Below the pieces are notes generated by a model. That model made no database searches. It was not told the origin of the DNA and saw only the letters and a program-made list of their open reading frames with translations. From positions 62,001-126,000 of the forward strand of contig NZ_KE150253.1 in assembly GCF_000411115.1 (NCBI RefSeq): 64,000 nt of DNA, given 5' to 3'. The position numbers were made by a program, and so were the translations under genes. Source of the stretch: Capnocytophaga granulosa ATCC 51502. GTDB lineage: Bacteria; Bacteroidota; Bacteroidia; Flavobacteriales; Flavobacteriaceae. Below are positions 1 to 64,000 of the stretch, piece after piece; position 1 is the first letter of the stretch, and every line of letters starts with the position of its first letter.

Positions 1-488
1 CAATACTTCGGGATACATAGCAGGGGTCAGGTGACCTATCTTGAGGTTACCCCCTGCGGTCTTGCCATAGCCATAGCCTACCTCCAAAAGGGAGTAACGG
101 CTGGCATACCATACAGTGGTGCCTTTGAGCCGTACTTGTACTTTCGCTCCTACAGGGTACTCTCCGTAAAGGCCTTTTTTATCAATGGAAACGGCAATAG
201 TGCCCGACTTATCAGCGGCTTGCACATATATTTTCTTATAGAAATTCCCCCCTTCATCGCTGGAGATTACATAGCCTTCGAAGGCATCGTTTTCCTCATA
301 GGTAGCAAAGGAGGTAGTCGCCTTTGCTCTAAGGGCTTCATAGCTTATGGTACGTCCACTGAAAGCCTTGGCCTTGGCAACTTGCTCAGCGGCAAGGGCT
401 GCCGTATCGGGAGTATCAAAACCTGAAACCTTGCTACAGGAAACACTTAGTGCGATAGGTAGGATAGCAAGTAATATCTTTTTCATGT
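1..488 (-). CDS. DUF5689-type lipoprotein (N-terminal part, runs off the window)
   Basis: The reading frame opens at 488 with MKKILLAILPIALSVSC and stays open to the window edge, so the C-terminus is missing. The signal peptide ends in a lipobox (SVSC), which predicts a lipid-anchored protein. The following region contains SSDEGGNFYKKIYVQ and a basic, glycine-rich stretch resembling the OB-like DUF5689 domain of Bacteroidota. It lies 17 bases downstream of the TonB-dependent receptor gene on the same strand. In this phylum DUF5689 proteins commonly follow such receptors, often with a nuclease or phosphatase gene next. A role as surface or periplasmic partner of the receptor is inferred; the substrate is unknown. 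Confidence 0.6.
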
Positions 489-504
489 CATTTACGTTTT
501 AGCA

Positions 505-3252
505 TTACAAACTTAAGGTTACATTTAGGTAAAAAGAGGTGCCATATCCTGTGAAATACTTATTGCCAAAGGTAGGATAGCCACTCTTGCGGTCTTTGAT
601 CATAGCCTGGTAATCACCCTTGCGTGCTTGCTCGAAGCCGTTGCTCTTATATTGGGTATTCAGTAGGTTATTGACACTGGCAAAGACGTTGAGGAAATTC
701 CCCTTGATACGCCAAGATTTGCCGGCGGTAGCATTGAGTAAAAACAATCCTGGTAGGCGTTCTTGGTGCAAAAGATTACGTACGGTATCCTCATCAATAT
801 TGGTATAACGGCTACCTGTATTGGGATCAAGGTAGATGTTCTCCGTACGCAAGCTAGGGGCGATACCTATGTAATTCTTATCAAAATAATTGGCCGTAAG
901 GGCTACCCACCAGTAGTGAGGGCTTTGGTACTCTATGCCTAAGGAATACACATGCTCAGGGGCTTGGCCTGCATGGTAGTCCTTGAGGTAGCTCACAATA
1001 GGCTCACTCACCAAGCGCTTGTCGGAGGACTGGAACAAGAGCGGATTGTTAGTATAGGTGTATTGGTTGAGTGATACCACCGCAGAGGCTTTCCAAGAGG
1101 CGGTAAGGTCGTATTCTGCACCTAATTCCATACCAAAATGGAGCTTTTCAGCATCCAGCATGGTCTGGGTAAGAAAACCAGCTGACTCATCACCTAAGCG
1201 GGATTGGGTAAAGAAATAGCTCTTTTCGCTGCTGTGCTTTATCTGTGTGGCATAGCCTGTAAGTCGTGCCTTGAACGATGGAATGCGAATGATGTAACTA
1301 CCATCCCATGTAAGTTGGCTCTCAGGTTGTATACGAGCCGGAAGTATGGAGTTAGAGTTACGAATATTTACAAAAACGTTGTTGAGCGGTTGGGCTTCTT
1401 CAAAATACCCCGTGTTGAACTGGAGGATATGCCTACCTGTGATGCTGTACGTAAGGCCTGCCTTAGTACTTATCGTATTGAAATAGCGTTGTCCACTCAT
1501 TCCTTTGGAATCGGTATAGACAGAGTTGTCGGCAAACATACCTTCGCGCTCATAATCCGTATGGGCAACACGGCCTGCTACATAGAAGTCGGCACGGCCA
1601 TACTTGAAGCGCAACTGTCCAAAGACATGAGCACGCTGAGTGTGGGTCTTGTAGTAGTATTGGTATTTGTCGCCTACCCCAAGGCGTAGGTTTTCTGCCG
1701 TATCATAGTTATCTCCTGAGAAATAACTCTTATTGAGGAAATATTGTCCCCCCAATAGGTCGTTGATTTGAGCATAGTTCTCGGTACCAATATGCTGATA
1801 GGAAATACCACCGTTAAGGGTGATATTGGGGGTGAGCCTAGTGCTTCCCAATATGTTGGCTGTAAGAGTTTGAGTGTCAATAACATCTTCGCTGAGGGCA
1901 AACATGCTTTCGCCGCCTGCAAGACTATTGGCCAAATAGAGTTTGTCCCATTCCAATTGTTTATGAGAATAGAAATAATCAATCTGCTGAGCAGTTTTGT
2001 TCCATGCCAAGGGGTCGCCCTCGCCTATTTGGGCATCATACATATTATAAAAATAAGTAGGCATATTGGTATAATAGGTAGGCTCAGGGTTTTGGGATTT
2101 CACATATTGCAAACGGGTATCTCCTACTTGCCCCAACTGATAACCCAAGTGAGCGGTGAGTTTGGTATTTCCCTTTTGGTAGGTATTGGAGAGGACAAAG
2201 AGTGGTTCGGCGATGCGCTTCATCTTGGCATTGCGCAACGCTCCTGCCTGATAGCCCCAATTGGGGTTGTAGTTCCTACCGCCCAAAGCGATGGCCTCTT
2301 GAGTTAGAGGAGCAGACTTGCCGCGGTTGTTATAGGAGAAGATTCCCATCAGGTTGGTCTTGAAGTAAGGACTGGCCTTATATTCTACCGCTGCCGCAGC
2401 CCCATAGGCCTGATAGACCATACCTTCGGTGTTGGGGACAAGGAATGTTTTGCCATTGCCTCCACGATAAGAGCCTGAAACCATATAGCCCCAGCCACTG
2501 GGGAGGGTTCCTGTATTGTAGGTAACCATACCACGCCCAAAGTAGTTGCGGTTGGTAGCAGTTCCTGTGATACGTAGGCCATTGCGCAACTCCGAAGGTG
2601 CAATCGTATAGGAAGTATTACCGAATACCCCTCCGAAATCACTCTCTGAGGCGCCTACTCCTGTGATAATCACTTGGCCACGCATGGCATCGTTAAGTCC
2701 GCCCCAGTTACTCCATTGAGGGCGGCCGGTCTCTACCTTGTTCATGGTAACCCCATTGACTAAGACCGTAGCGGCATTGCTCTGATAGCCACGAGGGCGG
2801 TAGAACACCGAACTAAAGTCATAGGCCGCACGGCGAAAATACAAGTCTTGAGAGGATTGTAGAAAGCCAGATATCATCTCAGGATTACCTTCCTCATCGT
2901 CCAACTGCTCGTCGGAGATACTTATGGTGTTATCTATCTGTTGGGCTGCTTGCGTATGGTTTTCCTTTTCCAATACAATAGTGGGTAGCTCCATAGCCGA
3001 GAGCAGCTCCACAGGCATCTTCTTTGTTAGATAGCCCTTAGCTGTCACCTCCAAGGTATAGAGTCCCTTGGGAAGGAGCAGTTCAAACTCCCCCCTGAAA
3101 TCACTCACGGTATGCTGTTCTTGTCCTTCTACCACGATACGAGCCTCTGGCAAAGCTGTTTTTCCGTCACTAACGTTTCCTTTTAGAGGAACATGCTGCG
3201 AGAAGGCAAGGCTACAAGTGAGCATAAAGAAAGAAAAAATCAATGATTTCAT
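505..3252 (-). CDS. TonB-dependent outer membrane receptor
   Basis: Predicted 915-residue outer-membrane receptor. I start it at 3252 (MKSLIFSFFMLTCSLAFSQ), which gives a clean signal peptide; an upstream in-frame start at 3306 would add 18 unlikely residues. After the signal comes a carboxypeptidase-regulatory-like beta-sandwich (about residues 22-95, PLKGNVSDGKTALPEARIVV). A plug domain follows near residues 140-235 (VLVNGVTMNK and VIITGVGASESDFGG), then a long barrel rich in aromatic strands ending in YLNVTLSL. The family imports large or scarce substrates using TonB energy; the substrate cannot be read here. The DUF5689 lipoprotein gene lies directly downstream and is probably co-transcribed. 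A minus-strand TAATTTTG -7-like box lies at 3304-3311, without a clear -33 partner. Confidence 0.9.
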   Translation of the reverse strand: MKSLIFSFFMLTCSLAFSQHVPLKGNVSDGKTALPEARIVVEGQEQHTVSDFRGEFELLLPKGLYTLEVTAKGYLTKKMPVELLSAMELPTIVLEKENHTQAAQQIDNTISISDEQLDDEEGNPEMISGFLQSSQDLYFRRAAYDFSSVFYRPRGYQSNAATVLVNGVTMNKVETGRPQWSNWGGLNDAMRGQVIITGVGASESDFGGVFGNTSYTIAPSELRNGLRITGTATNRNYFGRGMVTYNTGTLPSGWGYMVSGSYRGGNGKTFLVPNTEGMVYQAYGAAAAVEYKASPYFKTNLMGIFSYNNRGKSAPLTQEAIALGGRNYNPNWGYQAGALRNAKMKRIAEPLFVLSNTYQKGNTKLTAHLGYQLGQVGDTRLQYVKSQNPEPTYYTNMPTYFYNMYDAQIGEGDPLAWNKTAQQIDYFYSHKQLEWDKLYLANSLAGGESMFALSEDVIDTQTLTANILGSTRLTPNITLNGGISYQHIGTENYAQINDLLGGQYFLNKSYFSGDNYDTAENLRLGVGDKYQYYYKTHTQRAHVFGQLRFKYGRADFYVAGRVAHTDYEREGMFADNSVYTDSKGMSGQRYFNTISTKAGLTYSITGRHILQFNTGYFEEAQPLNNVFVNIRNSNSILPARIQPESQLTWDGSYIIRIPSFKARLTGYATQIKHSSEKSYFFTQSRLGDESAGFLTQTMLDAEKLHFGMELGAEYDLTASWKASAVVSLNQYTYTNNPLLFQSSDKRLVSEPIVSYLKDYHAGQAPEHVYSLGIEYQSPHYWWVALTANYFDKNYIGIAPSLRTENIYLDPNTGSRYTNIDEDTVRNLLHQERLPGLFLLNATAGKSWRIKGNFLNVFASVNNLLNTQYKSNGFEQARKGDYQAMIKDRKSGYPTFGNKYFTGYGTSFYLNVTLSL

Positions 3253-3368
3253 TACGTTTTTTATTAAAAATGAGAACATTAAAAGTATATAAATTTGCTT
3301 GTACAAAATTACTCTTTTTTTTCTTAATAAACTATTTTAAAGTGTTAAAAATTAAATATTCTTTTCAC

Positions 3369-4325
3369 CTACAAATCAATAAGAGTAAAGCCAACTCCTA
3401 CAACGGTTTGCTTATAGTTATAGTCAATTAAAGAGTCTCCATAGCCGTGAGACGCTTGTAGGAAAAGGCGTAGATCTCGGTTAAGAGGTACGACCCAAGA
3501 AGCCTCTATATGTGCGCGATTATGCTTGAGATTGAGGTTGTTACGCATAGAGATAGAAAGGGCTGTTTTGCCAATAGGAATAATGGAGGTAAGTCGGCAA
3601 CGGCCAATGTAGTCCTCTATTTGGGGATTATCGTCTTCTACAGTGGTTTCAGTAAATCTTCTCCAGAGTTGGAAATTGAAAGTTACCCTCTCCCACTTGC
3701 CCAAGGCTATTAGGATAAAGCGGTTCCAACTTCGCGAATGAGACGCTTCCTTGCCATTGGACTGGTGATTGATAGAAAGACCAAGCATTTTGAGCTTGAG
3801 ATTACCTGCGGAAAAGTTGATCGGATAGGTAAAAATCAGTTCGGGTTCGTAGTTTAGTTCCCTAAAAGGGCGTGAAAGGCCTCCGTTGTACATCTGCCAG
3901 TAGGCCTGTTGGGTAAAGGCTACCCATACATCGCCTTTGGCAAAAGCATCTTGTAGGATCTTGGTTTTGAGGCTCACTTGGAATTTGAGTTCTACATTTT
4001 GGTATTTACGAGACTCAGGTATAGGGCGCTGAGGGTTGAGGCTTTGTGGCTGTTTGGTAGGACAATCAGTAAAGCGTACAGGCATGATATACATGGGTTG
4101 GTACTCCATGATATGGAATGTACCTCGCTGATCCTGACGATCCAGCTCCCAGCTTTTGGACAAAGCGCGTTCTATATTAGCATCTGTAGCGGCAGTGCTG
4201 ATGGAGTAGGGTAGCGGTAGGATTGTATCTATAATAGTTGTCTTTTGGATTGTATCTGTTGCCGTTTCTTGGCATAGTCCCATAAAAGGGAAAAAGGAAA
4301 AGATAATAGGTAAAGAAAGTTTCAT
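3369..4325 (-). CDS. pldA: Outer membrane phospholipase A1
   Basis: Predicted 318-residue protein with a signal peptide (MKLSLPIIFSFFPFMGLCQ). The C-terminal two thirds look like a 12-strand OMPLA barrel. The catalytic signature is visible around residues 184-200: NHQSNG carries the His and Ser of the family, and SWNR carries the Asn of the Ser-His-Asn triad. It hydrolyses phospholipids in the outer leaflet of the outer membrane and needs calcium and dimerisation for activity (family knowledge). The N-terminal 90 residues are longer and more charged than in the enterobacterial enzyme. It stands alone on the minus strand, 117 bases from the receptor gene, with a tRNA promoter diverging from its 5' side. 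Confidence 0.88.
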   Translation of the reverse strand: MKLSLPIIFSFFPFMGLCQETATDTIQKTTIIDTILPLPYSISTAATDANIERALSKSWELDRQDQRGTFHIMEYQPMYIMPVRFTDCPTKQPQSLNPQRPIPESRKYQNVELKFQVSLKTKILQDAFAKGDVWVAFTQQAYWQMYNGGLSRPFRELNYEPELIFTYPINFSAGNLKLKMLGLSINHQSNGKEASHSRSWNRFILIALGKWERVTFNFQLWRRFTETTVEDDNPQIEDYIGRCRLTSIIPIGKTALSISMRNNLNLKHNRAHIEASWVVPLNRDLRLFLQASHGYGDSLIDYNYKQTVVGVGFTLIDL

Positions 4326-4405
4326 TAATAGTGTTGAGTTTTTAATTTTGAGTTGCCACTCTGAGCACAGACTACCGCCTGCTGACTACTGACTACAGAA
4401 AATAT

Positions 4406-4436
4406 TTTGTCAGTTTCAAAAAAAGTTGTATCTTTG
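4406..4436 (+). promoter_or_regulatory. Bacteroidota-type promoter for tRNA-Gln
   Basis: TTTG at 4406-4409 and TATCTTTG at 4429-4436 are separated by 19 bases. This matches the Bacteroidota primary sigma consensus TTTG-N19-TAnnTTTG. The tRNA begins 17 bases downstream of the -7 box. Confidence 0.8.
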
Positions 4437-4452
4437 CCCCCGCAAATAGCGA

Positions 4453-4523
4453 TGGTCTATGGTGTAATGGTAACACGACAGATTCTGGCTCTGTAATTCA
4501 AGGTTCGAGTCCTTGTAGACCAA
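4453..4523 (+). tRNA. tRNA-Gln (anticodon CTG)
   Basis: All four arms fold. The acceptor TGGTCTA pairs with TAGACCA. The D stem is GTGT/ACAC with loop AATGGTA. The anticodon stem ACAGA/TCTGT closes loop TTCTGGC, which places CTG at positions 34-36. The T stem CAAGG/CCTTG carries loop TTCGAGT. The discriminator is A and the 3' CCA is not encoded. Anticodon CTG reads CAG (Gln). A promoter lies just upstream and a hairpin downstream, so it is an independent transcript. Confidence 0.93.
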
Positions 4524-4530
4524 CAAATTA

Positions 4531-4570
4531 AGTGAAAAGTGAATAGTGAAAAACTATTCACTTTTTCACT
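4531..4570. terminator. Hairpin made of AGTGAAA heptamers, tRNA/glsA convergent ends
   Basis: AGTGAAAAGTGAATAGT (4531-4547) pairs with ACTATTCACTTTTTCACT (4553-4570) with a 5-base loop and one bulge. It lies between the 3' end of the tRNA and the convergent glutaminase gene and is followed by TTTTCATTTTT. It probably terminates transcription in both directions. Confidence 0.6.
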
Positions 4571-4583
4571 TTTCATTTTTCTC

Positions 4584-5510
4584 TTAAAATACAGATATCT
4601 GTGTTTGCATAGTAAAACCTTCTAAGAACTTCACTCCGCGGTAGGAGTTGCCTTTTTCGTTCAGGCGTGGACTCCATACAGCTATGGCGTAGTGCCCAGG
4701 CATGATAGCGACGATACCCCCACCGACACCACTCTTGCCAGGGAGACCTACACGGAAGGCAAATTCGCCCGATTCGTCATAGAACCCACAAGTCTGCATG
4801 ATGGCATTGATACGCTTGGTATAGACATGGGGGAGGATACGCTGCTGGCCATGTAGGGTGATACCATCATTGGCCAAGAAAGTAAATATATAGGCCAAGG
4901 ACTCACAAGTAAGCTCTATCGAACAGAGCTTAAAGTAGAAATCCAACACTCGCTCTGGCTCATTCTCTATATTCCCTAACGATTTTATATAATAACACAA
5001 CGCAAAATTGCGGTAACCCACTTCCTTCTCGGAGGCGGCAATCTCCTCAGAATAGTTGATGGTAGGATCATTGGCCAATTGGCGAACGAACTTGATAAAC
5101 TCTTCTTCGGCATTCTTGAAATGGGAGAGCAGTATATCACAAATGACAATCGCTCCTGCGTTGATCAGTGGGTTACGGGGGATTCCATTGTTGGCCTCCA
5201 GCTGCAAAAGCGAGTTAAACGAAGTTCCTGAAGGCTCCACCGATACCCGTTCCCAAATACTATCTCCAAAAATATCGTACGCCATAGAGAGTGACAGCAC
5301 TTTGGCTATACTCTGTATAGAAAATTTTTCTTGATAATCCCCAATACCAAAGGTTTTCCCGCTGAGGGTATGGATGGCAATGCCAAACTTATCAGGGCTG
5401 ACATTGAGCAATTCGGGAATATAGGTAGGTATTTTCCCTATGTTTTTCCCCTGATACACTTTGTTATAGATACCTGTGATGGTTTTGGCATAAGCCGTTT
5501 GCTCGTTCAT
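4584..5510 (-). CDS. glsA: Glutaminase A
   Basis: Predicted 308-residue enzyme of the beta-lactamase-like glutaminase family. It hydrolyses glutamine to glutamate and ammonia. The catalytic Ser-x-x-Lys is in FSIQSIAKVLSLSMA near residue 85, and the conserved NPLINAGAIV and GKSGVGGGI segments are present. The length is normal for the family, there is no signal peptide, so it is cytoplasmic. It is followed by the tRNA-associated hairpin and lies 31 bases downstream of kdsA on the same strand. Co-transcription with kdsA is possible but without obvious functional link. Confidence 0.95.
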   Translation of the reverse strand: MNEQTAYAKTITGIYNKVYQGKNIGKIPTYIPELLNVSPDKFGIAIHTLSGKTFGIGDYQEKFSIQSIAKVLSLSMAYDIFGDSIWERVSVEPSGTSFNSLLQLEANNGIPRNPLINAGAIVICDILLSHFKNAEEEFIKFVRQLANDPTINYSEEIAASEKEVGYRNFALCYYIKSLGNIENEPERVLDFYFKLCSIELTCESLAYIFTFLANDGITLHGQQRILPHVYTKRINAIMQTCGFYDESGEFAFRVGLPGKSGVGGGIVAIMPGHYAIAVWSPRLNEKGNSYRGVKFLEGFTMQTQISVF

Positions 5511-5541
5511 GATGATAGTAATTAGTTGGTATAGTGTGTTT

Positions 5542-6327
5542 TTACTTAAAAGTGTTGATTGTCTGTCGGATAGCCACTAGTCGGGTCAAGAGGCCTTCGA
5601 GGAGGTCAAGGTGAAGCATATTAGCCCCATCACTTTTGGCGTTGGCAGGGTCAAAATGGGTCTCTATGAAGATGCCATCTACTCCATTGACCACCCCAGC
5701 ACGGGCGATGGTCTCAATCATTTCAGGGCGACCACCCGTTACTCCTGAACTTTGGTTGGGCTGTTGCAGAGAGTGGGTAACGTCCAGAATGACGGGGGCA
5801 TATTGTTTCATAGTCGGGATACCGCGGAAATCCACGATCATATCCTGATAGCCGAACATGGTTCCCCTATCGGTGATATACACCTTATCATTGCCGCTGT
5901 CCAAGACCTTCTGTACGGCATGCTTCATACTCTCAGGACTCATAAACTGTCCCTTTTTGAGATTGACTGTTTTGCCTGTTTTGGCTGCTGCCACTACAAG
6001 GTCGGTTTGTCTGACTAAGAATGCAGGAATTTGTAGGACATCTACATACTCGGCCGCCATAGCCGCGTCGCTTACCTCATGAATATCGGTTACAGTAGGC
6101 ACGCCAAAGGTTTGGGAGACCTTTTGGAGTATCTTCAGCGCTTTCTCGTCGCCTATACCCGTAAAAGAGTCTATACGGCTGCGATTGGCCTTTTTGAAAC
6201 TACCCTTGAAAATATAGGGAATCTCTAGTTTCTGAGTGATTTTTACAATTTTATCGGCTATACGCATAGCCATTTCCTCACCTTCTATGGCACAAGGGCC
6301 AGCCATGAGGAGAAAGTTATCCTTCAT
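5542..6327 (-). CDS. kdsA: 3-deoxy-8-phosphooctulonate synthase
   Basis: Predicted 261-residue cytoplasmic enzyme condensing phosphoenolpyruvate with arabinose 5-phosphate to make KDO 8-phosphate, the first committed step to KDO of lipopolysaccharide. The start carries the family signature GPCAIEGEEMAMRIAD. FKGSFKKANRSRIDSFTG (PEP/A5P binding) and DVTHSLQQPNQSSGVTGG follow in the expected order. The length matches the family, slightly shorter than E. coli. A long array of TTAGTTG-type heptamers fills the upstream region. Confidence 0.95.
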   Translation of the reverse strand: MKDNFLLMAGPCAIEGEEMAMRIADKIVKITQKLEIPYIFKGSFKKANRSRIDSFTGIGDEKALKILQKVSQTFGVPTVTDIHEVSDAAMAAEYVDVLQIPAFLVRQTDLVVAAAKTGKTVNLKKGQFMSPESMKHAVQKVLDSGNDKVYITDRGTMFGYQDMIVDFRGIPTMKQYAPVILDVTHSLQQPNQSSGVTGGRPEMIETIARAGVVNGVDGIFIETHFDPANAKSDGANMLHLDLLEGLLTRLVAIRQTINTFK

Positions 6328-6480
6328 AGTTGTTAGTTATTAGTTGTTAGTTGTTAGTTGTTAGTTATTAGTTATTAGTTGTTAGTTATTAGTTGTTAGT
6401 TTTCAGTTATTAGTTTTTAGTTGTTAGTCTCTAATCACTAACCACTAACCACTAATCACTATTTACTAACCACTAACCAC
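6328..6480. repeat. Heptamer array upstream of kdsA (TTAGTTG / TTAGTTA units)
   Basis: About 150 bases read as consecutive 7-base units such as TTAGTTG and TTAGTTA (6329-6428), then ACTAACC and ACTAATC (6430-6480). The two halves are near reverse complements, so the array can fold on itself. No ORF or recognised promoter lies inside. Confidence 0.8.
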
Positions 6481-6483
6481 TCT

Positions 6484-7185
6484 TTATTCGTCTCTGCTGC
6501 TTCCCATGAGTCTATAGACCCAGTAAAGGAGTTGGGCGAGGGAGCCGAGGGCAGCTACTACATAGGTACGGGCAGCCCACTTGAGGGAGTCCTCTGCACC
6601 GGCGTATTCCTCACGGGTAACCATGTTCTTGCTCTTAAGCCAAGCCAAAGCGCGATTGCTTGCATCATACTCCACTGGGAGGGTGATGAGGGTAAAGAGC
6701 GTGGTAATAGCGAAAAGGGCTACCCCTACTACGGCTATCCAATAGCCAAAGCCCATCTTGGCTGCTGCTCCTAAGACAAACCCTACAATAATGAGTATAT
6801 TGGAGAGGTTGGAGGAGATGTTGACCGCTGGAACGAGCTTAGAACGAAGGTTCAGCCAAGCGTAGGCCTGGGCATGTTGTACCGCATGGCCACACTCATG
6901 AGCGGCAACGGCAGCCGCAGCTGCATTACGCTGGTTATATACTGCCTCGCTTAGGTTTACTGTTTTGTCTATGGGATTATAGTGGTCAGTAAGCTGACCA
7001 GGAACATGGGTTACCCTCACATCGTAGATGCCATTGTCATGGAGCATCTTCTCGGCGATTTCCTTACCGCTCATTCCATTGCGTAGTTGCACTTGAGAGT
7101 AGTGTGCAAACTTACTTTGTAGGCGGTTACTCACCAACCAACTGGCCAAAAATATGGCGCCTAAAATTACGTAGTATAAAATCAT
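6484..7185 (-). CDS. YugP-like zinc metallopeptidase, membrane-bound
   Basis: Predicted 233-residue protein of the Zn-peptidase-2 (YugP) family. An N-terminal membrane segment (VILGAIFLASWLVSN) is followed by the zinc-binding HECGHAVQH near residue 95. Two to three further hydrophobic segments follow (IIVGFVLGAAAKMG, IAVVGVALFAITTLFTLI) and the family's PVEYDASNRAL near residue 170. The active site presumably faces the membrane interface; the substrate is not established for the family. It begins 16 bases downstream of cysD on the same strand, so the two may share a transcript. Confidence 0.9.
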   Translation of the reverse strand: MILYYVILGAIFLASWLVSNRLQSKFAHYSQVQLRNGMSGKEIAEKMLHDNGIYDVRVTHVPGQLTDHYNPIDKTVNLSEAVYNQRNAAAAAVAAHECGHAVQHAQAYAWLNLRSKLVPAVNISSNLSNILIIVGFVLGAAAKMGFGYWIAVVGVALFAITTLFTLITLPVEYDASNRALAWLKSKNMVTREEYAGAEDSLKWAARTYVVAALGSLAQLLYWVYRLMGSSRDE

Positions 7186-7201
7186 ATTTAATTGTTAATC
7201 A

Positions 7202-8095
7202 TTAGAAATAGCCTCCTTTTTTCCTATCCTCCATGGCGGCTTCGGTAACGCGGTCGTCAATGCGGGTTTCGCCACGTTCGGAGATACGGGAGGCGGATAT
7301 TTCTCTTACCACTTCCTCAAGGGTAGCAGCGTTGCTCTCCACGGCAGCCGTACAAGTCATATCACCTACGGTGCGGTAGCGGACACGCTTGTTGAGGATT
7401 TGGTCGTTTTCGTCTATCTGGATAAAGGGGGAGACAGCAATCAGGCGACCTTCGTGCTCAATCACGTCCCTATTGTGGGCAAAATAGATAGAAGGCAGTG
7501 CGATGTTTTCCTGTTGGATATAGCTCCATACGTCTAACTCTGTCCAGTTGGAGATAGGGAATACACGTACATTTTCTCCCTTGTGGATACGTCCGTTGTA
7601 GATGTTCCACAGTTCGGGTCGTTGGAGCTTGGGATCCCATTGGCCAAACTCGTCACGAACGGAGAAGAAGCGTTCTTTGGCACGTGCTTTTTCCTCATCA
7701 CGGCGGGCACCCCCTATACAAGCGTCAAACTGGAACTCCTCAATGGTGTCCAAAAGGGTGTGGGTTTGTAGCCAGTTGCGAGAGGCAAACTTGCCCTTAG
7801 GTTCGGTCAGTCCCTTCGCCTTGATGGTATCTTCCACTTGGCGAACAATAAGCTCCGCCCCGATGCGCTTAGCTAAGGCATCACGGTAGGCAATCGCTTC
7901 AGGGAAGTTGTGTCCTGTATCGATATGTACCAAAGGAAAAGGAATCTTCATAGGGGCAAAGGCCTTGATAGCCAAGTGCACTAAGGTAATAGAGTCCTTG
8001 CCGCCGCTGAACAGCAGGGCAGGACGCTCGAACTGCGCGGCTACTTCGCGCATGATATAAATACTTTCTGCTTCTAATTGCTTGAGATGATTCAT
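7202..8095 (-). CDS. cysD: Sulfate adenylyltransferase subunit 2
   Basis: Predicted 297-residue subunit of ATP sulfurylase, which activates sulfate to adenosine 5'-phosphosulfate. The PP-loop LLFSGGKDSITLVHLA is near residue 28. GGARRDEEKARAKERFFS and the C-terminal RISERGETRIDDR block are characteristic of CysD. The length is close to that of E. coli CysD (about 300). The GTPase partner CysN normally follows; here the next gene is a zinc protease, so cysN must lie elsewhere or be absent. Confidence 0.93.
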   Translation of the reverse strand: MNHLKQLEAESIYIMREVAAQFERPALLFSGGKDSITLVHLAIKAFAPMKIPFPLVHIDTGHNFPEAIAYRDALAKRIGAELIVRQVEDTIKAKGLTEPKGKFASRNWLQTHTLLDTIEEFQFDACIGGARRDEEKARAKERFFSVRDEFGQWDPKLQRPELWNIYNGRIHKGENVRVFPISNWTELDVWSYIQQENIALPSIYFAHNRDVIEHEGRLIAVSPFIQIDENDQILNKRVRYRTVGDMTCTAAVESNAATLEEVVREISASRISERGETRIDDRVTEAAMEDRKKGGYF

Positions 8096-8151
8096 TGTTA
8101 ATGATCAATGATTAATGATTAATGACAAGTGATTATTCTTTACTTTTCACT

Positions 8152-8586
8152 CTATTGGGTGATTCTAAATATGATAGGATAGTTATAGACAACATTTACA
8201 GGCTTGCCTCTTACTAAGCCTGGCGAGAGCTGAGGGAATCCGTCAAATATCCTACAGGCTTCTTCTTCTAAGAGGGGATTGGGATTACGTCCTTTAACTT
8301 CTTTTATAGATAGATGCCCTTCTTTATCTATCCTGAGGGTTACTATTACTCTGCCTTCTATCTTTTTTTCTAAAGCCTCCTGAGGGTACCTATAATTCTC
8401 TATTACCCATTGGTATAAAAAATTCTTGAGAGGTATTTCCTTTGTTTCTCCTGTAAGGGTGTCTGTTTGTAAGTAATAAGGGTGTTTTTCTGTCAGGGCA
8501 AAAGGGATATCTTCTTCTTCCTGTGCTAGCAAGGGAAAAGAACTAAAAAAAATAGCTATAAAATATAGAATCCTACTTGTTTTCAT
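8152..8586 (-). CDS. Secreted TonB C-terminal-domain protein (copy 1)
   Basis: Predicted 144-residue protein with a cleavable signal peptide (ILYFIAIFFSSFPLLAQ). It then has a TonB C-terminal domain: YRYPQEALEKKIEGRVIV, IDKEGHLS, and the terminal VVYNYPIIFR. In classical TonB this domain contacts receptor TonB boxes, but here there is no retained membrane anchor or Pro-rich spacer, so it would be free in the periplasm. It is a tandem paralogue of the next gene upstream (8641-9069), about 80% similar. Its exact role is unknown. Confidence 0.8.
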   Translation of the reverse strand: MKTSRILYFIAIFFSSFPLLAQEEEDIPFALTEKHPYYLQTDTLTGETKEIPLKNFLYQWVIENYRYPQEALEKKIEGRVIVTLRIDKEGHLSIKEVKGRNPNPLLEEEACRIFDGFPQLSPGLVRGKPVNVVYNYPIIFRITQ

Positions 8587-8640
8587 AAAGCCTTTTAAGA
8601 AGTAAATTACAATTTATTTTCTACATATACAAGTCAGTGG

Positions 8641-9069
8641 TCAGTTGTCAAGTCTGAATACGATAGGATAGTTATAGACAACATTTACAGGCTTGCCTCT
8701 TAGTAAGGCTGGGGAGAGCTGAGGGAATCCGTCAAATATCCTACAGGCTTCTTCTTCCAAGAGGGGATTACGTCCGTATATCTTTTTTATAGAAAGATGC
8801 CCTTCTTTATCTATCCTAAGAGCTACTATTACTCTGCCTTGTATCTTTTTTTCTACAGCTTGCTGAGGGTACCTAAAATTCTTCATTACCCATTGGTCTA
8901 AAAAATTCTTGATAGGTATTTCCTTTGTTTCTCCTGTAAGGGTGTCTGTTTGTAAGTAATAAGAGTGTTTTTCTATCAGAACAAAAGGAATATCCTCTTC
9001 TTCTTGGGCATATAAGGAGAAAGCCCCAAAGACCATTCCTATAAGAAATAAATACCTAATAGCTGTCAT
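8641..9069 (-). CDS. Secreted TonB C-terminal-domain protein (copy 2)
   Basis: Tandem paralogue of 8152-8586. I start it at 9069 (MTAIRYLFLIGMVFGAFSLYAQ), which restores a signal peptide aligned with the paralogue. The longer frame from 9117 adds 16 residues from the intergenic region. The mature part EEEDIPFVLIEKHSYYLQTD and the TonB-like core (FRYPQQAVEKKIQGRVIV) align closely with copy 1, with a two-residue deletion (GRNPLLEEE against GRNPNPLLEEE). The pair arose by local duplication; function is unknown. Confidence 0.8.
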   Translation of the reverse strand: MTAIRYLFLIGMVFGAFSLYAQEEEDIPFVLIEKHSYYLQTDTLTGETKEIPIKNFLDQWVMKNFRYPQQAVEKKIQGRVIVALRIDKEGHLSIKKIYGRNPLLEEEACRIFDGFPQLSPALLRGKPVNVVYNYPIVFRLDN

Positions 9070-9144
9070 ATATTTCTGTATTGAAAGGCAAAAGTACAAT
9101 TTATTTTCTACATACACAAGTTAAGGAAGTGAAGAGTAAATAGT

Positions 9145-9179
9145 GAATAGTGAAAAGTGTTCTTCACTCTTCACTATTC
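9145..9179. terminator. Heptamer hairpin between BASS and TonB-like genes
   Basis: GAATAGTGAAAAGTG (9145-9159) pairs with CACTCTTCACTATTC (9165-9179), 14 of 15 positions, loop TTCTT, followed by GTTTTTCAC. It lies just past the 3' end of the BASS transporter gene, near the upstream region of the TonB-like gene. Confidence 0.5.
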
Positions 9180-9192
9180 GTTTTTCACTTAT

Positions 9193-10146
9193 TTAGCTTG
9201 CGTATTTCCCTTTCTTGGAGAGTTCCCAAGAGTTGATGATATTCTGCCAGAGGATATAGCAACCTGGCCCTACGGTGGAAAGGGGGTGGAGGTAGGTGGC
9301 GGCAATCCATATGGCAAAGGCGGTGTTCTTCTGTCCTAAGGACTGGCCGGCCTCAATGGTACAGCCAAGATGGCGACCTATCTTCCAACCTACCGCGTAT
9401 TGTAACAGACATAATACCAAGCCCGATAATCCGATAACAGCCAAGAAGCCAAGGCTCGTCTGGGCATTCATGATGTTCTTCAGGGTGGTACCTGTAACAA
9501 TCATCAGCGAACAGCCCCATAGGTAAAAGGACAGATCGGGTATGTGTATAAGCCATTGGTGGTACCTCCTTAGCGGTGGCAGGCTCTTGGTGAGTAAGGC
9601 GAGCAGCATGGGGACGACCAAGACGAGGAAGACCTTGTTGAGTATCAAAAGGAAAGCACTCCAAAAGGTGATGCCCGAAGCTGGCTCTATCAGTGGAAAG
9701 CAGATAGGAATCAGTAGTACACACACCAGGTTGGAGAGGAAGGTGTAGGTAGTCATCTGTTCGAGATTGCCGCCTAGCTTGAGCGTTACTACCGCAGCGG
9801 CTGCCGCACAAGGGCTGATGGCACAGACCAATACACTCTCCGAGAGGATTAGTGCATCCCCCGTGAGTCTCAGCAGCAGGATCATTCCCATGAGTAAACC
9901 TACAAAAAGTATTTGGAAGGCACTTGTCCAAATATGCCATCTGACCACTGCGATTTTTTTGAAATCTACCTTACAGAAAGTAACATAGAGAATCAGGAAC
10001 ATGAACAGCGGTAGTATGGCATCAAAAATAGGTGCCAACTGCTGGGAAAGCCCTTCCAAGGCTTCCACATAATAAAAGATGAGATATACAACAGCTCCTA
10101 TCCCCATAGAGACAGGCAGCGTCCATTCTTTGATAAAACGAAGCAA
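9193..10146 (-). CDS. Bile acid:sodium symporter (BASS) family transporter
   Basis: Predicted 317-residue inner-membrane protein with about nine or ten hydrophobic segments. The crossover motif region GQSLGQKNTAFAIWIA near residue 270 and ISPCAAAAAVVTLKLGGN near residue 110 are typical of the BASS/ACR3 fold. The family moves organic anions, including bile acids and 2-keto acids, with sodium; the substrate here cannot be assigned. It stands alone on the minus strand, divergent from guaB, with a heptamer array in the shared upstream region. Confidence 0.82.
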   Translation of the reverse strand: MLRFIKEWTLPVSMGIGAVVYLIFYYVEALEGLSQQLAPIFDAILPLFMFLILYVTFCKVDFKKIAVVRWHIWTSAFQILFVGLLMGMILLLRLTGDALILSESVLVCAISPCAAAAAVVTLKLGGNLEQMTTYTFLSNLVCVLLIPICFPLIEPASGITFWSAFLLILNKVFLVLVVPMLLALLTKSLPPLRRYHQWLIHIPDLSFYLWGCSLMIVTGTTLKNIMNAQTSLGFLAVIGLSGLVLCLLQYAVGWKIGRHLGCTIEAGQSLGQKNTAFAIWIAATYLHPLSTVGPGCYILWQNIINSWELSKKGKYAS

Positions 10147-10375
10147 GATTCTAATGTTTAATGATTAATGATTAATGTTTAATGACTCTTCACTGATTTG
10201 GGGTACAAATGTACGAAATTTTTATCATTAATCATTGCTGGCATTAATCATTAATCATTGTTGGCATTAATCATTGCTGGCATTAATCATTAATCATTGC
10301 TGGCATTAATCATTAATCATTGCTGGCATTAATCATTAATCATTGCTGGCATTAATCATTAAATAAAAGTATTGT
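10147..10375. repeat. ATTAATC heptamer array between the BASS gene and guaB
   Basis: Units ATTAATC/ATTAATG run through most of the region. From 10224 a longer repeat (CATTGCTGGCATTAATCATTAAT and shorter forms) occurs about six times. It sits between two divergent genes. Apart from the guaB promoter region at its right edge, nothing else is recognised. Confidence 0.8.
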
Positions 10376-10405
10376 TAAAAATAAGCGACTTTGCTATTAA
10401 AAATG

Positions 10406-10413
10406 TAACTTTG
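10406..10413 (+). promoter_or_regulatory. Putative -7 box for guaB
   Basis: TAACTTTG fits the Bacteroidota -7 consensus TAnnTTTG and lies 27 bases before the chosen guaB start. No convincing -33 TTTG is found at 19-20 bases, so this is a partial match. Confidence 0.5.
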
Positions 10414-10439
10414 TGTCCTTATTCCAAAATGTATCTTTT

Positions 10440-11918
10440 ATGACTACCAACAACCCCAAAATTATTAGCGAAGGGCTTACTTATGATGATGTGCTCTTGG
10501 TGCCGCATTACTCAGAGGTACTCCCACGGGAGGTTTCTACACAGTCCTATTTTAGTAGGAATATTCCGCTGAATGTGCCCATTGTCTCTGCGGCGATGGA
10601 TACAGTGACCGAATCGGCTATGGCCATAGCAATTGCTCGCGAGGGGGGCATAGGGGTGCTCCACAAGAATATGACCATCGAGGAGCAAGCCCTACAAGTG
10701 AGAAAGGTCAAGCGTGCCGAAAGTGGTATGATCATAGACCCTGTGATACTTTCACTCACCTCTACAGTAGGTGATGCAAAACTCTGCATGAAAGAACATA
10801 GCATAGGGGGTATCCCTATCGTGGATGACGCAGGTATCCTCAAGGGGATTGTTACGAACCGAGATCTGCGTTTTGAGCGTGATAAAAACCGCCCTATTAC
10901 CCAGGTGATGACAGGGGAAAACCTCATTACTGCACCTGAGGGTATCTCCATGAAAGATGCAGAAAAGATATTGGAAAGCCATAAGATAGAGAAACTTCCT
11001 GTAGTGAATAAGGACTACAAACTGGTGGGGCTGATTACCTTCCGCGATATAGCCAACCTACAAAGCAAATCCGTTTCCAACAAAGATAGTATCGGTCGCC
11101 TACGTGTAGCGGCTGCCCTTGGGGTTACCCTCGATGCAGTAGAACGCGCCGAAGCCCTTGTACATGCTGGGGTGGATGCCGTGGTGATTGATACCGCTCA
11201 TGGTCATACCCGTGGGGTGGTGGCTGTGCTTAAGAAAGTCAAAGAACGTTTTCCACAGTTGGATGTGGTAGTGGGTAATATAGCTACCGCAGAGGCTGCC
11301 ATTTACTTAGCTGAGGCAGGAGCCGATGCTGTGAAAGTGGGGATAGGCCCTGGTTCTATTTGTACCACTCGTGTGGTGGCTGGGGTAGGCTATCCACAGC
11401 TCTCGGCAGTGATGCAAGTGGCTGCGGCACTAAAAGAAAACAACTTACAGATACCTGTAATTGCCGACGGGGGTATTCGCTATACAGGGGATATCGTCAA
11501 GGCTATTGCCGCTGGGGCTGACTGTGTGATGCTTGGTTCGCTCTTGGCGGGTATCAAAGAATCCCCAGGGGAGACCATTATCTTTGAAGGTAGGAAGTTC
11601 AAGTCCTACCGTGGTATGGGTTCCGTGGAGGCTATGCAACATGGTAGTAAAGACCGCTATTTCCAAGATGTGGAGGACGATATCAAAAAGCTTGTTCCTG
11701 AAGGAATCGTAGGGCGAGTGCCTTATAAGGGCGAACTACAAGAGAGCATGCACCAGTTTATAGGTGGCTTACGTGCAGGTATGGGCTATTGCGGGGCTAA
11801 GGATATAGCCACACTAAAAGAAATAGGGCGCTTTGTGCGTATCACTGCCAGTGGTATTGCCGAAAGTCACCCACACAATGTAACCATTACTAAAGAAGCA
11901 CCAAACTACTCAAGATAA
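10440..11918 (+). CDS. guaB: Inosine-5'-monophosphate dehydrogenase
   Basis: Predicted 492-residue enzyme oxidising IMP to XMP with NAD+, the rate-limiting step to guanine nucleotides. I start at the ATG at 10440 ([17 protein letters not shown]); a GTG at 10413 would overlap the -7 box. Two CBS domains lie at about residues 95-215. The catalytic Cys is in [20 protein letters not shown], the flap region contains [11 protein letters not shown], and the C-terminus reads [10 protein letters not shown]. It is monocistronic, followed by a hairpin shared with the convergent lipoprotein gene. Confidence 0.96.
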
Positions 11919-11941
11919 AGAATAGTGACTAATAGAGAGTG

Positions 11942-11978
11942 AAAAGTGAAGAGTGTTTGCTTTTCACTCTTCACTTTT
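11942..11978. terminator. Perfect heptamer hairpin between convergent guaB and lipoprotein gene
   Basis: AAAAGTGAAGAGTG (11942-11955) is perfectly complementary to CACTCTTCACTTTT (11965-11978) with a 9-base loop; a T run follows on the plus strand and an A run on the other side. It is a likely bidirectional terminator. Confidence 0.65.
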
Positions 11979-11992
11979 TGTTATTCACTTAA

Positions 11993-12895
11993 TTAGTATT
12001 TGTATTCAGTAGTTTCTTCAAGTACTCTATTACCACCATTTTCTTCTCTGAGCTTTCTTACAATAGTAGGATAGTCACCATTGTATTCATATTCATAAAA
12101 TCTTTTACTAACCTCAGGATTTCCATTTCTTTCATAGGTGGTTACAATGGTAAGCACATTATTTTTACTATTGTAGTATTCTATGAAATGATCAGGGTTC
12201 AATATCTTAATAAGATTATTCAAAGAAGGGTTGTTCTTGTTGTCATAAGTAAACTCGACGGTTTGCTTAAAAGAAGGGTTGTATGTTTTCTCTTCTTTGA
12301 TTACATTTCCGTTTTCTACAGTGTAGATTGTAGTTTCTACATCTTCATTTACTTTAGATTTGTCGGCTACTACCTCTATATAGGATTTTTCATTTACAGT
12401 GATGCGATTTCCATTGTAAATAAAATCAGACTCTTCGTATCGGATGGCAGGTACATTATTTCCATCTTTGTAGGTTTTAGTAGTCTCTTTTCTAACGATT
12501 TTAGAGAGTTTGCCTCCTTCATAAGCATAAGTGGTTTCTTCGGTCTCATTACCTTCTACGCCTACTCTTTTGATAAGCCTGCTACTCTCATCGTAAGTAT
12601 AGGTTTCTGTACTGCCTGAACCTTCTGCTTTTTCAGGAAGGGTACCGTTGTAGGTAATGATACTCCTTTTAGTGTTTTTGAGGGTACCGTTTTCGTAGTT
12701 TGCATAGCTCCAGCTCACTATTTTACCACCTTCTATTGTGTTAATAGATTTTCTGGTGATTTTTCCATCTTTGTCTTTGTAGGTAACTTCCTTAGGATAA
12801 GTTCCTTCCTTAATATAGGTATCAGGAACGTCATCGTCTTTTTTACAGCTAACAAGTGCTGTGATGGCTACAAGGCCGAGGATTACTTTTTTCAT
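11993..12895 (-). CDS. Surface lipoprotein with YD/RHS-like strand repeats
   Basis: Predicted 300-residue lipoprotein. The signal MKKVILGLVAITALVSC is followed by KKDDDVPD. This fits the acidic lipoprotein export signal (Lys then Asp/Asp/Glu at +2 to +6) described for Capnocytophaga surface lipoproteins, so surface exposure is inferred. The rest is a chain of about ten short beta repeats with the pattern YxYxxGxLxK (TYTYDESSRLIKR, TTYAYEGGKLSKIV, EFTYDNKNN), like YD/RHS repeats. No enzymatic motif is seen. A fragment of similar architecture lies at 34287-34628. Function unknown. Confidence 0.75.
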   Translation of the reverse strand: MKKVILGLVAITALVSCKKDDDVPDTYIKEGTYPKEVTYKDKDGKITRKSINTIEGGKIVSWSYANYENGTLKNTKRSIITYNGTLPEKAEGSGSTETYTYDESSRLIKRVGVEGNETEETTYAYEGGKLSKIVRKETTKTYKDGNNVPAIRYEESDFIYNGNRITVNEKSYIEVVADKSKVNEDVETTIYTVENGNVIKEEKTYNPSFKQTVEFTYDNKNNPSLNNLIKILNPDHFIEYYNSKNNVLTIVTTYERNGNPEVSKRFYEYEYNGDYPTIVRKLREENGGNRVLEETTEYKY

Positions 12896-13048
12896 CTTTA
12901 TTTGGTTTTTGATATTCTTTAATTGTTTGGTGATTGATACGCTTCACTTATTTTGGAGCAAATGTACAATATATTTTTTAAATATCAATAGTTAGAAAAA
13001 TGAAAAGCGAAAAACTTTTTACTCTTCACTTTTCACTTTTCACTTACA

Positions 13049-13693
13049 TTAGAACTTTACTCCAAGTCCCAAAGAGAGTACAGCATTCTTGAAGTTATTA
13101 TCATCGCTGATATGTGCATTCTTTAGAGAGTTGTTGTTAGGGTCAAGGGCATTGGTGAGGGAGTGGGTGTAGCGGGCTTCTACAAAGAAGTGCTGACTGA
13201 GATTGACGCCCAATCCTGCACCTACCCCAAAATCAAAGGCGGCATAGGCGTCCTTGTCCACTTTTTCTGTTACACGTTGGGCACCTCTTGTATAACTCAC
13301 CTCAGGCTTGCCTACCAAGAAACCAAACTGCACCCCTCCTTGTAGGAAGAGTGGACCGAGGTTTACTTTGGCCATTACAGGGATATTAAGGTAATCGAGC
13401 CTAATATCGGCATTATTAATATTAACACTCATACCAAAGCCTTTGAGTTCTCGTTTCCAAGCAACTCCTTGTCGGGAGAAAATAAGCTCTGGTTGTATGG
13501 AAAGCACATTGCTTATAGGCAGTTCTACCAAGCCGCCTATATAGAAACCACTAAGTCCCTCAATGGTAGAAAGGGAGGACGTTTCCCCGCTGAATGTGCT
13601 ATAGTTATACCCTGCTTTGACTCCAAAGTCTTGGCCGCGAACTTGTGAAAGCCCGCATACGGCCATGATGATTAAAAGCACAATTTTTCTCAT
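13049..13693 (-). CDS. PorT-family outer membrane beta-barrel protein (copy 1)
   Basis: Predicted 214-residue outer-membrane barrel. A signal peptide (MRKIVLLIIMAVCGLSQVRGQ) precedes FGVKAGYNYSTFSG, and the chain ends with an outer-membrane strand ending in Phe (VLSLGLGVKF). It belongs to the outer membrane beta-barrel/PorT-like families of Bacteroidota; function is uncharacterised. The last 110 residues or so are identical to those of the neighbour 13816-14445, while the N-terminal halves differ (about 50% identity). This points to gene conversion between tandem copies. Confidence 0.82.
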   Translation of the reverse strand: MRKIVLLIIMAVCGLSQVRGQDFGVKAGYNYSTFSGETSSLSTIEGLSGFYIGGLVELPISNVLSIQPELIFSRQGVAWKRELKGFGMSVNINNADIRLDYLNIPVMAKVNLGPLFLQGGVQFGFLVGKPEVSYTRGAQRVTEKVDKDAYAAFDFGVGAGLGVNLSQHFFVEARYTHSLTNALDPNNNSLKNAHISDDNNFKNAVLSLGLGVKF

Positions 13694-13768
13694 TTTTTTA
13701 GTGTTTTATGGTCAATATTCTATTGATGTAAATGTGTATAAGCACAAGAATTACACCAGTTTTTGTAA

Positions 13769-13801
13769 GAAAAGTGAAGAGTAAAAATCTCTTCACTTTT
13801 C
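13769..13801. terminator. Heptamer hairpin downstream of PorT-like copy 2
   Basis: GAAAAGTGAAGAG (13769-13781) is perfectly complementary to CTCTTCACTTTTC (13789-13801) with a 7-base loop. It sits between the stop codon of the 13816-14445 gene and the start of the next gene on the same strand. Confidence 0.5.
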
Positions 13802-13815
13802 ATTATTCACTTACA

Positions 13816-14445
13816 TTAGAACTTCACGCCAAGTCCTAAAGAGAGTACAGCATTCTTGAAGTTATTATCATCGCTGATATGTGCATTCTTTAGAGAGTTG
13901 TTGTTAGGGTCAAGGGCATTGGTAAGGGAGTGGGTGTAGCGGGCTTCTACAAAGAAGTGCTGACTGAGATTGACGCCCAATCCTGCACCTACTCCAAAAT
14001 CAAAGGCGGCATAGGCGTCCTTGTCCACTTTTTCTGTTACACGTTGGGCACCTCTTGTATAACTCACCTCAGGCTTGCCTACCAAGAAACCAAACTGTAC
14101 GCCTCCTTGTAGGAAGAGCGGGCCGAGATTTACTTTAGCCATTACAGGGATATTGAGGTAGTCTAATTTGAGATCTTTTTTGAACTCACCCAAGATATTT
14201 TTTTGTTCCCAAGCGGCACCTTGTCGGGAGTAAATCACCTCTGGTTGGAGGGAAAGTACATCGCCTAAGGGTAGTTCCAAAAGGGCACCGACATAGAAGC
14301 CACTAAGCCCTTTGAGCGTGTTGTCTTTGGCGACATCACCATTGAAACTACTGTAGTTATACCCTCCTTTGAAACCAAAGTTTTGGGCATTTGCTTGTGT
14401 GAGACCGAAAATGGTCAGGGTAATTAAAAGTGCAATTTTTCTCAT
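13816..14445 (-). CDS. PorT-family outer membrane beta-barrel protein (copy 2)
   Basis: Predicted 209-residue paralogue of 13049-13693 with signal peptide MRKIALLITLTIFGLTQANAQ, then FGFKGGYNYSSFNG. From VMAKVNLGPLFLQGG to the C-terminal GLGVKF the proteins are identical and the DNA nearly so. The N-terminal half differs in loops (QKNILGEFKKDLKLDY here). The tandem arrangement and patchy identity suggest duplication followed by recent conversion of the 3' half. Function unknown; the variable part would correspond to the first extracellular loops. Confidence 0.82.
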   Translation of the reverse strand: MRKIALLITLTIFGLTQANAQNFGFKGGYNYSSFNGDVAKDNTLKGLSGFYVGALLELPLGDVLSLQPEVIYSRQGAAWEQKNILGEFKKDLKLDYLNIPVMAKVNLGPLFLQGGVQFGFLVGKPEVSYTRGAQRVTEKVDKDAYAAFDFGVGAGLGVNLSQHFFVEARYTHSLTNALDPNNNSLKNAHISDDNNFKNAVLSLGLGVKF

Positions 14446-14526
14446 GTTTTTAAGTGTTTTGCAGTCAATATACTATTGATGCTGTTAATTCATTGAGAGT
14501 GTTGCAAAAACTATGCCAAGTCTTTG

Positions 14527-14588
14527 AGTGAAGAGTGAAAAGTGAATAGTGAAAAACATTTTTCACTTTTCATTATTCACTCTTCACT
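14527..14588. terminator. 30-bp heptamer hairpin downstream of the 14591 lipoprotein gene
   Basis: The arm 14527-14556 pairs with 14559-14588 at 27 of 30 positions around a 2-base gap. Both arms are AGTGAAA-type heptamers. It lies immediately after the stop codon of the 14591-15406 gene. Confidence 0.55.
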
Positions 14589-14590
14589 AT

Positions 14591-15406
14591 TTAGAGGTTT
14601 CCTTTAAACTCATTGTTGATAAAGAACAGTAGTTTGTATTGGCCGCCTATTTGGTTTACGCGTATCCAGCTACCGGTGGGGGCGAGGTTGCCTGTTTTGC
14701 CCTCGTAGCGGCCATCGGGGTACTGTATAGACCAATAATTTTCGTCGCTATCTACCTTGTCCAAGGGGAGGAGTTCGCCTATATGCTTTTCACTAAGCTC
14801 AAAAGTAAAGGCGTTGTCCATGTTGTTGGGATCCGAGAGCGATATTACCAAGCGCTGGTTTGCAAGTGTATAGCCTACTCTTGGCTCAATCTTCGCTCCC
14901 TTATAGTATAAGCCAGAGGGGATACGCTCTACGAAGGTGAGCGTCTCATTGCCCTCGGCAGTATGTCCTTTGTAGGTAATGCGGTAGGCGATCACAAAGC
15001 GCTTGCCTGGGCTTACGGCACCTCCTTCTTTGATTTGTAGGTAGCTACCTGCCTCGGCGGTATGGCCTTCCTCTCCATAGATACGCCAAGAGGGTGCTCT
15101 GAACTCCCACGGTTGACCAGGAGGCACGATACCTTTTTCGGGTTGGCTTAGGTCTATTTTTTTGCCCAAGTGAGCCATATCCATTTGTATATACAACTCT
15201 TTTCCCTCTTTGCTGGTGAGGTAGAGTTGCAAGTCACTCCTTGAAAAAGCGCCTGCATCATAGGTAGTCGTGGCAGGGTAGAATGGAGCCTTGTCCAAAC
15301 TAAAACCACGAGGGGGGATCTCAGGTAGCTCAGGTTCCTCTGGGTCTTCTTTGGCGCAGGCACCCACTAAGAGCGCACTTAGCGCGAAAATAATTGTCTT
15401 TTTCAT
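14591..15406 (-). CDS. Hypothetical lipoprotein, probably surface exposed
   Basis: Predicted 271-residue lipoprotein not assigned to a family. The signal MKKTIIFALSALLVGAC is followed by AKEDPEEPE, acidic at +3 to +7, compatible with the Capnocytophaga-type surface export signal. The mature part is beta-rich, with segments such as SRSDLQLYLTSKEGKELYIQ and GLYYKGAKIEPRVGYTLANQ. It ends with a short domain (WIRVNQIGGQYKLLFFINN) typical of binding-type lipoproteins of this phylum. No catalytic motif is seen. It is monocistronic between a heptamer hairpin and a 258-bp repeat element. Confidence 0.65.
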   Translation of the reverse strand: MKKTIIFALSALLVGACAKEDPEEPELPEIPPRGFSLDKAPFYPATTTYDAGAFSRSDLQLYLTSKEGKELYIQMDMAHLGKKIDLSQPEKGIVPPGQPWEFRAPSWRIYGEEGHTAEAGSYLQIKEGGAVSPGKRFVIAYRITYKGHTAEGNETLTFVERIPSGLYYKGAKIEPRVGYTLANQRLVISLSDPNNMDNAFTFELSEKHIGELLPLDKVDSDENYWSIQYPDGRYEGKTGNLAPTGSWIRVNQIGGQYKLLFFINNEFKGNL

Positions 15407-15411
15407 AATGA

Positions 15412-15490
15412 TTAATGATTAATGCCAACAATGATTAATGCCACTAATGATTAATGATTAATGCCACTAATGATGAACATTAATCATTAA
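15412..15490. repeat. TTAATGA/TAATGCC heptamer array
   Basis: Consecutive units such as TAATGAT and TTAATGC, with the ATTAATC complement at its right end, directly abut the left end of the 258-bp inverted-repeat element. Confidence 0.7.
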
Positions 15491-15748
15491 TTTAAGTTTC
15501 GCAAGTCGTTTTTAGGTTGCTATTGAAATTGCAAGTGACTGATAAACAATTATTTGTAGAAACCTCCCCCCAACCCCCCTCCAAAGGGGGAGCTTTAAGG
15601 GCATTGAAATGGTCTAATTTGTTTATTAAATTAGAAAATTTCCCTTCTATAACTTATTGAGCCTCTACTACTTACTAACTCCCCCCTTGAGGGGGGGTAG
15701 GGGGGATGTTTTGAGAATCAGTTGATTACAGAGCTTGCGAAACTTAAA
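15491..15748 (+). repeat. 258-bp element with 15-bp terminal inverted repeats (copy A)
   Basis: The ends TTTAAGTTTCGCAAG (15491-15505) and CTTGCGAAACTTAAA (15734-15748) are perfect inverted repeats. Inside are two C/G-rich hairpins around 15567-15595 and 15680-15706 and an AT-rich middle. There is no ORF of note. Copies occur at 19431-19729 and, inverted, at 56881-57184. MITE-like behaviour is inferred; no transposase is seen. Confidence 0.8.
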
Positions 15749-15765
15749 TCATTAATCATTAATCA

Positions 15766-16788
15766 TTAATTGTTAATCATTGTTTTGAGTTCTCCTACAT
15801 GTATAGTGCGTTTAAGGATTTTACCGTCCTTGTCCAGAAGGATAGCGGTAGGAATCCAGCGAAGGGCATAGGTCTGGGCGGCGTTGGACTTCCATACTCC
15901 TTTGGCTAAGGCCTGTGGCCAGGTGTATTGGTCTTTGCTGATGGTCGCTTGCCAAGCATTGGTATCTTCGTCTAAGGATACGCTGAGGATTTCCAAACCT
16001 TTGTCCTTGTATTCTTTGTATAAGGCAACCAGCTCAGGACTTGCCTTGCGGCAGTCAGGACACCAAGATGCCCAAAAGTCTATCAAGAGTTTTTTGCCAC
16101 GGAAGTCCTTGAGGGACACCTTTTTGCCTTGTGCATCTACTAAGTCTATTTCAGGGGCTTCCGCTCCAGGTTGTATTTTGGCCAACTGGGCTATGGCGGC
16201 ATCTAATTCCTTCAAGTAAGGGTTGTCTTTGAGGGAGGCATCTAAGCCCTTGCGAAGCGCTACCAAGGTATCATAATCGTATTTGTAGGCATTGCGTGCC
16301 AAGAAATAAGCTAAGTGTGGGGAGGTAGGTGCTTCTTTGATTTCTTTGTTTAGGTCTAAGGCATTATTGATAGCCATGCGGTTATAGCGTTCGAAAAGCT
16401 GAGCAGCATCGCTGGAGCGGAGAAACTCAAAATTCCAGTTAGGATTGAGAATCAGCTCTACGGGGGAGTTGTCCAAATATAAGTGAGCACGTGTACCGCT
16501 GCCGTTCAAGCGTAGTGCATAGACCAAGGGTTCCTCTGTTTTTCCCTCAAAGCGGAAATGCCCTTGTGCATCAATAGCAGTTGAATCTACAGGGGTGTAA
16601 GCTCTATCTTTGTATCGGTATAGAAAGATACGTGCCCCTTCAGGATAAACAGGAGTGGTTCCTTCAATCACATAGTGGTCGCCCGCCAAAGCGGCAGTTT
16701 CGGTAGTACTGGCAGCAGTACCTGCTTGCTGTTGGGTGTTCTGACACCCTATAAGCCCTAAGGCTAAAAGACTTATCAATTTCTTCAT
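15766..16788 (-). CDS. TlpA-like thioredoxin-fold lipoprotein with DUF4369 N-terminus
   Basis: Predicted 340-residue lipoprotein. The signal MKKLISLLALGLIGC is followed by QNTQQQAG, with no acidic export signal, so it probably stays on the periplasmic face. Residues 35-110 resemble the DUF4369 beta domain. The C-terminal 140 residues are an AhpC/TSA-TlpA thioredoxin fold with the redox site WASWCPDCRKASPEL near residue 240 and WIPTAILLDKDGKI near the end. The family reduces or isomerises disulfides and supports cytochrome c maturation in the periplasm; the exact substrate is unknown. Confidence 0.88.
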   Translation of the reverse strand: MKKLISLLALGLIGCQNTQQQAGTAASTTETAALAGDHYVIEGTTPVYPEGARIFLYRYKDRAYTPVDSTAIDAQGHFRFEGKTEEPLVYALRLNGSGTRAHLYLDNSPVELILNPNWNFEFLRSSDAAQLFERYNRMAINNALDLNKEIKEAPTSPHLAYFLARNAYKYDYDTLVALRKGLDASLKDNPYLKELDAAIAQLAKIQPGAEAPEIDLVDAQGKKVSLKDFRGKKLLIDFWASWCPDCRKASPELVALYKEYKDKGLEILSVSLDEDTNAWQATISKDQYTWPQALAKGVWKSNAAQTYALRWIPTAILLDKDGKILKRTIHVGELKTMINN

Positions 16789-16888
16789 TACTTGATATTT
16801 TATTTAGCAGCAAAATTAGAAAAAAATGATAATACAGCAATGAATTTTAGTATATTTTTTTATTTTATTGGTCACTAGTCACTAGTCA

Positions 16889-17488
16889 TTAGTCACTAGT
16901 AATCGGATCATCGAATATAGTTTTCGTGTCTATTTCCAAGGCAGGGAAAGTGGTTGAGTGCACCCATTCGCCTTCTACTACAGGGCGGGAAGCACTATAG
17001 AGGCCATCTTTTAGGACATAGATGGTGATGCTTCGCTCTTCGGGGCGGACGATCCAGTATTCAGGTACGCCTGCTTCTTGGTAGAGTTCGTATTTGTCCT
17101 TTAGGTCTCGCTGGGAATTACTGGGAGAGAGAATCTCTATAACCAAGTCAGGCGCCCCTAAGCACCCCCGACTGTCCAATTTCTCAGGATCACAGACTAC
17201 ACAGATATCGGGCTGTAATACTGTGTATATCAGCTCATCAGCCTTCCCCTTCTGAGGCAAACGTACATCAAAGGGAGCAGAGAAGACACTACATTTTTTC
17301 CCTGCAAAAAAAGGATACAATGTAACAAAGAGCCTACCAAAGATACTTTGGTGCAGGGTACTGGGTGCGGGACTCATTTTAAAAATTTTCCCGCGTAGCA
17401 ATTCTATACGCTCAGAAAACTGCCAAAGCAGATAATCGGCATAGGTGTATAACTTGTTTAGATCCAGTTGGTTGATGTTGGTTACCAT
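16889..17488 (-). CDS. Uma2-family (DUF820) putative nuclease
   Basis: Predicted 199-residue protein of the Uma2/DUF820 family with a PD-(D/E)xK-like core. PDICVVCDPEKLD and GAPDLVIEILSPSNSQRDLKDKYELYQEAGVPEYWIV hold the conserved Asp, Glu and Lys residues. No partner gene is visible. The family is abundant in cyanobacteria and scattered in Bacteroidota; its biological role is unresolved. It lies alone on the minus strand between ACTAGTC/ATTAATC heptamer arrays. Confidence 0.82.
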   Translation of the reverse strand: MVTNINQLDLNKLYTYADYLLWQFSERIELLRGKIFKMSPAPSTLHQSIFGRLFVTLYPFFAGKKCSVFSAPFDVRLPQKGKADELIYTVLQPDICVVCDPEKLDSRGCLGAPDLVIEILSPSNSQRDLKDKYELYQEAGVPEYWIVRPEERSITIYVLKDGLYSASRPVVEGEWVHSTTFPALEIDTKTIFDDPITSD

Positions 17489-17558
17489 AAAAGTGAATTA
17501 ATCATTAATCACTAATCACTAGTCATTGGTCATTGGTCATTAGTCATTGGTCATTATT

Positions 17559-18551
17559 TTAGTCCATTTCCTCTGTCAGTTTTTGGAAGGTCTCGCGGGC
17601 GGGGTGATGCAGGTAGAGCACCTTATAGACGGCATCGAGTATAGGGGTATAGGCAGGGGGGGATTGGCGTTGGTTGATCTTATACGCATTTTCCACAGCG
17701 TAGTAGCCCTCGGCCACCATATTCATCTCCATAAAGGCGCTTCTAACGGAATAGCCCTTACCTATCATGCTACCAAAGAGGCGATTACGGCTAAAAGCAG
17801 AATACCCCGTAACGAGCAAATCGCCCAAATAGGCCGATTGGTTGATGTCGCGGGCGATGGGGTGAATAGCGTCTACATAGCGCTGCATCTCGCGGATAGC
17901 ATTGCTCATCAGCACACTCTGGAAGTTGTCCCCATAGCCCAAACCATGGGCAATCCCTGCGGCGATGGCATAGATGTTCTTGAGCATAGCCCCATACTCC
18001 ACTCCTATGATGTCCTCACTGATTTTGGTACGGATAAAGGGGCCGCGTAGTGCCTTGGCCATTTCCTCTGCCTTGAGAAGATCTTCGCAGGCTACCGTTA
18101 GGTAAGAGAGGCGTTCGAGTGCTACTTCCTCAGCATGGCAAGGGCCAGTGATCACCCCAATATTCATTGGGTTGATGCCGTAAGCCTCCATAAGGTGTTC
18201 GCCTACCACCAAGCCCGATTCGGGGACGATCCCCTTGATAGCCGAGAAAATGACCTTGTCCTTGAGCGATACCGTGAGTTTGGAAAGCTCCGAGACCAAA
18301 AAAGCCGAAGGAATCACAAAAATCACATAATCCGCCCACACCACAGCCTCGTTGATGTTGCTGGTCAGATGGATTTTGTTCGTATGCAGTTCCACCGAGG
18401 AGAGGTAGTTAGGGTTATGTTTGTATTTTTTGATATGCGAGATAGCCAGATCGTTGCGCATATACCAAGTAATCTCAGGGAGGTTCTCACTGAGAATCTT
18501 TACGATAGCCGTCGCCCAGCTACCACCACCAAGTACTGTATATTTTTTCAT
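17559..18551 (-). CDS. gpsA: Glycerol-3-phosphate dehydrogenase [NAD(P)+]
   Basis: Predicted 330-residue cytoplasmic enzyme reducing dihydroxyacetone phosphate to sn-glycerol 3-phosphate for phospholipid synthesis. I start at 18551 (MKKYTVLGGGSWATAIVKIL), placing the Rossmann GxGxxA motif at the N-terminus; the frame extends ten codons upstream into a heptamer-rich region. GPCHAEEVALER, the conserved IGVEYGAMLKNIYAIAAGI with the catalytic Lys, and LGDLLVTGYSAFSRNR are all present. The length is normal for the family. Confidence 0.95.
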   Translation of the reverse strand: MKKYTVLGGGSWATAIVKILSENLPEITWYMRNDLAISHIKKYKHNPNYLSSVELHTNKIHLTSNINEAVVWADYVIFVIPSAFLVSELSKLTVSLKDKVIFSAIKGIVPESGLVVGEHLMEAYGINPMNIGVITGPCHAEEVALERLSYLTVACEDLLKAEEMAKALRGPFIRTKISEDIIGVEYGAMLKNIYAIAAGIAHGLGYGDNFQSVLMSNAIREMQRYVDAIHPIARDINQSAYLGDLLVTGYSAFSRNRLFGSMIGKGYSVRSAFMEMNMVAEGYYAVENAYKINQRQSPPAYTPILDAVYKVLYLHHPARETFQKLTEEMD

Positions 18552-18620
18552 ATTCAGGAGATGATTAATGACTAATGACAAGTGACTAACAACTAATCAC
18601 TGACTACTGATCACTAACCC

Positions 18621-19190
18621 TTATTTTTTGTTGACAATTTTTACTACGGCCATAATCAGTGCGCCCATAGCTACGAAGCTCAAGAGGGTAGCCCACCAAT
18701 ATTGTAGGAATAAGTCCTTGAGCACCACGGCAAAGACGATAGCAAAGAGCAATAGGGTTGCCACTTCATTGGCCATACGTAGCTTGACCGAGCTGTAGCG
18801 GGTCTCTCCGCGTTGTAACTCCTTGAGAGTGCGCCAGCTCCAGTAATGATAAGCCAAGAGCAGGACAATGCCAAGGAGCTTGATATGCATCCACCCTTGG
18901 GTTAGGAACATCCACTGGAATGCCCATAATAGGTAGATACCCGAAACCAGTACAATAACCAAGGCAGGCACGGTGATGATGTTCCACAAACGCTCTTCCA
19001 TAAACGAGTATTGCTTGTGTAGAATATCGCGCTCTTGTCCCTCCTTGCCTTGTAAGGCCTCAGTATGATAAATCAACAGGCGTACTATATAGAATAGCCC
19101 TGCAAAATAACTCACCACAAAGATGATGTGTATGGATTTGATAATGAGATACAAAATAATATCAGTTTTTAGTTTTAAGTTCTCTTTCAC
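18621..19190 (-). CDS. hemJ: HemJ/CopD-like membrane protein
   Basis: Predicted 189-residue inner-membrane protein with four to five hydrophobic helices. An early helix carries SIHIIFVVSYFAGLFYIVRL with the conserved His and Arg. The second block MEERLWNIITVPALVIVLVSG matches the UPF0093/HemJ family, which acts as protoporphyrinogen IX oxidase in heme synthesis. This would suit a genome with many cytochromes (see the act operon). The last 20 residues add an extra hydrophobic segment. Assignment to HemJ rather than a CopD relative rests on pattern only. Confidence 0.75.
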   Translation of the reverse strand: MKENLKLKTDIILYLIIKSIHIIFVVSYFAGLFYIVRLLIYHTEALQGKEGQERDILHKQYSFMEERLWNIITVPALVIVLVSGIYLLWAFQWMFLTQGWMHIKLLGIVLLLAYHYWSWRTLKELQRGETRYSSVKLRMANEVATLLLFAIVFAVVLKDLFLQYWWATLLSFVAMGALIMAVVKIVNKK

Positions 19191-19359
19191 TTACTTCAGC
19201 GTGCAAATTTACGAAATTATCAATCAAAAGTCAAGATTTTTTTCAGAGTTCAGTAGTCAGTAGTCAGCTACTGTCCTCTGACTTCTGTCCTCTGACCACT
19301 GTTAAATGCTTAACACCATTTTTTATTGTATAAATTCTTACTTCTCGTCCCTCTTTTCC

Positions 19360-19391
19360 TTGACTTCCCTGTCCTAAATGTTGTAATTTTG
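19360..19391 (+). promoter_or_regulatory. Candidate promoter upstream of the prophage remnant
   Basis: TTG (19360-19362) and TAATTTTG (19384-19391) are separated by 21 bases, close to the Bacteroidota consensus. The first downstream gene is the terminase at 19779, but the 299-bp repeat element lies in between, so the original target may have been displaced. The rest of 19191-19430 holds AGTAGTC/GTCCTCTGAC repeats and no gene. Confidence 0.45.
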
Positions 19392-19430
19392 CATCTAGTT
19401 AGTTGTCAGATGTCAGTCATTAATCATTAA

Positions 19431-19729
19431 TTTAAGTTTCACAAGTTGTTTTTAGGTTGCTATTGAAATTGCAAGTAATTGATAAACAATTATTTGTAAA
19501 AACCTCCCCCCAACCCCCCTCCAAAGGGAAAGTCCGCGAGAGCGGAGTATGTGTCTTTAAGGGCGTTGAAATAGTCTAATTTGTTTATTAAATTAGAAAA
19601 TTTTCCTTCTATAACTTATTGAACCTCTACTACTTACTTTCACATACTCGCTTATGCGACTTTCCCCTTGAGGGGGGGTAGGGGGGATGTTTTGAGAATC
19701 AGTTGATTACAGAGCTTGCGAAACTTAAG
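19431..19729 (+). repeat. 299-bp terminal-inverted-repeat element (copy B)
   Basis: Same orientation as copy A. The left end TTTAAGTTTCACAAG has one mismatch; the right end is CTTGCGAAACTTAAG. Relative to copy A it carries two short extra segments, one near 19530-19556 with GTCCGCGAGAGCGGAGTATG and one near 19640-19665 with CACATACTCGCTTATGCGAC. These resemble a small nested palindrome also found at 53533-53561 and 57046-57090. Confidence 0.8.
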
Positions 19730-19778
19730 TCATTAATCATTGCTGGCATTAATCATTAATCATTAATCATCAGTCATT

Positions 19779-21755
19779 ATGGAAGAGGCTTTAGAAATTC
19801 TTTGGACATATGCTCGTCGTGAGCCTTTGGACAGCAATGGAGAGACCATAGTCCCTACCATCAACAATAGTATTGCTGCCATTCGTATCATTATGCGCTT
19901 GGAAGGATGGGCGATGGGAAGTGAAAAGCGAAAAGGGAGTAGTGAAAAGCGGGCAACACATGATTTGCCAGCGTCTAAACGTAGGGGCGAATGGCAATTC
20001 GCCCAATCGCAATTCGCCCAATCGCAATTCGCCCAATCGCAATATCCTCAATCGCAATATGCTCAATCACAAAATACCCAACACAATACGAATAATAACA
20101 CGAACAATCATAATGAGGGCGAATTGCCCAACATGGGCGAATTGCCATTCGCCCCTACACCTGCTCAACACCATTTTGCCCAAACAAAATTCGCCGAACC
20201 TGACACGACCAATAACGACAACGATGATGAATATATAGAGGGCGAATTGCCATTTCCCCCTACATATGCTCAATCCCAATATCCCCAACCCAATATATCT
20301 CACAACAGTTACCACACTGCTGGCGCGAGCTTGCAGCTCGTGCCCCAAGAAAACCTCCTCTCCTTCACCCGTCATACACTCCCTGCTTTTGCCCCCGCCC
20401 CTTTCCATATTGCCTATTACGAGGTACTGACACGCTTCGCTATGGGAGAAATCAAAAAGCTGATGATCACCATGCCACCCCAACACGGCAAGAGCGAAGG
20501 TGCTACCCGTCGCCTACCTGCGTTTGTCTTAGGACAAGATCCCGACAAACGTATCGCTATTGTTTCCTACAATGCTATCAAAGCGCGTAAGTTCAACCGC
20601 GAACTCCAACGTATCATGGACGATGACCGCTATTACGAACTGTTTCCACAAACACTCCTTGCTGGTCAGGCAAGTTATCAGGAACAAGGAAGAAGAAGCC
20701 GTAACTACGCCCGCAACTCCGATGAGTGTGAAATCGTAGGCTACCAAGGGAGTTTCAAGACGATTGGCGTAGGAGGTTCCTTAACTGGCGAACCTGTGGA
20801 TATGCTCATCATGGACGACTTATACAAAGATGCATCGTCTGCTTGGTCGCCAGTAATTCGCCAAAACGTGGCCGACTGGTACGATACGGTAGCCTCCACA
20901 CGTTTGCACAACGATAGCCAGCAACTATTGGTCTTTACTCGTTGGCACATGGAAGATTTAGCAGGACGCTTGCTCGAACAAGAGGGCGTATATGACCCTA
21001 TAGAAAACCCGCAAGGTTGGCTACTCGTTAGTTTCCCTGCCATACAGAACAGACCACCGAGCGAGCAAGACCCTAGAGTAGAAGGAGAACCCCTATGGCC
21101 TGAACGACATAGTTTGGAAAAACTCTTGGAAATAAAAGGTCGTTCCCCTACAGTCTTTGAGAGTTTGTACCAACAGAATCCACAGCCTTCCCAAGGGTTG
21201 ATGTACGAAGAGTTTAACTGTTATACCGACTTGCCTTCTCGTTCCTACTCGGTAGCGTATATTGACGCTGCCGATAGTGGGGCGGATTACCTATGTGCTT
21301 TGTTTTATAAGGAAGCCGAAGACGGCAACTATATTACAGATGTGCTCTACACCAAAGACCCTATGGAGGTCACGGAAACCACGCTGACCTATATGCTCCA
21401 ACAACACCAAGTAGAGCGCTGCCATATTGAGAGTAACAACGGCGGAAATTTGTTTGTCAGCAACCTCCAACAACGCTCATGGGACACAGGCAACCGACTG
21501 ACGCGCTTTAATCCTTTTCATCAGAATCAGAACAAAACAGCAAGGATTTTTGCCGCTTCTGCTTCGGTACAAAAGCTGATTAAAATGCCTTTGGACTGGA
21601 AAAAGCGCTTCCCTAAGTTTGCCCGCGACCTCACGGGTTACCTCCGTGTAGGTGCCAATGTTCATGACGATGCCCCCGATGCGCTCACTGGCTCCATAGA
21701 GTGTCGCCAGCCCCCCAAGAGGGTCAGCGTCGCGGAGATGTTCGGAAGGATTTAA
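19779..21755 (+). CDS. Phage terminase large subunit with repeat-built N-terminus
   Basis: Predicted 658 residues. From about residue 195 it is a TerL packaging motor: Walker-A-like MPPQHGKSEGATRRLPAF near 235, Walker B VDMLIMDDLYKD near 340, and coupling motif VFTRWHMEDLAGRLLEQ near 385. The RNase-H-like nuclease follows, with AYIDAADSGADYL, HIESNNGG and HDDAPDAL supplying the acidic residues. Residues 1-45 (MEEALEILWTYARREP...) look like a separate small protein. Residues 47-190 are low complexity: GSEKRKGSSEKR, five FAQSQ/YPQSQ-type units, ELPFAPTPAQHH, AGASLQLVPQE. These are direct translations of intergenic repeat families of this genome. Only portal and holin follow, so the prophage is decayed; whether the motor is still used is doubtful. 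Confidence 0.85.
   Translation: MEEALEILWTYARREPLDSNGETIVPTINNSIAAIRIIMRLEGWAMGSEKRKGSSEKRATHDLPASKRRGEWQFAQSQFAQSQFAQSQYPQSQYAQSQNTQHNTNNNTNNHNEGELPNMGELPFAPTPAQHHFAQTKFAEPDTTNNDNDDEYIEGELPFPPTYAQSQYPQPNISHNSYHTAGASLQLVPQENLLSFTRHTLPAFAPAPFHIAYYEVLTRFAMGEIKKLMITMPPQHGKSEGATRRLPAFVLGQDPDKRIAIVSYNAIKARKFNRELQRIMDDDRYYELFPQTLLAGQASYQEQGRRSRNYARNSDECEIVGYQGSFKTIGVGGSLTGEPVDMLIMDDLYKDASSAWSPVIRQNVADWYDTVASTRLHNDSQQLLVFTRWHMEDLAGRLLEQEGVYDPIENPQGWLLVSFPAIQNRPPSEQDPRVEGEPLWPERHSLEKLLEIKGRSPTVFESLYQQNPQPSQGLMYEEFNCYTDLPSRSYSVAYIDAADSGADYLCALFYKEAEDGNYITDVLYTKDPMEVTETTLTYMLQQHQVERCHIESNNGGNLFVSNLQQRSWDTGNRLTRFNPFHQNQNKTARIFAASASVQKLIKMPLDWKKRFPKFARDLTGYLRVGANVHDDAPDALTGSIECRQPPKRVSVAEMFGRI
19996..20062 (+). 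repeat. 15-bp tandem repeat inside the terminase gene
   Basis: CAATTCGCCCAATCG occurs three times in tandem and then degenerates (CAATATCCTCAATCG, CAATATGCTCAATCA). It encodes QFAQS-type pentapeptides. Confidence 0.85.
20135..20160. repeat. GGGCGAATTGCCATTCGCCC palindrome within the terminase gene
   Basis: The same palindrome plus trailing CCTACACCTGCTCA occurs in intergenic DNA at 41362-41395; related copies lie at 49599, 53451 and 59195. A second, partial copy lies just upstream at 20116-20130 and a third at 20240-20262. Confidence 0.8.
20319..20344. repeat. GAGCTTGCAGCTC palindrome within the terminase gene
   Basis: GCTGGCGCGAGCTTGCAGCT followed by CGTGCC is a member of the intergenic palindrome family seen at 41205, 41417, 49136, 53481, 53619, 53657, 53703 and 58531. 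Here it is translated in frame as AGASLQLVP. Confidence 0.85.
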
Positions 21756-21857
21756 GCGAATAGTGAAAAGTGAATAGTGAAAAACGCTATTCAGGCGCTC
21801 ACTCTTCACTTTTCACTAATAACTCTTCACTCTTCACTTTTCGTTATTCACTTAATT

Positions 21858-23054
21858 ATGTTAGATGTTTCTATACTCAAATCAGGGCGTAACGCCCCCT
21901 TACCTAATCCTGTAGAGGCGCAGAAAGCCCTCAACCCTGCCTTGCACCCCGTCAATGACCCCGTGCTGAGGCGGGATAAGCAGGTACAAACCTCCGAAGG
22001 CACACGCCTTGAGCGTGTTGCCCGCATTGCTTTGCCCTTACAGCAGCTTATCATCAAGCGCTCGGTAGCCTTCCTCTTTGGTACTCCTGTGCGCTATGAG
22101 TGCGACAGTGAGGATAAGCAGCACCAAGAGGCCTACAAGGCTATCCTCAAAATCCTCGCCCAAGCCAAGGACAACAGCCTAAACCGACGTATTGCCCGTG
22201 CGACCTTTTCCTTTGGCGAATGTGCCGAGCTATGGTACCCCGTCCCTACTGCTATCCACTATGACTATGGGTTCCCCTGCCAGTTCAAGCTCCGTTGCAG
22301 TCTGTTCTCGCCTGCTTTTGGCGATACGCTCTACCCTTATTTTGACGCTACTGGTGATATGACCGCTTTCTCCCGCGCCTATAAGAGCCTCAACCCTCAG
22401 GGAGAAAGCGTAGGGGAGCTTGCCGATTACTTTGAGACCTACACAGCCACCGAACATTACCTATGGCGTATGGTATCAGGTCAATACCTCTTAGAAGAGG
22501 GCTATCCCAAGCCCAATCCTATCGGTAAGATACCTATAGTATATGCCCACCAACCCCATAGGGAAACCCAAGAGGTAGATCCACTCATTGAGCGACTGGA
22601 ACATCTCTTGTCCAATTTTGCCGAAACCAACGACTACCATGCCGCACCTAAGCTCTTTGTTACGGGCAACATACAGGGCTGGAGCCAAAAGGGCGAACCA
22701 GGGGCTATCATTGAGGGCGACAAGGACGCCTCCATGCAGTACATCTCCTGGCACAATGCCCCCGAATCGGTCAAGCTGGAGATGGACACCCTGCTGCGTA
22801 TGATCTACACCCTTACCCAGACCCCCGACATCTCCTATCAAAGTGTCCAATCCATGTCGCCCCCATCGGGTGCCGCCCTCAAGCTCCTTTTCCTCGATGC
22901 CTCGCTCAAGGTGCAGGACAAGCGCGAAATCTTTGACGCCTACCTATCACGACGCTTGGCCATTCTCAAGGCCTACCTCGCTCAGTTACATACACCCCTG
23001 AGGCAAGCCGCCGCCCAAGTGGAGATCACCGCACATATTCAAGAACTAATTTAA
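21858..23054 (+). CDS. Phage portal protein (SPP1 gp6-like), possibly C-terminally short
   Basis: Predicted 398 residues. I start at the ATG at 21858 (MLDVSILKSGRNAPL). The 27 upstream in-frame codons from 21777 merely translate TTCACTC heptamers. IIKRSVAFLFGTPVRYECDS, GKIPIVYAHQPHRETQEVDPLIERLEHLL and SGAALKLLFLDASLKVQDKR match the SPP1-type portal family that forms the dodecameric DNA gate. The protein ends at HIQELI, roughly where the family continues with crown/C-terminal helices, so it may be truncated. It follows the terminase after a 100-base heptamer hairpin region. Confidence 0.78.
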   Translation: MLDVSILKSGRNAPLPNPVEAQKALNPALHPVNDPVLRRDKQVQTSEGTRLERVARIALPLQQLIIKRSVAFLFGTPVRYECDSEDKQHQEAYKAILKILAQAKDNSLNRRIARATFSFGECAELWYPVPTAIHYDYGFPCQFKLRCSLFSPAFGDTLYPYFDATGDMTAFSRAYKSLNPQGESVGELADYFETYTATEHYLWRMVSGQYLLEEGYPKPNPIGKIPIVYAHQPHRETQEVDPLIERLEHLLSNFAETNDYHAAPKLFVTGNIQGWSQKGEPGAIIEGDKDASMQYISWHNAPESVKLEMDTLLRMIYTLTQTPDISYQSVQSMSPPSGAALKLLFLDASLKVQDKREIFDAYLSRRLAILKAYLAQLHTPLRQAAAQVEITAHIQELI

Positions 23055-23133
23055 TAAGGCAATGAGGCAATTGGTCAATGAGACAATGAGCAAATCGCCA
23101 AATCAACTAATCAACTAATCAACAAATTATCCT

Positions 23134-23652
23134 ATGTTATTTTTTCTCGTCCCCTTAGTCCTCTTGTATCATTCCGATACGTCCATAGCCTTGCGAGATA
23201 GGCTGTATTACCTATGGCAAACGCTCTCTCGCAGCGCCCCCTTCATGCTCCTATACCGCTACTTTCACTCTTGGCAACAGACCCATGAGGCTTTTCTGGT
23301 AGCTTTGGGAGTTGCCCTTGTGGTCAATATGTTTGTCGGGGTCGCCTACCACCTGCGCCAGCGTACTTTTTCCTTGTCGGAGCTGTTAAAGAAAAGCGCC
23401 CAGATGCTTGGGGTCATCGCTGCGGTATATATACTCTTGGCAATGCTAAAAGTCCCTTTGGCCGAGAGCCACACTGGCGAACTCTTTGAGAGCACCCTCC
23501 AGCTGATGACCCTGCTATACCCAGTGAGCAAGGCCGTCAAGAACATCTTTGTCCTCACCCATGGCAAGTATCCCCCCGCTTGGGTGATGAAGGCGCTCTA
23601 TAACTATGAAAAAGAAGGCAAACTCAAGGAATTTTTTAATAATGACAAGTGA
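23134..23652 (+). CDS. Phage holin-like membrane protein
   Basis: Predicted 172-residue protein with an N-terminal hydrophobic segment, a second around FLVALGVALVVNMFVGVAY, a third QMLGVIAAVYILLAML, and an amphipathic C-terminus (KYPPAWVMKALYNYEKEGKL). The arrangement resembles toxin-secretion/phage-lysis holins found in Bacteroidota prophages. It lies 79 bases after the portal gene. No endolysin or structural genes follow, so the prophage is reduced to terminase, portal and holin. The exact holin subfamily is uncertain. Confidence 0.6.
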   Translation: MLFFLVPLVLLYHSDTSIALRDRLYYLWQTLSRSAPFMLLYRYFHSWQQTHEAFLVALGVALVVNMFVGVAYHLRQRTFSLSELLKKSAQMLGVIAAVYILLAMLKVPLAESHTGELFESTLQLMTLLYPVSKAVKNIFVLTHGKYPPAWVMKALYNYEKEGKLKEFFNNDK

Positions 23653-23674
23653 TAAATCAACCATAAATTTTCAC

Positions 23675-23682
23675 TAACTTTG
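23675..23682 (+). promoter_or_regulatory. -7 box before secreted protein copy 1
   Basis: TAACTTTG lies 20 bases before the ATG at 23702. The same TAACTTTG with the same spacing and a shared TAAAACCAATATGAAAC leader is present before the paralogue (24634-24641). No -33 match is evident. Confidence 0.45.
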
Positions 23683-23701
23683 TACCTAAAATAAAACCAA
23701 T

Positions 23702-24436
23702 ATGAAACACATAATACTTATACTCCTCTTAGGAGTTTATTCCTCAGCATTCGCACAAAATAAGATAGAAGGTCTATGGTATCTCTTTGACCTCTTTGGA
23801 GAGAAACCCTCCATGGAGATGTTCCGTTTAGAAAGAAAAACCCAAGAAAGATCAGGTTATCGCATAGAATTAGATAAGGATAAGACTTTTTTGAGTTCTT
23901 CTTTTGCCGCTTGCGGAAATACTAGATTTGTTTCTATGAGTGGGAGCTATAAAAAAATAGGCAAGCATTATCTATCCTTTCATGTAGATAATTTATCTTT
24001 TTATGGAATAGGATACCAGACTGAGCGTGAAAAAAAAGATACTGATTTGGGCAAGTACTATGTCTATTTTTCACCAAGTGGAATACTTTACCTGATCAAA
24101 AGTACAGGAGATCTTGAGCAAGACAAGCAGTTAGCTCAGGATGCAGAGCAGTTTGGCGACCTTTATCCTATTATAAGATATATTTTTAAGCATAACGGAG
24201 GATATACCCCTTATAATCCTTCTTTTAGAGAAGGAATAACCACTTATGCAGCACAAGTACTCAAGCTGGCACATTATAAAGTATGTTTGCAGCTTTCTGT
24301 AAGAGGGATCATAGGAAACATAGGCTTAGTCAAGGACTTGGATACAAGCACTTATTACTATGTAGTTCAGGACACCTCTGCTCAAAAGGAAAGCGAATTC
24401 TTCCATTTCACCTCAGAAGAACTCAAAAGTGAATAA
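23702..24436 (+). CDS. Secreted protein of unknown function (tandem copy 1)
   Basis: Predicted 244 residues with signal peptide MKHIILILLLGVYSSAFAQ. The N-terminal half (KIEGLWYLFDLFGEKPSMEM, KDKTFLSSSFAACGNTRFVSMSGSYKKIGKHYLSFHVD) resembles lipocalin-like strands with a conserved Cys. The C-terminal half is mixed alpha/beta (FREGITTYAAQVLKLAHYKV). No enzyme motif is recognised and I know no family name. It is paralogous to 24663-25403 (about 70% identical), with the same promoter-leader segment, so the pair arose by tandem duplication. Located just beyond the prophage remnant. Confidence 0.7.
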   Translation: MKHIILILLLGVYSSAFAQNKIEGLWYLFDLFGEKPSMEMFRLERKTQERSGYRIELDKDKTFLSSSFAACGNTRFVSMSGSYKKIGKHYLSFHVDNLSFYGIGYQTEREKKDTDLGKYYVYFSPSGILYLIKSTGDLEQDKQLAQDAEQFGDLYPIIRYIFKHNGGYTPYNPSFREGITTYAAQVLKLAHYKVCLQLSVRGIIGNIGLVKDLDTSTYYYVVQDTSAQKESEFFHFTSEELKSE

Positions 24437-24619
24437 TCCCCCTAGCCCCCGAAGGGGGAACCAGTGACCAGTGCAATAGGATTAGTCACTCGTCATTATC
24501 TAGACTTTGGCTTTGGGGGAGATAGTTACTTACAAAACTTTGTAACAGTACTGACCTTGTAGGGGGAGGTAGGGGAAGAATTTGAATATCAACAGATTAC
24601 AGAGCTTGCGAAACTTAAA
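24436..24619 (+). repeat. Degenerate copy of the terminal-inverted-repeat element (copy D)
   Basis: Starts with a CCCCCTAGCCCCCGAAGGGGG hairpin-like block and ends with GATTACAGAGCTTGCGAAAC then TTAAA, identical to the right end of copy A. The left terminal repeat is missing and the middle is diverged. It immediately precedes the -7 box of secreted protein copy 2. Confidence 0.6.
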
Positions 24620-24662
24620 TCAATAATTTTTACTAACTTTGCACTTAAAAAATAAAACCAAT

Positions 24663-25403
24663 ATGAAACGCATAATACTTCTACTCCTCTTAGGTGTTTA
24701 TTCCTCAGCATTCGCACAAAAAAAGATAATAGGCAAGTGGTACCTCATTGAGCTCTTTGGAGAAAGAAACCCCGTGGAGATGTACCGTCTGCAAAGAACA
24801 ACCAAAGCAACAGCAGGCTATCTCATAGATTTTGCTAAGGATAAGACTTTTTATAGTACTTATTTTGCCCCTTGTGGACTGGATTGTTTTGTCAATACTA
24901 AAGGTACTTATAAGAGGGTAGGTAAGCATTACCTATCTTTTCATGTAGATACTTTTTCTGCTTATGGAGGAGGATGTGAGAAATCTGAACGTGAAAAAAG
25001 AGATACCGATTTGGGTAAGTACTATGTCCATCTCTCTGCAAAAGGAATACTTTACTTGATCAAAAGTACAGAAAATCTCAAGCAAGATAAGCAGTTAGCT
25101 CAGGATGCAGAGCAGTTTGACGACCTTTATCCTATTGTAAAGTATATTTACAAACATAATAAGGGAATTGCCTCTTATAATCCTTCTTTTAGAGAAGAAG
25201 TAACCACTTATGCAGCACAAGTACTCAAGTTAGCACATTACAGAGTATGTTTGCAGTTTTTTGTAGGAAGCTCTATAGGAAACTTAGGCTTAGTCAGGGA
25301 CTTGGATACAGGCATTTATTACTATGTAGCTAAGAGCCTCTATGTTCAGAATGAAAGCAAATTATTTCATTTCACCTCAGAAGAACTGAAAAGTGAAAAG
25401 TGA
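24663..25403 (+). CDS. Secreted protein of unknown function (tandem copy 2)
   Basis: Predicted 246 residues. I start at 24663 (MKRIILLLLLGVYSSAFAQ) to match the paralogue; the longer frame adds eight leader-derived residues. KIIGKWYLIELFGERNPVEM, FAPCGLDCFVNTKGTYKRVGKHYLSFHVDTF and FREEVTTYAAQVLKLAHYRV align with copy 1. The last residues, KSEK, are encoded by the first AGTGAAA heptamer of the downstream array, whose TGA is the stop. Function unknown; secretion is predicted from the signal peptide. Confidence 0.7.
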   Translation: MKRIILLLLLGVYSSAFAQKKIIGKWYLIELFGERNPVEMYRLQRTTKATAGYLIDFAKDKTFYSTYFAPCGLDCFVNTKGTYKRVGKHYLSFHVDTFSAYGGGCEKSEREKRDTDLGKYYVHLSAKGILYLIKSTENLKQDKQLAQDAEQFDDLYPIVKYIYKHNKGIASYNPSFREEVTTYAAQVLKLAHYRVCLQFFVGSSIGNLGLVRDLDTGIYYYVAKSLYVQNESKLFHFTSEELKSEK

Positions 25404-25575
25404 AAAGTGAAAAGTACTTGTCACTCGTCATTAGTCATTAATCATTAGTCATTAATCATTAATCATTAATCATTGGTCATTAATCATTAGTCATTAGTCA
25501 TTAATCATTAATCATTAGTCATTAATCATTAGTCATTAATCATTAGTCATTAATCATTAGTCATTAATCATTATT
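25390..25575. repeat. Long heptamer array: AGTGAAA then ATTAGTC/ATTAATC
   Basis: AGTGAAA repeats (25390-25413) pass into some 22 units alternating TCATTAG and TCATTAA. It is one of the longest arrays in the window, and lies between the secreted-protein gene and the act operon promoter. Nothing else is seen in this stretch. Confidence 0.85.
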
Positions 25576-25637
25576 TAGACTTTTTACAAATTACAATAAA
25601 ACACTTAAAAACCCTTTTAAATTACATTAAGAAGTTG

Positions 25638-25645
25638 TACTTTTG
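25638..25645 (+). promoter_or_regulatory. -7 box of the act (Alternative Complex III) operon
   Basis: TACTTTTG matches TAnnTTTG. Nineteen bases upstream the sequence is TTTT (25615-25618), one base from the TTTG consensus. The leader to the actA start is about 110 bases. Confidence 0.5.
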
Positions 25646-25758
25646 CAGCGTAGTAGTAGGTATGCTCAGCGCCCTTGATTACAAGGAAAAAGAGTGTAGA
25701 AAATAGAACTACAAAGAAAAAAAAGAATAGATAGTTTTTTGTTTTTAATAGCTTTTTT

Positions 25759-27099
25759 ATGAAAAAGAGTAGAAATTATAAGGGAGGATCATGGCGAGCG
25801 TTATGGCTTGTAGCTATGCTGTTCCCTATATACTTGTTTGGACAAGATGCTTCAGGCGACCCCGCCAAGGGGAAAGACTTGTTCAAGGCCAACTGTGCCG
25901 CTTGTCATAAGTTGGAAGGAAAGCTGGTAGGTCCTCCTCTTGGGGGCGTTACCGAGAAAAAATCTGCCGAATGGCTACACAAGTGGATCAAAAATAGCCA
26001 AGCCCTCATCGCCGCTGGTGACAAGGATGCAATCGCTATCTTTGAGGAGTACAACAAGGTGCCTATGCTCGCTTACGAGAGTATCCTCTCCGATGAGGAC
26101 ATCAACAATGTATTGGCCTATGTAGCTGACCCTGCTAAGGCCGATGCAGCGGCTGTCCCTGCTGCTCCTGCCGCTGGTGATGCTACTGCTGGTGCTGCCC
26201 CTGCCGCCACTGGTGATGCTGCCGCCACTACAACAGCACCTGTGAAAGAGACTTCTAATAAGTCCCTTGCCATAGTGCTCTTCTCTGCCTCTGTCTTACT
26301 CCTTGCCTTGCTCGTATTCTTTGTAGTAAAAGCCAACCGCGAGGTAAAGAAATTGGCCAAAGAGAACAACAACGAAGAATATCTAAAGCAAAGCAAATAT
26401 TATCCTTTGTGGAATGTTTTTGTGAAAAACAAAATCATCACCGCTTGCCTTATCGCTATCTTATTCTTCTCCTCTACCTACTTTGCCTATGGATACCTTA
26501 TGCAAGTGGGTATAGACCAAGGATACCAACCTATTCAAGAAATCCACTATTCTCACAAAATACACGCTGGCGATAACCAGATAGACTGTAAGTTCTGCCA
26601 CTCTGCGGCACGTACTTCCAAAACAGCAGGAATCCCTTCGCTCAATGTATGTATGAACTGCCATAAGAACATAGAAGAGTATACAGGCCCTGTAACTGAC
26701 CAATATACTAAGGAGTTCTATGACGGAGAAATCCAAAAACTATACGATGCGGTAGGTTGGGACGCTGAAAATGCACAATATACAGGAGTTCAAAAACCAG
26801 TGAAATGGACGCGTATCCATAACCTCCCTGACCATGTATATTTCAATCACTCTCAGCACGTAACCGTAGCGGGAGTAGCTTGCCAACAGTGTCACGGTGA
26901 TGTACAGACTATGGAAGTGGTTGAGCAACACGCTCCTCTTACCATGGGCTGGTGTATCAACTGCCACCGCACTACCAATGTCAATGATGCCAATCCGTAT
27001 TACGAAAAGATACATGAGCAATTGGCTAAGAAATATGGTAAAGAAAAGCTCACCATCGCCGAACTCGGCGGTCTCGAATGTGGTAAGTGTCACTACTAA
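25759..27099 (+). CDS. actA: Alternative Complex III, multiheme cytochrome c subunit ActA
   Basis: Predicted 446 residues. A signal segment (LWLVAMLFPIYLFGQ) precedes a monoheme c domain (CAACH near residue 47, with KVPMLAYESILSDEDINNVLAYV supplying the Met ligand). An Ala/Pro-rich linker and a membrane helix (VLFSASVLLLALLVFFVV) follow. After a second membrane helix near 230 come five heme sites: CKFCH, CMNCH, CQQCH, CINCH and CGKCH. The protein is thus the pentaheme ActA of quinol:cytochrome c oxidoreductase fused to an extra monoheme domain. It transfers electrons from quinol to a periplasmic carrier. First gene of a six-gene operon, actABCDEF. Confidence 0.93.
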   Translation: MKKSRNYKGGSWRALWLVAMLFPIYLFGQDASGDPAKGKDLFKANCAACHKLEGKLVGPPLGGVTEKKSAEWLHKWIKNSQALIAAGDKDAIAIFEEYNKVPMLAYESILSDEDINNVLAYVADPAKADAAAVPAAPAAGDATAGAAPAATGDAAATTTAPVKETSNKSLAIVLFSASVLLLALLVFFVVKANREVKKLAKENNNEEYLKQSKYYPLWNVFVKNKIITACLIAILFFSSTYFAYGYLMQVGIDQGYQPIQEIHYSHKIHAGDNQIDCKFCHSAARTSKTAGIPSLNVCMNCHKNIEEYTGPVTDQYTKEFYDGEIQKLYDAVGWDAENAQYTGVQKPVKWTRIHNLPDHVYFNHSQHVTVAGVACQQCHGDVQTMEVVEQHAPLTMGWCINCHRTTNVNDANPYYEKIHEQLAKKYGKEKLTIAELGGLECGKCHY

Positions 27100-27186
27100 T
27101 AATGTTTAATGATTAATGACTAATGACGAGTGACCAATGACGATTTATGGTTCATTGACAATTAACAATTAACAATTAACAATTAA
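27100..27186. repeat. Heptamer array inside the act operon (actA-actB gap)
   Basis: TAATGAC-type units are followed by four AACAATT units ending just before the actB start. The operon is otherwise tightly packed, so the array sits within a transcribed intergenic region. Confidence 0.75.
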
Positions 27187-27190
27187 GAAC

Positions 27191-30100
27191 ATGTCATCAG
27201 AAAAAAAATATTGGAGAAGTGTAGAGGAGTTGGATACGAACAACCCTGTGATAGAGCAAATTCATCAAAATGAGTTTGTCGATAAGCTCCCTACCTTATA
27301 TTCAGGCGAACACGAGTTCCTAAGTAACCAAGAGGCGATGGAGGAGAGTGCTACCACCCGCCGCGACTTCCTCAAGTATGTGGGATTCACTACTGCTGCT
27401 GCTGCCTTGGCAGCCTGCGAAGGCCCTGTACATAAGGCAATCCCTTATGTGATCCTACCCGAACAGATACGCCCAGGTATCCCTGACTACTATGCCACTA
27501 CCATGGCCGATGGGTTTGACTTCGCTTCTGTGCTTGTCAAAACCCGCGAAGGACGTCCTATCCGTGTGGAAAATAACCGCGAAGCGGCTTACCGTGGCTG
27601 CGGAAATGCACGTGTACAGGCTTCCGTACTCTCTATGTACGATAGCTTACGCGCCAAAAATCCTCAAAAAGGTACTGAAAATATCACTTGGGATACCCTT
27701 GATAGTGCTGTGGTAAAAGCGCTTACCGATGCCGCTGCTCAACAAAAGCAGATCGTATTGCTTACCGGTACCCTCGCAAGCCCTTCTACAGAGAACCTAA
27801 TCAAGGAATTTACCGAAAAATATCCAACAACCAAGCATGTAACCTACGATGCCGTTTCTGAAGAAGCTGCCGTATTGGCCTTTGAAAAGAAATACGGTGT
27901 GCGTGCCTTAGCCGATTATGATTTCTCCAAAGCTCAAGTAATTATCTCCTTCGGGGCTGACTTTATCGCCGATTGGCAAGGAGGCTACGAAGAGGAATAT
28001 GCCAAAGGACGTATCCCTACCAAAGAGGGTAGAATGTCTAAGCACTTCCAGTTTGAGAGCAATATGTCCCTCTCTGGTGCTAATGCCGATGAGCGTATAG
28101 CGCTGAAACCTGCCTTGCTTAAGGTAGCTTTGGCTAAGTTCTACGGCTACCTCACTGGAAAGACCGTAGGAGGTTCTCTTCCTGAGCGTGCCGAAGCAGC
28201 TGTAAAGAAAGCAGCCGAACAGGCTAAAAAAGCAGGTAGCAAAGCCGTTGTCGTAACAGGTATTCAGGACGTGAATGCACAGAGCTTGGTGCTTGAGATC
28301 AACGAAGAGGTACTCCACAGTGCAGCCTTTGATCCTGCCCACCCTGTATATATCCGCCAAGGTAATGCCGCTGCCTTCAAACAATTGCTAACCGATATGA
28401 ATGCGGGTAATGTAGGGGTGCTTATCATCAATAATGTAAACCCATTATACACCCTATCCGCTGCCGATGCGATGGCCTTCGAATCAGGCCTTGCCAAGGT
28501 AGCAACTTCTGTGGATTTCTCCCTCCGTGCCGACGAAACTGCTGTGAAAGCTACTTACCTTGCTGCTGCTCCTCACTACTTGGAGTCTTGGGGCGATGTG
28601 CGTATGCGTATCGACTATTACTCACTTATGCAGCCTACTATCCGTCCACTGTTTGATACACGCCAGTTCCAAGAAGCATTGCTCAAATGGAGCGGGAAGG
28701 ATGCTAACTACTACGAATATATCAAAGCGTTCTGGAAAGCCAATGTTTTGGCCGAAGGCGATGCTTGGGAAAAAGCCCAACATGATGGCTTCTACCGCAA
28801 GGAAGCAGCCTTGCTTGGTGAAAAACCAGAGGCCTTGGATACAACTCCTATGGTAGCTGCCCTTACCGCAGCACCAGCTGAAGGCTTTGAACTAACCTTA
28901 TATACCAAAACAGGTCTTGGTGATGGACAACAAGCCAACAACCCTTGGCTACAAGAACTACCTGACCCTATCACCCGTGTGTCTTGGGATAACTACCTAA
29001 CCATGTCTGCCGCCGATGCCAAAGAATTGGGTATCAAGAATTGGCATGTAGCCAATGGCGCCTTGGACGGAGATTATGCCCAAATCCAAGTGGGCGATGT
29101 CTCTCTCAAAGTGCCCGTACTTATCCAACCTGGTCAGGCCAAAGGTTCTGTAGGTCTCGCTTTCGGTTACGGAAGAAAGGCGGCCATGAAAAAGGAAATG
29201 CAAATAGGGGTCAATGCCTATGTCCTTTACAACAATTTCAACAATGTACAACCAGTTGCCTCTATCAAAAAAGTAGATGGTACCCACGAATATGCTTGTA
29301 TCCAGCTCCACAATACCCTTATGGGTCGTGGCGACATCGTTAAAGAAACTTCTCTAGAGGAGTTCTTGACCAAGGATGCCCACCAGTGGAACAAAAAGCC
29401 TGAAGTATCCCTAGATCACAAGGAAGTAAAGGCAACTTCTGTAACCCTTTGGAAGGAGTTTGACCACTCTACAGGACACTTCTTTAACCTTTCTATTGAC
29501 CTAAATGCTTGTACAGGTTGTGGGGCTTGTGTGATTGCTTGCCACGCTGAAAACAACGTACCTGTGGTAGGTAAGAGTGAGGTAAGACGCTCCCGCGATA
29601 TGCACTGGTTGCGTATAGACCGCTACTACTCTTCTGAAGAGACTTTCAAGGGCGATTTGGAAAAAGTAGAAGGTATCGAAGGCCTTAGCGCATCACTCTC
29701 TACTTTCGGGGAAATGGAAGTGGCCTCTGATAATCCACAAGTGGTATTCCAGCCTGTAATGTGCCAGCAGTGTAACAACGCTCCTTGTGAAACGGTATGT
29801 CCTGTGGGGGCTACCTCTCACGGAGTACAAGGACAAAACCACATGGCTTACAACCGTTGCGTAGGTACTCGTTATTGTGCTAACAACTGTCCTTACAAGG
29901 TGCGTCGCTTCAACTGGTTCCTCTATAGCAACAACAACGAGTTCGACTACCACATGAACGATGACTATGGTAAGATGGTACTCAACCCCGATGTAGTAGT
30001 ACGTTCTCGTGGGGTGATGGAAAAATGTTCTTTCTGTATCCAAGAAACCCAAGCCGTTATCCTACGTGCTAAGCGTGAAAATCGCCAGGTGAAAGTAGGT

Positions 30101-30286
30101 GAGTTCAACGACGCTTGTGCTTGTTCTTCTGCTTGTGGTACAGGGGCAATGACCTTTGGAGACATGAACAATCCAGAAGATCCTATCGTAGAACTCAGCA
30201 AGAACGACCGTATGTATCACCTCTTGGAACACATCGGTACCCGTCCTAACGTATTCTATCAAGTAAAAGTAAGAAACAACGATTAA
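27191..30286 (+). CDS. actB: Alternative Complex III, iron-sulfur/molybdopterin-like subunit ActB
   Basis: Predicted 1031 residues. A twin-arginine-like segment with lipobox lies near residue 58 (TTRRDFLKYVGFTTAAAALA, then AC). A large molybdopterin-oxidoreductase-like domain (residues about 80-720) is fused to a ferredoxin-type domain holding CTGCGACVIACH, CQQCNNAPCETVCP, CVGTRYCANNCP and CSFC. Together these bind the three [4Fe-4S] and one [3Fe-4S] clusters known in ActB. Periplasmic electron-transfer subunit of the complex. The 90-base gap after actA is filled by TAATGAC and AACAATT heptamers. Confidence 0.93.
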   Translation: MSSEKKYWRSVEELDTNNPVIEQIHQNEFVDKLPTLYSGEHEFLSNQEAMEESATTRRDFLKYVGFTTAAAALAACEGPVHKAIPYVILPEQIRPGIPDYYATTMADGFDFASVLVKTREGRPIRVENNREAAYRGCGNARVQASVLSMYDSLRAKNPQKGTENITWDTLDSAVVKALTDAAAQQKQIVLLTGTLASPSTENLIKEFTEKYPTTKHVTYDAVSEEAAVLAFEKKYGVRALADYDFSKAQVIISFGADFIADWQGGYEEEYAKGRIPTKEGRMSKHFQFESNMSLSGANADERIALKPALLKVALAKFYGYLTGKTVGGSLPERAEAAVKKAAEQAKKAGSKAVVVTGIQDVNAQSLVLEINEEVLHSAAFDPAHPVYIRQGNAAAFKQLLTDMNAGNVGVLIINNVNPLYTLSAADAMAFESGLAKVATSVDFSLRADETAVKATYLAAAPHYLESWGDVRMRIDYYSLMQPTIRPLFDTRQFQEALLKWSGKDANYYEYIKAFWKANVLAEGDAWEKAQHDGFYRKEAALLGEKPEALDTTPMVAALTAAPAEGFELTLYTKTGLGDGQQANNPWLQELPDPITRVSWDNYLTMSAADAKELGIKNWHVANGALDGDYAQIQVGDVSLKVPVLIQPGQAKGSVGLAFGYGRKAAMKKEMQIGVNAYVLYNNFNNVQPVASIKKVDGTHEYACIQLHNTLMGRGDIVKETSLEEFLTKDAHQWNKKPEVSLDHKEVKATSVTLWKEFDHSTGHFFNLSIDLNACTGCGACVIACHAENNVPVVGKSEVRRSRDMHWLRIDRYYSSEETFKGDLEKVEGIEGLSASLSTFGEMEVASDNPQVVFQPVMCQQCNNAPCETVCPVGATSHGVQGQNHMAYNRCVGTRYCANNCPYKVRRFNWFLYSNNNEFDYHMNDDYGKMVLNPDVVVRSRGVMEKCSFCIQETQAVILRAKRENRQVKVGEFNDACACSSACGTGAMTFGDMNNPEDPIVELSKNDRMYHLLEHIGTRPNVFYQVKVRNND

Positions 30287-30350
30287 TGATTAATTTTTAA
30301 TGATTAATGATTAATGAAATTATAATTAACAATTGATAATTAATAATTAG
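30287..30350. repeat. Heptamer array inside the act operon (actB-actC gap)
   Basis: TTAATGA and AACAATT/ATAATTA-type units fill the gap between actB and actC, as in the previous gap of this operon. Confidence 0.65.
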
Positions 30351-30355
30351 AAAAT

Positions 30356-31756
30356 ATGGCATCGCATTACGAAGCACCTATACGCAATCCACTAATAGTA
30401 GGCGACAAGACCTACCACGATGTTACTGTGGATGTAGCGCGCCCTGTCGAAGGGAAAGCCAATCGCCTTTGGTGGATAGTATTCTCAGTAGCCCTCGCTG
30501 CTTTCTTGTGGGGATTGGGCTGTATCGTCTATACCGTATCTACGGGGATAGGCGTATGGGGATTGAACAAGACCGTGGGTTGGGCTTGGGACATCACCAA
30601 TTTTGTATGGTGGGTAGGTATCGGTCACGCTGGTACCCTAATCTCCGCCGTATTGTTACTCTTCCGTCAGAAATGGAGAATGGCCATCAACCGCTCTGCC
30701 GAAGCGATGACCATCTTCTCAGTAGTACAGGCGGGTCTCTTCCCTATTATCCACATGGGACGTCCTTGGTTGGCCTACTGGACTGTGCCTATACCAAACC
30801 AATTCGGTTCGCTTTGGGTGAACTTTAACTCTCCTTTGCTTTGGGACGTGTTCGCGATCTCTACTTACCTTTCTGTATCCTTGGTGTTCTGGTGGACAGG
30901 ACTTTTGCCTGACTTCGCTATGCTACGCGATAGAGCGGTAAAACCTTTCCAAAAGAAAATCTATAGCTTGGTGAGCTTCGGTTGGAGTGGTCGTGCTAAG
31001 GATTGGCAACGCTTTGAGGAAGTATCCTTGGTATTGGCAGGACTAGCTACCCCTTTGGTACTCTCCGTGCATACCATCGTATCCTTCGACTTTGCGACCT
31101 CTGTAATCCCTGGTTGGCATACCACTATCTTCCCTCCTTACTTCGTGGCTGGGGCGATCTTCTCTGGGTTCTCCATGGTAAATACGCTCCTTATCATCAT
31201 GCGTAAGGTGTCTAATTTGGAAAACTATATTACCCTACAGCACATTGAGCTGATGAACTTAGTGGTAATGATCACTGGTTCTATCGTAGGTTGTGCTTAT
31301 ATTACGGAGCTTTTCGTAGCTTGGTATTCAGGAGTGGAATATGAGCAATACGCCTTCCTAAACCGTGCCACAGGGCCTTACTGGTGGGCATATTGGATGA
31401 TGATGTCTTGCAACGTGTTCTCTCCTCAGTTCATGTGGTTCAAGAAGCTACGCCGCAGTATCCTCTTCTCTTTCTGTATCTCTATTGTAGTAAATATAGG
31501 GATGTGGTTCGAGCGTTTTGTGATCATCGTAACCTCTTTGCACCGTGATTACTTGCCTTCTTCTTGGAGCATGTTCTCTCCTACACTGATTGATATAGGT
31601 ATCTATACAGGAACCATAGGATTCTTCTTCGTGCTCTTCTTGCTCTATTCACGTACCTTCCCTGTGATTGCACAAGCCGAAGTAAAATCTATCTTGAAGT
31701 CCTCAGGAGAAAAATATAAAAAATTAAGAGACACTAACCCTAATAATTCACATTAG
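30356..31756 (+). CDS. actC: Alternative Complex III, NrfD/PsrC-like membrane subunit ActC
   Basis: Predicted 466 residues with about ten transmembrane helices. It belongs to the NrfD/PsrC polysulfide-reductase membrane family, which provides a quinol-binding site and a proposed proton path. Conserved segments include WWVGIGHAGTLISAVLLLFRQ near residue 83, SVHTIVSFDFATSVIPGWH near residue 240, and SSWSMFSPTLIDIGIYTG near 400. It pairs with the structurally related ActF encoded downstream. It ends two bases before actD, indicating translational coupling. Confidence 0.94.
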   Translation: MASHYEAPIRNPLIVGDKTYHDVTVDVARPVEGKANRLWWIVFSVALAAFLWGLGCIVYTVSTGIGVWGLNKTVGWAWDITNFVWWVGIGHAGTLISAVLLLFRQKWRMAINRSAEAMTIFSVVQAGLFPIIHMGRPWLAYWTVPIPNQFGSLWVNFNSPLLWDVFAISTYLSVSLVFWWTGLLPDFAMLRDRAVKPFQKKIYSLVSFGWSGRAKDWQRFEEVSLVLAGLATPLVLSVHTIVSFDFATSVIPGWHTTIFPPYFVAGAIFSGFSMVNTLLIIMRKVSNLENYITLQHIELMNLVVMITGSIVGCAYITELFVAWYSGVEYEQYAFLNRATGPYWWAYWMMMSCNVFSPQFMWFKKLRRSILFSFCISIVVNIGMWFERFVIIVTSLHRDYLPSSWSMFSPTLIDIGIYTGTIGFFFVLFLLYSRTFPVIAQAEVKSILKSSGEKYKKLRDTNPNNSH

Positions 31757-31758
31757 TT

Positions 31759-32295
31759 ATGAGTAAGAAAGTAGTACAAGCACTCTATAATGACGATGAT
31801 GTGCTCCTCTCCGCTGTCAAAAAGGTTCGCCAGGCCAACCTTAAGATAGAGGAAGTATATACACCCTTCCCTGTACACGGACTAGACAAGGCCATGGGAC
31901 TAAAGCCTACACGAATTGCCATAGCTTCATTCATCTACGGATGTATAGGATTAGTGGTTGCTACCATTATGATGAAGTACATCATGATTGATGACTGGCC
32001 TCGTAACATAGGAGGAAAGCCCAATTTTACTTATATAACCAACCTACCCGCTTTCGTGCCTATCATGTTCGAGCTTACGGTATTCTTTGCCGCTCACCTT
32101 ATGGTAATCTCTTTCTACATGCGTAGTAGGCTATATCCTTACAAAAAGGCTGAGAATCCGGATCCACGTACCACCGATGACCATTTCCTTATGGAAGTAC
32201 AAGCCGATGATAATACCTCTGAGCTTGTCAAACTCCTACAAGACACCGGTGCCGTTGAGGTAAAAATAGCAGATAAAAAAGCAATTCAGATATGA
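31759..32295 (+). CDS. actD: Alternative Complex III, DUF3341 subunit ActD
   Basis: Predicted 178 residues of the DUF3341 family. A soluble N-terminus starts ALYNDDDVLLSAVKKV and carries the family's TPFPVHGLDKAMGL. Two membrane helices follow (IASFIYGCIGLVVATIMM; PIMFELTVFFAAHLMVISF) and then a short C-terminal tail (HFLMEVQADD). In solved complexes ActD is a membrane-attached subunit that sits against ActC/ActF. Its stop overlaps the actE start by four bases (ATGA). Confidence 0.93.
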   Translation: MSKKVVQALYNDDDVLLSAVKKVRQANLKIEEVYTPFPVHGLDKAMGLKPTRIAIASFIYGCIGLVVATIMMKYIMIDDWPRNIGGKPNFTYITNLPAFVPIMFELTVFFAAHLMVISFYMRSRLYPYKKAENPDPRTTDDHFLMEVQADDNTSELVKLLQDTGAVEVKIADKKAIQI

Positions 32296-32873
32296 AAAAA
32301 AGATATATATTCGCCTTATCCGTAGTCGCCCTTTCGCTTACCGCTTGTTTCCACAAGGATAAGCCGAACTACCAGTATATGGCCGATACCGATATGTATT
32401 TCCCTGTAGGCTACGAAACCTACCAAGAGGCGCCTGAGGGGAACAAAGCACTCAAGGGCGGTATGGAAGCGCAACTCCCTCCAGAACATACCATCAAGCG
32501 TGGCTGGATGCCTTACCTCTATCCTAATACCAATGAGGGCTATGAGGATGCTAAGGCCAATCTTAAAAACCCGCTTGTAGCCGATAGCCTTGCCCTAGAT
32601 AGCCATATCAAAGAAGGGGCTGCCCTCTACAATATCTACTGTATGGTGTGCCATGGCGCCGAAGGCGACGGACAGGGTATCCTCGTGCAACGAGACAAAT
32701 ATTTGGGTGTGCCTAACTATAAGGACAGAGAGATTACCCAAGGAAGCATTTACCATGTAATCTATTACGGACGTAATGCCATGGGCTCCTACGCTTCTCA
32801 GATTACTGAAAAAGAACGTTGGCAAGTGGCCTTATATGTGGAGCAACTCCGAAACAAACTCATTAATAAATAA
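32292..32873 (+). CDS. actE: Alternative Complex III, monoheme cytochrome c lipoprotein ActE
   Basis: Predicted 193 residues. The signal MKKRYIFALSVVALSLTAC has a lipobox, so the protein is membrane-anchored on the periplasmic side. A single heme motif CMVCH lies near residue 116, with GSYASQITEKERWQVALYV near the end providing the typical cytochrome c C-terminal helix and a likely Met ligand nearby (AMGS). It accepts electrons from ActA/ActB. Nineteen bases separate it from actF. Confidence 0.93.
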   Translation: MKKRYIFALSVVALSLTACFHKDKPNYQYMADTDMYFPVGYETYQEAPEGNKALKGGMEAQLPPEHTIKRGWMPYLYPNTNEGYEDAKANLKNPLVADSLALDSHIKEGAALYNIYCMVCHGAEGDGQGILVQRDKYLGVPNYKDREITQGSIYHVIYYGRNAMGSYASQITEKERWQVALYVEQLRNKLINK

Positions 32874-32892
32874 CCCCTAAGAAAAAGGAATT

Positions 32893-34137
32893 ATGTATTC
32901 GTTTTCAAGTAAAATAAAGCTAACAGCTCTCATTAGTATGATAGTGGGGCTTGTAGCAGTCATATATAGCTTTATAGCGACCCCCAGTTCCGTAGCCGAC
33001 CTCCATCAGGGGGGCGAAGCAGTTCACGATCCTGCGCATTTGGAACACATGCTTCACATGCTACAGAATAAGCCTTGGGCTGCCCTCTATGTAGCGGCAC
33101 TCTTCTTTTTGCTCATCAGCTTAGGGGTCTTAGCTTTCTATGCTATCAACCGTGCCGCTCAGGCTGGTTGGGCACCGATTCTCTTTAGAGTAATGGAAGG
33201 AATTACAGGTTACCTCCCTGTGGGTGCTTTGATTTTCTTTGTATTGCTTGTATGTTCAGGCCTTCATCTGAATCATCTTTTCATCTGGATGGATCCTCAG
33301 GTGGTATCGCATGATACCGTGATACAGGGCAAAACAGGTTATCTGAATGTGCCTATGTTCCTCGTGCGTGCTGCCGTGTATCTCTTGGGTTGGATCGCTT
33401 ACAGACAGATTACTCGTAAGCTCTCCCTCCAGCAAGATGAGGCAACCGATAACCGCCCGTTCATCAAAGCTTTTAAGTGGTCTGCGGGCTTCTTGGTATT
33501 CTTCCTCGTTACCGAGTCCATGATGTCTTGGGATTGGGTGATGAGTGTAGATCCGCACTGGTTCAGTACCCTCTTTGGTTGGTATGTATTTGGTAGCTTC
33601 ATCACTTGTGCTATCGCCGCCATCATCTTGGTTACTGTAACACTTAAGAAACAAGGCTACTTAGAACATGTCAATGACAGCCATCTCCACGATTTGGCCA
33701 AATACCTATTCGGGTTCTCTATTTTCTGGACTTACCTTTGGTTCTCTCAATATCTATTGTATTGGTACTCCAATATCCCAGAAGAAGTTACCTATTTCGT
33801 AACACGTTTGGAGAACTTTGAGCCTATTGTTTTGGGAATGTTGGCCATCAACTTCCTTCTACCATTGCTCATCTTGGTTGATTCTGATATCAAGCGCAAA
33901 CCCTGGGTAGTAGGAACTATGGCTGTAGTGATTCTTATAGGACACTATATGGATTTCTTCAATATGATTATGCCAGCCACTGTAGGACGCGAATGGAGTA
34001 TAGGAGCTGCCGAAATAGGAAGTTTGTTATTCTTCTTCGGATTATTTACCTATGTAACATTCTACACCCTTACCAAGGCACCATTAGTAGAGAAGCGCCA
34101 TCCACTCATGGGTGAAAGCGAACACTTCCACTACTAA
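32893..34137 (+). CDS. actF: Alternative Complex III, membrane subunit ActF
   Basis: Predicted 414 residues with about ten membrane helices, the shorter NrfD-like relative of ActC. Features include a periplasmic loop rich in His (HDPAHLEHMLHMLQNKPWAA), SMMSWDWVMSVDPHWFSTLFG near residue 205, and WFSQYLLYWYSNIPEEVTYF near 280, as in other quinol:cytochrome c oxidoreductase ActF proteins. It is the last act gene. No cytochrome oxidase genes follow, although coxBA often adjoin this operon in Bacteroidota. Confidence 0.93.
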   Translation: MYSFSSKIKLTALISMIVGLVAVIYSFIATPSSVADLHQGGEAVHDPAHLEHMLHMLQNKPWAALYVAALFFLLISLGVLAFYAINRAAQAGWAPILFRVMEGITGYLPVGALIFFVLLVCSGLHLNHLFIWMDPQVVSHDTVIQGKTGYLNVPMFLVRAAVYLLGWIAYRQITRKLSLQQDEATDNRPFIKAFKWSAGFLVFFLVTESMMSWDWVMSVDPHWFSTLFGWYVFGSFITCAIAAIILVTVTLKKQGYLEHVNDSHLHDLAKYLFGFSIFWTYLWFSQYLLYWYSNIPEEVTYFVTRLENFEPIVLGMLAINFLLPLLILVDSDIKRKPWVVGTMAVVILIGHYMDFFNMIMPATVGREWSIGAAEIGSLLFFFGLFTYVTFYTLTKAPLVEKRHPLMGESEHFHY

Positions 34138-34162
34138 AATAGATAAAAGATTAAAAGTTAAA

Positions 34163-34201
34163 AGTAAAAGGTAAAAAGTACGCCACTTTTTACCTTTTAC
34201 T
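34163..34201. terminator. Perfect 17-bp hairpin after the act operon
   Basis: AGTAAAAGGTAAAAAGT (34163-34179) is fully complementary to ACTTTTTACCTTTTACT (34185-34201) around a 5-base loop. It is built from a third heptamer variant (AAAAGTA/AAAAGGT) and lies 25 bases after actF. Confidence 0.65.
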
Positions 34202-34217
34202 GTCATTATCAATCATT

Positions 34218-34628
34218 AGTCACTCAGCGTTAGTCGTAAGAATAGAAGCACTCAGCCAAGAAGGATCAAATGTTATTACCTATACGATGGAGGGAGGAAA
34301 CCTTGTCAAAGAAGTCTTGCAACTCAAGGAAGCTAATGGACAAGTAAAACGAACTGTGGAAACAGTATATGAGTACGACCTCTCTATAAAGAATCCTAAT
34401 TTATCTATAGAAACTAGATTGGTTAAGACTTACTTTTATCAAAGTACAACCTATTCCCCTGAGACGGTTAGTAAAAATGTATTAACCAAAAGGACGACCA
34501 CTTCTCCTGTTACTGAAGAAAATCGTTCTTCTGTCTTTACCTATCAGAAAAATGATCAAGGCTACCCCACCGAGGTAAATGAAAGAACAAGTGGTAATAC
34601 ACGTAGCTGTACAGCATACCAGTACTAA
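34218..34628 (+). pseudogene. 3' fragment of a YD-repeat lipoprotein gene
   Basis: The frame is open from about 34218 and reads ALVVRIEALSQEGSNVITYT. It then continues with an internal Met at 34287 (MEGGNLVKEVLQLKEANGQV, TVYEYDLSIKNPNLSIETR, SVFTYQKNDQGYPTEVNE) to the stop at 34628. These strand repeats and the ending (RSCTAYQY) resemble the C-terminal part of the lipoprotein at 11993-12895. No signal peptide or start codon with upstream signals is present: the frame begins in a TCATTAGTC heptamer stretch. I read it as a gene remnant rather than an intact gene; a 113-residue protein from 34287 cannot be excluded. Confidence 0.5.
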
Positions 34629-34633
34629 GACTC

Positions 34634-35170
34634 TTATTCCATTATATTGATAGTTAAACAATAGTCTTCTGCCATGAGTTCTACCCATGCGCAGAGGACT
34701 TTCTTAGCCTTGCCTACCTGCAATAGGTATTGGCTGTATTGAGAGAAAAATTCGCTTGGATATTGGTCAAATATGAAGAAACTACTCTCAGTCCTAAGGC
34801 CATGACGAATAGCTATTTCCCCCAAGCAAATATTGGGGAGTGTATAAACAAATATAGCAGGGGAGGGGTAGTAGTTATTAGGGTCTTGTATGGTCTCTTG
34901 GTGCCTAAGATCGGTATCTAGACTTGCCGAATGGTTGGCAAAAACAAGCGCTAAGCCTTCTTTCTCTTCCGAAGAGAACCCTTCAAGGAGGTATTCTACC
35001 CCCAAGAAAGCCAGTTTGCTAAGAGCGTCCATTTTAAAGAATTTGGGATAATCAATTCCTAAATGCTTATAGGCGCCCTTGGCGAAAGTGGAGAAATCTC
35101 CACCTAACATTTCAAAAACAAAGGAACCATTAACGATAATGGCTCCTTTATATATCTTACAAGTCTTCAT
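34634..35170 (-). CDS. Beta-ketoacyl-ACP synthase-like (thiolase-fold) protein
   Basis: Predicted 178 residues. It resembles short ketosynthase-like proteins of Bacteroidota annotated as 3-oxoacyl-ACP synthases. MDALSKLAFLGVEYLLEG, ALVFANHSASLDTDLRHQ and SPAIFVYTLPNICLGEIAIRHGLRTESSFF match the segment around the active-site strand and the nucleophile elbow. A canonical catalytic Cys is replaced by the TLPN region, with Cys in NICLGE. At under half the length of FabB/F it is probably not a full condensing enzyme. Its start overlaps the atpG stop (TAATG), so the two are translationally coupled, an unusual pairing. Confidence 0.6.
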   Translation of the reverse strand: MKTCKIYKGAIIVNGSFVFEMLGGDFSTFAKGAYKHLGIDYPKFFKMDALSKLAFLGVEYLLEGFSSEEKEGLALVFANHSASLDTDLRHQETIQDPNNYYPSPAIFVYTLPNICLGEIAIRHGLRTESSFFIFDQYPSEFFSQYSQYLLQVGKAKKVLCAWVELMAEDYCLTINIME

Positions 35171-36024
35171 TAACTGTTTAGGGCGTTTGCTCCGGAGACA
35201 ATTTCAAGGATTTCGTTGGTAATAGCCGTTTGTCGGGCTTTGTTATAAGTAAGAGTGAGTTCGTCACGGAGGGTAGAGGCGTTGTCGGTAGCCTTGTGCA
35301 TAGCCGTCATACGAGCTCCATGTTCGGCCGCTAAGGAATCACGTAGTCCCTTGTATAGCTGTAGCTTGAGATGCTTAGGAATAAGTCCCTCTATGATGGC
35401 CTCAGCCGATGGCTCATAGATAAAGTCGCTCTCTTCTTGCTCTTCTTCTGTGGTTAGTTGTAGAGGCAGGAATACCTCTTCGGTGAGAATCTGAGTGGCA
35501 ACGTTCTTAAAACTGTTGTATACTAAGATGATACGGTCATAAGTGCCCTTGGTGTAGGCGTTCATAAGCTCTTGGGCTAAGGTAGCTACCTTTTGGAAGT
35601 CCATATGGTCAAAGAAACCTTCGCAATAGCGACTTACTTTGCCTGTTTTCTTGAGAATATCATTTCCTTTTTTACCAATGGTGAGTATTTCCACCTCTTT
35701 TCCTTCGTATTTCTCCAAAAGGGATAGGGTGTGCTTTACTACAGTAGAGTTGAAAGCCCCGCATAACCCTCTGTCGGAGGTGATAGCCACCACAAGAATA
35801 CGCTTTTCTCCCTTTTCACGAGGCAGGAAAGGGTTTGTAGTACCCAAGGCGCTCTTGAGGGATTTAAGGAGGTTTCCTAAGGTACTAGCGTAAGGTTTCA
35901 TGGCATGGATAGCCTCTTGTGCTTTTTTGGACTTAGCGGCAGACACCATTTTCATCGCGCTGGTTATCTGCATGGTAGAACTTATCGAGTTGATACGATT
36001 GCGTATCTCTTTAAGGTTGGCCAT
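35170..36024 (-). CDS. atpG: ATP synthase F1 subunit gamma
   Basis: Predicted 284 residues, the rotor shaft of F1-ATPase. The N-terminal helix MANLKEIRNRINSISSTMQI and the C-terminal helix ARMTAMHKATDNASTLRDEL form the coiled coil; TSDRGLCGAFNSTV is the family signature near residue 82. The length is normal. No other atp gene is adjacent: upstream is a DASS transporter and downstream the ketosynthase-like gene. Flavobacteria usually encode atpG directly after atpA, so the operon may be split here. Confidence 0.95.
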   Translation of the reverse strand: MANLKEIRNRINSISSTMQITSAMKMVSAAKSKKAQEAIHAMKPYASTLGNLLKSLKSALGTTNPFLPREKGEKRILVVAITSDRGLCGAFNSTVVKHTLSLLEKYEGKEVEILTIGKKGNDILKKTGKVSRYCEGFFDHMDFQKVATLAQELMNAYTKGTYDRIILVYNSFKNVATQILTEEVFLPLQLTTEEEQEESDFIYEPSAEAIIEGLIPKHLKLQLYKGLRDSLAAEHGARMTAMHKATDNASTLRDELTLTYNKARQTAITNEILEIVSGANALNS

Positions 36025-36072
36025 AACTGGATATTAAACAGATTCTTTGCGAGTGCAAAAATACGAAAAAAT

Positions 36073-36172
36073 AATGACAAATAACAAATGACAAATGATA
36101 AATTTTTATAATGACAAGTGACTAATGAAGCAGGGAGGATTGGTCATTAGTCACTTGTCAATAGTCATTAAT
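36073..36172. repeat. Heptamer array with internal hairpin upstream of atpG
   Basis: AATGACA/AAATGAT units, then TAATGACAAGTGACTAATGA (36110-36129) facing TCATTAGTCACTTGTCA (36146-36162), which can pair. It lies between the DASS transporter stop and the atpG start on the same strand. Confidence 0.65.
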
Positions 36173-37563
36173 TATTTTCCTCCCCAGAAATAGTATCCTA
36201 TGATACTGATAAACAATATACTGATGATATTGAGCCAAAATCCTGCTTTGAGCATCACTTTCTGAGGGATGAGTCCCGTACCAAAGGCAATGGCATTGGG
36301 CGGGGTAGCTACAGGGAGCATGAAGGCACAAGAGGCACCAATACCAATAATCATCGCCAAACCGATTTCAGGCACGCCTATTTCCTTGGCAATGGAGATA
36401 AAGATAGGTACCAAGAGCGCAGCACTGGCTGTATTGGAGGTAAATTCGGTGAGGAATATGATAAAGGTAGCTACCAAAAGACCTATGATAAAGTGGTTTT
36501 GGTTACGGATAAGTTCTACAATACTCTCTACCAAAGCCTTACTTGCTCCAGAGGAGCCTAGGACAGCACTCAGGGTAAGCCCCCCTCCGAAGAGTAGGAG
36601 TACACCCCAGTCGGTGTTTTCCTCAATATCCTTCCAGCTTACGATGTTGAAGGTACAAACGAGGATAGCGGCTGTTAGGGCGATTATACTGTCAAAATCA
36701 CCTATTTTTTCCAATCCGAAAAGACCAGAGAGTATAGGGTTGACCTGTGTGGAGAAAATCCAAAATAAGGCAGTAAGCGCAAAGATAATGATAGCACCCC
36801 ATTGTTTTTTGTTGAGTGGTTCTTCCTTGTGATCATCACCTTTGACTTTGTCCATGGGCACTTTCAGATTGGGACGGAAGATGAAGTATAGGGTGAGTAT
36901 GGTAAGAGGCAATAATCCTGCTACCACAGGCATACCATACCATAGCCACTCTTGGAAAGTTACGCCCAAGTTAGAGGAAACAATGGCGTTTGGAGGGCTA
37001 CCTACAAGGGTACCCATACCCCCAATACTGGCCGAATAGGTAATCCCCAAGATTACGAACCAGTAGGAGCCTTTGTTCTGCTCATAAGGTAAGCCCTTGA
37101 GCAAACCGATGCCTAGAGGAATCATCATAGCTGCAGTAGCTGTGTTACTAATTCCCATAGAGAGACCAGCGGTTACCAAAAAGAGCAATAGGACAGCCCA
37201 TAGGAAATTACCACGGGCAAGGGATAGCACTTTGTAAGCAATGTATTTGTCCAACTTGTTGACGCTCAGTGCGGCCGCTAAGGCAAATCCTCCAAAGAAT
37301 AGGAAGATAGTCGGGTTGGCAAAATGTTGCAGTGCGGGCTTGGTATCTACCAATCCTAAGATGACGGAAAGGATCGGTACCGCTATGGCTGTAATGGTGA
37401 TAGGAATCACCTCGGTAAGCCATAGGATAGCTACTAAGACTAGTAGCGCTAGACCTTTGTTGGTCTTAGCTTCGTAGGGGAGCCATAACATAAGCGCCCC
37501 TGAGAGCAGTACGGCCACTAATAGAATCAGGGCTCGCTTGGCAGTAATAAACTCAGTTTTCAT
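36172..37563 (-). CDS. DASS/SLC13-family sodium:anion symporter
   Basis: Predicted 463-residue inner-membrane transporter with about 11-12 helices. The two Ser-Asn-Thr substrate motifs are visible: SNTATAAMMIPLG near residue 140 and SNTASAALLVPIF near 380, each in a pseudo-symmetric half. The family imports dicarboxylates such as succinate or sulfate together with sodium. PPNAIVSSNLG and ATPPNAIAFGTG mark the second motif of each half. Substrate cannot be distinguished from sequence alone. Confidence 0.9.
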   Translation of the reverse strand: MKTEFITAKRALILLVAVLLSGALMLWLPYEAKTNKGLALLVLVAILWLTEVIPITITAIAVPILSVILGLVDTKPALQHFANPTIFLFFGGFALAAALSVNKLDKYIAYKVLSLARGNFLWAVLLLFLVTAGLSMGISNTATAAMMIPLGIGLLKGLPYEQNKGSYWFVILGITYSASIGGMGTLVGSPPNAIVSSNLGVTFQEWLWYGMPVVAGLLPLTILTLYFIFRPNLKVPMDKVKGDDHKEEPLNKKQWGAIIIFALTALFWIFSTQVNPILSGLFGLEKIGDFDSIIALTAAILVCTFNIVSWKDIEENTDWGVLLLFGGGLTLSAVLGSSGASKALVESIVELIRNQNHFIIGLLVATFIIFLTEFTSNTASAALLVPIFISIAKEIGVPEIGLAMIIGIGASCAFMLPVATPPNAIAFGTGLIPQKVMLKAGFWLNIISILFISIIGYYFWGGK

Positions 37564-37739
37564 AGGCTATAGGAATTAGCAAACAAGGAAAAAACCCTTG
37601 CTATTTATGTCCAACAAAATTACATTTTTTAGACGAAAAAAGCAAGAGTTTTTTTATATTTTTTTTCAACAATTGGCCTATTTTTTTTATAGATAGGTTT
37701 TTATTTGTTATAAGTGTCTTAATATGAAAGAATTAACTC

Positions 37740-38804
37740 TTATTTGCCTACGTGATCAAAGAGAACATCTCCGTCTTGGCATAGGGGTCTGAGTTTTTCT
37801 TCGATGAAGGGGTGTACCTTTGATTTTTCGGCTTCGGGGTAGAGCAGGTGTATATTGGCACCAGCATCGAGGGTAAAGCAGATGGGGGTGTTGGTACTGG
37901 CGCGGAAATACCATATCCTTTCTATAGCCGATAGGGTATTGGGGCGCATCAGTATATAATAAGGGTTGGAGGTGAGCATCATGGCATGTAGGGCGAGGGC
38001 TTCGCTTTCCACGATTTTGTTGAACTCATTCAGATCACCTTGGGAGAGCACATCTCTCAGCAGGGTGATGTTCTGCCTTGCTTGAGCAAAACGCGCTTCG
38101 GCGTAGGGATGGTCTATCATGAGCTTGTGTCCCTTGGAGCTGCTCACGGGCTTTTGTCCCTTGTCAATAAGAAGAATGGTGTCTTGGTAGGTGTCAAATA
38201 TCTCATGGGTGTCTTTTAAGGGGACACCGTAAAAGTTGGAGCTATCAGGTACGGCCGGATGGGCGCCCCACATAACAATACCGCCATAGGTACTACGGCA
38301 GGCACTTCCAGAACCTAAGCGTGCTAAAAAGGAGGCTTTTTCATAGAAAAATTGCTCACTCATCTCCGGAGCGAAGAGTTTTTCTATCTTCATCAGGCAG
38401 ACGGCTAAAGCGGCCATACCGCTGGCAGAAGAGGCGATCCCTGAGCTATGAGGAAAGGAATTGCGGGTACGTACAATAAAGTAATAGTCTCTAAGAAAGG
38501 GGATATAGTTGCGGATACGGGTAAAGAAAGTTTCTATTTTAGGGAGAAAATTTTCCTTGGGTTCTTTGTCAAAATAGAAATCAATCTGGAAGCTCGTAGT
38601 AAAATCGGTACGAGGGGCCATCTCCATAATGGTTTCAGTGTAAGAATCAGAGAGGGTGAAACTGATAGAGGGATTCATAGGGATTTGTTCACCCTTCTTT
38701 CCCCAATACTTCACCAAGGCAATATTGCTCGGTGCACGATGTTGCACTTTGGCTGCCTCTACCTTCTGAGTGTAGGGCTTAGGAATAAATTTGTCTACTA
38801 ACAT
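37740..38804 (-). CDS. mvaD: Diphosphomevalonate decarboxylase
   Basis: Predicted 354-residue GHMP-fold enzyme converting mevalonate 5-diphosphate to isopentenyl diphosphate. APSNIALVKYWGKKGEQIPM near residue 27 and the ATP-binding SSGIASSASGMAALAVCLMK near residue 125 are diagnostic, as is GSGSACRSTYGGIVMWG carrying the substrate-binding Ser/Arg. The C-terminal LDAGANIHLLYP contains the catalytic Asp. It implies the mevalonate route to isoprenoids, as in other flavobacteria. It is monocistronic; the upstream region holds AATGACT/TTAATTG heptamers. Confidence 0.94.
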   Translation of the reverse strand: MLVDKFIPKPYTQKVEAAKVQHRAPSNIALVKYWGKKGEQIPMNPSISFTLSDSYTETIMEMAPRTDFTTSFQIDFYFDKEPKENFLPKIETFFTRIRNYIPFLRDYYFIVRTRNSFPHSSGIASSASGMAALAVCLMKIEKLFAPEMSEQFFYEKASFLARLGSGSACRSTYGGIVMWGAHPAVPDSSNFYGVPLKDTHEIFDTYQDTILLIDKGQKPVSSSKGHKLMIDHPYAEARFAQARQNITLLRDVLSQGDLNEFNKIVESEALALHAMMLTSNPYYILMRPNTLSAIERIWYFRASTNTPICFTLDAGANIHLLYPEAEKSKVHPFIEEKLRPLCQDGDVLFDHVGK

Positions 38805-39066
38805 CCTTTGATAATGACTAGTAACTAATGACTAGCAACTAATGATTAATAATTAATAAAGGTGCTTTTGGATACCTTATAATGAGCGGCAAAGATACAA
38901 AGATTAATTGTTAATTGTTAATCGTTAATTGTTAATATTTATAGAACGAAATGAAAGTAAAAAATAAAAAGAGAAGAGTGAAAGATGAAAAATGGAAACT
39001 CCTCTAAGGACGTTTTTCACTGTTCACTATTCTCTCTTCTCTTATTTTTCTCTTCACTTATTTGTG
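38805..39066. repeat. Heptamer-rich gap between mvaD and the M13 peptidase gene
   Basis: TAATGACTAGTAACTAATGA-type units (38812-38860), TTAATTG units (38903-38940), and an imperfect hairpin of AGAGTGAA/TTCACT heptamers at 38970-39065. No ORF is seen. Confidence 0.6.
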
Positions 39067-41113
39067 TTACCAAATTTTGACTCTGTCCTGAGGTTTTCTA
39101 TAGAGTTTGTCTCCTTCTTTGACATTGAAAGTCTGATACCAAGCATCCACATTGGTTAGAGGGGCAAAGGCACGGAGGTAGTCAGGGGCGTGAGGGTCGG
39201 TTTTAACCTGATTGGTAAGGTTCTGGTCGGTGGTAAGGGAGCGCCATACAGTAGCCCAAGCGATAAAGAAGCGTTCGTTTTGGGTAAATCCGCTAATTTT
39301 GGCTACATCACCATGATCTTTGAGATACATTTGTAAGGCGTCAAAGGCGATATTGGCACCGCCAAGGTCGGCAATGTTCTCTCCATTGGTGAAGATACCA
39401 TTGACAAAGATTCCTTTTACGGGTTCATATTGGTCGTATTGTTTGGCCAATGCTTGGGTTGCTTTTTCGAAATTGGCACGGTCGGCAGGGCTCCACCAGT
39501 CTTGTAGGTTTCCATCGGCATCAAATTGGGCACCGCTGTCATCAAAGCCATGGGTCATCTCGTGTCCTATGATCCCCCCGATAGCACCGAAATTCACAGC
39601 TGGGTCAGCTTCAGGGTTGAACATAGGGGCTTGCAGGATAGCGGCAGGGAAAACAATCTCGTTGTAGAGAGGACTGTAGTAGGCATTGACAGTTTGTGGC
39701 GTCATGCCCCATTTGGTTTTATCCACAGGCTTGCCCACTTCGTCTAGGCTCTTTTGGTAGTACCATTGGGAGAGGTGTTGTAGGTTCTCGGTAAGGGTGG
39801 CCTTGGGGTCGATGTTGAGTTTAGAATAGTCCTCCCACTTGTCGGGATAGCCTACTTTTACATTGAGTTTGTCCAATTTGGCTAAGGCTTTTTGCTTGGT
39901 TTCCTCGCTCATCCAAGAGAGGTTTTGGATATGCTGGGCAAAACTCTTTCTTAGATAGCTGATAAGAGTAAGCATCTGATCCTTAGAGGTTTTAGGGAAG
40001 AATTTTTCTACATAGAGTTTACCAAAAGCCTCACCCAAGGACCCATCAATAAGAGAGAAGGCACGCTTTTGGATAGAGCGTTGTTCCTGCTGGCCACGTA
40101 GGTATTTGTCATAAAACTCAAAGGAAAGGTTGTCCAATTCCTCATTGAGGTTAGAGATATTGCTTAGTACCAACATATATTTTAGGTAGTCCTTGAGCAG
40201 AGGTAAGTTGTTGGCGTTGATAAACTTATCATAGTCCTTGTACAAGCGCAATTCAGAGACAATGACTTTGTTTTCACCCATACCAACATTCTTGAGCAGT
40301 TGTGGTAGGTTGATATTCTTGACCATGGTGCCCAACTCTTCCACACTGAGAGGGTGGTAGCTTAGGTTAGGGTCTCGGCTTTCCTCAACGGTGAGCATGA
40401 GTTTGGCAAGGCTTTTTTCAAAGGCCACTTGTTTTTGAGCTTTCTCTTCGGGGTTTTGAGCTCCCATAGCCTTGAATACTTGGGCGACGAAGGCCTCGTA
40501 TTTCTGTAGGGCTTCGGTGTTGCTTTGGCTCTCTTTTTGGTAGTAGTCATTGCCCATACCGATAGAGAAATTGCTCAGATAGGCCACATTGGTATTGGAA
40601 TCTTTCATATCGGCATAGGCGCCCCATGCACAGATAGGATTGTTGCCTAGGCGAGTGGCTTCTTCCAAGTATTTCTGGAGGTCGGCTAGGGACTTGATGT
40701 TGTCAATCTGGGCTAATTGTCCCTCGATGGGGCTAAGACCTTGTTTGTTACGGGTATCCCAGTCTACGTACTGCTTGTAGAGGGTTTGGATTTTTTTGGC
40801 CTTCACTACCATCGGAATACTGCTTGCTGACGAGGTCGTCTAAGATAGAGAGGCAGTTGGTTTCGGTAATGTCGTCCAACATGTAGTAGGTACCCCAAGA
40901 GGTTTTGTCGGCTGGGATTTTAGCGGTTTTCATCCAGCTACCATTGACATAGTTGTAGAAGTCATCTTGCGGACGTACAGAGGAGTCCATAGCGGAGATG
41001 TCAAGGCCTTTTTCTTCGGTTTTGGCTGGGGTTTCCTTAGGAGGGTTGCCGCAAGCTGCCAAAAGGGAAAGAGAAGCCCAAAGGGCGGTTTTTGAGAAGG
41101 TATTTTTTTTCAT
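39067..41113 (-). pseudogene. M13-family zinc metallopeptidase lipoprotein, frameshifted at an A7 tract
   Basis: Two frames together give a normal-length neprilysin/PepO-like protein of about 680 residues. The first frame (41113 to about 40798) encodes the lipoprotein signal SLLAACGNPPKE and DDFYNYVNGSWMKTAKIPADK. The second (to 39067) carries the zinc site GGIIGHEMTHGFDDSGAQFD, the ENIADLGG motif with the third ligand, and ends CxxW-like as KIW. The frames change at seven A on the coding strand (40791-40797); six A would restore SEGQKIQTLYKQYVDW. This may be a true inactivating slip, phase variation, transcriptional slippage or a sequencing error. When in frame it would be an exported metallopeptidase. 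Confidence 0.85.
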
Positions 41114-41204
41114 TTTTTATTGAATTTCCGAGGTATTTCTATGGTGATTAACGTGAGTTCGATATAACAAAAGCTCCCGCGGATTTTCACGGATTTCACC
41201 CTCC

Positions 41205-41311
41205 GCTGGTGCGAGCTTGCAGCTCGTACCTATGATTATGGAGCTTGTAGCTCCTATAAAGAGCCAAAGGCTCTACTTGATAGTAGGCACGAGCTACAAG
41301 CTCGCGCCAGC
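41205..41311. repeat. Composite palindromic element, copy 1
   Basis: The outer arms GCTGGTGCGAGCTTGCAGCT and its counterpart GCTACAAGCTCGCGCCAGC are themselves palindromic. They flank GGAGCTTGTAGCTCC and AGAGCCAAAGGCTCT. The element repeats at 41417-41524 and, shortened and inverted, at 49136-49228. The flank at 41149-41180 (TAACGTGAGTTCGATATAAC) matches the end of another element at 58350. The remaining gap 41114-41680 has no gene. Confidence 0.8.
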
Positions 41312-41361
41312 AGAGGGAATAAATAAGGCAAAGGATTAGTTCCTAATTTGCTCTTTTTCAA

Positions 41362-41386
41362 GGGCTAATTGCCATTAGCCCCTACA
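41362..41386. repeat. GGGCTAATTGCCATTAGCCC palindrome
   Basis: Member of the GGGCGAATT family, followed by CTACACCTGCTCATGCTAAT. That same tail recurs at 53564-53590 and, in part, in the terminase gene. Confidence 0.7.
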
Positions 41387-41416
41387 CCTGCTCATGCTAA
41401 TTTTTCGTACCCCCCC

Positions 41417-41524
41417 GCTGGTGCGAGCTTGCAGCTCGTACCTAATGATTATGGAGTTTGTAGCTCTCATAAAGAGCCAAAGGCTCTACTTAATAGTAGG
41501 CACGAGCTACAAGCTCGCGCCAGC
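41417..41524. repeat. Composite palindromic element, copy 2
   Basis: Nearly identical to 41205-41311, including the GAGCTTGCAGCTC outer palindrome and the AGAGCCAAAGGCTCT inner hairpin. The two copies are in direct orientation about 105 bases apart. Confidence 0.8.
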
Positions 41525-41646
41525 AGAGGCTGGCCAAGATACCCCTTATTAGCATAGTCTTTACAGGGATGTATTGATAAAAATTAATATTACGGCAAAT
41601 GTACGAATTTTAATTGAGAATATTCTGTTGGAAAGGAAAAAAAACG

Positions 41647-41654
41647 TACATTTG
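41647..41654 (+). promoter_or_regulatory. -7 box upstream of rsmB
   Basis: TACATTTG fits TAnnTTTG and lies 27 bases before the rsmB start. The best upstream TTG (16 bases away) is at a non-ideal distance. Confidence 0.45.
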
Positions 41655-41680
41655 CCAATATTTTAGAAGATAAGAAATAG

Positions 41681-42904
41681 ATGCGATTACATAGGAATTT
41701 GGTGGATGCCGTAGTAGATGGTTTTCTACAGATTAATAATGATGGTCTCTATGCGGATAAGGTGATAGAGCGTTTGCTTAAGCGTGATAAGCGCTGGGGA
41801 AGCAAGGATAGAGCTTTTATAGCAGAGACACTCTATGAACTGATTCGCTATAAGCGTCTTTATACAGAGATAGCCCAAGAGAAGGCGCCTTTTACGGTGC
41901 AGAGTACCCGACGGGTGTTTGCTGTATGGGCGGTGCTCAGGGGGATTACACTTCCTGAGTGGTACTTTGAGGGGACGCCAGAGCGCCGTATCAAGGGACG
42001 TTTTGATGCACTCTCCAAGGAGCGTGCAGTGCGAGAGTCGGTACCTGATTGGCTTGATGCTCTTGGTGTAAAGGAGCTGGGTGAGGAGGTATGGACGCGT
42101 GAGCTGCATGCACTGAATCAGCAGGCGCAGGTGGTGCTAAGGGTCAATACACTCAAGACAGACAAGGCAGCTCTTCAGGCACAGCTAAGCAAAGAGGGTT
42201 ATGAGACAGCACCTCTTGAGGAACTGCCCGATGCGCTGCAACTGGAGAAGCGGGCGAATGTCTTTCTATCGGAGGCTTTCAAGCAGGGGCTTTTTGAGTT
42301 ACAGGATGCCGCTTCGCAAAGAGTAGCCCCTTTGCTCTTAGGAGATTGGACACCTGCGCAGGGTAGCCTGAAGGTAGCTGACTGCTGTGCTGGGGCAGGA
42401 GGGAAAACCCTACATTTGGCTTCGCTGATGGGGGGCAAAGGTAAGATTGTGGCTATGGACATCTACCAGCAGAAGCTCGATGAACTCTCCCGTAGGGCGA
42501 AACGCAATGGAGCTTTTAATATAGAGACACGGCCGGTAGAGGCCAAATATCTCAAACGCCAAAGAGGTAGTTTTGACAAAGTGCTAATTGATGCGCCTTG
42601 TTCAGGCTTAGGTGTGTTGCGACGTAACCCTGATACAAAATGGAAACTTACCCCTGAGTTCTTAGACCAAATACGTTCTACTCAAGTCCAAATCCTTGAG
42701 CAATACAGTCAGTTGGTTAAGGACGGCGGGCAACTTGTCTACGCTACTTGTTCGGTATTGCCCAGTGAAAACCAACAACAAGTACAACGATTTCTGCAAA
42801 GTCCCGCAGGGCAGCGCTTTACTCTTGTGGAAGAACATCAGATCTGGGCAACAGAGGGGTATGATGGGTTCTATATGGCGAAATTACTGAAAAATGAAAA
42901 GTGA
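41681..42904 (+). CDS. rsmB: 16S rRNA (cytosine-5)-methyltransferase, RsmB-like
   Basis: Predicted 407 residues. The N-terminal 130 residues are helical and NusB-like. The C-terminal part is a Rossmann SAM-dependent methyltransferase with DCCAGAGGKTLHLASLMGGK (motif I) near residue 235. The two catalytic-loop Cys lie in IDAPCSGLGVLRRNPDTKWK and VYATCSVLPSENQQQV. RsmB methylates C967 of 16S rRNA; assignment to RsmB rather than another RsmB/NOP member is by overall layout. The C-terminal LLKNEK and stop are formed by the start of an AGTGAAA heptamer. Confidence 0.88.
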   Translation: MRLHRNLVDAVVDGFLQINNDGLYADKVIERLLKRDKRWGSKDRAFIAETLYELIRYKRLYTEIAQEKAPFTVQSTRRVFAVWAVLRGITLPEWYFEGTPERRIKGRFDALSKERAVRESVPDWLDALGVKELGEEVWTRELHALNQQAQVVLRVNTLKTDKAALQAQLSKEGYETAPLEELPDALQLEKRANVFLSEAFKQGLFELQDAASQRVAPLLLGDWTPAQGSLKVADCCAGAGGKTLHLASLMGGKGKIVAMDIYQQKLDELSRRAKRNGAFNIETRPVEAKYLKRQRGSFDKVLIDAPCSGLGVLRRNPDTKWKLTPEFLDQIRSTQVQILEQYSQLVKDGGQLVYATCSVLPSENQQQVQRFLQSPAGQRFTLVEEHQIWATEGYDGFYMAKLLKNEK

Positions 42905-42989
42905 AAAGTGATTACTAATCAATTGTTAATTTATTGACTACTAACTGCTAATCACTAACCACTAATTGCTAACTAGTAACTATTTGATT

Positions 42990-43325
42990 ATGGAATTTTT
43001 GAATAAATATTTTGTAGAAGTCTGTTTGAAAGATTATGCTACGTTCAAGGGGCGTGTGGGGCGAAAGCCTTATTGGCTCTTTGTAGGCGTCCTCTTTGCA
43101 CTACTTACAGCGCTATTACTATTGGAAGAGTTTGTGTTTCTGTCTGATACAGAAGTAGGAGAGATTTTTGGCTTCTTAGTAGGTGTTTCTGCTGCCATAG
43201 TACTCTTACCCCTTATAGCGATTTCAGTGCGTAGGTTGCACGATGTAGGCAAAAGCGGCTGGTGGCTATTGGTGCCTGTCTATAACATAATATTGCTCTT
43301 AGGAAAGAGCAGAGGAGAAGCGTAA
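42990..43325 (+). CDS. DUF805 membrane protein
   Basis: Predicted 111 residues. I start at 42990 (MEFLNKYFVEVCLKDYATF), after a heptamer-rich leader. The family pattern is clear: YATFKGRVGRKPYWLFVGVL, three membrane helices, and VRRLHDVGKSGWWLLVPVYN, the conserved RLHD-x-G-x-SGWW signature. Short inner-membrane protein of unknown function, sometimes linked to inner-membrane stress or secretion. It ends three bases before the deacetylase-fold gene, so the two are probably co-transcribed. Confidence 0.88.
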   Translation: MEFLNKYFVEVCLKDYATFKGRVGRKPYWLFVGVLFALLTALLLLEEFVFLSDTEVGEIFGFLVGVSAAIVLLPLIAISVRRLHDVGKSGWWLLVPVYNIILLLGKSRGEA

Positions 43326-43328
43326 AGA

Positions 43329-44231
43329 ATGAAGATTGCTTATCATCCCATCTATACCCATCCAGTGCCTGAGAATCATCGTTTTCCGATGGAGAAATAT
43401 GCTCTCTTGCACGAGCAGTTGTTGTGGGAGGGAATCGCTACGGAGGCAGATTTCTTTGCTCCTGAGAAGGTGGCACTCTCGTCCTTATACTTGGCGCATA
43501 CGCCTGCCTATGTGCAGGATTTTGTAGGGCAGACCCTAGAGGAGCGCACACGTATTCGAATCGGGTTTGTTCAGAGCCAACAGCTGATAGATCGCGAACT
43601 GACCCTAGTGCAGGGCACTATAGAAGGGGCGCTTTATGCACTGGAGGGGCAGGTAGCCTTTAACATAGCAGGAGGTACACACCATGCATATTCCGATAGG
43701 GGAGAGGGGTTTTGTATGCTCAATGACCAAGCTGTAGCGGCTGCCTATCTATTGGATAAAGGAAAGGCACAGCGGGTGCTCATTATAGATTTGGATGTAC
43801 ATCAGGGGAATGGTACGGCGGAGATATTTGCTCAAAAGCCAGCTGTATTTACCTTTTCTATGCACGCTCAGGGCAATTATCCCTTTGTAAAAGAGCAGTC
43901 AGATATGGATATAGCCCTACCGGATGGCACAGGAGATGACGCCTATATAACACAGCTGCGGGAGGTCTTGCCTGAGCTATTTGAGAAGCATCAGCCTGAT
44001 TTTGTATTTTACCAATCGGGAGTAGATGTGCTTGAGAGTGATAAATTTGGCAAGCTACGGCTATCCTTGGAGGGCTGTGCTCAGCGCGATCGGCTCGTTT
44101 TTGAGGCTTGTGCCCAGCGGCAGATTCCTGTGCAATGTAGTATGGGAGGGGGCTATTCGCCAAGGCTTTCTACCATACTGGAGGCACATACAAATACTTT
44201 TAAGATAGCCTCAGAAGTCTTTGGGATATAA
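43329..44231 (+). CDS. Histone deacetylase-family (AcuC/HDAC-like) hydrolase
   Basis: Predicted 300-residue arginase/deacetylase-fold zinc enzyme. NIAGGTHHAYSDRGEGFCMLND near residue 115 contains the His-His dyad. IIDLDVHQGNGTAEIF near 155 supplies the Asp and His zinc ligands, and YQSGVDVLESDKFGKL near 230 the second Asp. Bacterial members deacetylate acetylated lysines, polyamines or acetoin-pathway proteins; the substrate is undefined. It is the last gene after the DUF805 gene, and the promoter of the following LLM gene overlaps its 3' end. Confidence 0.9.
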   Translation: MKIAYHPIYTHPVPENHRFPMEKYALLHEQLLWEGIATEADFFAPEKVALSSLYLAHTPAYVQDFVGQTLEERTRIRIGFVQSQQLIDRELTLVQGTIEGALYALEGQVAFNIAGGTHHAYSDRGEGFCMLNDQAVAAAYLLDKGKAQRVLIIDLDVHQGNGTAEIFAQKPAVFTFSMHAQGNYPFVKEQSDMDIALPDGTGDDAYITQLREVLPELFEKHQPDFVFYQSGVDVLESDKFGKLRLSLEGCAQRDRLVFEACAQRQIPVQCSMGGGYSPRLSTILEAHTNTFKIASEVFGI

Positions 44232-44250
44232 ATAAAAAATTGTACCTTTG
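44220..44250 (+). promoter_or_regulatory. Promoter for the LLM oxidoreductase gene, overlapping the deacetylase gene end
   Basis: TTTG (44220-44223) and TACCTTTG (44243-44250) are exactly 19 bases apart, a full consensus match. The -33 element lies within the last codons of the preceding gene. Confidence 0.75.
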
Positions 44251-44255
44251 CCGAG

Positions 44256-44335
44256 AAAGTGAAGAGCGGAGAGTGAAAAGTGAAGAGTGAAGAATGAAGA
44301 GTGAAGAATGAAAAGAGAAAAGTGAAACTGGATAA
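44256..44335. repeat. AGTGAAG/AGTGAAA heptamer array in the LLM gene leader
   Basis: About ten units (AGTGAAG, AGTGAAA, GAATGAA) lie between the promoter and the ATG at 44351, all in one orientation, so they are part of the transcribed leader. Confidence 0.75.
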
Positions 44336-44350
44336 AAAACTAAAAAATAT

Positions 44351-45274
44351 ATGATAACAACAGATCAGCTTACTATGGGGGTATTATTCCCTATAGAGGC
44401 GTTTGAGGGGCCAGTGCCTCGTATGAACAAAGACGAACAGATTACTCTTGCCCAACAAGCGGAAGACTTGGGTTTTGACACATTATGGGTGAGGGACGTT
44501 CCTCTTTTTGACCCTAATTTCCGTGATGTAGGACAGATATATGACCCTTGGGTATATATGGCACATATAGCAACCCTCACTAATAAAATTAAGCTCGGTA
44601 CGGCCAGTATGGTGCTTCCTTTGCGTCACCCGATACACTTTGCCAAAGCAGCGGCAAGTATAGACCAACTTTTTCCAGGTCGCTTGCACCTTGGGGTAGC
44701 CTCAGGAGACCGTGCGATAGAATATCCTGCGTTTAATAGGCCATACGAGAACCGCAGTATAGACTTTATGCGCCAGATGGAGACCATTCGCACTTTCTGG
44801 AGTGAAGATTTTCCTCGCTATGAGACCTCTTTTGGAAAGATGCAAGGAGAAGCGGATGTGATTCCAAAGCCTATAAACAAGCGTATTCCGATGTATGTTA
44901 CAGGACATGCTGGAGGAATTAACCTAGACTGGATTGCCCAAAATGGGGACGGCTGGATCTACTACCCACGTGAGTTTGCTTACACTAAGAACATCATACA
45001 GAACTGGAAAGCGACTCTTAAGAAATACAATCAGCCAGATAAGCCATATATACAGCCCTTGTACATAGACCTATTGGAGGATCCCAATGCGGAACCTATC
45101 AATATAGAACTTGGTTTCCGCTTGGGTCGTAACTACTTGATAGACTTGTTGCAAACGCTCAAGTTTATGGGAGTTAGCCATACGATATTCATTGCGAAGT
45201 TCTGTTCGCGCCCTATGAAAGAGGTAATAGAAGAAATAGGTAAAGAGGTACTTCCTCATATGAATGAAGGATAG
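44351..45274 (+). CDS. LLM-class (luciferase-like) flavin oxidoreductase
   Basis: Predicted 307-residue TIM-barrel protein of the bacterial luciferase-like monooxygenase superfamily. TLAQQAEDLGFDTLWVRDVP near residue 30 and LFPGRLHLGVASGDRAIEYP near 105 are typical. IPMYVTGHAGGINLDWIAQNGDGW near 178 forms the phosphate-binding part of the flavin site. Such enzymes use FMN or F420; substrate unknown. It ends two bases before aroQ, suggesting an operon with it. Confidence 0.85.
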   Translation: MITTDQLTMGVLFPIEAFEGPVPRMNKDEQITLAQQAEDLGFDTLWVRDVPLFDPNFRDVGQIYDPWVYMAHIATLTNKIKLGTASMVLPLRHPIHFAKAAASIDQLFPGRLHLGVASGDRAIEYPAFNRPYENRSIDFMRQMETIRTFWSEDFPRYETSFGKMQGEADVIPKPINKRIPMYVTGHAGGINLDWIAQNGDGWIYYPREFAYTKNIIQNWKATLKKYNQPDKPYIQPLYIDLLEDPNAEPINIELGFRLGRNYLIDLLQTLKFMGVSHTIFIAKFCSRPMKEVIEEIGKEVLPHMNEG

Positions 45275-45276
45275 GT

Positions 45277-45696
45277 ATGGAGATTATCATCATCAATGGG
45301 CCGAACCTGAACCTTTTGGGCAGGCGAGAGCCTTCAGTATATGGGCAAGCGAGTTTTGAGGCGTATTTTGAGACCCTCAAAGCGGCTTTCCCTGAGGTGA
45401 ATTTGCACTATTTCCAGTCCAACCACGAAGGAGCACTGATAGATAAGCTCCATGAGGTAGGGTTCTCCTATGATGGGATTATCCTCAACGCGGGTGCCTA
45501 TACTCATACCTCGGTGGCACTGCATGATGCTATTCGCGGGATTACCACTGCTGTGGTGGAGGTGCATATCTCCAATACCTTTGCACGCGAAGATTTTCGT
45601 CATCACTCCTATATATCGCCTGTGGCTAAGGGGATTATTGTGGGCTTTGGGATGGAAAGCTATAAATTGGCGATACAAAGCCTTATTAGTGACTAA
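45277..45696 (+). CDS. aroQ: 3-dehydroquinate dehydratase, type II
   Basis: Predicted 139-residue cytoplasmic enzyme of the shikimate pathway converting 3-dehydroquinate to 3-dehydroshikimate. IINGPNLNLLGRREPSVYG holds the active-site Arg and Tyr; NAGAYTHTSVALHDAI and VEVHISNTFAREDFRH hold the conserved His residues. The length is typical of the dodecameric type II family. The stop codon is in a TAATGAC heptamer array. Confidence 0.95.
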   Translation: MEIIIINGPNLNLLGRREPSVYGQASFEAYFETLKAAFPEVNLHYFQSNHEGALIDKLHEVGFSYDGIILNAGAYTHTSVALHDAIRGITTAVVEVHISNTFAREDFRHHSYISPVAKGIIVGFGMESYKLAIQSLISD

Positions 45697-45742
45697 TGAC
45701 TAATGACAAGTGACTAATGACAAGTGACTAGTGACGAATGAA
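45694..45742. repeat. TAATGAC/AAGTGAC heptamer array after aroQ
   Basis: Seven successive 7-base units beginning in the aroQ stop codon (TAATGAC, TAATGAC, AAGTGAC, and so on). No hairpin partner. Confidence 0.75.
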
Positions 45743-45763
45743 TTTGAGAAATATTTTTGAAAT

Positions 45764-46609
45764 ATGAAAATAACATTAGCCGTATTGGCGGCGGGCTTGG
45801 GTTCCCGCTTTGGTGCTGATAAGCAGATCGTTCCTATATATGGGGATTCTATTCTTTTGGATTATTCGATAGCAGATGCCTTTGCGGCAGGATTTGATAA
45901 TGTAGTATTGATTGTTCGTTCGGAGATAGAGGAACAGATGAAGGCGCATCTGCTAAAGAAGTTTCCTGAGGATAAACTCTCTTTTGTGTGTCAGGATACT
46001 ATGACACCCAAAGAAATAGAGCGCAAAAAGCCTTGGGGGACAGGGCATGCACTATTGTGCTTGAAGGATCAGATACATAATCCTTTTCTAATTATCAATG
46101 CCGATGACTTCTATGGGGCACACTCGTTTGAGATGATGGCTGAGGCCTTGCGCAAAGGGAAAGAGAAGACCTTTTTCTCGGCTGGGTATCGCTTGGGTAA
46201 TACGCTGAGTGAGAATGGGACGGTGTCGCGTGGTATTTGTACTGTCAGTGCAGACCATCACCTCATTAGTATAGAGGAACGCACCAAACTACTCAAAACA
46301 GGCGAGAATGAGGCGACTGATGAGCGCACAGGGGAGCGTTTCCCACTGACGAGCTTTGTTTCTATGAATTTCTGGGGCTTTACTCCAGCTATATTCCAGC
46401 TAGGCGTACCCCTATTTGAAACCTTTATAGCCGAACATAAGGGAGACCCCAAGGCGGAGTTCTATATTCCTACCCTTGTGAGCCATGCCATGGCACAGGG
46501 CTATGTGGTGGAGGTAGTACCTACCGAAGCGGTATGGTTTGGGATGACCTATCAGGAAGACTTGGATGTGGTCAGAAGAGAAATAGAGAGAGTGAAAAGT
46601 GAAAAGTGA
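45764..46609 (+). CDS. Sugar-phosphate nucleotidyltransferase-like protein
   Basis: Predicted 281 residues with the nucleotidyltransferase start LAVLAAGLGSRFGADKQIVP, in place of the usual GxGTRL-P-TK. It also has the metal-binding NADDFYGAHSFEMM near residue 108 and a typical sugar-binding middle. Such proteins make NDP-sugars, but the variant motif and short C-terminus leave the substrate open. The final residues ERVKSEK and the stop are encoded by AGTGAAA heptamers, so the natural C-terminus may have been extended or cut by the array. Confidence 0.82.
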   Translation: MKITLAVLAAGLGSRFGADKQIVPIYGDSILLDYSIADAFAAGFDNVVLIVRSEIEEQMKAHLLKKFPEDKLSFVCQDTMTPKEIERKKPWGTGHALLCLKDQIHNPFLIINADDFYGAHSFEMMAEALRKGKEKTFFSAGYRLGNTLSENGTVSRGICTVSADHHLISIEERTKLLKTGENEATDERTGERFPLTSFVSMNFWGFTPAIFQLGVPLFETFIAEHKGDPKAEFYIPTLVSHAMAQGYVVEVVPTEAVWFGMTYQEDLDVVRREIERVKSEK

Positions 46610-46668
46610 AAAGTGAAAAGTGACCAATGACTAATCCTATTGTGGTATTAGTCATTGGTCATTGGTCA
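46590..46668. terminator. Heptamer hairpin between convergent nucleotidyltransferase and ligA
   Basis: Four AGTGAAA units, then AGTGACCAATGACTAAT (46619-46635) facing ATTAGTCATTGGTC plus one extra heptamer (46647-46670). The inverted repeat sits exactly between the two stop codons, consistent with bidirectional termination. Confidence 0.6.
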
Positions 46669-48757
<2,089 letters not shown>

Positions 48758-48798
48758 ACCACTTAGTTGTGATAAAGCGCAAAAATACGAAAAATATC

Positions 48799-48829
48799 TT
48801 GTTTTTCTACAGATAAACACGTAAATTTG
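48799..48829 (+). promoter_or_regulatory. Promoter of the small membrane protein gene
   Basis: TTG (48799-48801) and TAAATTTG (48822-48829) are 20 bases apart, and the ATG follows 34 bases later. Confidence 0.65.
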
Positions 48830-48863
48830 TAGCTAAAGAATCATCTATAAAATCCTTTCTATT

Positions 48864-49070
48864 ATGGGACATTCATTATCCAATGCAACTGCGAAGAAAC
48901 AAGCTGTAACACAGGCTGTTATCTTTGGTGTGGGATTATTTGCTTTGCTCTTTTTAGTCCTTAAGTTTGTCAATGGCTACTCAGCTATGGGCGCGCTCTT
49001 TATCTCTGGAGTAACCGCTGTATTGGCGGCTATCACTTGGGGAATAGTAAGCCACTATCTGAAGAAATAG
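48864..49070 (+). CDS. Small two-helix membrane protein
   Basis: Predicted 68 residues: a short basic N-terminus (SNATAKKQAVTQ), two membrane helices (AVIFGVGLFALLFLVLKFV and GALFISGVTAVLAAITWGIV), and a basic tail (SHYLKK). It has its own promoter match, supporting a real gene. No family recognised; function unknown. Confidence 0.65.
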   Translation: MGHSLSNATAKKQAVTQAVIFGVGLFALLFLVLKFVNGYSAMGALFISGVTAVLAAITWGIVSHYLKK

Positions 49071-49135
49071 TGGTTAGTGGTCAGTTGTTAGTGATTAGTC
49101 ACTGGCAACTGACTACTAAAATTCAATTCTCCTCT

Positions 49136-49228
49136 GCCGGCGCGAGCTTGCATTAGGTAGATTTTTTGGCTCTCTATGGGAGCTACAAGCTCTATAATCA
49201 TAGGTACGAGCTGCAAGCTCGCACCAGC
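49136..49228. repeat. Composite palindromic element, inverted and shortened copy 3
   Basis: GCCGGCGCGAGCTTGCA at the left and GAGCTGCAAGCTCGCACCAG at the right flank GGGAGCTACAAGCTC. Relative to 41205-41311 it is inverted and lacks about 15 bases. Confidence 0.75.
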
Positions 49229-49264
49229 AAGGGTCATTAGTAACTCAAAATAAAAACTCAGAAC

Positions 49265-49585
49265 TTGAAAAGTATTGCATTCATATTAGGTCTTTATCTT
49301 GTGGCATTGTTGGTATTGCCATGTAGTGATATGCCTATATATGAGGGCAATGATACGGCTGAGATGAGTGCATCTCACTCTCATTCTTCTGGTGATATAG
49401 ACCTATGCAACCCGCTATGTATCTGCAATTGCTGCCAAATGGTACTTTCTCTTCCTGTCTCTGAAGAGACGCCCTTGGAAACACTTTCTCCTATTATAGA
49501 AACTAAACACTTGATTTCCTACCCCTATATTATTATAGATTCCTCCTACTTGGGAAATATCTGGGTTCCTCCTAAAATAGCTTAA
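49265..49585 (+). CDS. DUF6660-like small exported protein of a metal-uptake locus
   Basis: Predicted 106 residues from a TTG start (MKSIAFILGLYLVALLVLPC). A hydrophobic export segment is followed by a His-rich stretch (SASHSHSSGDIDLC) and a Cys cluster (CNPLCICNCCQM), which suggest metal binding. This pattern matches short DUF6660-type proteins that precede TonB-dependent receptors in Bacteroidota. The receptor gene follows after about 100 bases. A periplasmic metal-handling role is inferred. Confidence 0.65.
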   Translation: MKSIAFILGLYLVALLVLPCSDMPIYEGNDTAEMSASHSHSSGDIDLCNPLCICNCCQMVLSLPVSEETPLETLSPIIETKHLISYPYIIIDSSYLGNIWVPPKIA

Positions 49586-49598
49586 TTCTTCAACATAA

Positions 49599-49622
49599 GG
49601 GTGAATTGCCATTCGCCCCTAC
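49599..49622. repeat. GGGTGAATTGCCATTCGCCC palindrome
   Basis: Member of the GGGCGAATT family with the trailing CCTAC, located between the two metal-locus genes. Confidence 0.65.
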
Positions 49623-49688
49623 TTTACTTTGACTGGTGCGTTTTTGTAATTTGTGCCAACATTATCTATTTATTACATATAAAATTCC

Positions 49689-51848
49689 ATGAAAAATATC
49701 ATTATACTGCTCTTTGTTCTCTTTGGCGGTAGTATCCTCTATGGGCAGGAGCAAAAAATAAGCGGACATATTACCTCCGCAACGGATAAAACACCTCTTT
49801 TGGGCGTTTCCATACGCATCAAAGACACTCCAAGAGGCACTACTACCAATGAACAAGGAGATTTCTCTATCAAAGCAGCCTCTGGAGAGGTACTAGTATT
49901 CTCCTTTATTGGATTTAGAAGCCTTGAATACACTATTACCCAGACTAATATTCCTCTTATCCTTGAATTAGAGGAAGAAGAGACCGAGCTGGAGGGGCTG
50001 ACTATCACCTCCACACGTAGTAGCCGTACCATAGAGAAAGTGCCTACTCGTATTGAGCTTATTACAGCTGAAGAGCTAGATGAAAAAGCCAACATGCGCC
50101 CCAGTGATTTGCGGATGCTACTGAGTGAAAGCACTGGTATACAAGTACAGACAACCTCTCCAATCAGTGCCAATGCAGGTATTCGTATCCAAGGATTGGA
50201 TGGGCGCTATACCCAGATACTCAAGGACGGATTCCCTGCTTACTCTGGAGCTGCCAGTGGCTTGGGTTTGCTGCAAACGCCCCCCTTGGACCTCAAGCAG
50301 GTGGAAGTCATCAAGGGTACCAGCTCCACCCTCTATGGAGGAGGTGCCATAGCAGGATTGGTCAATTTGATCTCTAAGACCCCTACCCCAGCGAGAGAGC
50401 TACTTTTTCATATAGACGGCACATCGGCTAAGGGATTAAACTTGAATGCATTCTATGGACAAAAATTCAATCATGTAGGTACCACTCTTTTTGCTTCTCA
50501 TAGCAGAAACCAAGCCTATGCACCAAGTGACACTCCCTTTTCTGCCATTCCTCGCTTTGAACGCTGGGTAGTGAATCCCAAGCTATTCCTCTATTTTGAC
50601 GAAGACACCTCGCTGAACATAGGGATAAATGCCATGGTGGAGCAGCGGTTAGGAGGACATATAGAGTACTTAAGGGGCAATACCGACCCTGCCTATCACT
50701 ATTTTGAGGAAAACAATACTCATCGCTATGGTGGCCAGCTAACATTTGACCACCATATAAGTGAGGATTCCCGATTCCAGCTAAAGAGTAGTATTAACTA
50801 CTTCCAAAGAGAAATTGTCCTGCCTGATTATCGTTTTTCAGGAACACAGCTAAGCAGCTTTACAGAAGGGTTCTATGGTTTGGAAAGAGAAAAAACAGAC
50901 TGGATTATAGGAGTAACCCTTTTAGATCATCGTTTTAAGGAACAGCCTCTTACTACCTTCCCTTTGAGAGATGAGCAGGAGATGATTGTAGGAGGATTTG
51001 CCCAAAATACTTGGAAAACCGCCCCATGGTTGGAGATAGAAAGTGGTTTGCGCACCGATTTTGTCAAAGACTATGGATGGGTAGTACTTCCTAGGCTAGC
51101 CAGCCTCTTTCACCTATCAGAGAAACTCACTTCCCGCATATCAGGCGGATTGGGGTATAAAACACCTACCTTATTCACAGAGGAAAGCGAACGATTTCAT
51201 TATCAAAACATCTTGCCTGTGAGTAGCCAAAAGAATCGGTTGGAGAAGAGTTATGGCGCCAACTTTGATATTAATTACCAGACCCTTTTAGGAGAGGAAT
51301 GGACTCTGAGTATCAATCAACTCTTTTTCTATACCTACTTAGACCATCCGCTATTGCTGGAAAACCTATCACCTAAGAAGTATCACCTAACCAATATAGA
51401 AGGGCATATCCACACCAAAGGATTGGAAACCAATGTAAAAATAGGTTACAAAGACTTCAAACTTTTCTTGGGTTACACCCTAACCAACACTCAATTACAT
51501 GAGGGAGATGTCTTTACGGACAATCTGCTTACTGCTAAGCACCGTACCAACTCTATTTTGTTTTACGAAGTGGAAGATAAGTGGAAAATCGGGTTAGAAG
51601 CCTATTATTTCAGTTCACAGCTGCTGAGTGATGGAGAGCGTGGGCATCCTTACTGGATGACAGGTTTTATAGTAGAGAAATTATGGAAACATTGTTCTGT
51701 TTATATCAATTTTGAAAACTTCTTGGATGTACGTCAGACCCGTTTTGGAAGTATCTATACAGGTAGTGAGCGTGCTCCCGTATTCAAAGATATCTATGCT
51801 CCCTTGGACGGTTTTGTGTTCAACGGAGGTATTAAGCTCAAGCTATAA
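49689..51848 (+). CDS. TonB-dependent receptor, likely metal or metallophore uptake
   Basis: Predicted 719-residue outer-membrane receptor. Signal peptide MKNIIILLFVLFGGSILYGQ, then a carboxypeptidase-regulatory-like domain (residues 24-105, LLGVSIRIKDTPRGTTTNEQ). The plug follows (about 120-225, ELDEKANMRPSDLRMLLSES, then QVEVIKGTSSTLYGGGAIAG). A 22-strand barrel follows with terminal GGIKLKL. The size and the DUF6660-like neighbour suggest a metal, siderophore or heme substrate. A strong terminator lies directly after the stop. Confidence 0.9.
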   Translation: MKNIIILLFVLFGGSILYGQEQKISGHITSATDKTPLLGVSIRIKDTPRGTTTNEQGDFSIKAASGEVLVFSFIGFRSLEYTITQTNIPLILELEEEETELEGLTITSTRSSRTIEKVPTRIELITAEELDEKANMRPSDLRMLLSESTGIQVQTTSPISANAGIRIQGLDGRYTQILKDGFPAYSGAASGLGLLQTPPLDLKQVEVIKGTSSTLYGGGAIAGLVNLISKTPTPARELLFHIDGTSAKGLNLNAFYGQKFNHVGTTLFASHSRNQAYAPSDTPFSAIPRFERWVVNPKLFLYFDEDTSLNIGINAMVEQRLGGHIEYLRGNTDPAYHYFEENNTHRYGGQLTFDHHISEDSRFQLKSSINYFQREIVLPDYRFSGTQLSSFTEGFYGLEREKTDWIIGVTLLDHRFKEQPLTTFPLRDEQEMIVGGFAQNTWKTAPWLEIESGLRTDFVKDYGWVVLPRLASLFHLSEKLTSRISGGLGYKTPTLFTEESERFHYQNILPVSSQKNRLEKSYGANFDINYQTLLGEEWTLSINQLFFYTYLDHPLLLENLSPKKYHLTNIEGHIHTKGLETNVKIGYKDFKLFLGYTLTNTQLHEGDVFTDNLLTAKHRTNSILFYEVEDKWKIGLEAYYFSSQLLSDGERGHPYWMTGFIVEKLWKHCSVYINFENFLDVRQTRFGSIYTGSERAPVFKDIYAPLDGFVFNGGIKLKL

Positions 51849-51853
51849 GAAAA

Positions 51854-51890
51854 AGGCTGTCCCGCGAAAGCGGGACAGCCTCTCTTTTTT
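51854..51890. terminator. Strong intrinsic bidirectional terminator
   Basis: A 12-bp perfect stem AGGCTGTCCCGC / GCGGGACAGCCT with a GAAA loop (51866-51869), flanked by AAAAA on the left and TCTCTTTTTT on the right. It lies between the convergent receptor and gdhA genes. It is the only GC-rich classical hairpin terminator I saw. Confidence 0.9.
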
Positions 51891-51911
51891 GAAGACAACT
51901 ATATTCAATTA

Positions 51912-53252
51912 TTAAATCACTCCTTGGTCAAGCATAGCATGTGCTACTTTCATGAAACCAGCGATGTTGGCTCCTTTTACATAGTTGATGTAACCATCTT
52001 CTTGTCCGTATTTGAGACAAGCGTTGTGGATGGACTCCATAATCTGGTGTAACTTAGCATCTACCTCTTCGGAAGTCCAAGAAAGGTGAGCTGCGTTCTG
52101 TGTCATTTCGAGACCTGAAGTAGCTACCCCTCCTGCATTGACTGCCTTACCTGGAGCGAAAGGCAATTTAGCATCTTGGAAAGCCTTGATAGCCTCAGGA
52201 GTACAACCCATGTTGGATACTTCTGCTACGAGTTTTACGCCATTGGCGATAAGGGTTTTGGCATCGTCTCCGTTCAATTCGTTTTGGAAAGCACAAGGCA
52301 AGGCGATATCACAAGGGATTACCCATGCTTTTTTGCCTGCGGTGAATTTGCTTTCTTTAGCGAATTTTTCAGCGAAAGGTGCTACAATATTGCGGTTGGA
52401 AGCGCGGAGTTCTAGTAGGTAGTCAATCATTTCTTGAGTCATACCACCAGGTACTTCCACACATCCGTCAGGTCCAGAGAGACCGATTACTTTAGCACCC
52501 AATTGGGTAGCTTTTTCAGAAGCGCCCCAAGCCACGTTACCGAAACCAGAAACCACTACACGTTGTCCCTTGATATCGCGGCCGAGCTTTTTAAGCATAT
52601 GATCTACAAAATAAAGCGCTCCATAACCCGTTGCTTCTGGACGGATAAGGGAGCCACCCCAGTTGATACCCTTACCTGTGAGTACCCCTGTATTGTATTC
52701 ATGAGCCAATTTTTTGTACATGCCGTACATATAACCGATTTCACGGCCACCTACTCCTACGTCACCAGCAGGTACGTCGGTATCAGGGCCTATGTATTTC
52801 CACAATTCAAGCATGAAAGCCTGGCAGAAACGCATGATTTCGGCATCGGACTTACCTGTTGGGTCAAAGTCTGATCCTCCTTTGGCACCGCCCATAGGGA
52901 GGGTAGTAAGTGCATTTTTGAAGGTTTGTTCGAAACCTAAGAATTTTAGCATAGAAGGGTTTACCGCTTTGTGGAAACGGATACCACCTTTGTAAGGCCC
53001 GATAGCGGCATTGAACTGCACACGATAACCGAGGTTGGATTGTACCTCTCCCTTGTCATCAACCCAATCCACACGGAAGGTATGGATACGATCAGGCTCT
53101 ACAATACGCTCAATGATTTTTGCCTTAGCAAATTCAGGATGTTGGTTATAGACCTCCTGTACGGATTCCAACACTTCGTGTACTGCTTGCAAGTACTCTT
53201 TTTCTCCTGGGTGTTTTGCCTCCAAAGAGGCCATAATTTTTTGTACGTCCAT
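51912..53252 (-). CDS. gdhA: NADP-type glutamate dehydrogenase
   Basis: Predicted 446-residue hexameric enzyme interconverting 2-oxoglutarate plus ammonia and glutamate. LPMGGAKGGSDFDPTGKSDA near residue 122 holds the catalytic Lys; VVVSGFGNVAWGASEKATQLG near 235 is the Rossmann dinucleotide site. The length and the 50-residue N-terminal segment (type I family) fit the assimilatory small hexameric GDH. A full promoter match lies 133 bases upstream; the long leader holds an AAAAGTA-type heptamer hairpin. Confidence 0.96.
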   Translation of the reverse strand: MDVQKIMASLEAKHPGEKEYLQAVHEVLESVQEVYNQHPEFAKAKIIERIVEPDRIHTFRVDWVDDKGEVQSNLGYRVQFNAAIGPYKGGIRFHKAVNPSMLKFLGFEQTFKNALTTLPMGGAKGGSDFDPTGKSDAEIMRFCQAFMLELWKYIGPDTDVPAGDVGVGGREIGYMYGMYKKLAHEYNTGVLTGKGINWGGSLIRPEATGYGALYFVDHMLKKLGRDIKGQRVVVSGFGNVAWGASEKATQLGAKVIGLSGPDGCVEVPGGMTQEMIDYLLELRASNRNIVAPFAEKFAKESKFTAGKKAWVIPCDIALPCAFQNELNGDDAKTLIANGVKLVAEVSNMGCTPEAIKAFQDAKLPFAPGKAVNAGGVATSGLEMTQNAAHLSWTSEEVDAKLHQIMESIHNACLKYGQEDGYINYVKGANIAGFMKVAHAMLDQGVI

Positions 53253-53261
53253 TATTATTTA

Positions 53262-53372
53262 ATTTAGGTAAAAGATAAAAGGTAAAAAGTAAAAACTTTA
53301 CTCATTACCGAGTGTAATGATTCTTGTATTTGTTGTTACTTTTTACCTATTACCTGTTACTTTTTACTTTCA
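53262..53372. repeat. AAAGGTAAAAAGTA heptamer arrays in the gdhA leader
   Basis: GGTAAAAGATAAAAGGTAAA (53273 region) faces TTACTTTTTACCTATTACCT (53337 region), so the leader RNA could fold into a long hairpin just before the start codon. Confidence 0.55.
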
Positions 53373-53384
53373 ATTTTCGCCCTA

Positions 53385-53416
53385 CAAAGGTAAGGAATAT
53401 TATAGGAATAAACAAA
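53385..53416 (-). promoter_or_regulatory. Promoter of gdhA
   Basis: On the minus strand, TTTG (53413-53416) and TACCTTTG (53385-53392) are 20 bases apart. The leader to the gdhA start is about 130 bases and includes AAAGGTA-type heptamers. Confidence 0.65.
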
Positions 53417-53450
53417 CAAAAAGGCAACTATTTTCTTTGCTCTTTTTTAA

Positions 53451-53755
53451 GGGCGAATTGTCTTGCCCCTACATTAAAGAGCACGAGCTACAAGCTCGCG
53501 CTAGCATTTACTCTTTTTCAAGGGCGAATTGCTCACATACTCCGCTTTCGCGGACTTTGCTCCTACACCTGCTCATGCTAATTTTTCGTAAACTATTTCT
53601 GATCGACTATTATTAGAAGGCACGAGCTGCAAGCTTGCGTCAGCGAGGGGGTTAAAGGACACGAGCTACAAGCTCGCGCCAGCATGGGGACTATTATTAG
53701 AAGGCACAAGCTACAAGCTCGCGCCAGCGTGGGGCAACATTTTTGTCCATTAAGT
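53451..53755. repeat. Cluster of palindromes upstream of gdhA and downstream of cdsA
   Basis: Contains four GAGCTTGTAGCTC-family palindromes (53481-53505, 53619-53644, 53657-53683, 53703-53728). It also has a GGGCGAATT member (53451-53473), a nested CACATACTCCGCTTTCGCGG segment (53533-53552), and CTACACCTGCTCATGCTAAT. No gene is seen. Confidence 0.75.
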
Positions 53756-54646
53756 CTAAAAATATGAAAGCACCAAGAGGGTGATAAAGGCAAAGGGAGA
53801 AGCGAAAATAAGGCTATCGAGCCTATCGAGCAAGCCCCCATGCCCAGGGAGTATGGTGCCGCTATCCTTTTTGCCTGCCACACGCTTGAACTTAGACTCT
53901 ACCAAGTCACCCAAGGTGCCCGTTACTACCAATACAGCAGCTACTATCAGCCACTTCCATAGCTCTTTGTTGCTATATAGGGAGAGCCATGCCGCAATAA
54001 GCAAGGCGCCCACAAGCCCTCCTATGAAGCCCTCCACCGTCTTTTTGGGAGAGACCGAAGGAAAGAGCTTGGTACGGCCTAAGAAACGACCTGAGACATA
54101 GGCAAAGCTATCGCTCGCCCAGATAATGGCTAAGATAGCAATCATGGTATGTTGTGCCTCGGAGAAAGCCTCCGAGAAGCGCCACTGAGAAAATTCCCAA
54201 AAAGCAAAGGAATTGGACAACTCCTGTTCGTTCTTATAAATCTCCAATTTGTAAAGTAGCGAGATGAATAGGCAGCCTCCCCCTACATAGAATAGGTTTA
54301 AGAGGAATTTCTGCCAGGTCTCATACTTGACGGTTTCCTTTTTGTAAAGGTAAAACACCAAATAAATATCGGTGGAGATGACTGCCAAAAGCAGTAGATA
54401 GACAAAGAGATTGCTTCCGAATTCGCTTATGGGAATCAGATAGTTAAAGCACCACCAAAGGGATAGAAAAATCAGGTAAATGGTGCTTCCTGTAAGGCGA
54501 ACCAATCGCTTGAACTCGAACAGACATATTAGTCCGAAGACAAGGAAAAGGAAGCCGAAGGCTTCGGCATTGGAGAGCATAATGGCTGTAAGGAGTAGGA
54601 ACACGTATATAATGCCTGTGATACAGCGTTTTAGTAATTCGTTCAT
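53756..54646 (-). CDS. cdsA: Phosphatidate cytidylyltransferase (CDP-diglyceride synthase)
   Basis: Predicted 296-residue inner-membrane enzyme making CDP-diacylglycerol from CTP and phosphatidate. About seven to eight helices; SDSFAYVSGRFLGRTKLFP, SPKKTVEGFIGG and the C-terminal signature GDLVESKFKRVAGKKDSGTI with GHGGLLDRLDS are diagnostic. It overlaps the upstream LUD gene by four bases, so the two form a coupled pair. Confidence 0.95.
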   Translation of the reverse strand: MNELLKRCITGIIYVFLLLTAIMLSNAEAFGFLFLVFGLICLFEFKRLVRLTGSTIYLIFLSLWWCFNYLIPISEFGSNLFVYLLLLAVISTDIYLVFYLYKKETVKYETWQKFLLNLFYVGGGCLFISLLYKLEIYKNEQELSNSFAFWEFSQWRFSEAFSEAQHTMIAILAIIWASDSFAYVSGRFLGRTKLFPSVSPKKTVEGFIGGLVGALLIAAWLSLYSNKELWKWLIVAAVLVVTGTLGDLVESKFKRVAGKKDSGTILPGHGGLLDRLDSLIFASPFAFITLLVLSYF

Positions 54647-55251
54647 TCGGTTGTATTTAAGTCCTCCAAAAGGAGTAGATATGTGGTTCGGTAACAGTTT
54701 TCGTAGAAGATAGAATCTTTTTCCTCAGGGGGCGTAAAAGCTCTGAGGGTGCGTATATTATTGGGTCGTTCCTGGTGTACTTGTCGGTTAAGTCCGCCCA
54801 TGGCGTCCATCAGGGTGGCGACGATTTGGCTGATTTTAGCCACTACAATCAGGGTAGAAGGGAGTTCGTCCAGGCGTTTTTGTCCCAGTTGTCGAGAGGA
54901 GAACATGATGGAACCCTCTTCGGCTACCAAATATTCGCAATCGGTCAAAAAATGAGTAGCGAGCTGGTCATTGGTAACAAAACAATCGGGGAAGTCCGCC
55001 GAGAGCTGCTGGTCTAAGTGCTCATTATGGGTAAAGACGAAGGTATCTTCGCCAGCTTCGCTGACCACGGTTTGGAACACCTTGGGGAGGTCATCTCGCT
55101 TTTCTACATAGACAAAGATGCCCCCCTTATCTTTGAAGTTTTTTACAAAAGCCTCATCAATAGGGAGTTCCTTCTGTGGTTCTTTCATATATGGGTTAGG
55201 GCTTGGCGAAGCCGAGAATGTTCCTTTGAAAAGTTTTGATAGCCAATTCAT
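54643..55251 (-). CDS. LUD-domain (LutC/YkgG-like) protein
   Basis: Predicted 202-residue protein with the LutC-like fold: GIFVYVEKRDDLPKVFQTVV, CEYLVAEEGSIMFSSRQLGQ and LPSTLIVVAKISQIVATLMDA match the LUD family. In lactate utilisation LutC works with LutA and LutB, but neither is present here; the partner is cdsA, overlapping by four bases. A standalone role is likely and unknown. The first 25 residues are a variable linker. Confidence 0.82.
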   Translation of the reverse strand: MNWLSKLFKGTFSASPSPNPYMKEPQKELPIDEAFVKNFKDKGGIFVYVEKRDDLPKVFQTVVSEAGEDTFVFTHNEHLDQQLSADFPDCFVTNDQLATHFLTDCEYLVAEEGSIMFSSRQLGQKRLDELPSTLIVVAKISQIVATLMDAMGGLNRQVHQERPNNIRTLRAFTPPEEKDSIFYENCYRTTYLLLLEDLNTTE

Positions 55252-55285
55252 TATTAATTATCAATTGTTAATTGTTAATTGTCAA

Positions 55286-55396
55286 CTCAAGTTTCGCAAG
55301 TTGAACCTCTATTACTTACTTTCACACACTCGTTTACGCAATCCACATACTTTGCTGCAAGTATTCGCAGACTATCCTTGAGGAGGGGAGGGTATT
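55286..55396. repeat. Degenerate terminal-inverted-repeat element (copy E)
   Basis: AAGTTTCGCAAG near 55289 and CCTCTATTACTTACTTTCAC, then the nested palindrome-like CACATACTTTGCTGCAAGTA and a GAGGAGGGGAGG block, match parts of copies B and C. The right end is missing. The remainder of 55400-55620 holds only AT-rich leader with a TATTTTTG box at 55596-55603. Confidence 0.5.
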
Positions 55397-55620
55397 GACA
55401 ACTAACAATTATCATCGTTTCAAGGTGTAAAGATAGGAATTTTTATTGGATAAATGAAATGTTTTATGATTTTTAGCAATGTGGGGTTTAGTATCTGTCT
55501 TTTATTCTATTCTCTTCCATGCTCGTATACGTTAAAAAAGTTAATTTGTAGCCAAAAACAAGCGGGTTATGTCTTTATTTTTTGAAAGTTTTTGTATTTT
55601 TGCACTTTCTAAAATACAAC

Positions 55621-56850
55621 ATGGATATTCGTCTAAAGAAAAAACGCTTAAAGAACGACAACAACCTTACCTTAACCATAGGAGGCTCTAAGAGTGAAAC
55701 CAACCGACTTCTGCTACTACAGTCTCTTTATCCTACACTACAAATAGAAAATGCCTCCCCCTCGAAGGATTCTGAGGCGATGTATAAGGGACTATACTGT
55801 GGCGAGAGTACCATAGACATAGGAGATGCGGGCACAGCTATGCGCTTTCTGACGGCCTACTTTGCCGCTTGCCAAGACAAAGATATCTTTTTGACAGGTT
55901 CGGCTCGTATGCAGGAGCGCCCTATTGGTATTTTGGTGGATGCCTTGCGCCAATTGGGGGCAGATATCTACTATTCTAAAGCGGAGGGATTTCCGCCCTT
56001 GCATATTCGCGGTAAGCAGCTACGCGGCGGTCTGCTCTCTATCAAAGCTAATGTAAGCAGCCAATATATCTCGGCTTTGCTGCTTGTGGCTCCGTCCTTT
56101 ACCGATGGGCTAATCTTACAATTGGAAGGAGAGATTACCTCCTTTCCCTATCTTAGAATGACCCTTTCGCTGCTCAATGAGCTGGGTATAGAGGGGACAT
56201 ATGAGGAGAACACCTTTACCATTCCCTATACAATGGCCATTGCTCCTCAGAGGATAGTGGTGGAACCCGACTGGAGTTCGGCTTCGTATTTCTATAGTAT
56301 GGTAGCACTCAGCCCTATAGGGACTTCGCTCTATTTGGAACACTATAAGGAGAGAAGTCTGCAAGGTGACCGTATCGTAGCGGATATTTACCAAGCCTTC
56401 GGGGTGCGTACTATCTTTTGGGGAGATAAGATACAGCTTATTAAGGAGCGCGACTTGCTCTCACCTATATTCTCCTATAACCTGAGGGACTGTCCTGATA
56501 TAGCCCAGACGATTGCGGTTACTTGTTTTGGTCTTGGGATAGAGTGTTTTTTGAGTGGCTTACATACGCTTAACATCAAGGAAACCAACCGATTGGAAGC
56601 ACTCAAGAACGAACTGACGAAGCTAAATGCCGAGGTGCATATCTCCGAAGAGGAAATATGGATTGGCAGTACAGTCACACGCAAGATTCCTCGCAATGTC
56701 TCTATCAACACTTATGGAGATCACCGTATGGCGATGGCTTTTGCACCGCTATCACTGAAAATATCGCTGATTATCAATGATATGGAAGTGGTAAGCAAGT
56801 CCTTCCCAGACTTTTGGGAACAGTTTGAAAGTATTACGGAAAATGATTAA
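55621..56850 (+). CDS. aroA: 3-phosphoshikimate 1-carboxyvinyltransferase (EPSP synthase)
   Basis: Predicted 409 residues. I start at 55621 (MDIRLKKKRLKNDNNLTL); the longer frame would begin in the leader over a TATTTTTG -7-like box. The two-domain EPSP fold shows GGSKSETNRLLLL for the first phosphate site, DAGTAMRFLTAYFA, SARMQERPIGILVDALRQLG, NVSSQYISALLLVAPSF and the late KETNRLEALKNEL and GDHRMAMAFAPL. It is slightly shorter than the E. coli enzyme, usual for Bacteroidota. Shikimate-pathway step after aroQ, which lies 10 kb away. Confidence 0.95.
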   Translation: MDIRLKKKRLKNDNNLTLTIGGSKSETNRLLLLQSLYPTLQIENASPSKDSEAMYKGLYCGESTIDIGDAGTAMRFLTAYFAACQDKDIFLTGSARMQERPIGILVDALRQLGADIYYSKAEGFPPLHIRGKQLRGGLLSIKANVSSQYISALLLVAPSFTDGLILQLEGEITSFPYLRMTLSLLNELGIEGTYEENTFTIPYTMAIAPQRIVVEPDWSSASYFYSMVALSPIGTSLYLEHYKERSLQGDRIVADIYQAFGVRTIFWGDKIQLIKERDLLSPIFSYNLRDCPDIAQTIAVTCFGLGIECFLSGLHTLNIKETNRLEALKNELTKLNAEVHISEEEIWIGSTVTRKIPRNVSINTYGDHRMAMAFAPLSLKISLIINDMEVVSKSFPDFWEQFESITEND

Positions 56851-56880
56851 TAATTAATGATTAATGCCATTAATCATTAA

Positions 56881-57184
56881 TTTAAGTTTCGCAAGCTCTG
56901 TAATCAACTGATTCTCAAAACATCCCCCCCTACCCCCCCTCAAGGGGGGAGTTAGTAAGTAGTAGAGGTTCAATAAGTTATAGAAGGGAAAATTTCTAAT
57001 TTAATAAACAAATTAGACCATTTCAACGCCCTTAAAGACACATACTCCGCTCTCGCAACTCACATACTCTGCTCCAAGTATTCGCAGACTATCCTTTGGA
57101 GGGGGGGGGAGGTTTTTACAAATAATTGTTTATCAATTACTTGCAATTTTAATAGCAACCTAAAAACAACTTGCGAAACTTAAA
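56881..57184 (-). repeat. 304-bp terminal-inverted-repeat element (copy C, inverted)
   Basis: The ends TTTAAGTTTCGCAAG (56881-56895) and CTTGCGAAACTTAAA (57170-57184) are perfect inverted repeats. Its interior is the reverse complement of copy A, with an added CACATACTCCGCTCTCGCAA-type nested segment and a run of nine G at 57101-57109. It fills the gap between aroA and the lipoprotein gene. Confidence 0.85.
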
Positions 57185-57187
57185 TCA

Positions 57188-58225
57188 TTAATCATTAATC
57201 TTTGTTTTGATATAGCGTAGTTTGCTTGTGTTTTCTGGTAGGCCAATGGGGTAGATAGCGGCATAGAGGCATTGGTCTGCACCTAAGAAAACAGGTGTTT
57301 GCTGGTTCATGGCACATCGCCACCAAGCCAAGGAGGCTTTGACCATGGTCTTAAGGCGCAGGGGAGCGGTACCCTCTATGCGGTAGAGGGCGATATCGGT
57401 TTCGTCGTTGACGGGGTCGGTATGTAGGGTGATAATATGTTTTCTATCGGCTGAGAGCAGGGGAAAACCGTCCATATATAGCTCATTGCCTGTGGCCTTA
57501 TCGGTGAGTATATAAGGCACCACTTGCGTGCCTGTCACACGTACGATATATTGCTCTATGTCCTTATGCTCGCCTACATAGCTATAGATAACCTCGTTAA
57601 ATCCGTCCTGACTGATGTCCTCATATTTTACTTTTTTCTTTTGGCAAGGCAGGGATAGGATTTTTCCTGTTTTCTCAATTGTCTCGCCCTTATCAAAAGG
57701 CTTGGGGCGCTGCTGCAAAGCCTGCTGGTAGTCGGCCTCGGAGATAAGGGAGATAGAGAAAAACTCAGAGATATTATCCAAATCCTTAGGGGTGCGCGTA
57801 GTACCTTTGTATTCGGTGAGGTAGCTGACTTGCTCTAGCTCCTCAGGGGAGAAGATCTCATCTTTATAACCTACTTCGCTTTTGAGAACATAACTCTCAT
57901 GTGCTCCCTTTTTGACCTTGTAATAGGGGCCTTCTTCGCCTACTATTTCCAACTTGGTTCCCAAGGCGAAATCCTCCGTCTGGGGCTGGTCTTCCTTTTT
58001 AGGGGCTGGTCTGGCGTCTTCTTTGCCTAATACATATACTACCGAGCCGATGGGGAAATCGGGGCGGGTAGTGGGTGCTTGTGTTGTGTTTTCTTGGTTA
58101 TCGGCCTCTTGCCTGATGGGTGCTTGCTCCTGCGCAGTAGGAGTAGGGGAGGTTGTGGCTTGCTCTTCCTTTTTAGGCTGGCAAGCGGAGAGGATTATTA
58201 GAAGGCACAAGAGAGATTTTTTCAT
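57188..58225 (-). CDS. Lipoprotein with SH3-like domain, function unknown
   Basis: Predicted 345 residues. The signal MKKSLLCLLIILSAC is followed by QPKKEEQ, acidic at +6/+7 and partly like the surface-export signal. Next is a low-complexity Thr/Pro/Gln/Glu linker (to about residue 55). A probable bacterial SH3-like beta domain then covers residues 57-125 (GTKLEIVGEEGPYYKVKKG). The C-terminal 210 residues are beta-rich (QDGFNEVIYSYVGEHKDIEQ, LLSADRKHIITLHTDPVND) without catalytic motifs. It ends four bases from repeat element C. Confidence 0.65.
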   Translation of the reverse strand: MKKSLLCLLIILSACQPKKEEQATTSPTPTAQEQAPIRQEADNQENTTQAPTTRPDFPIGSVVYVLGKEDARPAPKKEDQPQTEDFALGTKLEIVGEEGPYYKVKKGAHESYVLKSEVGYKDEIFSPEELEQVSYLTEYKGTTRTPKDLDNISEFFSISLISEADYQQALQQRPKPFDKGETIEKTGKILSLPCQKKKVKYEDISQDGFNEVIYSYVGEHKDIEQYIVRVTGTQVVPYILTDKATGNELYMDGFPLLSADRKHIITLHTDPVNDETDIALYRIEGTAPLRLKTMVKASLAWWRCAMNQQTPVFLGADQCLYAAIYPIGLPENTSKLRYIKTKIND

Positions 58226-58349
58226 AGTTTTGAGTTTTGGGTTACAGACTACTGATATTGTAGGCTTTTATTTGTGCTAATAATAGATGACTATTCTATC
58301 GGATATCATTCCTTATAACATAGAGAGAAGACTTGTTGTCTTCTTTATT

Positions 58350-58525
58350 TAACGAGAGTTCAATATAACGAAAGCTCCCTCAAAGCCAGCGAGTACCCAC
58401 AGCTGGGTATGTGAAACACGGATTTCACAGATTTTCTATGTTTGTGTAATTGTGCTGTTGCGATTTACATAGAGGAATCTGTGGGAGAAAAAATATAATT
58501 TTGCTTATGTCGAACTCACGTTATT
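58350..58525. repeat. Element with inverted GAGTTC ends (about 175 bp)
   Basis: TAACGAGAGTTCAATATAAC at the left and GTCGAACTCACGTTA at the right form imperfect inverted ends. Inside, ACGGATTTCACAGATTTTCT and AGAGGAATCTGTGGGA pair. The left end matches 41149-41168. There is no coding capacity. Directly after it lies a GAGCTTGCAGCTC-type palindrome (58531-58555). Confidence 0.55.
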
Positions 58526-58630
58526 AAAGAGCATGAGCTGCAAGCTCGCGCCAGCGTGGGGGGGCTTGTAGAGACCACAAAAATAGTGCCACAAATTAGA
58601 GGAGAAGCAAATGCGACAATGAGTACATAT

Positions 58631-58681
58631 TACCCCTTATGAGAAGTTGCCAAAAGGATGGGCGTGGTGTAGGCTGGGGGA
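58631..58681 (+). repeat. Inverted repeat, cassette side (hsdS inversion site)
   Basis: 51 bases matching the reverse complement of 60549-60599 at 48 positions; the first 27 (TACCCCTTATGAGAAGTTGC then CAAAAGG) are exact. It encodes TPYEKLPKGW in the same frame as hsdS. Confidence 0.88.
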
Positions 58682-59177
58682 TATAGGTGAGATAATCGGA
58701 GGAGGTACTCCTTCCACTTCTATTGAGGAATATTGGAATGGTGAAGTTTCTTGGATTACTCCAGCTGATTTAAGCAATTATTCAGATAAGTATATAGCTC
58801 AAGGAAAGCGTAATATCACACAGTTAGGTTTAGATAATTCTTCTGCTAAATTAATTCCTAAAGGATCTATTTTATTTTCAACAAGGGCACCTATCGGCTA
58901 TGTAGTAATAGCTGATAGACCTTTATCTACTAATCAAGGTTTTAAAAGTCTATCTCTTTCTATAAATATGTCAGAAGAATTTGTATACTATTTCCTTTTA
59001 GCAGAGAAGGAAAGAATAAAACTTCTTGCTTCAGGTACCACTTTTCAAGAACTTTCAGCAAGTGCCTTTAGTAAGATTCTTATTCCTCTTCCTCCTCTTG
59101 CAGAGCAACACCGTATCGTTCAGCAAATAAAAAACTACTTTACAGCTTTTGACCAAATAGAAAAAGAATTGGCATAG
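58647..59177 (+). CDS. Silent half HsdS: single target-recognition domain cassette
   Basis: Predicted 176 residues from a TTG, though the frame is homologous from PYEK upstream and is preceded by an in-frame TGA. It consists of one HsdS target-recognition domain (GWAWCRLGDIGEIIGGGTPS, SWITPADLSNYSDK, ILFSTRAPIGYVVIAD) and the conserved helix PPLAEQHRIVQQIKNYFTAF. It lacks the N-terminal recognition domain and any obvious promoter, so it is probably not expressed as such. It is the inverted alternative of the second domain of hsdS (60062-60570), joined to it by the inverted repeats. After inversion it would become the 3' half of hsdS. Confidence 0.88.
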   Translation: MPKGWAWCRLGDIGEIIGGGTPSTSIEEYWNGEVSWITPADLSNYSDKYIAQGKRNITQLGLDNSSAKLIPKGSILFSTRAPIGYVVIADRPLSTNQGFKSLSLSINMSEEFVYYFLLAEKERIKLLASGTTFQELSASAFSKILIPLPPLAEQHRIVQQIKNYFTAFDQIEKELA

Positions 59178-59194
59178 AGAGCGAATACAGTTAA

Positions 59195-59218
59195 GGGCGA
59201 TTGGCCAATCGCCCCTAC
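59195..59218. terminator. GGGCGATTGGCCAATCGCCC palindrome between cassette and recombinase
   Basis: A perfect 20-base palindrome between the convergent cassette and recombinase genes. It belongs to the GGGCGAATT repeat family and could end transcription from either side. Confidence 0.5.
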
Positions 59219-59221
59219 GGC

Positions 59222-60025
59222 TTACCAATTGACAACCGTATCTACAATAGCCTGCTGCTCGCTGGCAGTACGCCTGAGATAGATACGAGTGGTCTCAATA
59301 CTTTCATGCCCCATAAGGTCGGCAAGGAGCATAAGGTCATTGAAGCGCTCTAAAAAGTTCTTAGCAAACCGATGTCTGAAAGAATGAGGATATACTACCT
59401 TAGGATTAAGCTGGTACTTATGGGCAAAAACTTTGAGTTGCTGTGCAATGCCTCGTGGGGTAATACGCTTACCAAAGCGATTAAGAAAGATATAACCCGA
59501 AGTGATTCCCTTTTCCTTAAGCCACAAACTACTTTCCTCACGCAAGAGTTTAGGAATATATAGGCGGCGTACCTTTCCGCCTTTGCTATAAAGATCCAAA
59601 TAGCCTTGAGTGAGGTGTTCTGCTTTTATCTGAATCAGTTCGCTCACACGCGCCCCTGTAGCGGTGAGAAACCATACGAGAAAATACCAATCCTCATACC
59701 CATCTTTTTTGAGTTGTGCCTTTAAGAACAAGTAATCCGCATGACTAATCACATGCTCTAAAAAGTTCTTTTGCTGTACCTTTACAAAGGACATCTTCAA
59801 GGAGCCTTTCTTGACGAAGTCTAAGTACTTGTTAATCGCCTGCAAACGCAGATTGACGGTTTGTGCTTTGTACTTGTCCAGCAGGAAATTCTTGTAAGCC
59901 ATCAGGTTTGGCTTGTTGATAATAGGGTATTTTTCTAAGAAATACCTCACTGTCCACACATACGAGTCTATCGTATTGGGTGCTAAGTTGCTTTTCTGGA
60001 GAAAAGACTTGAATTGTTCTATCAT
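59222..60025 (-). CDS. Tyrosine site-specific recombinase of the hsdS inversion locus
   Basis: Predicted 267 residues. An N-terminal SAM-like core-binding domain (SNLAPNTIDSYVWTVRYFLE) is followed by a catalytic domain with all key residues: Arg in TGARVSELIQIK, Lys in SKGGKVRR, HSFRHRFA (His and Arg), GHESIETTRIYL (His and nucleophile Tyr). Short and complete, like phase-variation recombinases of Bacteroidota and XerC/D relatives. It lies between the hsdS inverted repeats, so it is carried on the segment it would invert. Direct evidence that it acts on these repeats is lacking. Confidence 0.92.
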   Translation of the reverse strand: MIEQFKSFLQKSNLAPNTIDSYVWTVRYFLEKYPIINKPNLMAYKNFLLDKYKAQTVNLRLQAINKYLDFVKKGSLKMSFVKVQQKNFLEHVISHADYLFLKAQLKKDGYEDWYFLVWFLTATGARVSELIQIKAEHLTQGYLDLYSKGGKVRRLYIPKLLREESSLWLKEKGITSGYIFLNRFGKRITPRGIAQQLKVFAHKYQLNPKVVYPHSFRHRFAKNFLERFNDLMLLADLMGHESIETTRIYLRRTASEQQAIVDTVVNW

Positions 60026-60061
60026 TTCTTTAAAATTTAGAAATGATAATAAACGAACTTT

Positions 60062-61495
60062 TTACAAACTATTTTCTATGGTATCTAAAAAAGAAAAATA
60101 AGTCTCTATTTTTTGGACGATACGGTACTGCTCCGCAAGAGGAGGAAGAGGGATTGTTAAGTTCTCTATCATTTTTCCACTTATATTGGGTTGAGCTCCA
60201 CCATAAGCCATTTTTAGAATTTCATCACTTTTTGTTTGCATAATATAATTTCTAAATTTATGAAAAAAGATATCTTTATTTCTTATCTTAATATTTCCTA
60301 CTCGCTGATTCAATACAGCTTCTCTATCTAACTTATAAACTCCCATTTTTCCTGTTGTGGCTCCTGACATCGCTATCAATAAATCCCCATATTCCACCAT
60401 AAACCTTTTATCATATTCTATTTTTATAAAGACAGCCTCCGAAATATCTATTTTTCCATTCTTTATATTAGAAATTCTTATCAAAGGAGTTCCATTTTTT
60501 TGATAATCATCACTATTAAAGGCATAACCATTTTCAAAACTGCACACTTCCCCCAGCTTACACCACACCCACCCTTTTGGCAACTTCTCATAAGGGGTAT
60601 CAGCAGCAGTTGTAGTTGTTTTGCCTATACGCTTAAGAAGTTCTTCCGCAGGTTCATCATTAGGGTCTTGGTGGGTAAGTTTGCCCGCTATGGCATAGTT
60701 GAGCACCTGATTTTTAGCCTGCTTAACATCGGATTTGAGCTGCTCTTTATGGGTTTCTATAGTATCCACAAGAGCAAAAAGCTGTTCTACTTTTTCAACA
60801 ATACGATGCTGCTCTGCAAGGGGAGGGATAGGAATAAGTAAGTTTAAAGTGTTCTCAGAACCTATATTCCCTTGATTAACATTTCCTGTTTCTGTTTGAA
60901 AAATAGAATCTAATACAAATTGGTGTTTTAAAACAAGGTTGATAAAATAGATATTTAATTCTGAAAGAATAACTCTTAATAATCCAACTCTTTGATTAAG
61001 GTATAAGTTGTGTTTGACCTTCGGAACAACTAAAGTATAAAAATAATCTCTTTTACCTTTTGTTCCTGTCATTGTAAAAAGTAAATCATTTTCTTTAATA
61101 TGATAATCTTCAATTTCATTTTGTAAGGTGTCAGGAATATAAACAGGTTGATTACTGAGTATGAGATTATTATTTTTTACATTTCCTATTCTTATTACTT
61201 GATTATTAGATTTTTCTATGTACTTATTACTCTTAAAAGCATATCCTCCCTTAAAAAAGCACACTTCCCCCAACCTACACCACTCCCATCCTTCGGGAAG
61301 TTCAAAGGGGATTTCATCAATTGGTTCGTTGTCTTTTTTGTCTCGTTTGAGCTTTTTATCTTTGATAAGCTGCTCTTTCTCTGCACGAATACGCTCCAAG
61401 AGCACGGAGGCAGGTTCATCGGTGGGATCTTGGGGGACTAACTCCCCACGGATAGCTAGGTCTAATATCTTTTGTCGTATTTGCTTAGTGTTCAT
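60062..61495 (-). CDS. hsdS: Type I restriction-modification specificity subunit HsdS
   Basis: Predicted 477 residues with the usual two-half layout. The first recognition domain (about residues 65-215) starts FELPEGWEWCRLGEVCFFKG, and the first central helix is LAEQHRIVEKVEQLFALVDTIETHKEQL. After the central region DTPYEKLPKGWVWCKLGEVC begins the second domain (about 300-450), ending with the second helix LAEQYRIVQKIETYFSFLD. It sets DNA target specificity for the HsdM/HsdR complex. Its start overlaps the end of rhuM copy 1 by 11 bases. Second-domain exchange by inversion is expected. Confidence 0.93.
   Translation of the reverse strand: MNTKQIRQKILDLAIRGELVPQDPTDEPASVLLERIRAEKEQLIKDKKLKRDKKDNEPIDEIPFELPEGWEWCRLGEVCFFKGGYAFKSNKYIEKSNNQVIRIGNVKNNNLILSNQPVYIPDTLQNEIEDYHIKENDLLFTMTGTKGKRDYFYTLVVPKVKHNLYLNQRVGLLRVILSELNIYFINLVLKHQFVLDSIFQTETGNVNQGNIGSENTLNLLIPIPPLAEQHRIVEKVEQLFALVDTIETHKEQLKSDVKQAKNQVLNYAIAGKLTHQDPNDEPAEELLKRIGKTTTTAADTPYEKLPKGWVWCKLGEVCSFENGYAFNSDDYQKNGTPLIRISNIKNGKIDISEAVFIKIEYDKRFMVEYGDLLIAMSGATTGKMGVYKLDREAVLNQRVGNIKIRNKDIFFHKFRNYIMQTKSDEILKMAYGGAQPNISGKMIENLTIPLPPLAEQYRIVQKIETYFSFLDTIENSL
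60549..60599 (-). repeat. Inverted repeat, hsdS side (hsdS inversion site)
   Basis: Partner of 58631-58681. It lies at codons about 300-316 of hsdS, exactly at the join between the central region and the second recognition domain. The invertible segment between the outer ends is 1969 bases. Confidence 0.88.
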
Positions 61496-62516
61496 GGTTT
61501 ATAAGTTTTATATCTTTCTCCCAAGCTTCTATTTCTTTTAAATCGTACAAGTCTGCTTGTTGTGCCTCAAATTGTTTGCGTTTGGCATCAAATGCTTCAT
61601 ATACTTTACCTACGATCTTTTTCATTTGTTCATTACTAATCGTACCATTTCCTTTAAGAACTTCTTTGTCATTAAAAGCAATGACTTTATCTATATTCTC
61701 TCGCCAAAAATTCATAGTAATATCTTGTCTGTTTTTAGCCCTCAATTCTGCTGATTCTAAAAACACTATTACAAAACGATTCAGAGTATCTATTTCATCC
61801 TCTGTAAGATAGTTTTTTGCAATATAAATATCCCCTTTTCTTACTATTGAACCTTCCCATGAGGTAAGAGCCATATTGCTTTTGGAAGCATCGGCTCGGC
61901 TTACTACTATTTCAGCGGCTGTTTGTCCTGTAATCGCATAGAGTATTTTATTCTGAGTTTGTGCATAGAACATTTGTGTTGCCTTATCAGAAGGATCATA
62001 ATCACTGCTAAGCATAAAGAGATCTCTCACTTTCTGATAAAAACGTTTTTCAGAGGCTCTAATATCACGAATACGCTCTAATAACTCATCAAAATAATCA
62101 GGGCGTCCATCGGGATTTTTAAGGCGTTCATCGTCCATTACAAATCCTTTAACCATATATTCTCTTAGATGTTGGTTCGCCCATTGTCTGAACTGTACCC
62201 CTCGTTTACTTCGTACCCTAAAACCAATGGCAAGAATCATTTCCAAACTGTAAAAAGTAACTTCATAATCTTTGCCGTCAGAAGCAGTTGTCAAATAATT
62301 TTTGACAACTGATCTTTGATCTAACTCGTTATCATTCAGTATATTAATTATATGATAACTAATACTCTGCTTAGAGGTGTCAAAAAGGTTAGCTAACTGA
62401 TTTTGGTTGAGCCATATTGAGCCATCTTTGGCGTATAAGGCTATTTTTACCTTGTCATCCACTGTTTTATAGATAATAATATCTTGGGGTGTTTTCTCTG
62501 TTTTTTTATTACTCAT
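61485..62516 (-). CDS. rhuM: RhuM-family protein (copy 1) in the hsd operon
   Basis: Predicted 343 residues. The N-terminal winged-helix-like part (DGSIWLNQNQLANLFDTSKQ, YEVTFYSLEMILAIGFRVRS, FRQWANQHLREYMVKGFVMD) and the middle (FYQKVRDLFMLSSDYDPSDK, GQTAAEIVVSRADASKSNM) match the RhuM family of unknown function, first named in a Salmonella pathogenicity island and often linked to restriction-modification loci. It overlaps hsdS by 11 bases and follows copy 2 after 24 bases, so it is within the operon. About 40% similar to copy 2. No catalytic site is known for the family. Confidence 0.9.
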   Translation of the reverse strand: MSNKKTEKTPQDIIIYKTVDDKVKIALYAKDGSIWLNQNQLANLFDTSKQSISYHIINILNDNELDQRSVVKNYLTTASDGKDYEVTFYSLEMILAIGFRVRSKRGVQFRQWANQHLREYMVKGFVMDDERLKNPDGRPDYFDELLERIRDIRASEKRFYQKVRDLFMLSSDYDPSDKATQMFYAQTQNKILYAITGQTAAEIVVSRADASKSNMALTSWEGSIVRKGDIYIAKNYLTEDEIDTLNRFVIVFLESAELRAKNRQDITMNFWRENIDKVIAFNDKEVLKGNGTISNEQMKKIVGKVYEAFDAKRKQFEAQQADLYDLKEIEAWEKDIKLINHEH

Positions 62517-62540
62517 CTGCCATTATTTTTTTGGGTTGGG

Positions 62541-64000
<1,460 letters not shown>

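What the first reader, a model, noticed from the sequence alone, without database searches (positions are those of the whole stretch)
58631..60599. Self-contained invertible hsdS specificity switch
Sequence: a 51-bp inverted repeat (48 of 51, 27 exact at the outer end) joins a silent single-domain hsdS cassette to the second half of the active hsdS. A complete tyrosine recombinase gene lies between. The repeat is in the same codon phase at both sites (TPYEKLPKGW), so inversion keeps the frame and swaps the second recognition domain. Knowledge: hsdS shuffling by Tyr recombinases occurs in Bacteroides and streptococci. Inference: this locus switches between two methylation specificities, changing the epigenome. 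The cassette has no start region of its own and an in-frame TGA just upstream, as expected for a silent partner.
Basis: partly seen in the sequence, partly recalled or inferred. Interest (0 to 1): 0.85.

Follow-up and report, generated by a model that had tools for sequence, protein, structure and literature searches.

The report
Two-state invertible DNA-methylation specificity switch
A mouth bacterium (Capnocytophaga) carries a small DNA segment that appears able to flip over, swapping half of the protein that tells its restriction-modification enzyme which DNA sequence to mark; this is a compact version of a kind of switch already known in other bacteria.

Summary
A 51-bp inverted repeat (48 of 51; 27 exact; 15 at most in 300 shuffles) links the second half of an intact hsdS to a start-less single-domain cassette, with a tyrosine recombinase between. 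Inversion keeps the frame (477 to 480 aa). Two Capnocytophaga genomes (F0517, ATCC 33624) hold the same two second domains with active and silent swapped (97-98% identical) and the recombinase turned round relative to hsdM. Public proteins match both the window's HsdS (P0124, 96%) and its predicted inversion product (P0121, 97%). Among 120 HsdS picked by N-terminus alone, the two side-specific tails split 56:52, 12 unclassified. The 21-bp site occurs exactly twice, inverted, in the window and in both genomes, and in none of 18 congeners. Of 87 loci with recombinase relatives, 71 have hsdS alongside and 54 in-phase repeats. Verdict: a new, minimal, two-state member of the known hsdS invertons. 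Switching within one clone, the catalyst, and a methylome change are not shown. A recombinase relative borders a similar switch on a helicase-methylase enzyme in two congeners.

The parts
58631..58681 (+). outer inverted-repeat arm at the start of the silent cassette; conserved 21-bp site TACCCCTTATGAGAAGTTGCC at 58631-58651
60549..60599 (-). inner inverted-repeat arm inside the active hsdS, at the start of recognition domain 2; 21-bp site at 60579-60599
58632..59177 (+). silent hsdS cassette: one recognition domain (about 58689-59078) plus C-terminal tail ending QIEKELA, no start codon in frame after the TGA
58620..58622 (+). in-frame TGA upstream of the silent cassette
59222..60025 (-). tyrosine recombinase inside the invertible segment; Arg, Lys, His-x-x-Arg, His, Tyr regions align with XerC-like 4a8e
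60026..60061 (-). 36-bp gap between hsdS stop and recombinase start, nearly identical in three genomes; possible regulatory stretch (inference)
60062..61495 (-). active hsdS, 477 aa: recognition domain 1 at about 60842-61258, domain 2 at about 60158-60541, tail ending IENSL
58631..60599 (.). predicted invertible segment, 1,969 bp
   Evidence: orientation in relatives
61485..62516 (-). RhuM-family gene between hsdM and hsdS (extra copy, absent at this place in the two close relatives)
62541..63560 (-). RhuM-family gene between hsdM and hsdS (counterpart in both close relatives by sequence; the L001 one also scanned)
63553..63999 (-). 3' end of hsdM (N6_Mtase), cut by the window end

Best explanation
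A two-state type I specificity switch (hsdS inverton). Site-specific recombination between two inverted copies of a site lying in the codons for TPYEKLPKGW turns over 1.97 kb that holds domain 2 of the active hsdS, the recombinase gene and a silent domain-2 cassette. The hsdM-rhuM-hsdS gene row (presumably one operon) keeps domain 1 and exchanges domain 2 with its C-terminal tail, in frame, so the enzyme would recognise a target with one constant and one changed half. Domain 1 would not switch because its start lacks the site. Shown: anatomy, frame, opposite states in different genomes, proteins close to both products in nature. Inferred: catalysis by the adjacent recombinase (by analogy with PsrA), switching within a clone, altered methylome.
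For: Repeat and frame. Same domain pair in opposite states in L001 and L002 with the recombinase inverted relative to hsdM. Proteins close to both products, P0124 96.0% and P0121 97.3%. Tails 56 R: 52 L: 12 unclassified in the best 120 of 7202 HsdS hits chosen by N-terminus alone, with domain-1 families paired with different domain-2 families on both tails. Site twice per genome and inverted in the window and two relatives, absent from the other 18 of 20 Capnocytophaga genomes. Recombinase family: 71 of 87 loci beside hsdS, 60 with opposite-strand hsdS parts, 54 with in-phase exact repeats of 18 or more. Active-site regions. hsdR and full hsdM in relative L001.
Against: No read-level or single-clone evidence; the window's own genome is not held. 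P0121 and P0124 come from other strains and differ from the window's products by 2.7% and 4%. Some domain-2 clusters occur with both tails (cluster 0: 31 R, 3 L; cluster 1: 12 R, 5 L; cluster 12: 3 R, 3 L), so domains also move by ordinary recombination between strains. ATCC 33624 has its hsdS frame interrupted at a poly-T run in the assembly. 16 of 87 recombinase loci had no hsdS in the stretch held. The in-phase repeats of the 54 loci had no shuffle control, and homologous genes on opposite strands share some in-phase stretches anyway. [quoted passage not shown]
Confidence: 0.92

Rival explanations
1. The repeat inverts by general homologous recombination or another recombinase; the adjacent gene is not the catalyst.
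For: [quoted passage not shown]
Against: The identical stretch here is only 27 bp within a 51-bp repeat. Among 20 Capnocytophaga genomes the site is present only in the two that carry the 97%-identical recombinase, not in the six with more distant members of the family. The family lies at hsdS inverted repeats in 54 of 87 loci.
Confidence: 0.1
2. A dead relic: the two genomes in opposite states and the mixed protein pool reflect allelic replacement between strains, and no switching occurs today.
For: Some domain-2 clusters are seen on both tails, which needs exchange between strains; the ATCC 33624 hsdS frame is interrupted in its assembly.
Against: Simple domain replacement does not explain why recombinase and both tails turn round together, nor the near 1:1 tails, an open recombinase frame in three genomes and the 21-bp sites kept in all six arms.
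Confidence: 0.06
3. The cassette is expressed as a separate half-HsdS subunit rather than being silent.
For: Half-length HsdS proteins can work as dimers in some type I systems (recalled, from no call); an in-frame ATG lies upstream.
Against: In-frame stop codons lie upstream with 3, 3 and 11 codons between stop and site in the window, L001 and L002, and the DNA upstream differs between genomes up to the site; the cassette lacks the N-terminal and central conserved regions.
Confidence: 0.03

Closest known systems
Listeria monocytogenes ST8 hsd locus (PMC4783014, passages seen)
   Same: Two oppositely oriented hsdS genes flank an integrase with tyrosine-recombinase active-site residues; inversion at repeats inside hsdS; strains found in different states.
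   Different: Listeria has two repeat pairs and four variants; here one repeat pair, one domain-2 cassette, two states.
Streptococcus pneumoniae cod / SpnIII locus with PsrA (PMC4948785 and PMC7096588, passages seen)
   Same: Silent hsdS parts as sequence donors, recombinase gene in the locus, inversions between repeats inside hsdS.
   Different: Three repeat pairs and six HsdS forms, tested by experiment; here two states and no experiment.
Epigenetic invertons of host-associated bacteria (Huang et al. 2020 NAR, PMC7672463; not held, citation seen, content recalled) and the REBASE survey PMC7394358 (passages seen)
   Same: Type I loci with duplicated hsdS, inverted repeats and often an invertase; Bacteroides fragilis is named as a carrier in PMC4948785.
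   Different: Capnocytophaga is not named in the main text of PMC7394358; its data sets were not read.
Bacteroidales hsdS loci carrying the same recombinase family (L003-L056)
   Same: Recombinase mostly 68-76% identical, hsdS parts on opposite strands, in-phase repeats, the GATANNNNNCA motif at domain starts.
   Different: Usually two or three hsdS parts and often sites at both domains; here the domain-1 site is absent and the only partner is a domain-2 cassette.

Membership tests
Type I hsdS inverton | hsdS in a type I locus with hsdM (and hsdR) | tested here: met
   hsdM 3' end in the window; complete hsdM and hsdR scanned in relative L001 only; not in the window
Type I hsdS inverton | second, silent hsdS part in opposite orientation joined by inverted repeats in the same codon phase | tested here: met
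   (silence itself inferred from the missing start)
Type I hsdS inverton | site-specific recombinase at the locus with the catalytic residues | tested here: met
   PF00589; active-site regions aligned with XerC-like 4a8e; activity not tested
Type I hsdS inverton | both orientations found in nature | tested here: met
   between genomes and as proteins; not within one clone
Type I hsdS inverton | each state methylates its own motif | not testable with these tools
   needs methylome data
Four-state (two repeat pairs) inverting type I locus | a second inverted-repeat pair at the start of domain 1 | tested here: not met
   the 21-bp site occurs only twice in the window at up to 3 mismatches; start of domain 1 lacks the motif
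XerA/XerC-like tyrosine recombinase family of hsdS shufflers | sequence membership | tested here: met

The most novel reading that the evidence does not exclude
The locus is a multi-state hsdS shuffler that has been reduced to a strict binary switch: the recombinase family often has a shared in-frame motif (GATANNNNNCA) at the starts of both domains, and this lineage keeps a shortened form only at domain 2, so domain 1 is fixed within a strain while separate domain pools (domain 1, right-arm domain 2, left-arm domain 2) supply variety between strains. A recombinase of the same family has in two other Capnocytophaga genomes been put to use on a helicase-Eco57I methylase enzyme, where the repeat runs into the NPPY codons.
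Probability: 0.5. Interest if true: 0.6.

Novelty: new member of a known kind. Interest (0 to 1): 0.45.

Why it matters
A two-state switch with one variable half is about the simplest natural setting in which to ask what changing half of a type I target does to phage defence, DNA uptake and gene expression, without the four to six states of known loci. It also gives a concrete site (21 bp, one inverted pair per genome) for a recombinase family spread over human-associated Bacteroidota and Treponema.

Tried and rejected
Idea that one orientation should prevail because the recombinase follows hsdS on the same strand in one state only: of 87 loci, recombinase and full-length hsdS lie on the same strand in 21, opposite in 23, undetermined in 43; no bias, so not claimed.

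The first tail count (41 R-like, 8 L-like, 19 other of 68; with a broader rule, 44 R, 17 L, 3 unclassified of 64) was biased by its query, the inverted product. It was replaced by the N-terminus-only sample, which is still only the best 120 of 7202 hits, each a 90%-identity cluster. The 12 unclassified there are truncated or interrupted proteins, members of other families, and P0284, which by eye has a left-type tail. Domain clusters use 112 of the 120; 25 clusters were printed.

The motif GATANNNNNCA was picked after looking at the sequences, and the assignment to domain 1 or 2 is by approximate profile position, so its counts are descriptive.

Viral contigs for the 21-bp site: none. Literature: no paper held all of Capnocytophaga, hsdS, inversion or Capnocytophaga, phase variation, type I restriction; one search found 16 papers with two of three terms, and none of the 10 listed treats it by title. 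The library lacks most subscription papers. For the methylase switch, (5 papers; 1 paper; 12 of 92 listed) showed no such case by title; the BREX pglX inversion precedent is recalled only.

Rows dropped before counts: L081-L092 (short duplicates of L001/L002). Several loci are cut by contig ends. One search prints at most four repeats per locus, and some printed repeats lie at the gene's end rather than at a domain start. Recombinase queries began at the second codon (59222-60022).

Full report
WHAT IS THERE. The window is Capnocytophaga: 49235-53265 matches strain F0517 (oral taxon 863, L001) at 96.9%, and the recombinase is 97% identical to those of F0517 and C. gingivalis ATCC 33624 (L002). 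The species is not settled and the window's genome is not held. On the minus strand lie the end of hsdM, two RhuM-family genes, hsdS (60062-61495) and, 36 bp on, a tyrosine recombinase (59222-60025). Beyond it, on the plus strand, is a single-domain hsdS cassette (58632-59177). hsdR is not in the window. In L001 a gene upstream of hsdM scans as the type I R subunit (EcoEI_R_C, ResIII; PADLOC REase_I at 8.8e-217); L002 has an ORF of like length and like ends in the same direction, not scanned.

THE REPEAT. Arms 58631-58681 and 60549-60599 agree at 48 of 51, the outer 27 exactly. The longest exact inverted repeat in 58000-61500 is 27 nt; in 300 dinucleotide shuffles the maximum was 15. Inversion would give a 480-aa HsdS with an open frame, and would leave the former domain 2 in the silent place behind the same in-frame TGA. 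The three domains are unalike: active domain 2 is 38% identical to domain 1, the silent one 28% to either.

OPPOSITE STATES IN NATURE. F0517 has active domain KTIATKPYQ... and silent domain ...ILNTMKSQKPSGEK...; ATCC 33624 has the reverse. The counterparts are 98% and 97% identical. The recombinase lies on the hsdM strand in F0517 and in the window, and on the other strand in ATCC 33624. Two strains thus hold one cassette pair in two states, with the whole segment turned. Against a perfect case: the ATCC 33624 hsdS frame is interrupted after domain 1 in the assembly, and its domain 1 differs from that of F0517.

THE PRODUCTS AS PROTEINS. Searching with the predicted inversion product returned P0121, 480 aa, 97.3% identical over its length; the same list holds P0124, 477 aa, 96.0% identical to the HsdS the window encodes as read. 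Both come from other strains.

POPULATION PICTURE. The two sides of the segment carry different C-terminal tails (right: DQIEKELA-like; left: FSFLDTIENSL-like). With the first 78 residues of HsdS as the only query, so blind to domains and tails, the best 120 of 7202 hits gave 56 right, 52 left and 12 unclassified. Several second-position domain clusters (75% identity) are largely tied to one side: cluster 0, 31 right and 3 left; cluster 2, 0 and 15; cluster 9, 0 and 8. Others are mixed: cluster 1, 12 and 5; cluster 12, 3 and 3. Of the 25 clusters printed, three (0, 1, 2) hold first- and second-position members; the other first-position clusters hold first-position members only. Domain-1 families pair with several second domains on both tails. 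So a strain appears to have two states, and the species many combinations. The mixed clusters show that domains also move between sides by other means.

THE SITE. TACCCCTTATGAGAAGTTRCC is in all six arms of the three genomes. It occurs exactly twice and inverted in the window (none further at up to 3 mismatches), exactly twice and inverted in each of the two relatives' genomes, and never in the other 18 of 20 Capnocytophaga genomes searched at up to 2 mismatches, with no hit of the backward control pattern. DNA upstream of the silent cassette differs between the three genomes up to this site, with some likeness between the window and F0517.

THE RECOMBINASE FAMILY. Of 87 loci (80, six from congeners, and the window), 71 have hsdS near the recombinase, 60 have hsdS parts on opposite strands, and 54 have an exact inverted repeat of 18 or more between such parts in the same codon phase. 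Many loci are cut by contig ends; there was no shuffle control, and part of such likeness is plain homology. By record title the hosts are Bacteroidota, Treponema and a few MAGs labelled otherwise. The motif GATANNNNNCA lies at the start of domain 2 in 54 of 62 loci and of domain 1 in 43 of 70, against 2 and 7 for the reversed pattern, nearly always in one codon phase (95 of 96 and 56 of 60 hits); the stricter GATAHNNNNCAYT gives 48 and 40, reversed 0 and 0. The motif was chosen after seeing the sequences and is partly protein homology. The window's domain-2 site (GATACCCCTTAT, active arm only) is a shortened likeness, and its domain-1 start (GATGAAATCCCCTTTGAA) lacks it, which fits a switch confined to domain 2.

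CATALYST. The protein aligns over most of its length with a XerC-like structure (4a8e, 5e-17), including the Arg, Lys, His-x-x-Arg, His and Tyr regions (residue roles recalled). That this protein turns the segment is inferred from PsrA, shown to invert hsdS repeats (PMC7096588 and PMC4948785, passages); a contrary pneumococcal report exists (PMC6620402, abstract).

COMPARISON AND NOVELTY. hsdS inversion is well known: Listeria (PMC4783014), pneumococcus, a REBASE survey (PMC7394358), signs in 13 species in PMC5903667 (passages). This is a new member with very few parts: one repeat pair, one cassette, one recombinase. I found no paper on it in Capnocytophaga in the held library.

SIDE FINDING. 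In two other Capnocytophaga genomes the family member (64% identical) sits beside a roughly 1300-aa enzyme (ResIII helicase plus Eco57I methylase; PADLOC type IIG-like at 2.4e-67 for the L099 one) and a silent C-terminal cassette on the other strand; a YhcG-type nuclease gene lies between them, and the recombinase just outside the repeat. A 26-bp exact inverted repeat covers the codons for IDxIIGNPP, running into the NPPY motif (motif role recalled). The cassette active in L099 is 96.9% identical to the silent one in L100, while the other two cassettes differ (36-37%); the middle segment is inverted between the two genomes with collinear flanks. Among 20 Capnocytophaga genomes the full-length fused enzyme was found in these 2; a third has only partial matches in separate frames. 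Whether this is in print I could not settle.

Noticed in passing
L099:7690-14649 and L100:1370-8344 (two other Capnocytophaga genomes): Apparent inverting specificity switch on a ~1300-aa helicase-Eco57I methylase enzyme: a 26-bp inverted repeat running into the NPPY codons joins it to a silent C-terminal cassette; one shared cassette is active in one genome and silent in the other, with a YhcG-type nuclease gene inside the turned segment.
   Followed up: yes
window 53474-53730, 58524-58557, also 20318, 41204-41525, 49204: A ~26-34 nt partly palindromic repeat (GCACGAGCTACAAGCTCGCGCCAGCA-like), 11 copies in the window at up to 3 mismatches, 9 to 107 per genome in four Capnocytophaga genomes at up to 2; unexplained, REP-like.
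   Followed up: partly
window 61485-63560: Two RhuM-family genes sit between hsdM and hsdS; the close relatives have one there. PADLOC lists the family as candidate defence PDC-S05.
   Followed up: no
L002:11588-11651: hsdS of C. gingivalis ATCC 33624 is interrupted at a poly-T run after domain 1 in the assembly: sequencing error or slippage, not resolved.
   Followed up: no
L008, L027, L032, L033, L059, L072: 16 of 87 recombinase relatives had no hsdS in the stretch held. Nine of the 16 were looked at: these six showed no exact inverted repeat of 18 within 4 kb, so they look solitary with an unknown target; two are the methylase switches above and one (L098) is cut by a contig end.
   Followed up: partly
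window 59222-60025 versus congeners: The recombinase is nearer to the best Bacteroidales copies (up to 76%) than to most other Capnocytophaga copies (63-66% in five of six, 74% in one), suggesting the locus moved between families.
   Followed up: no
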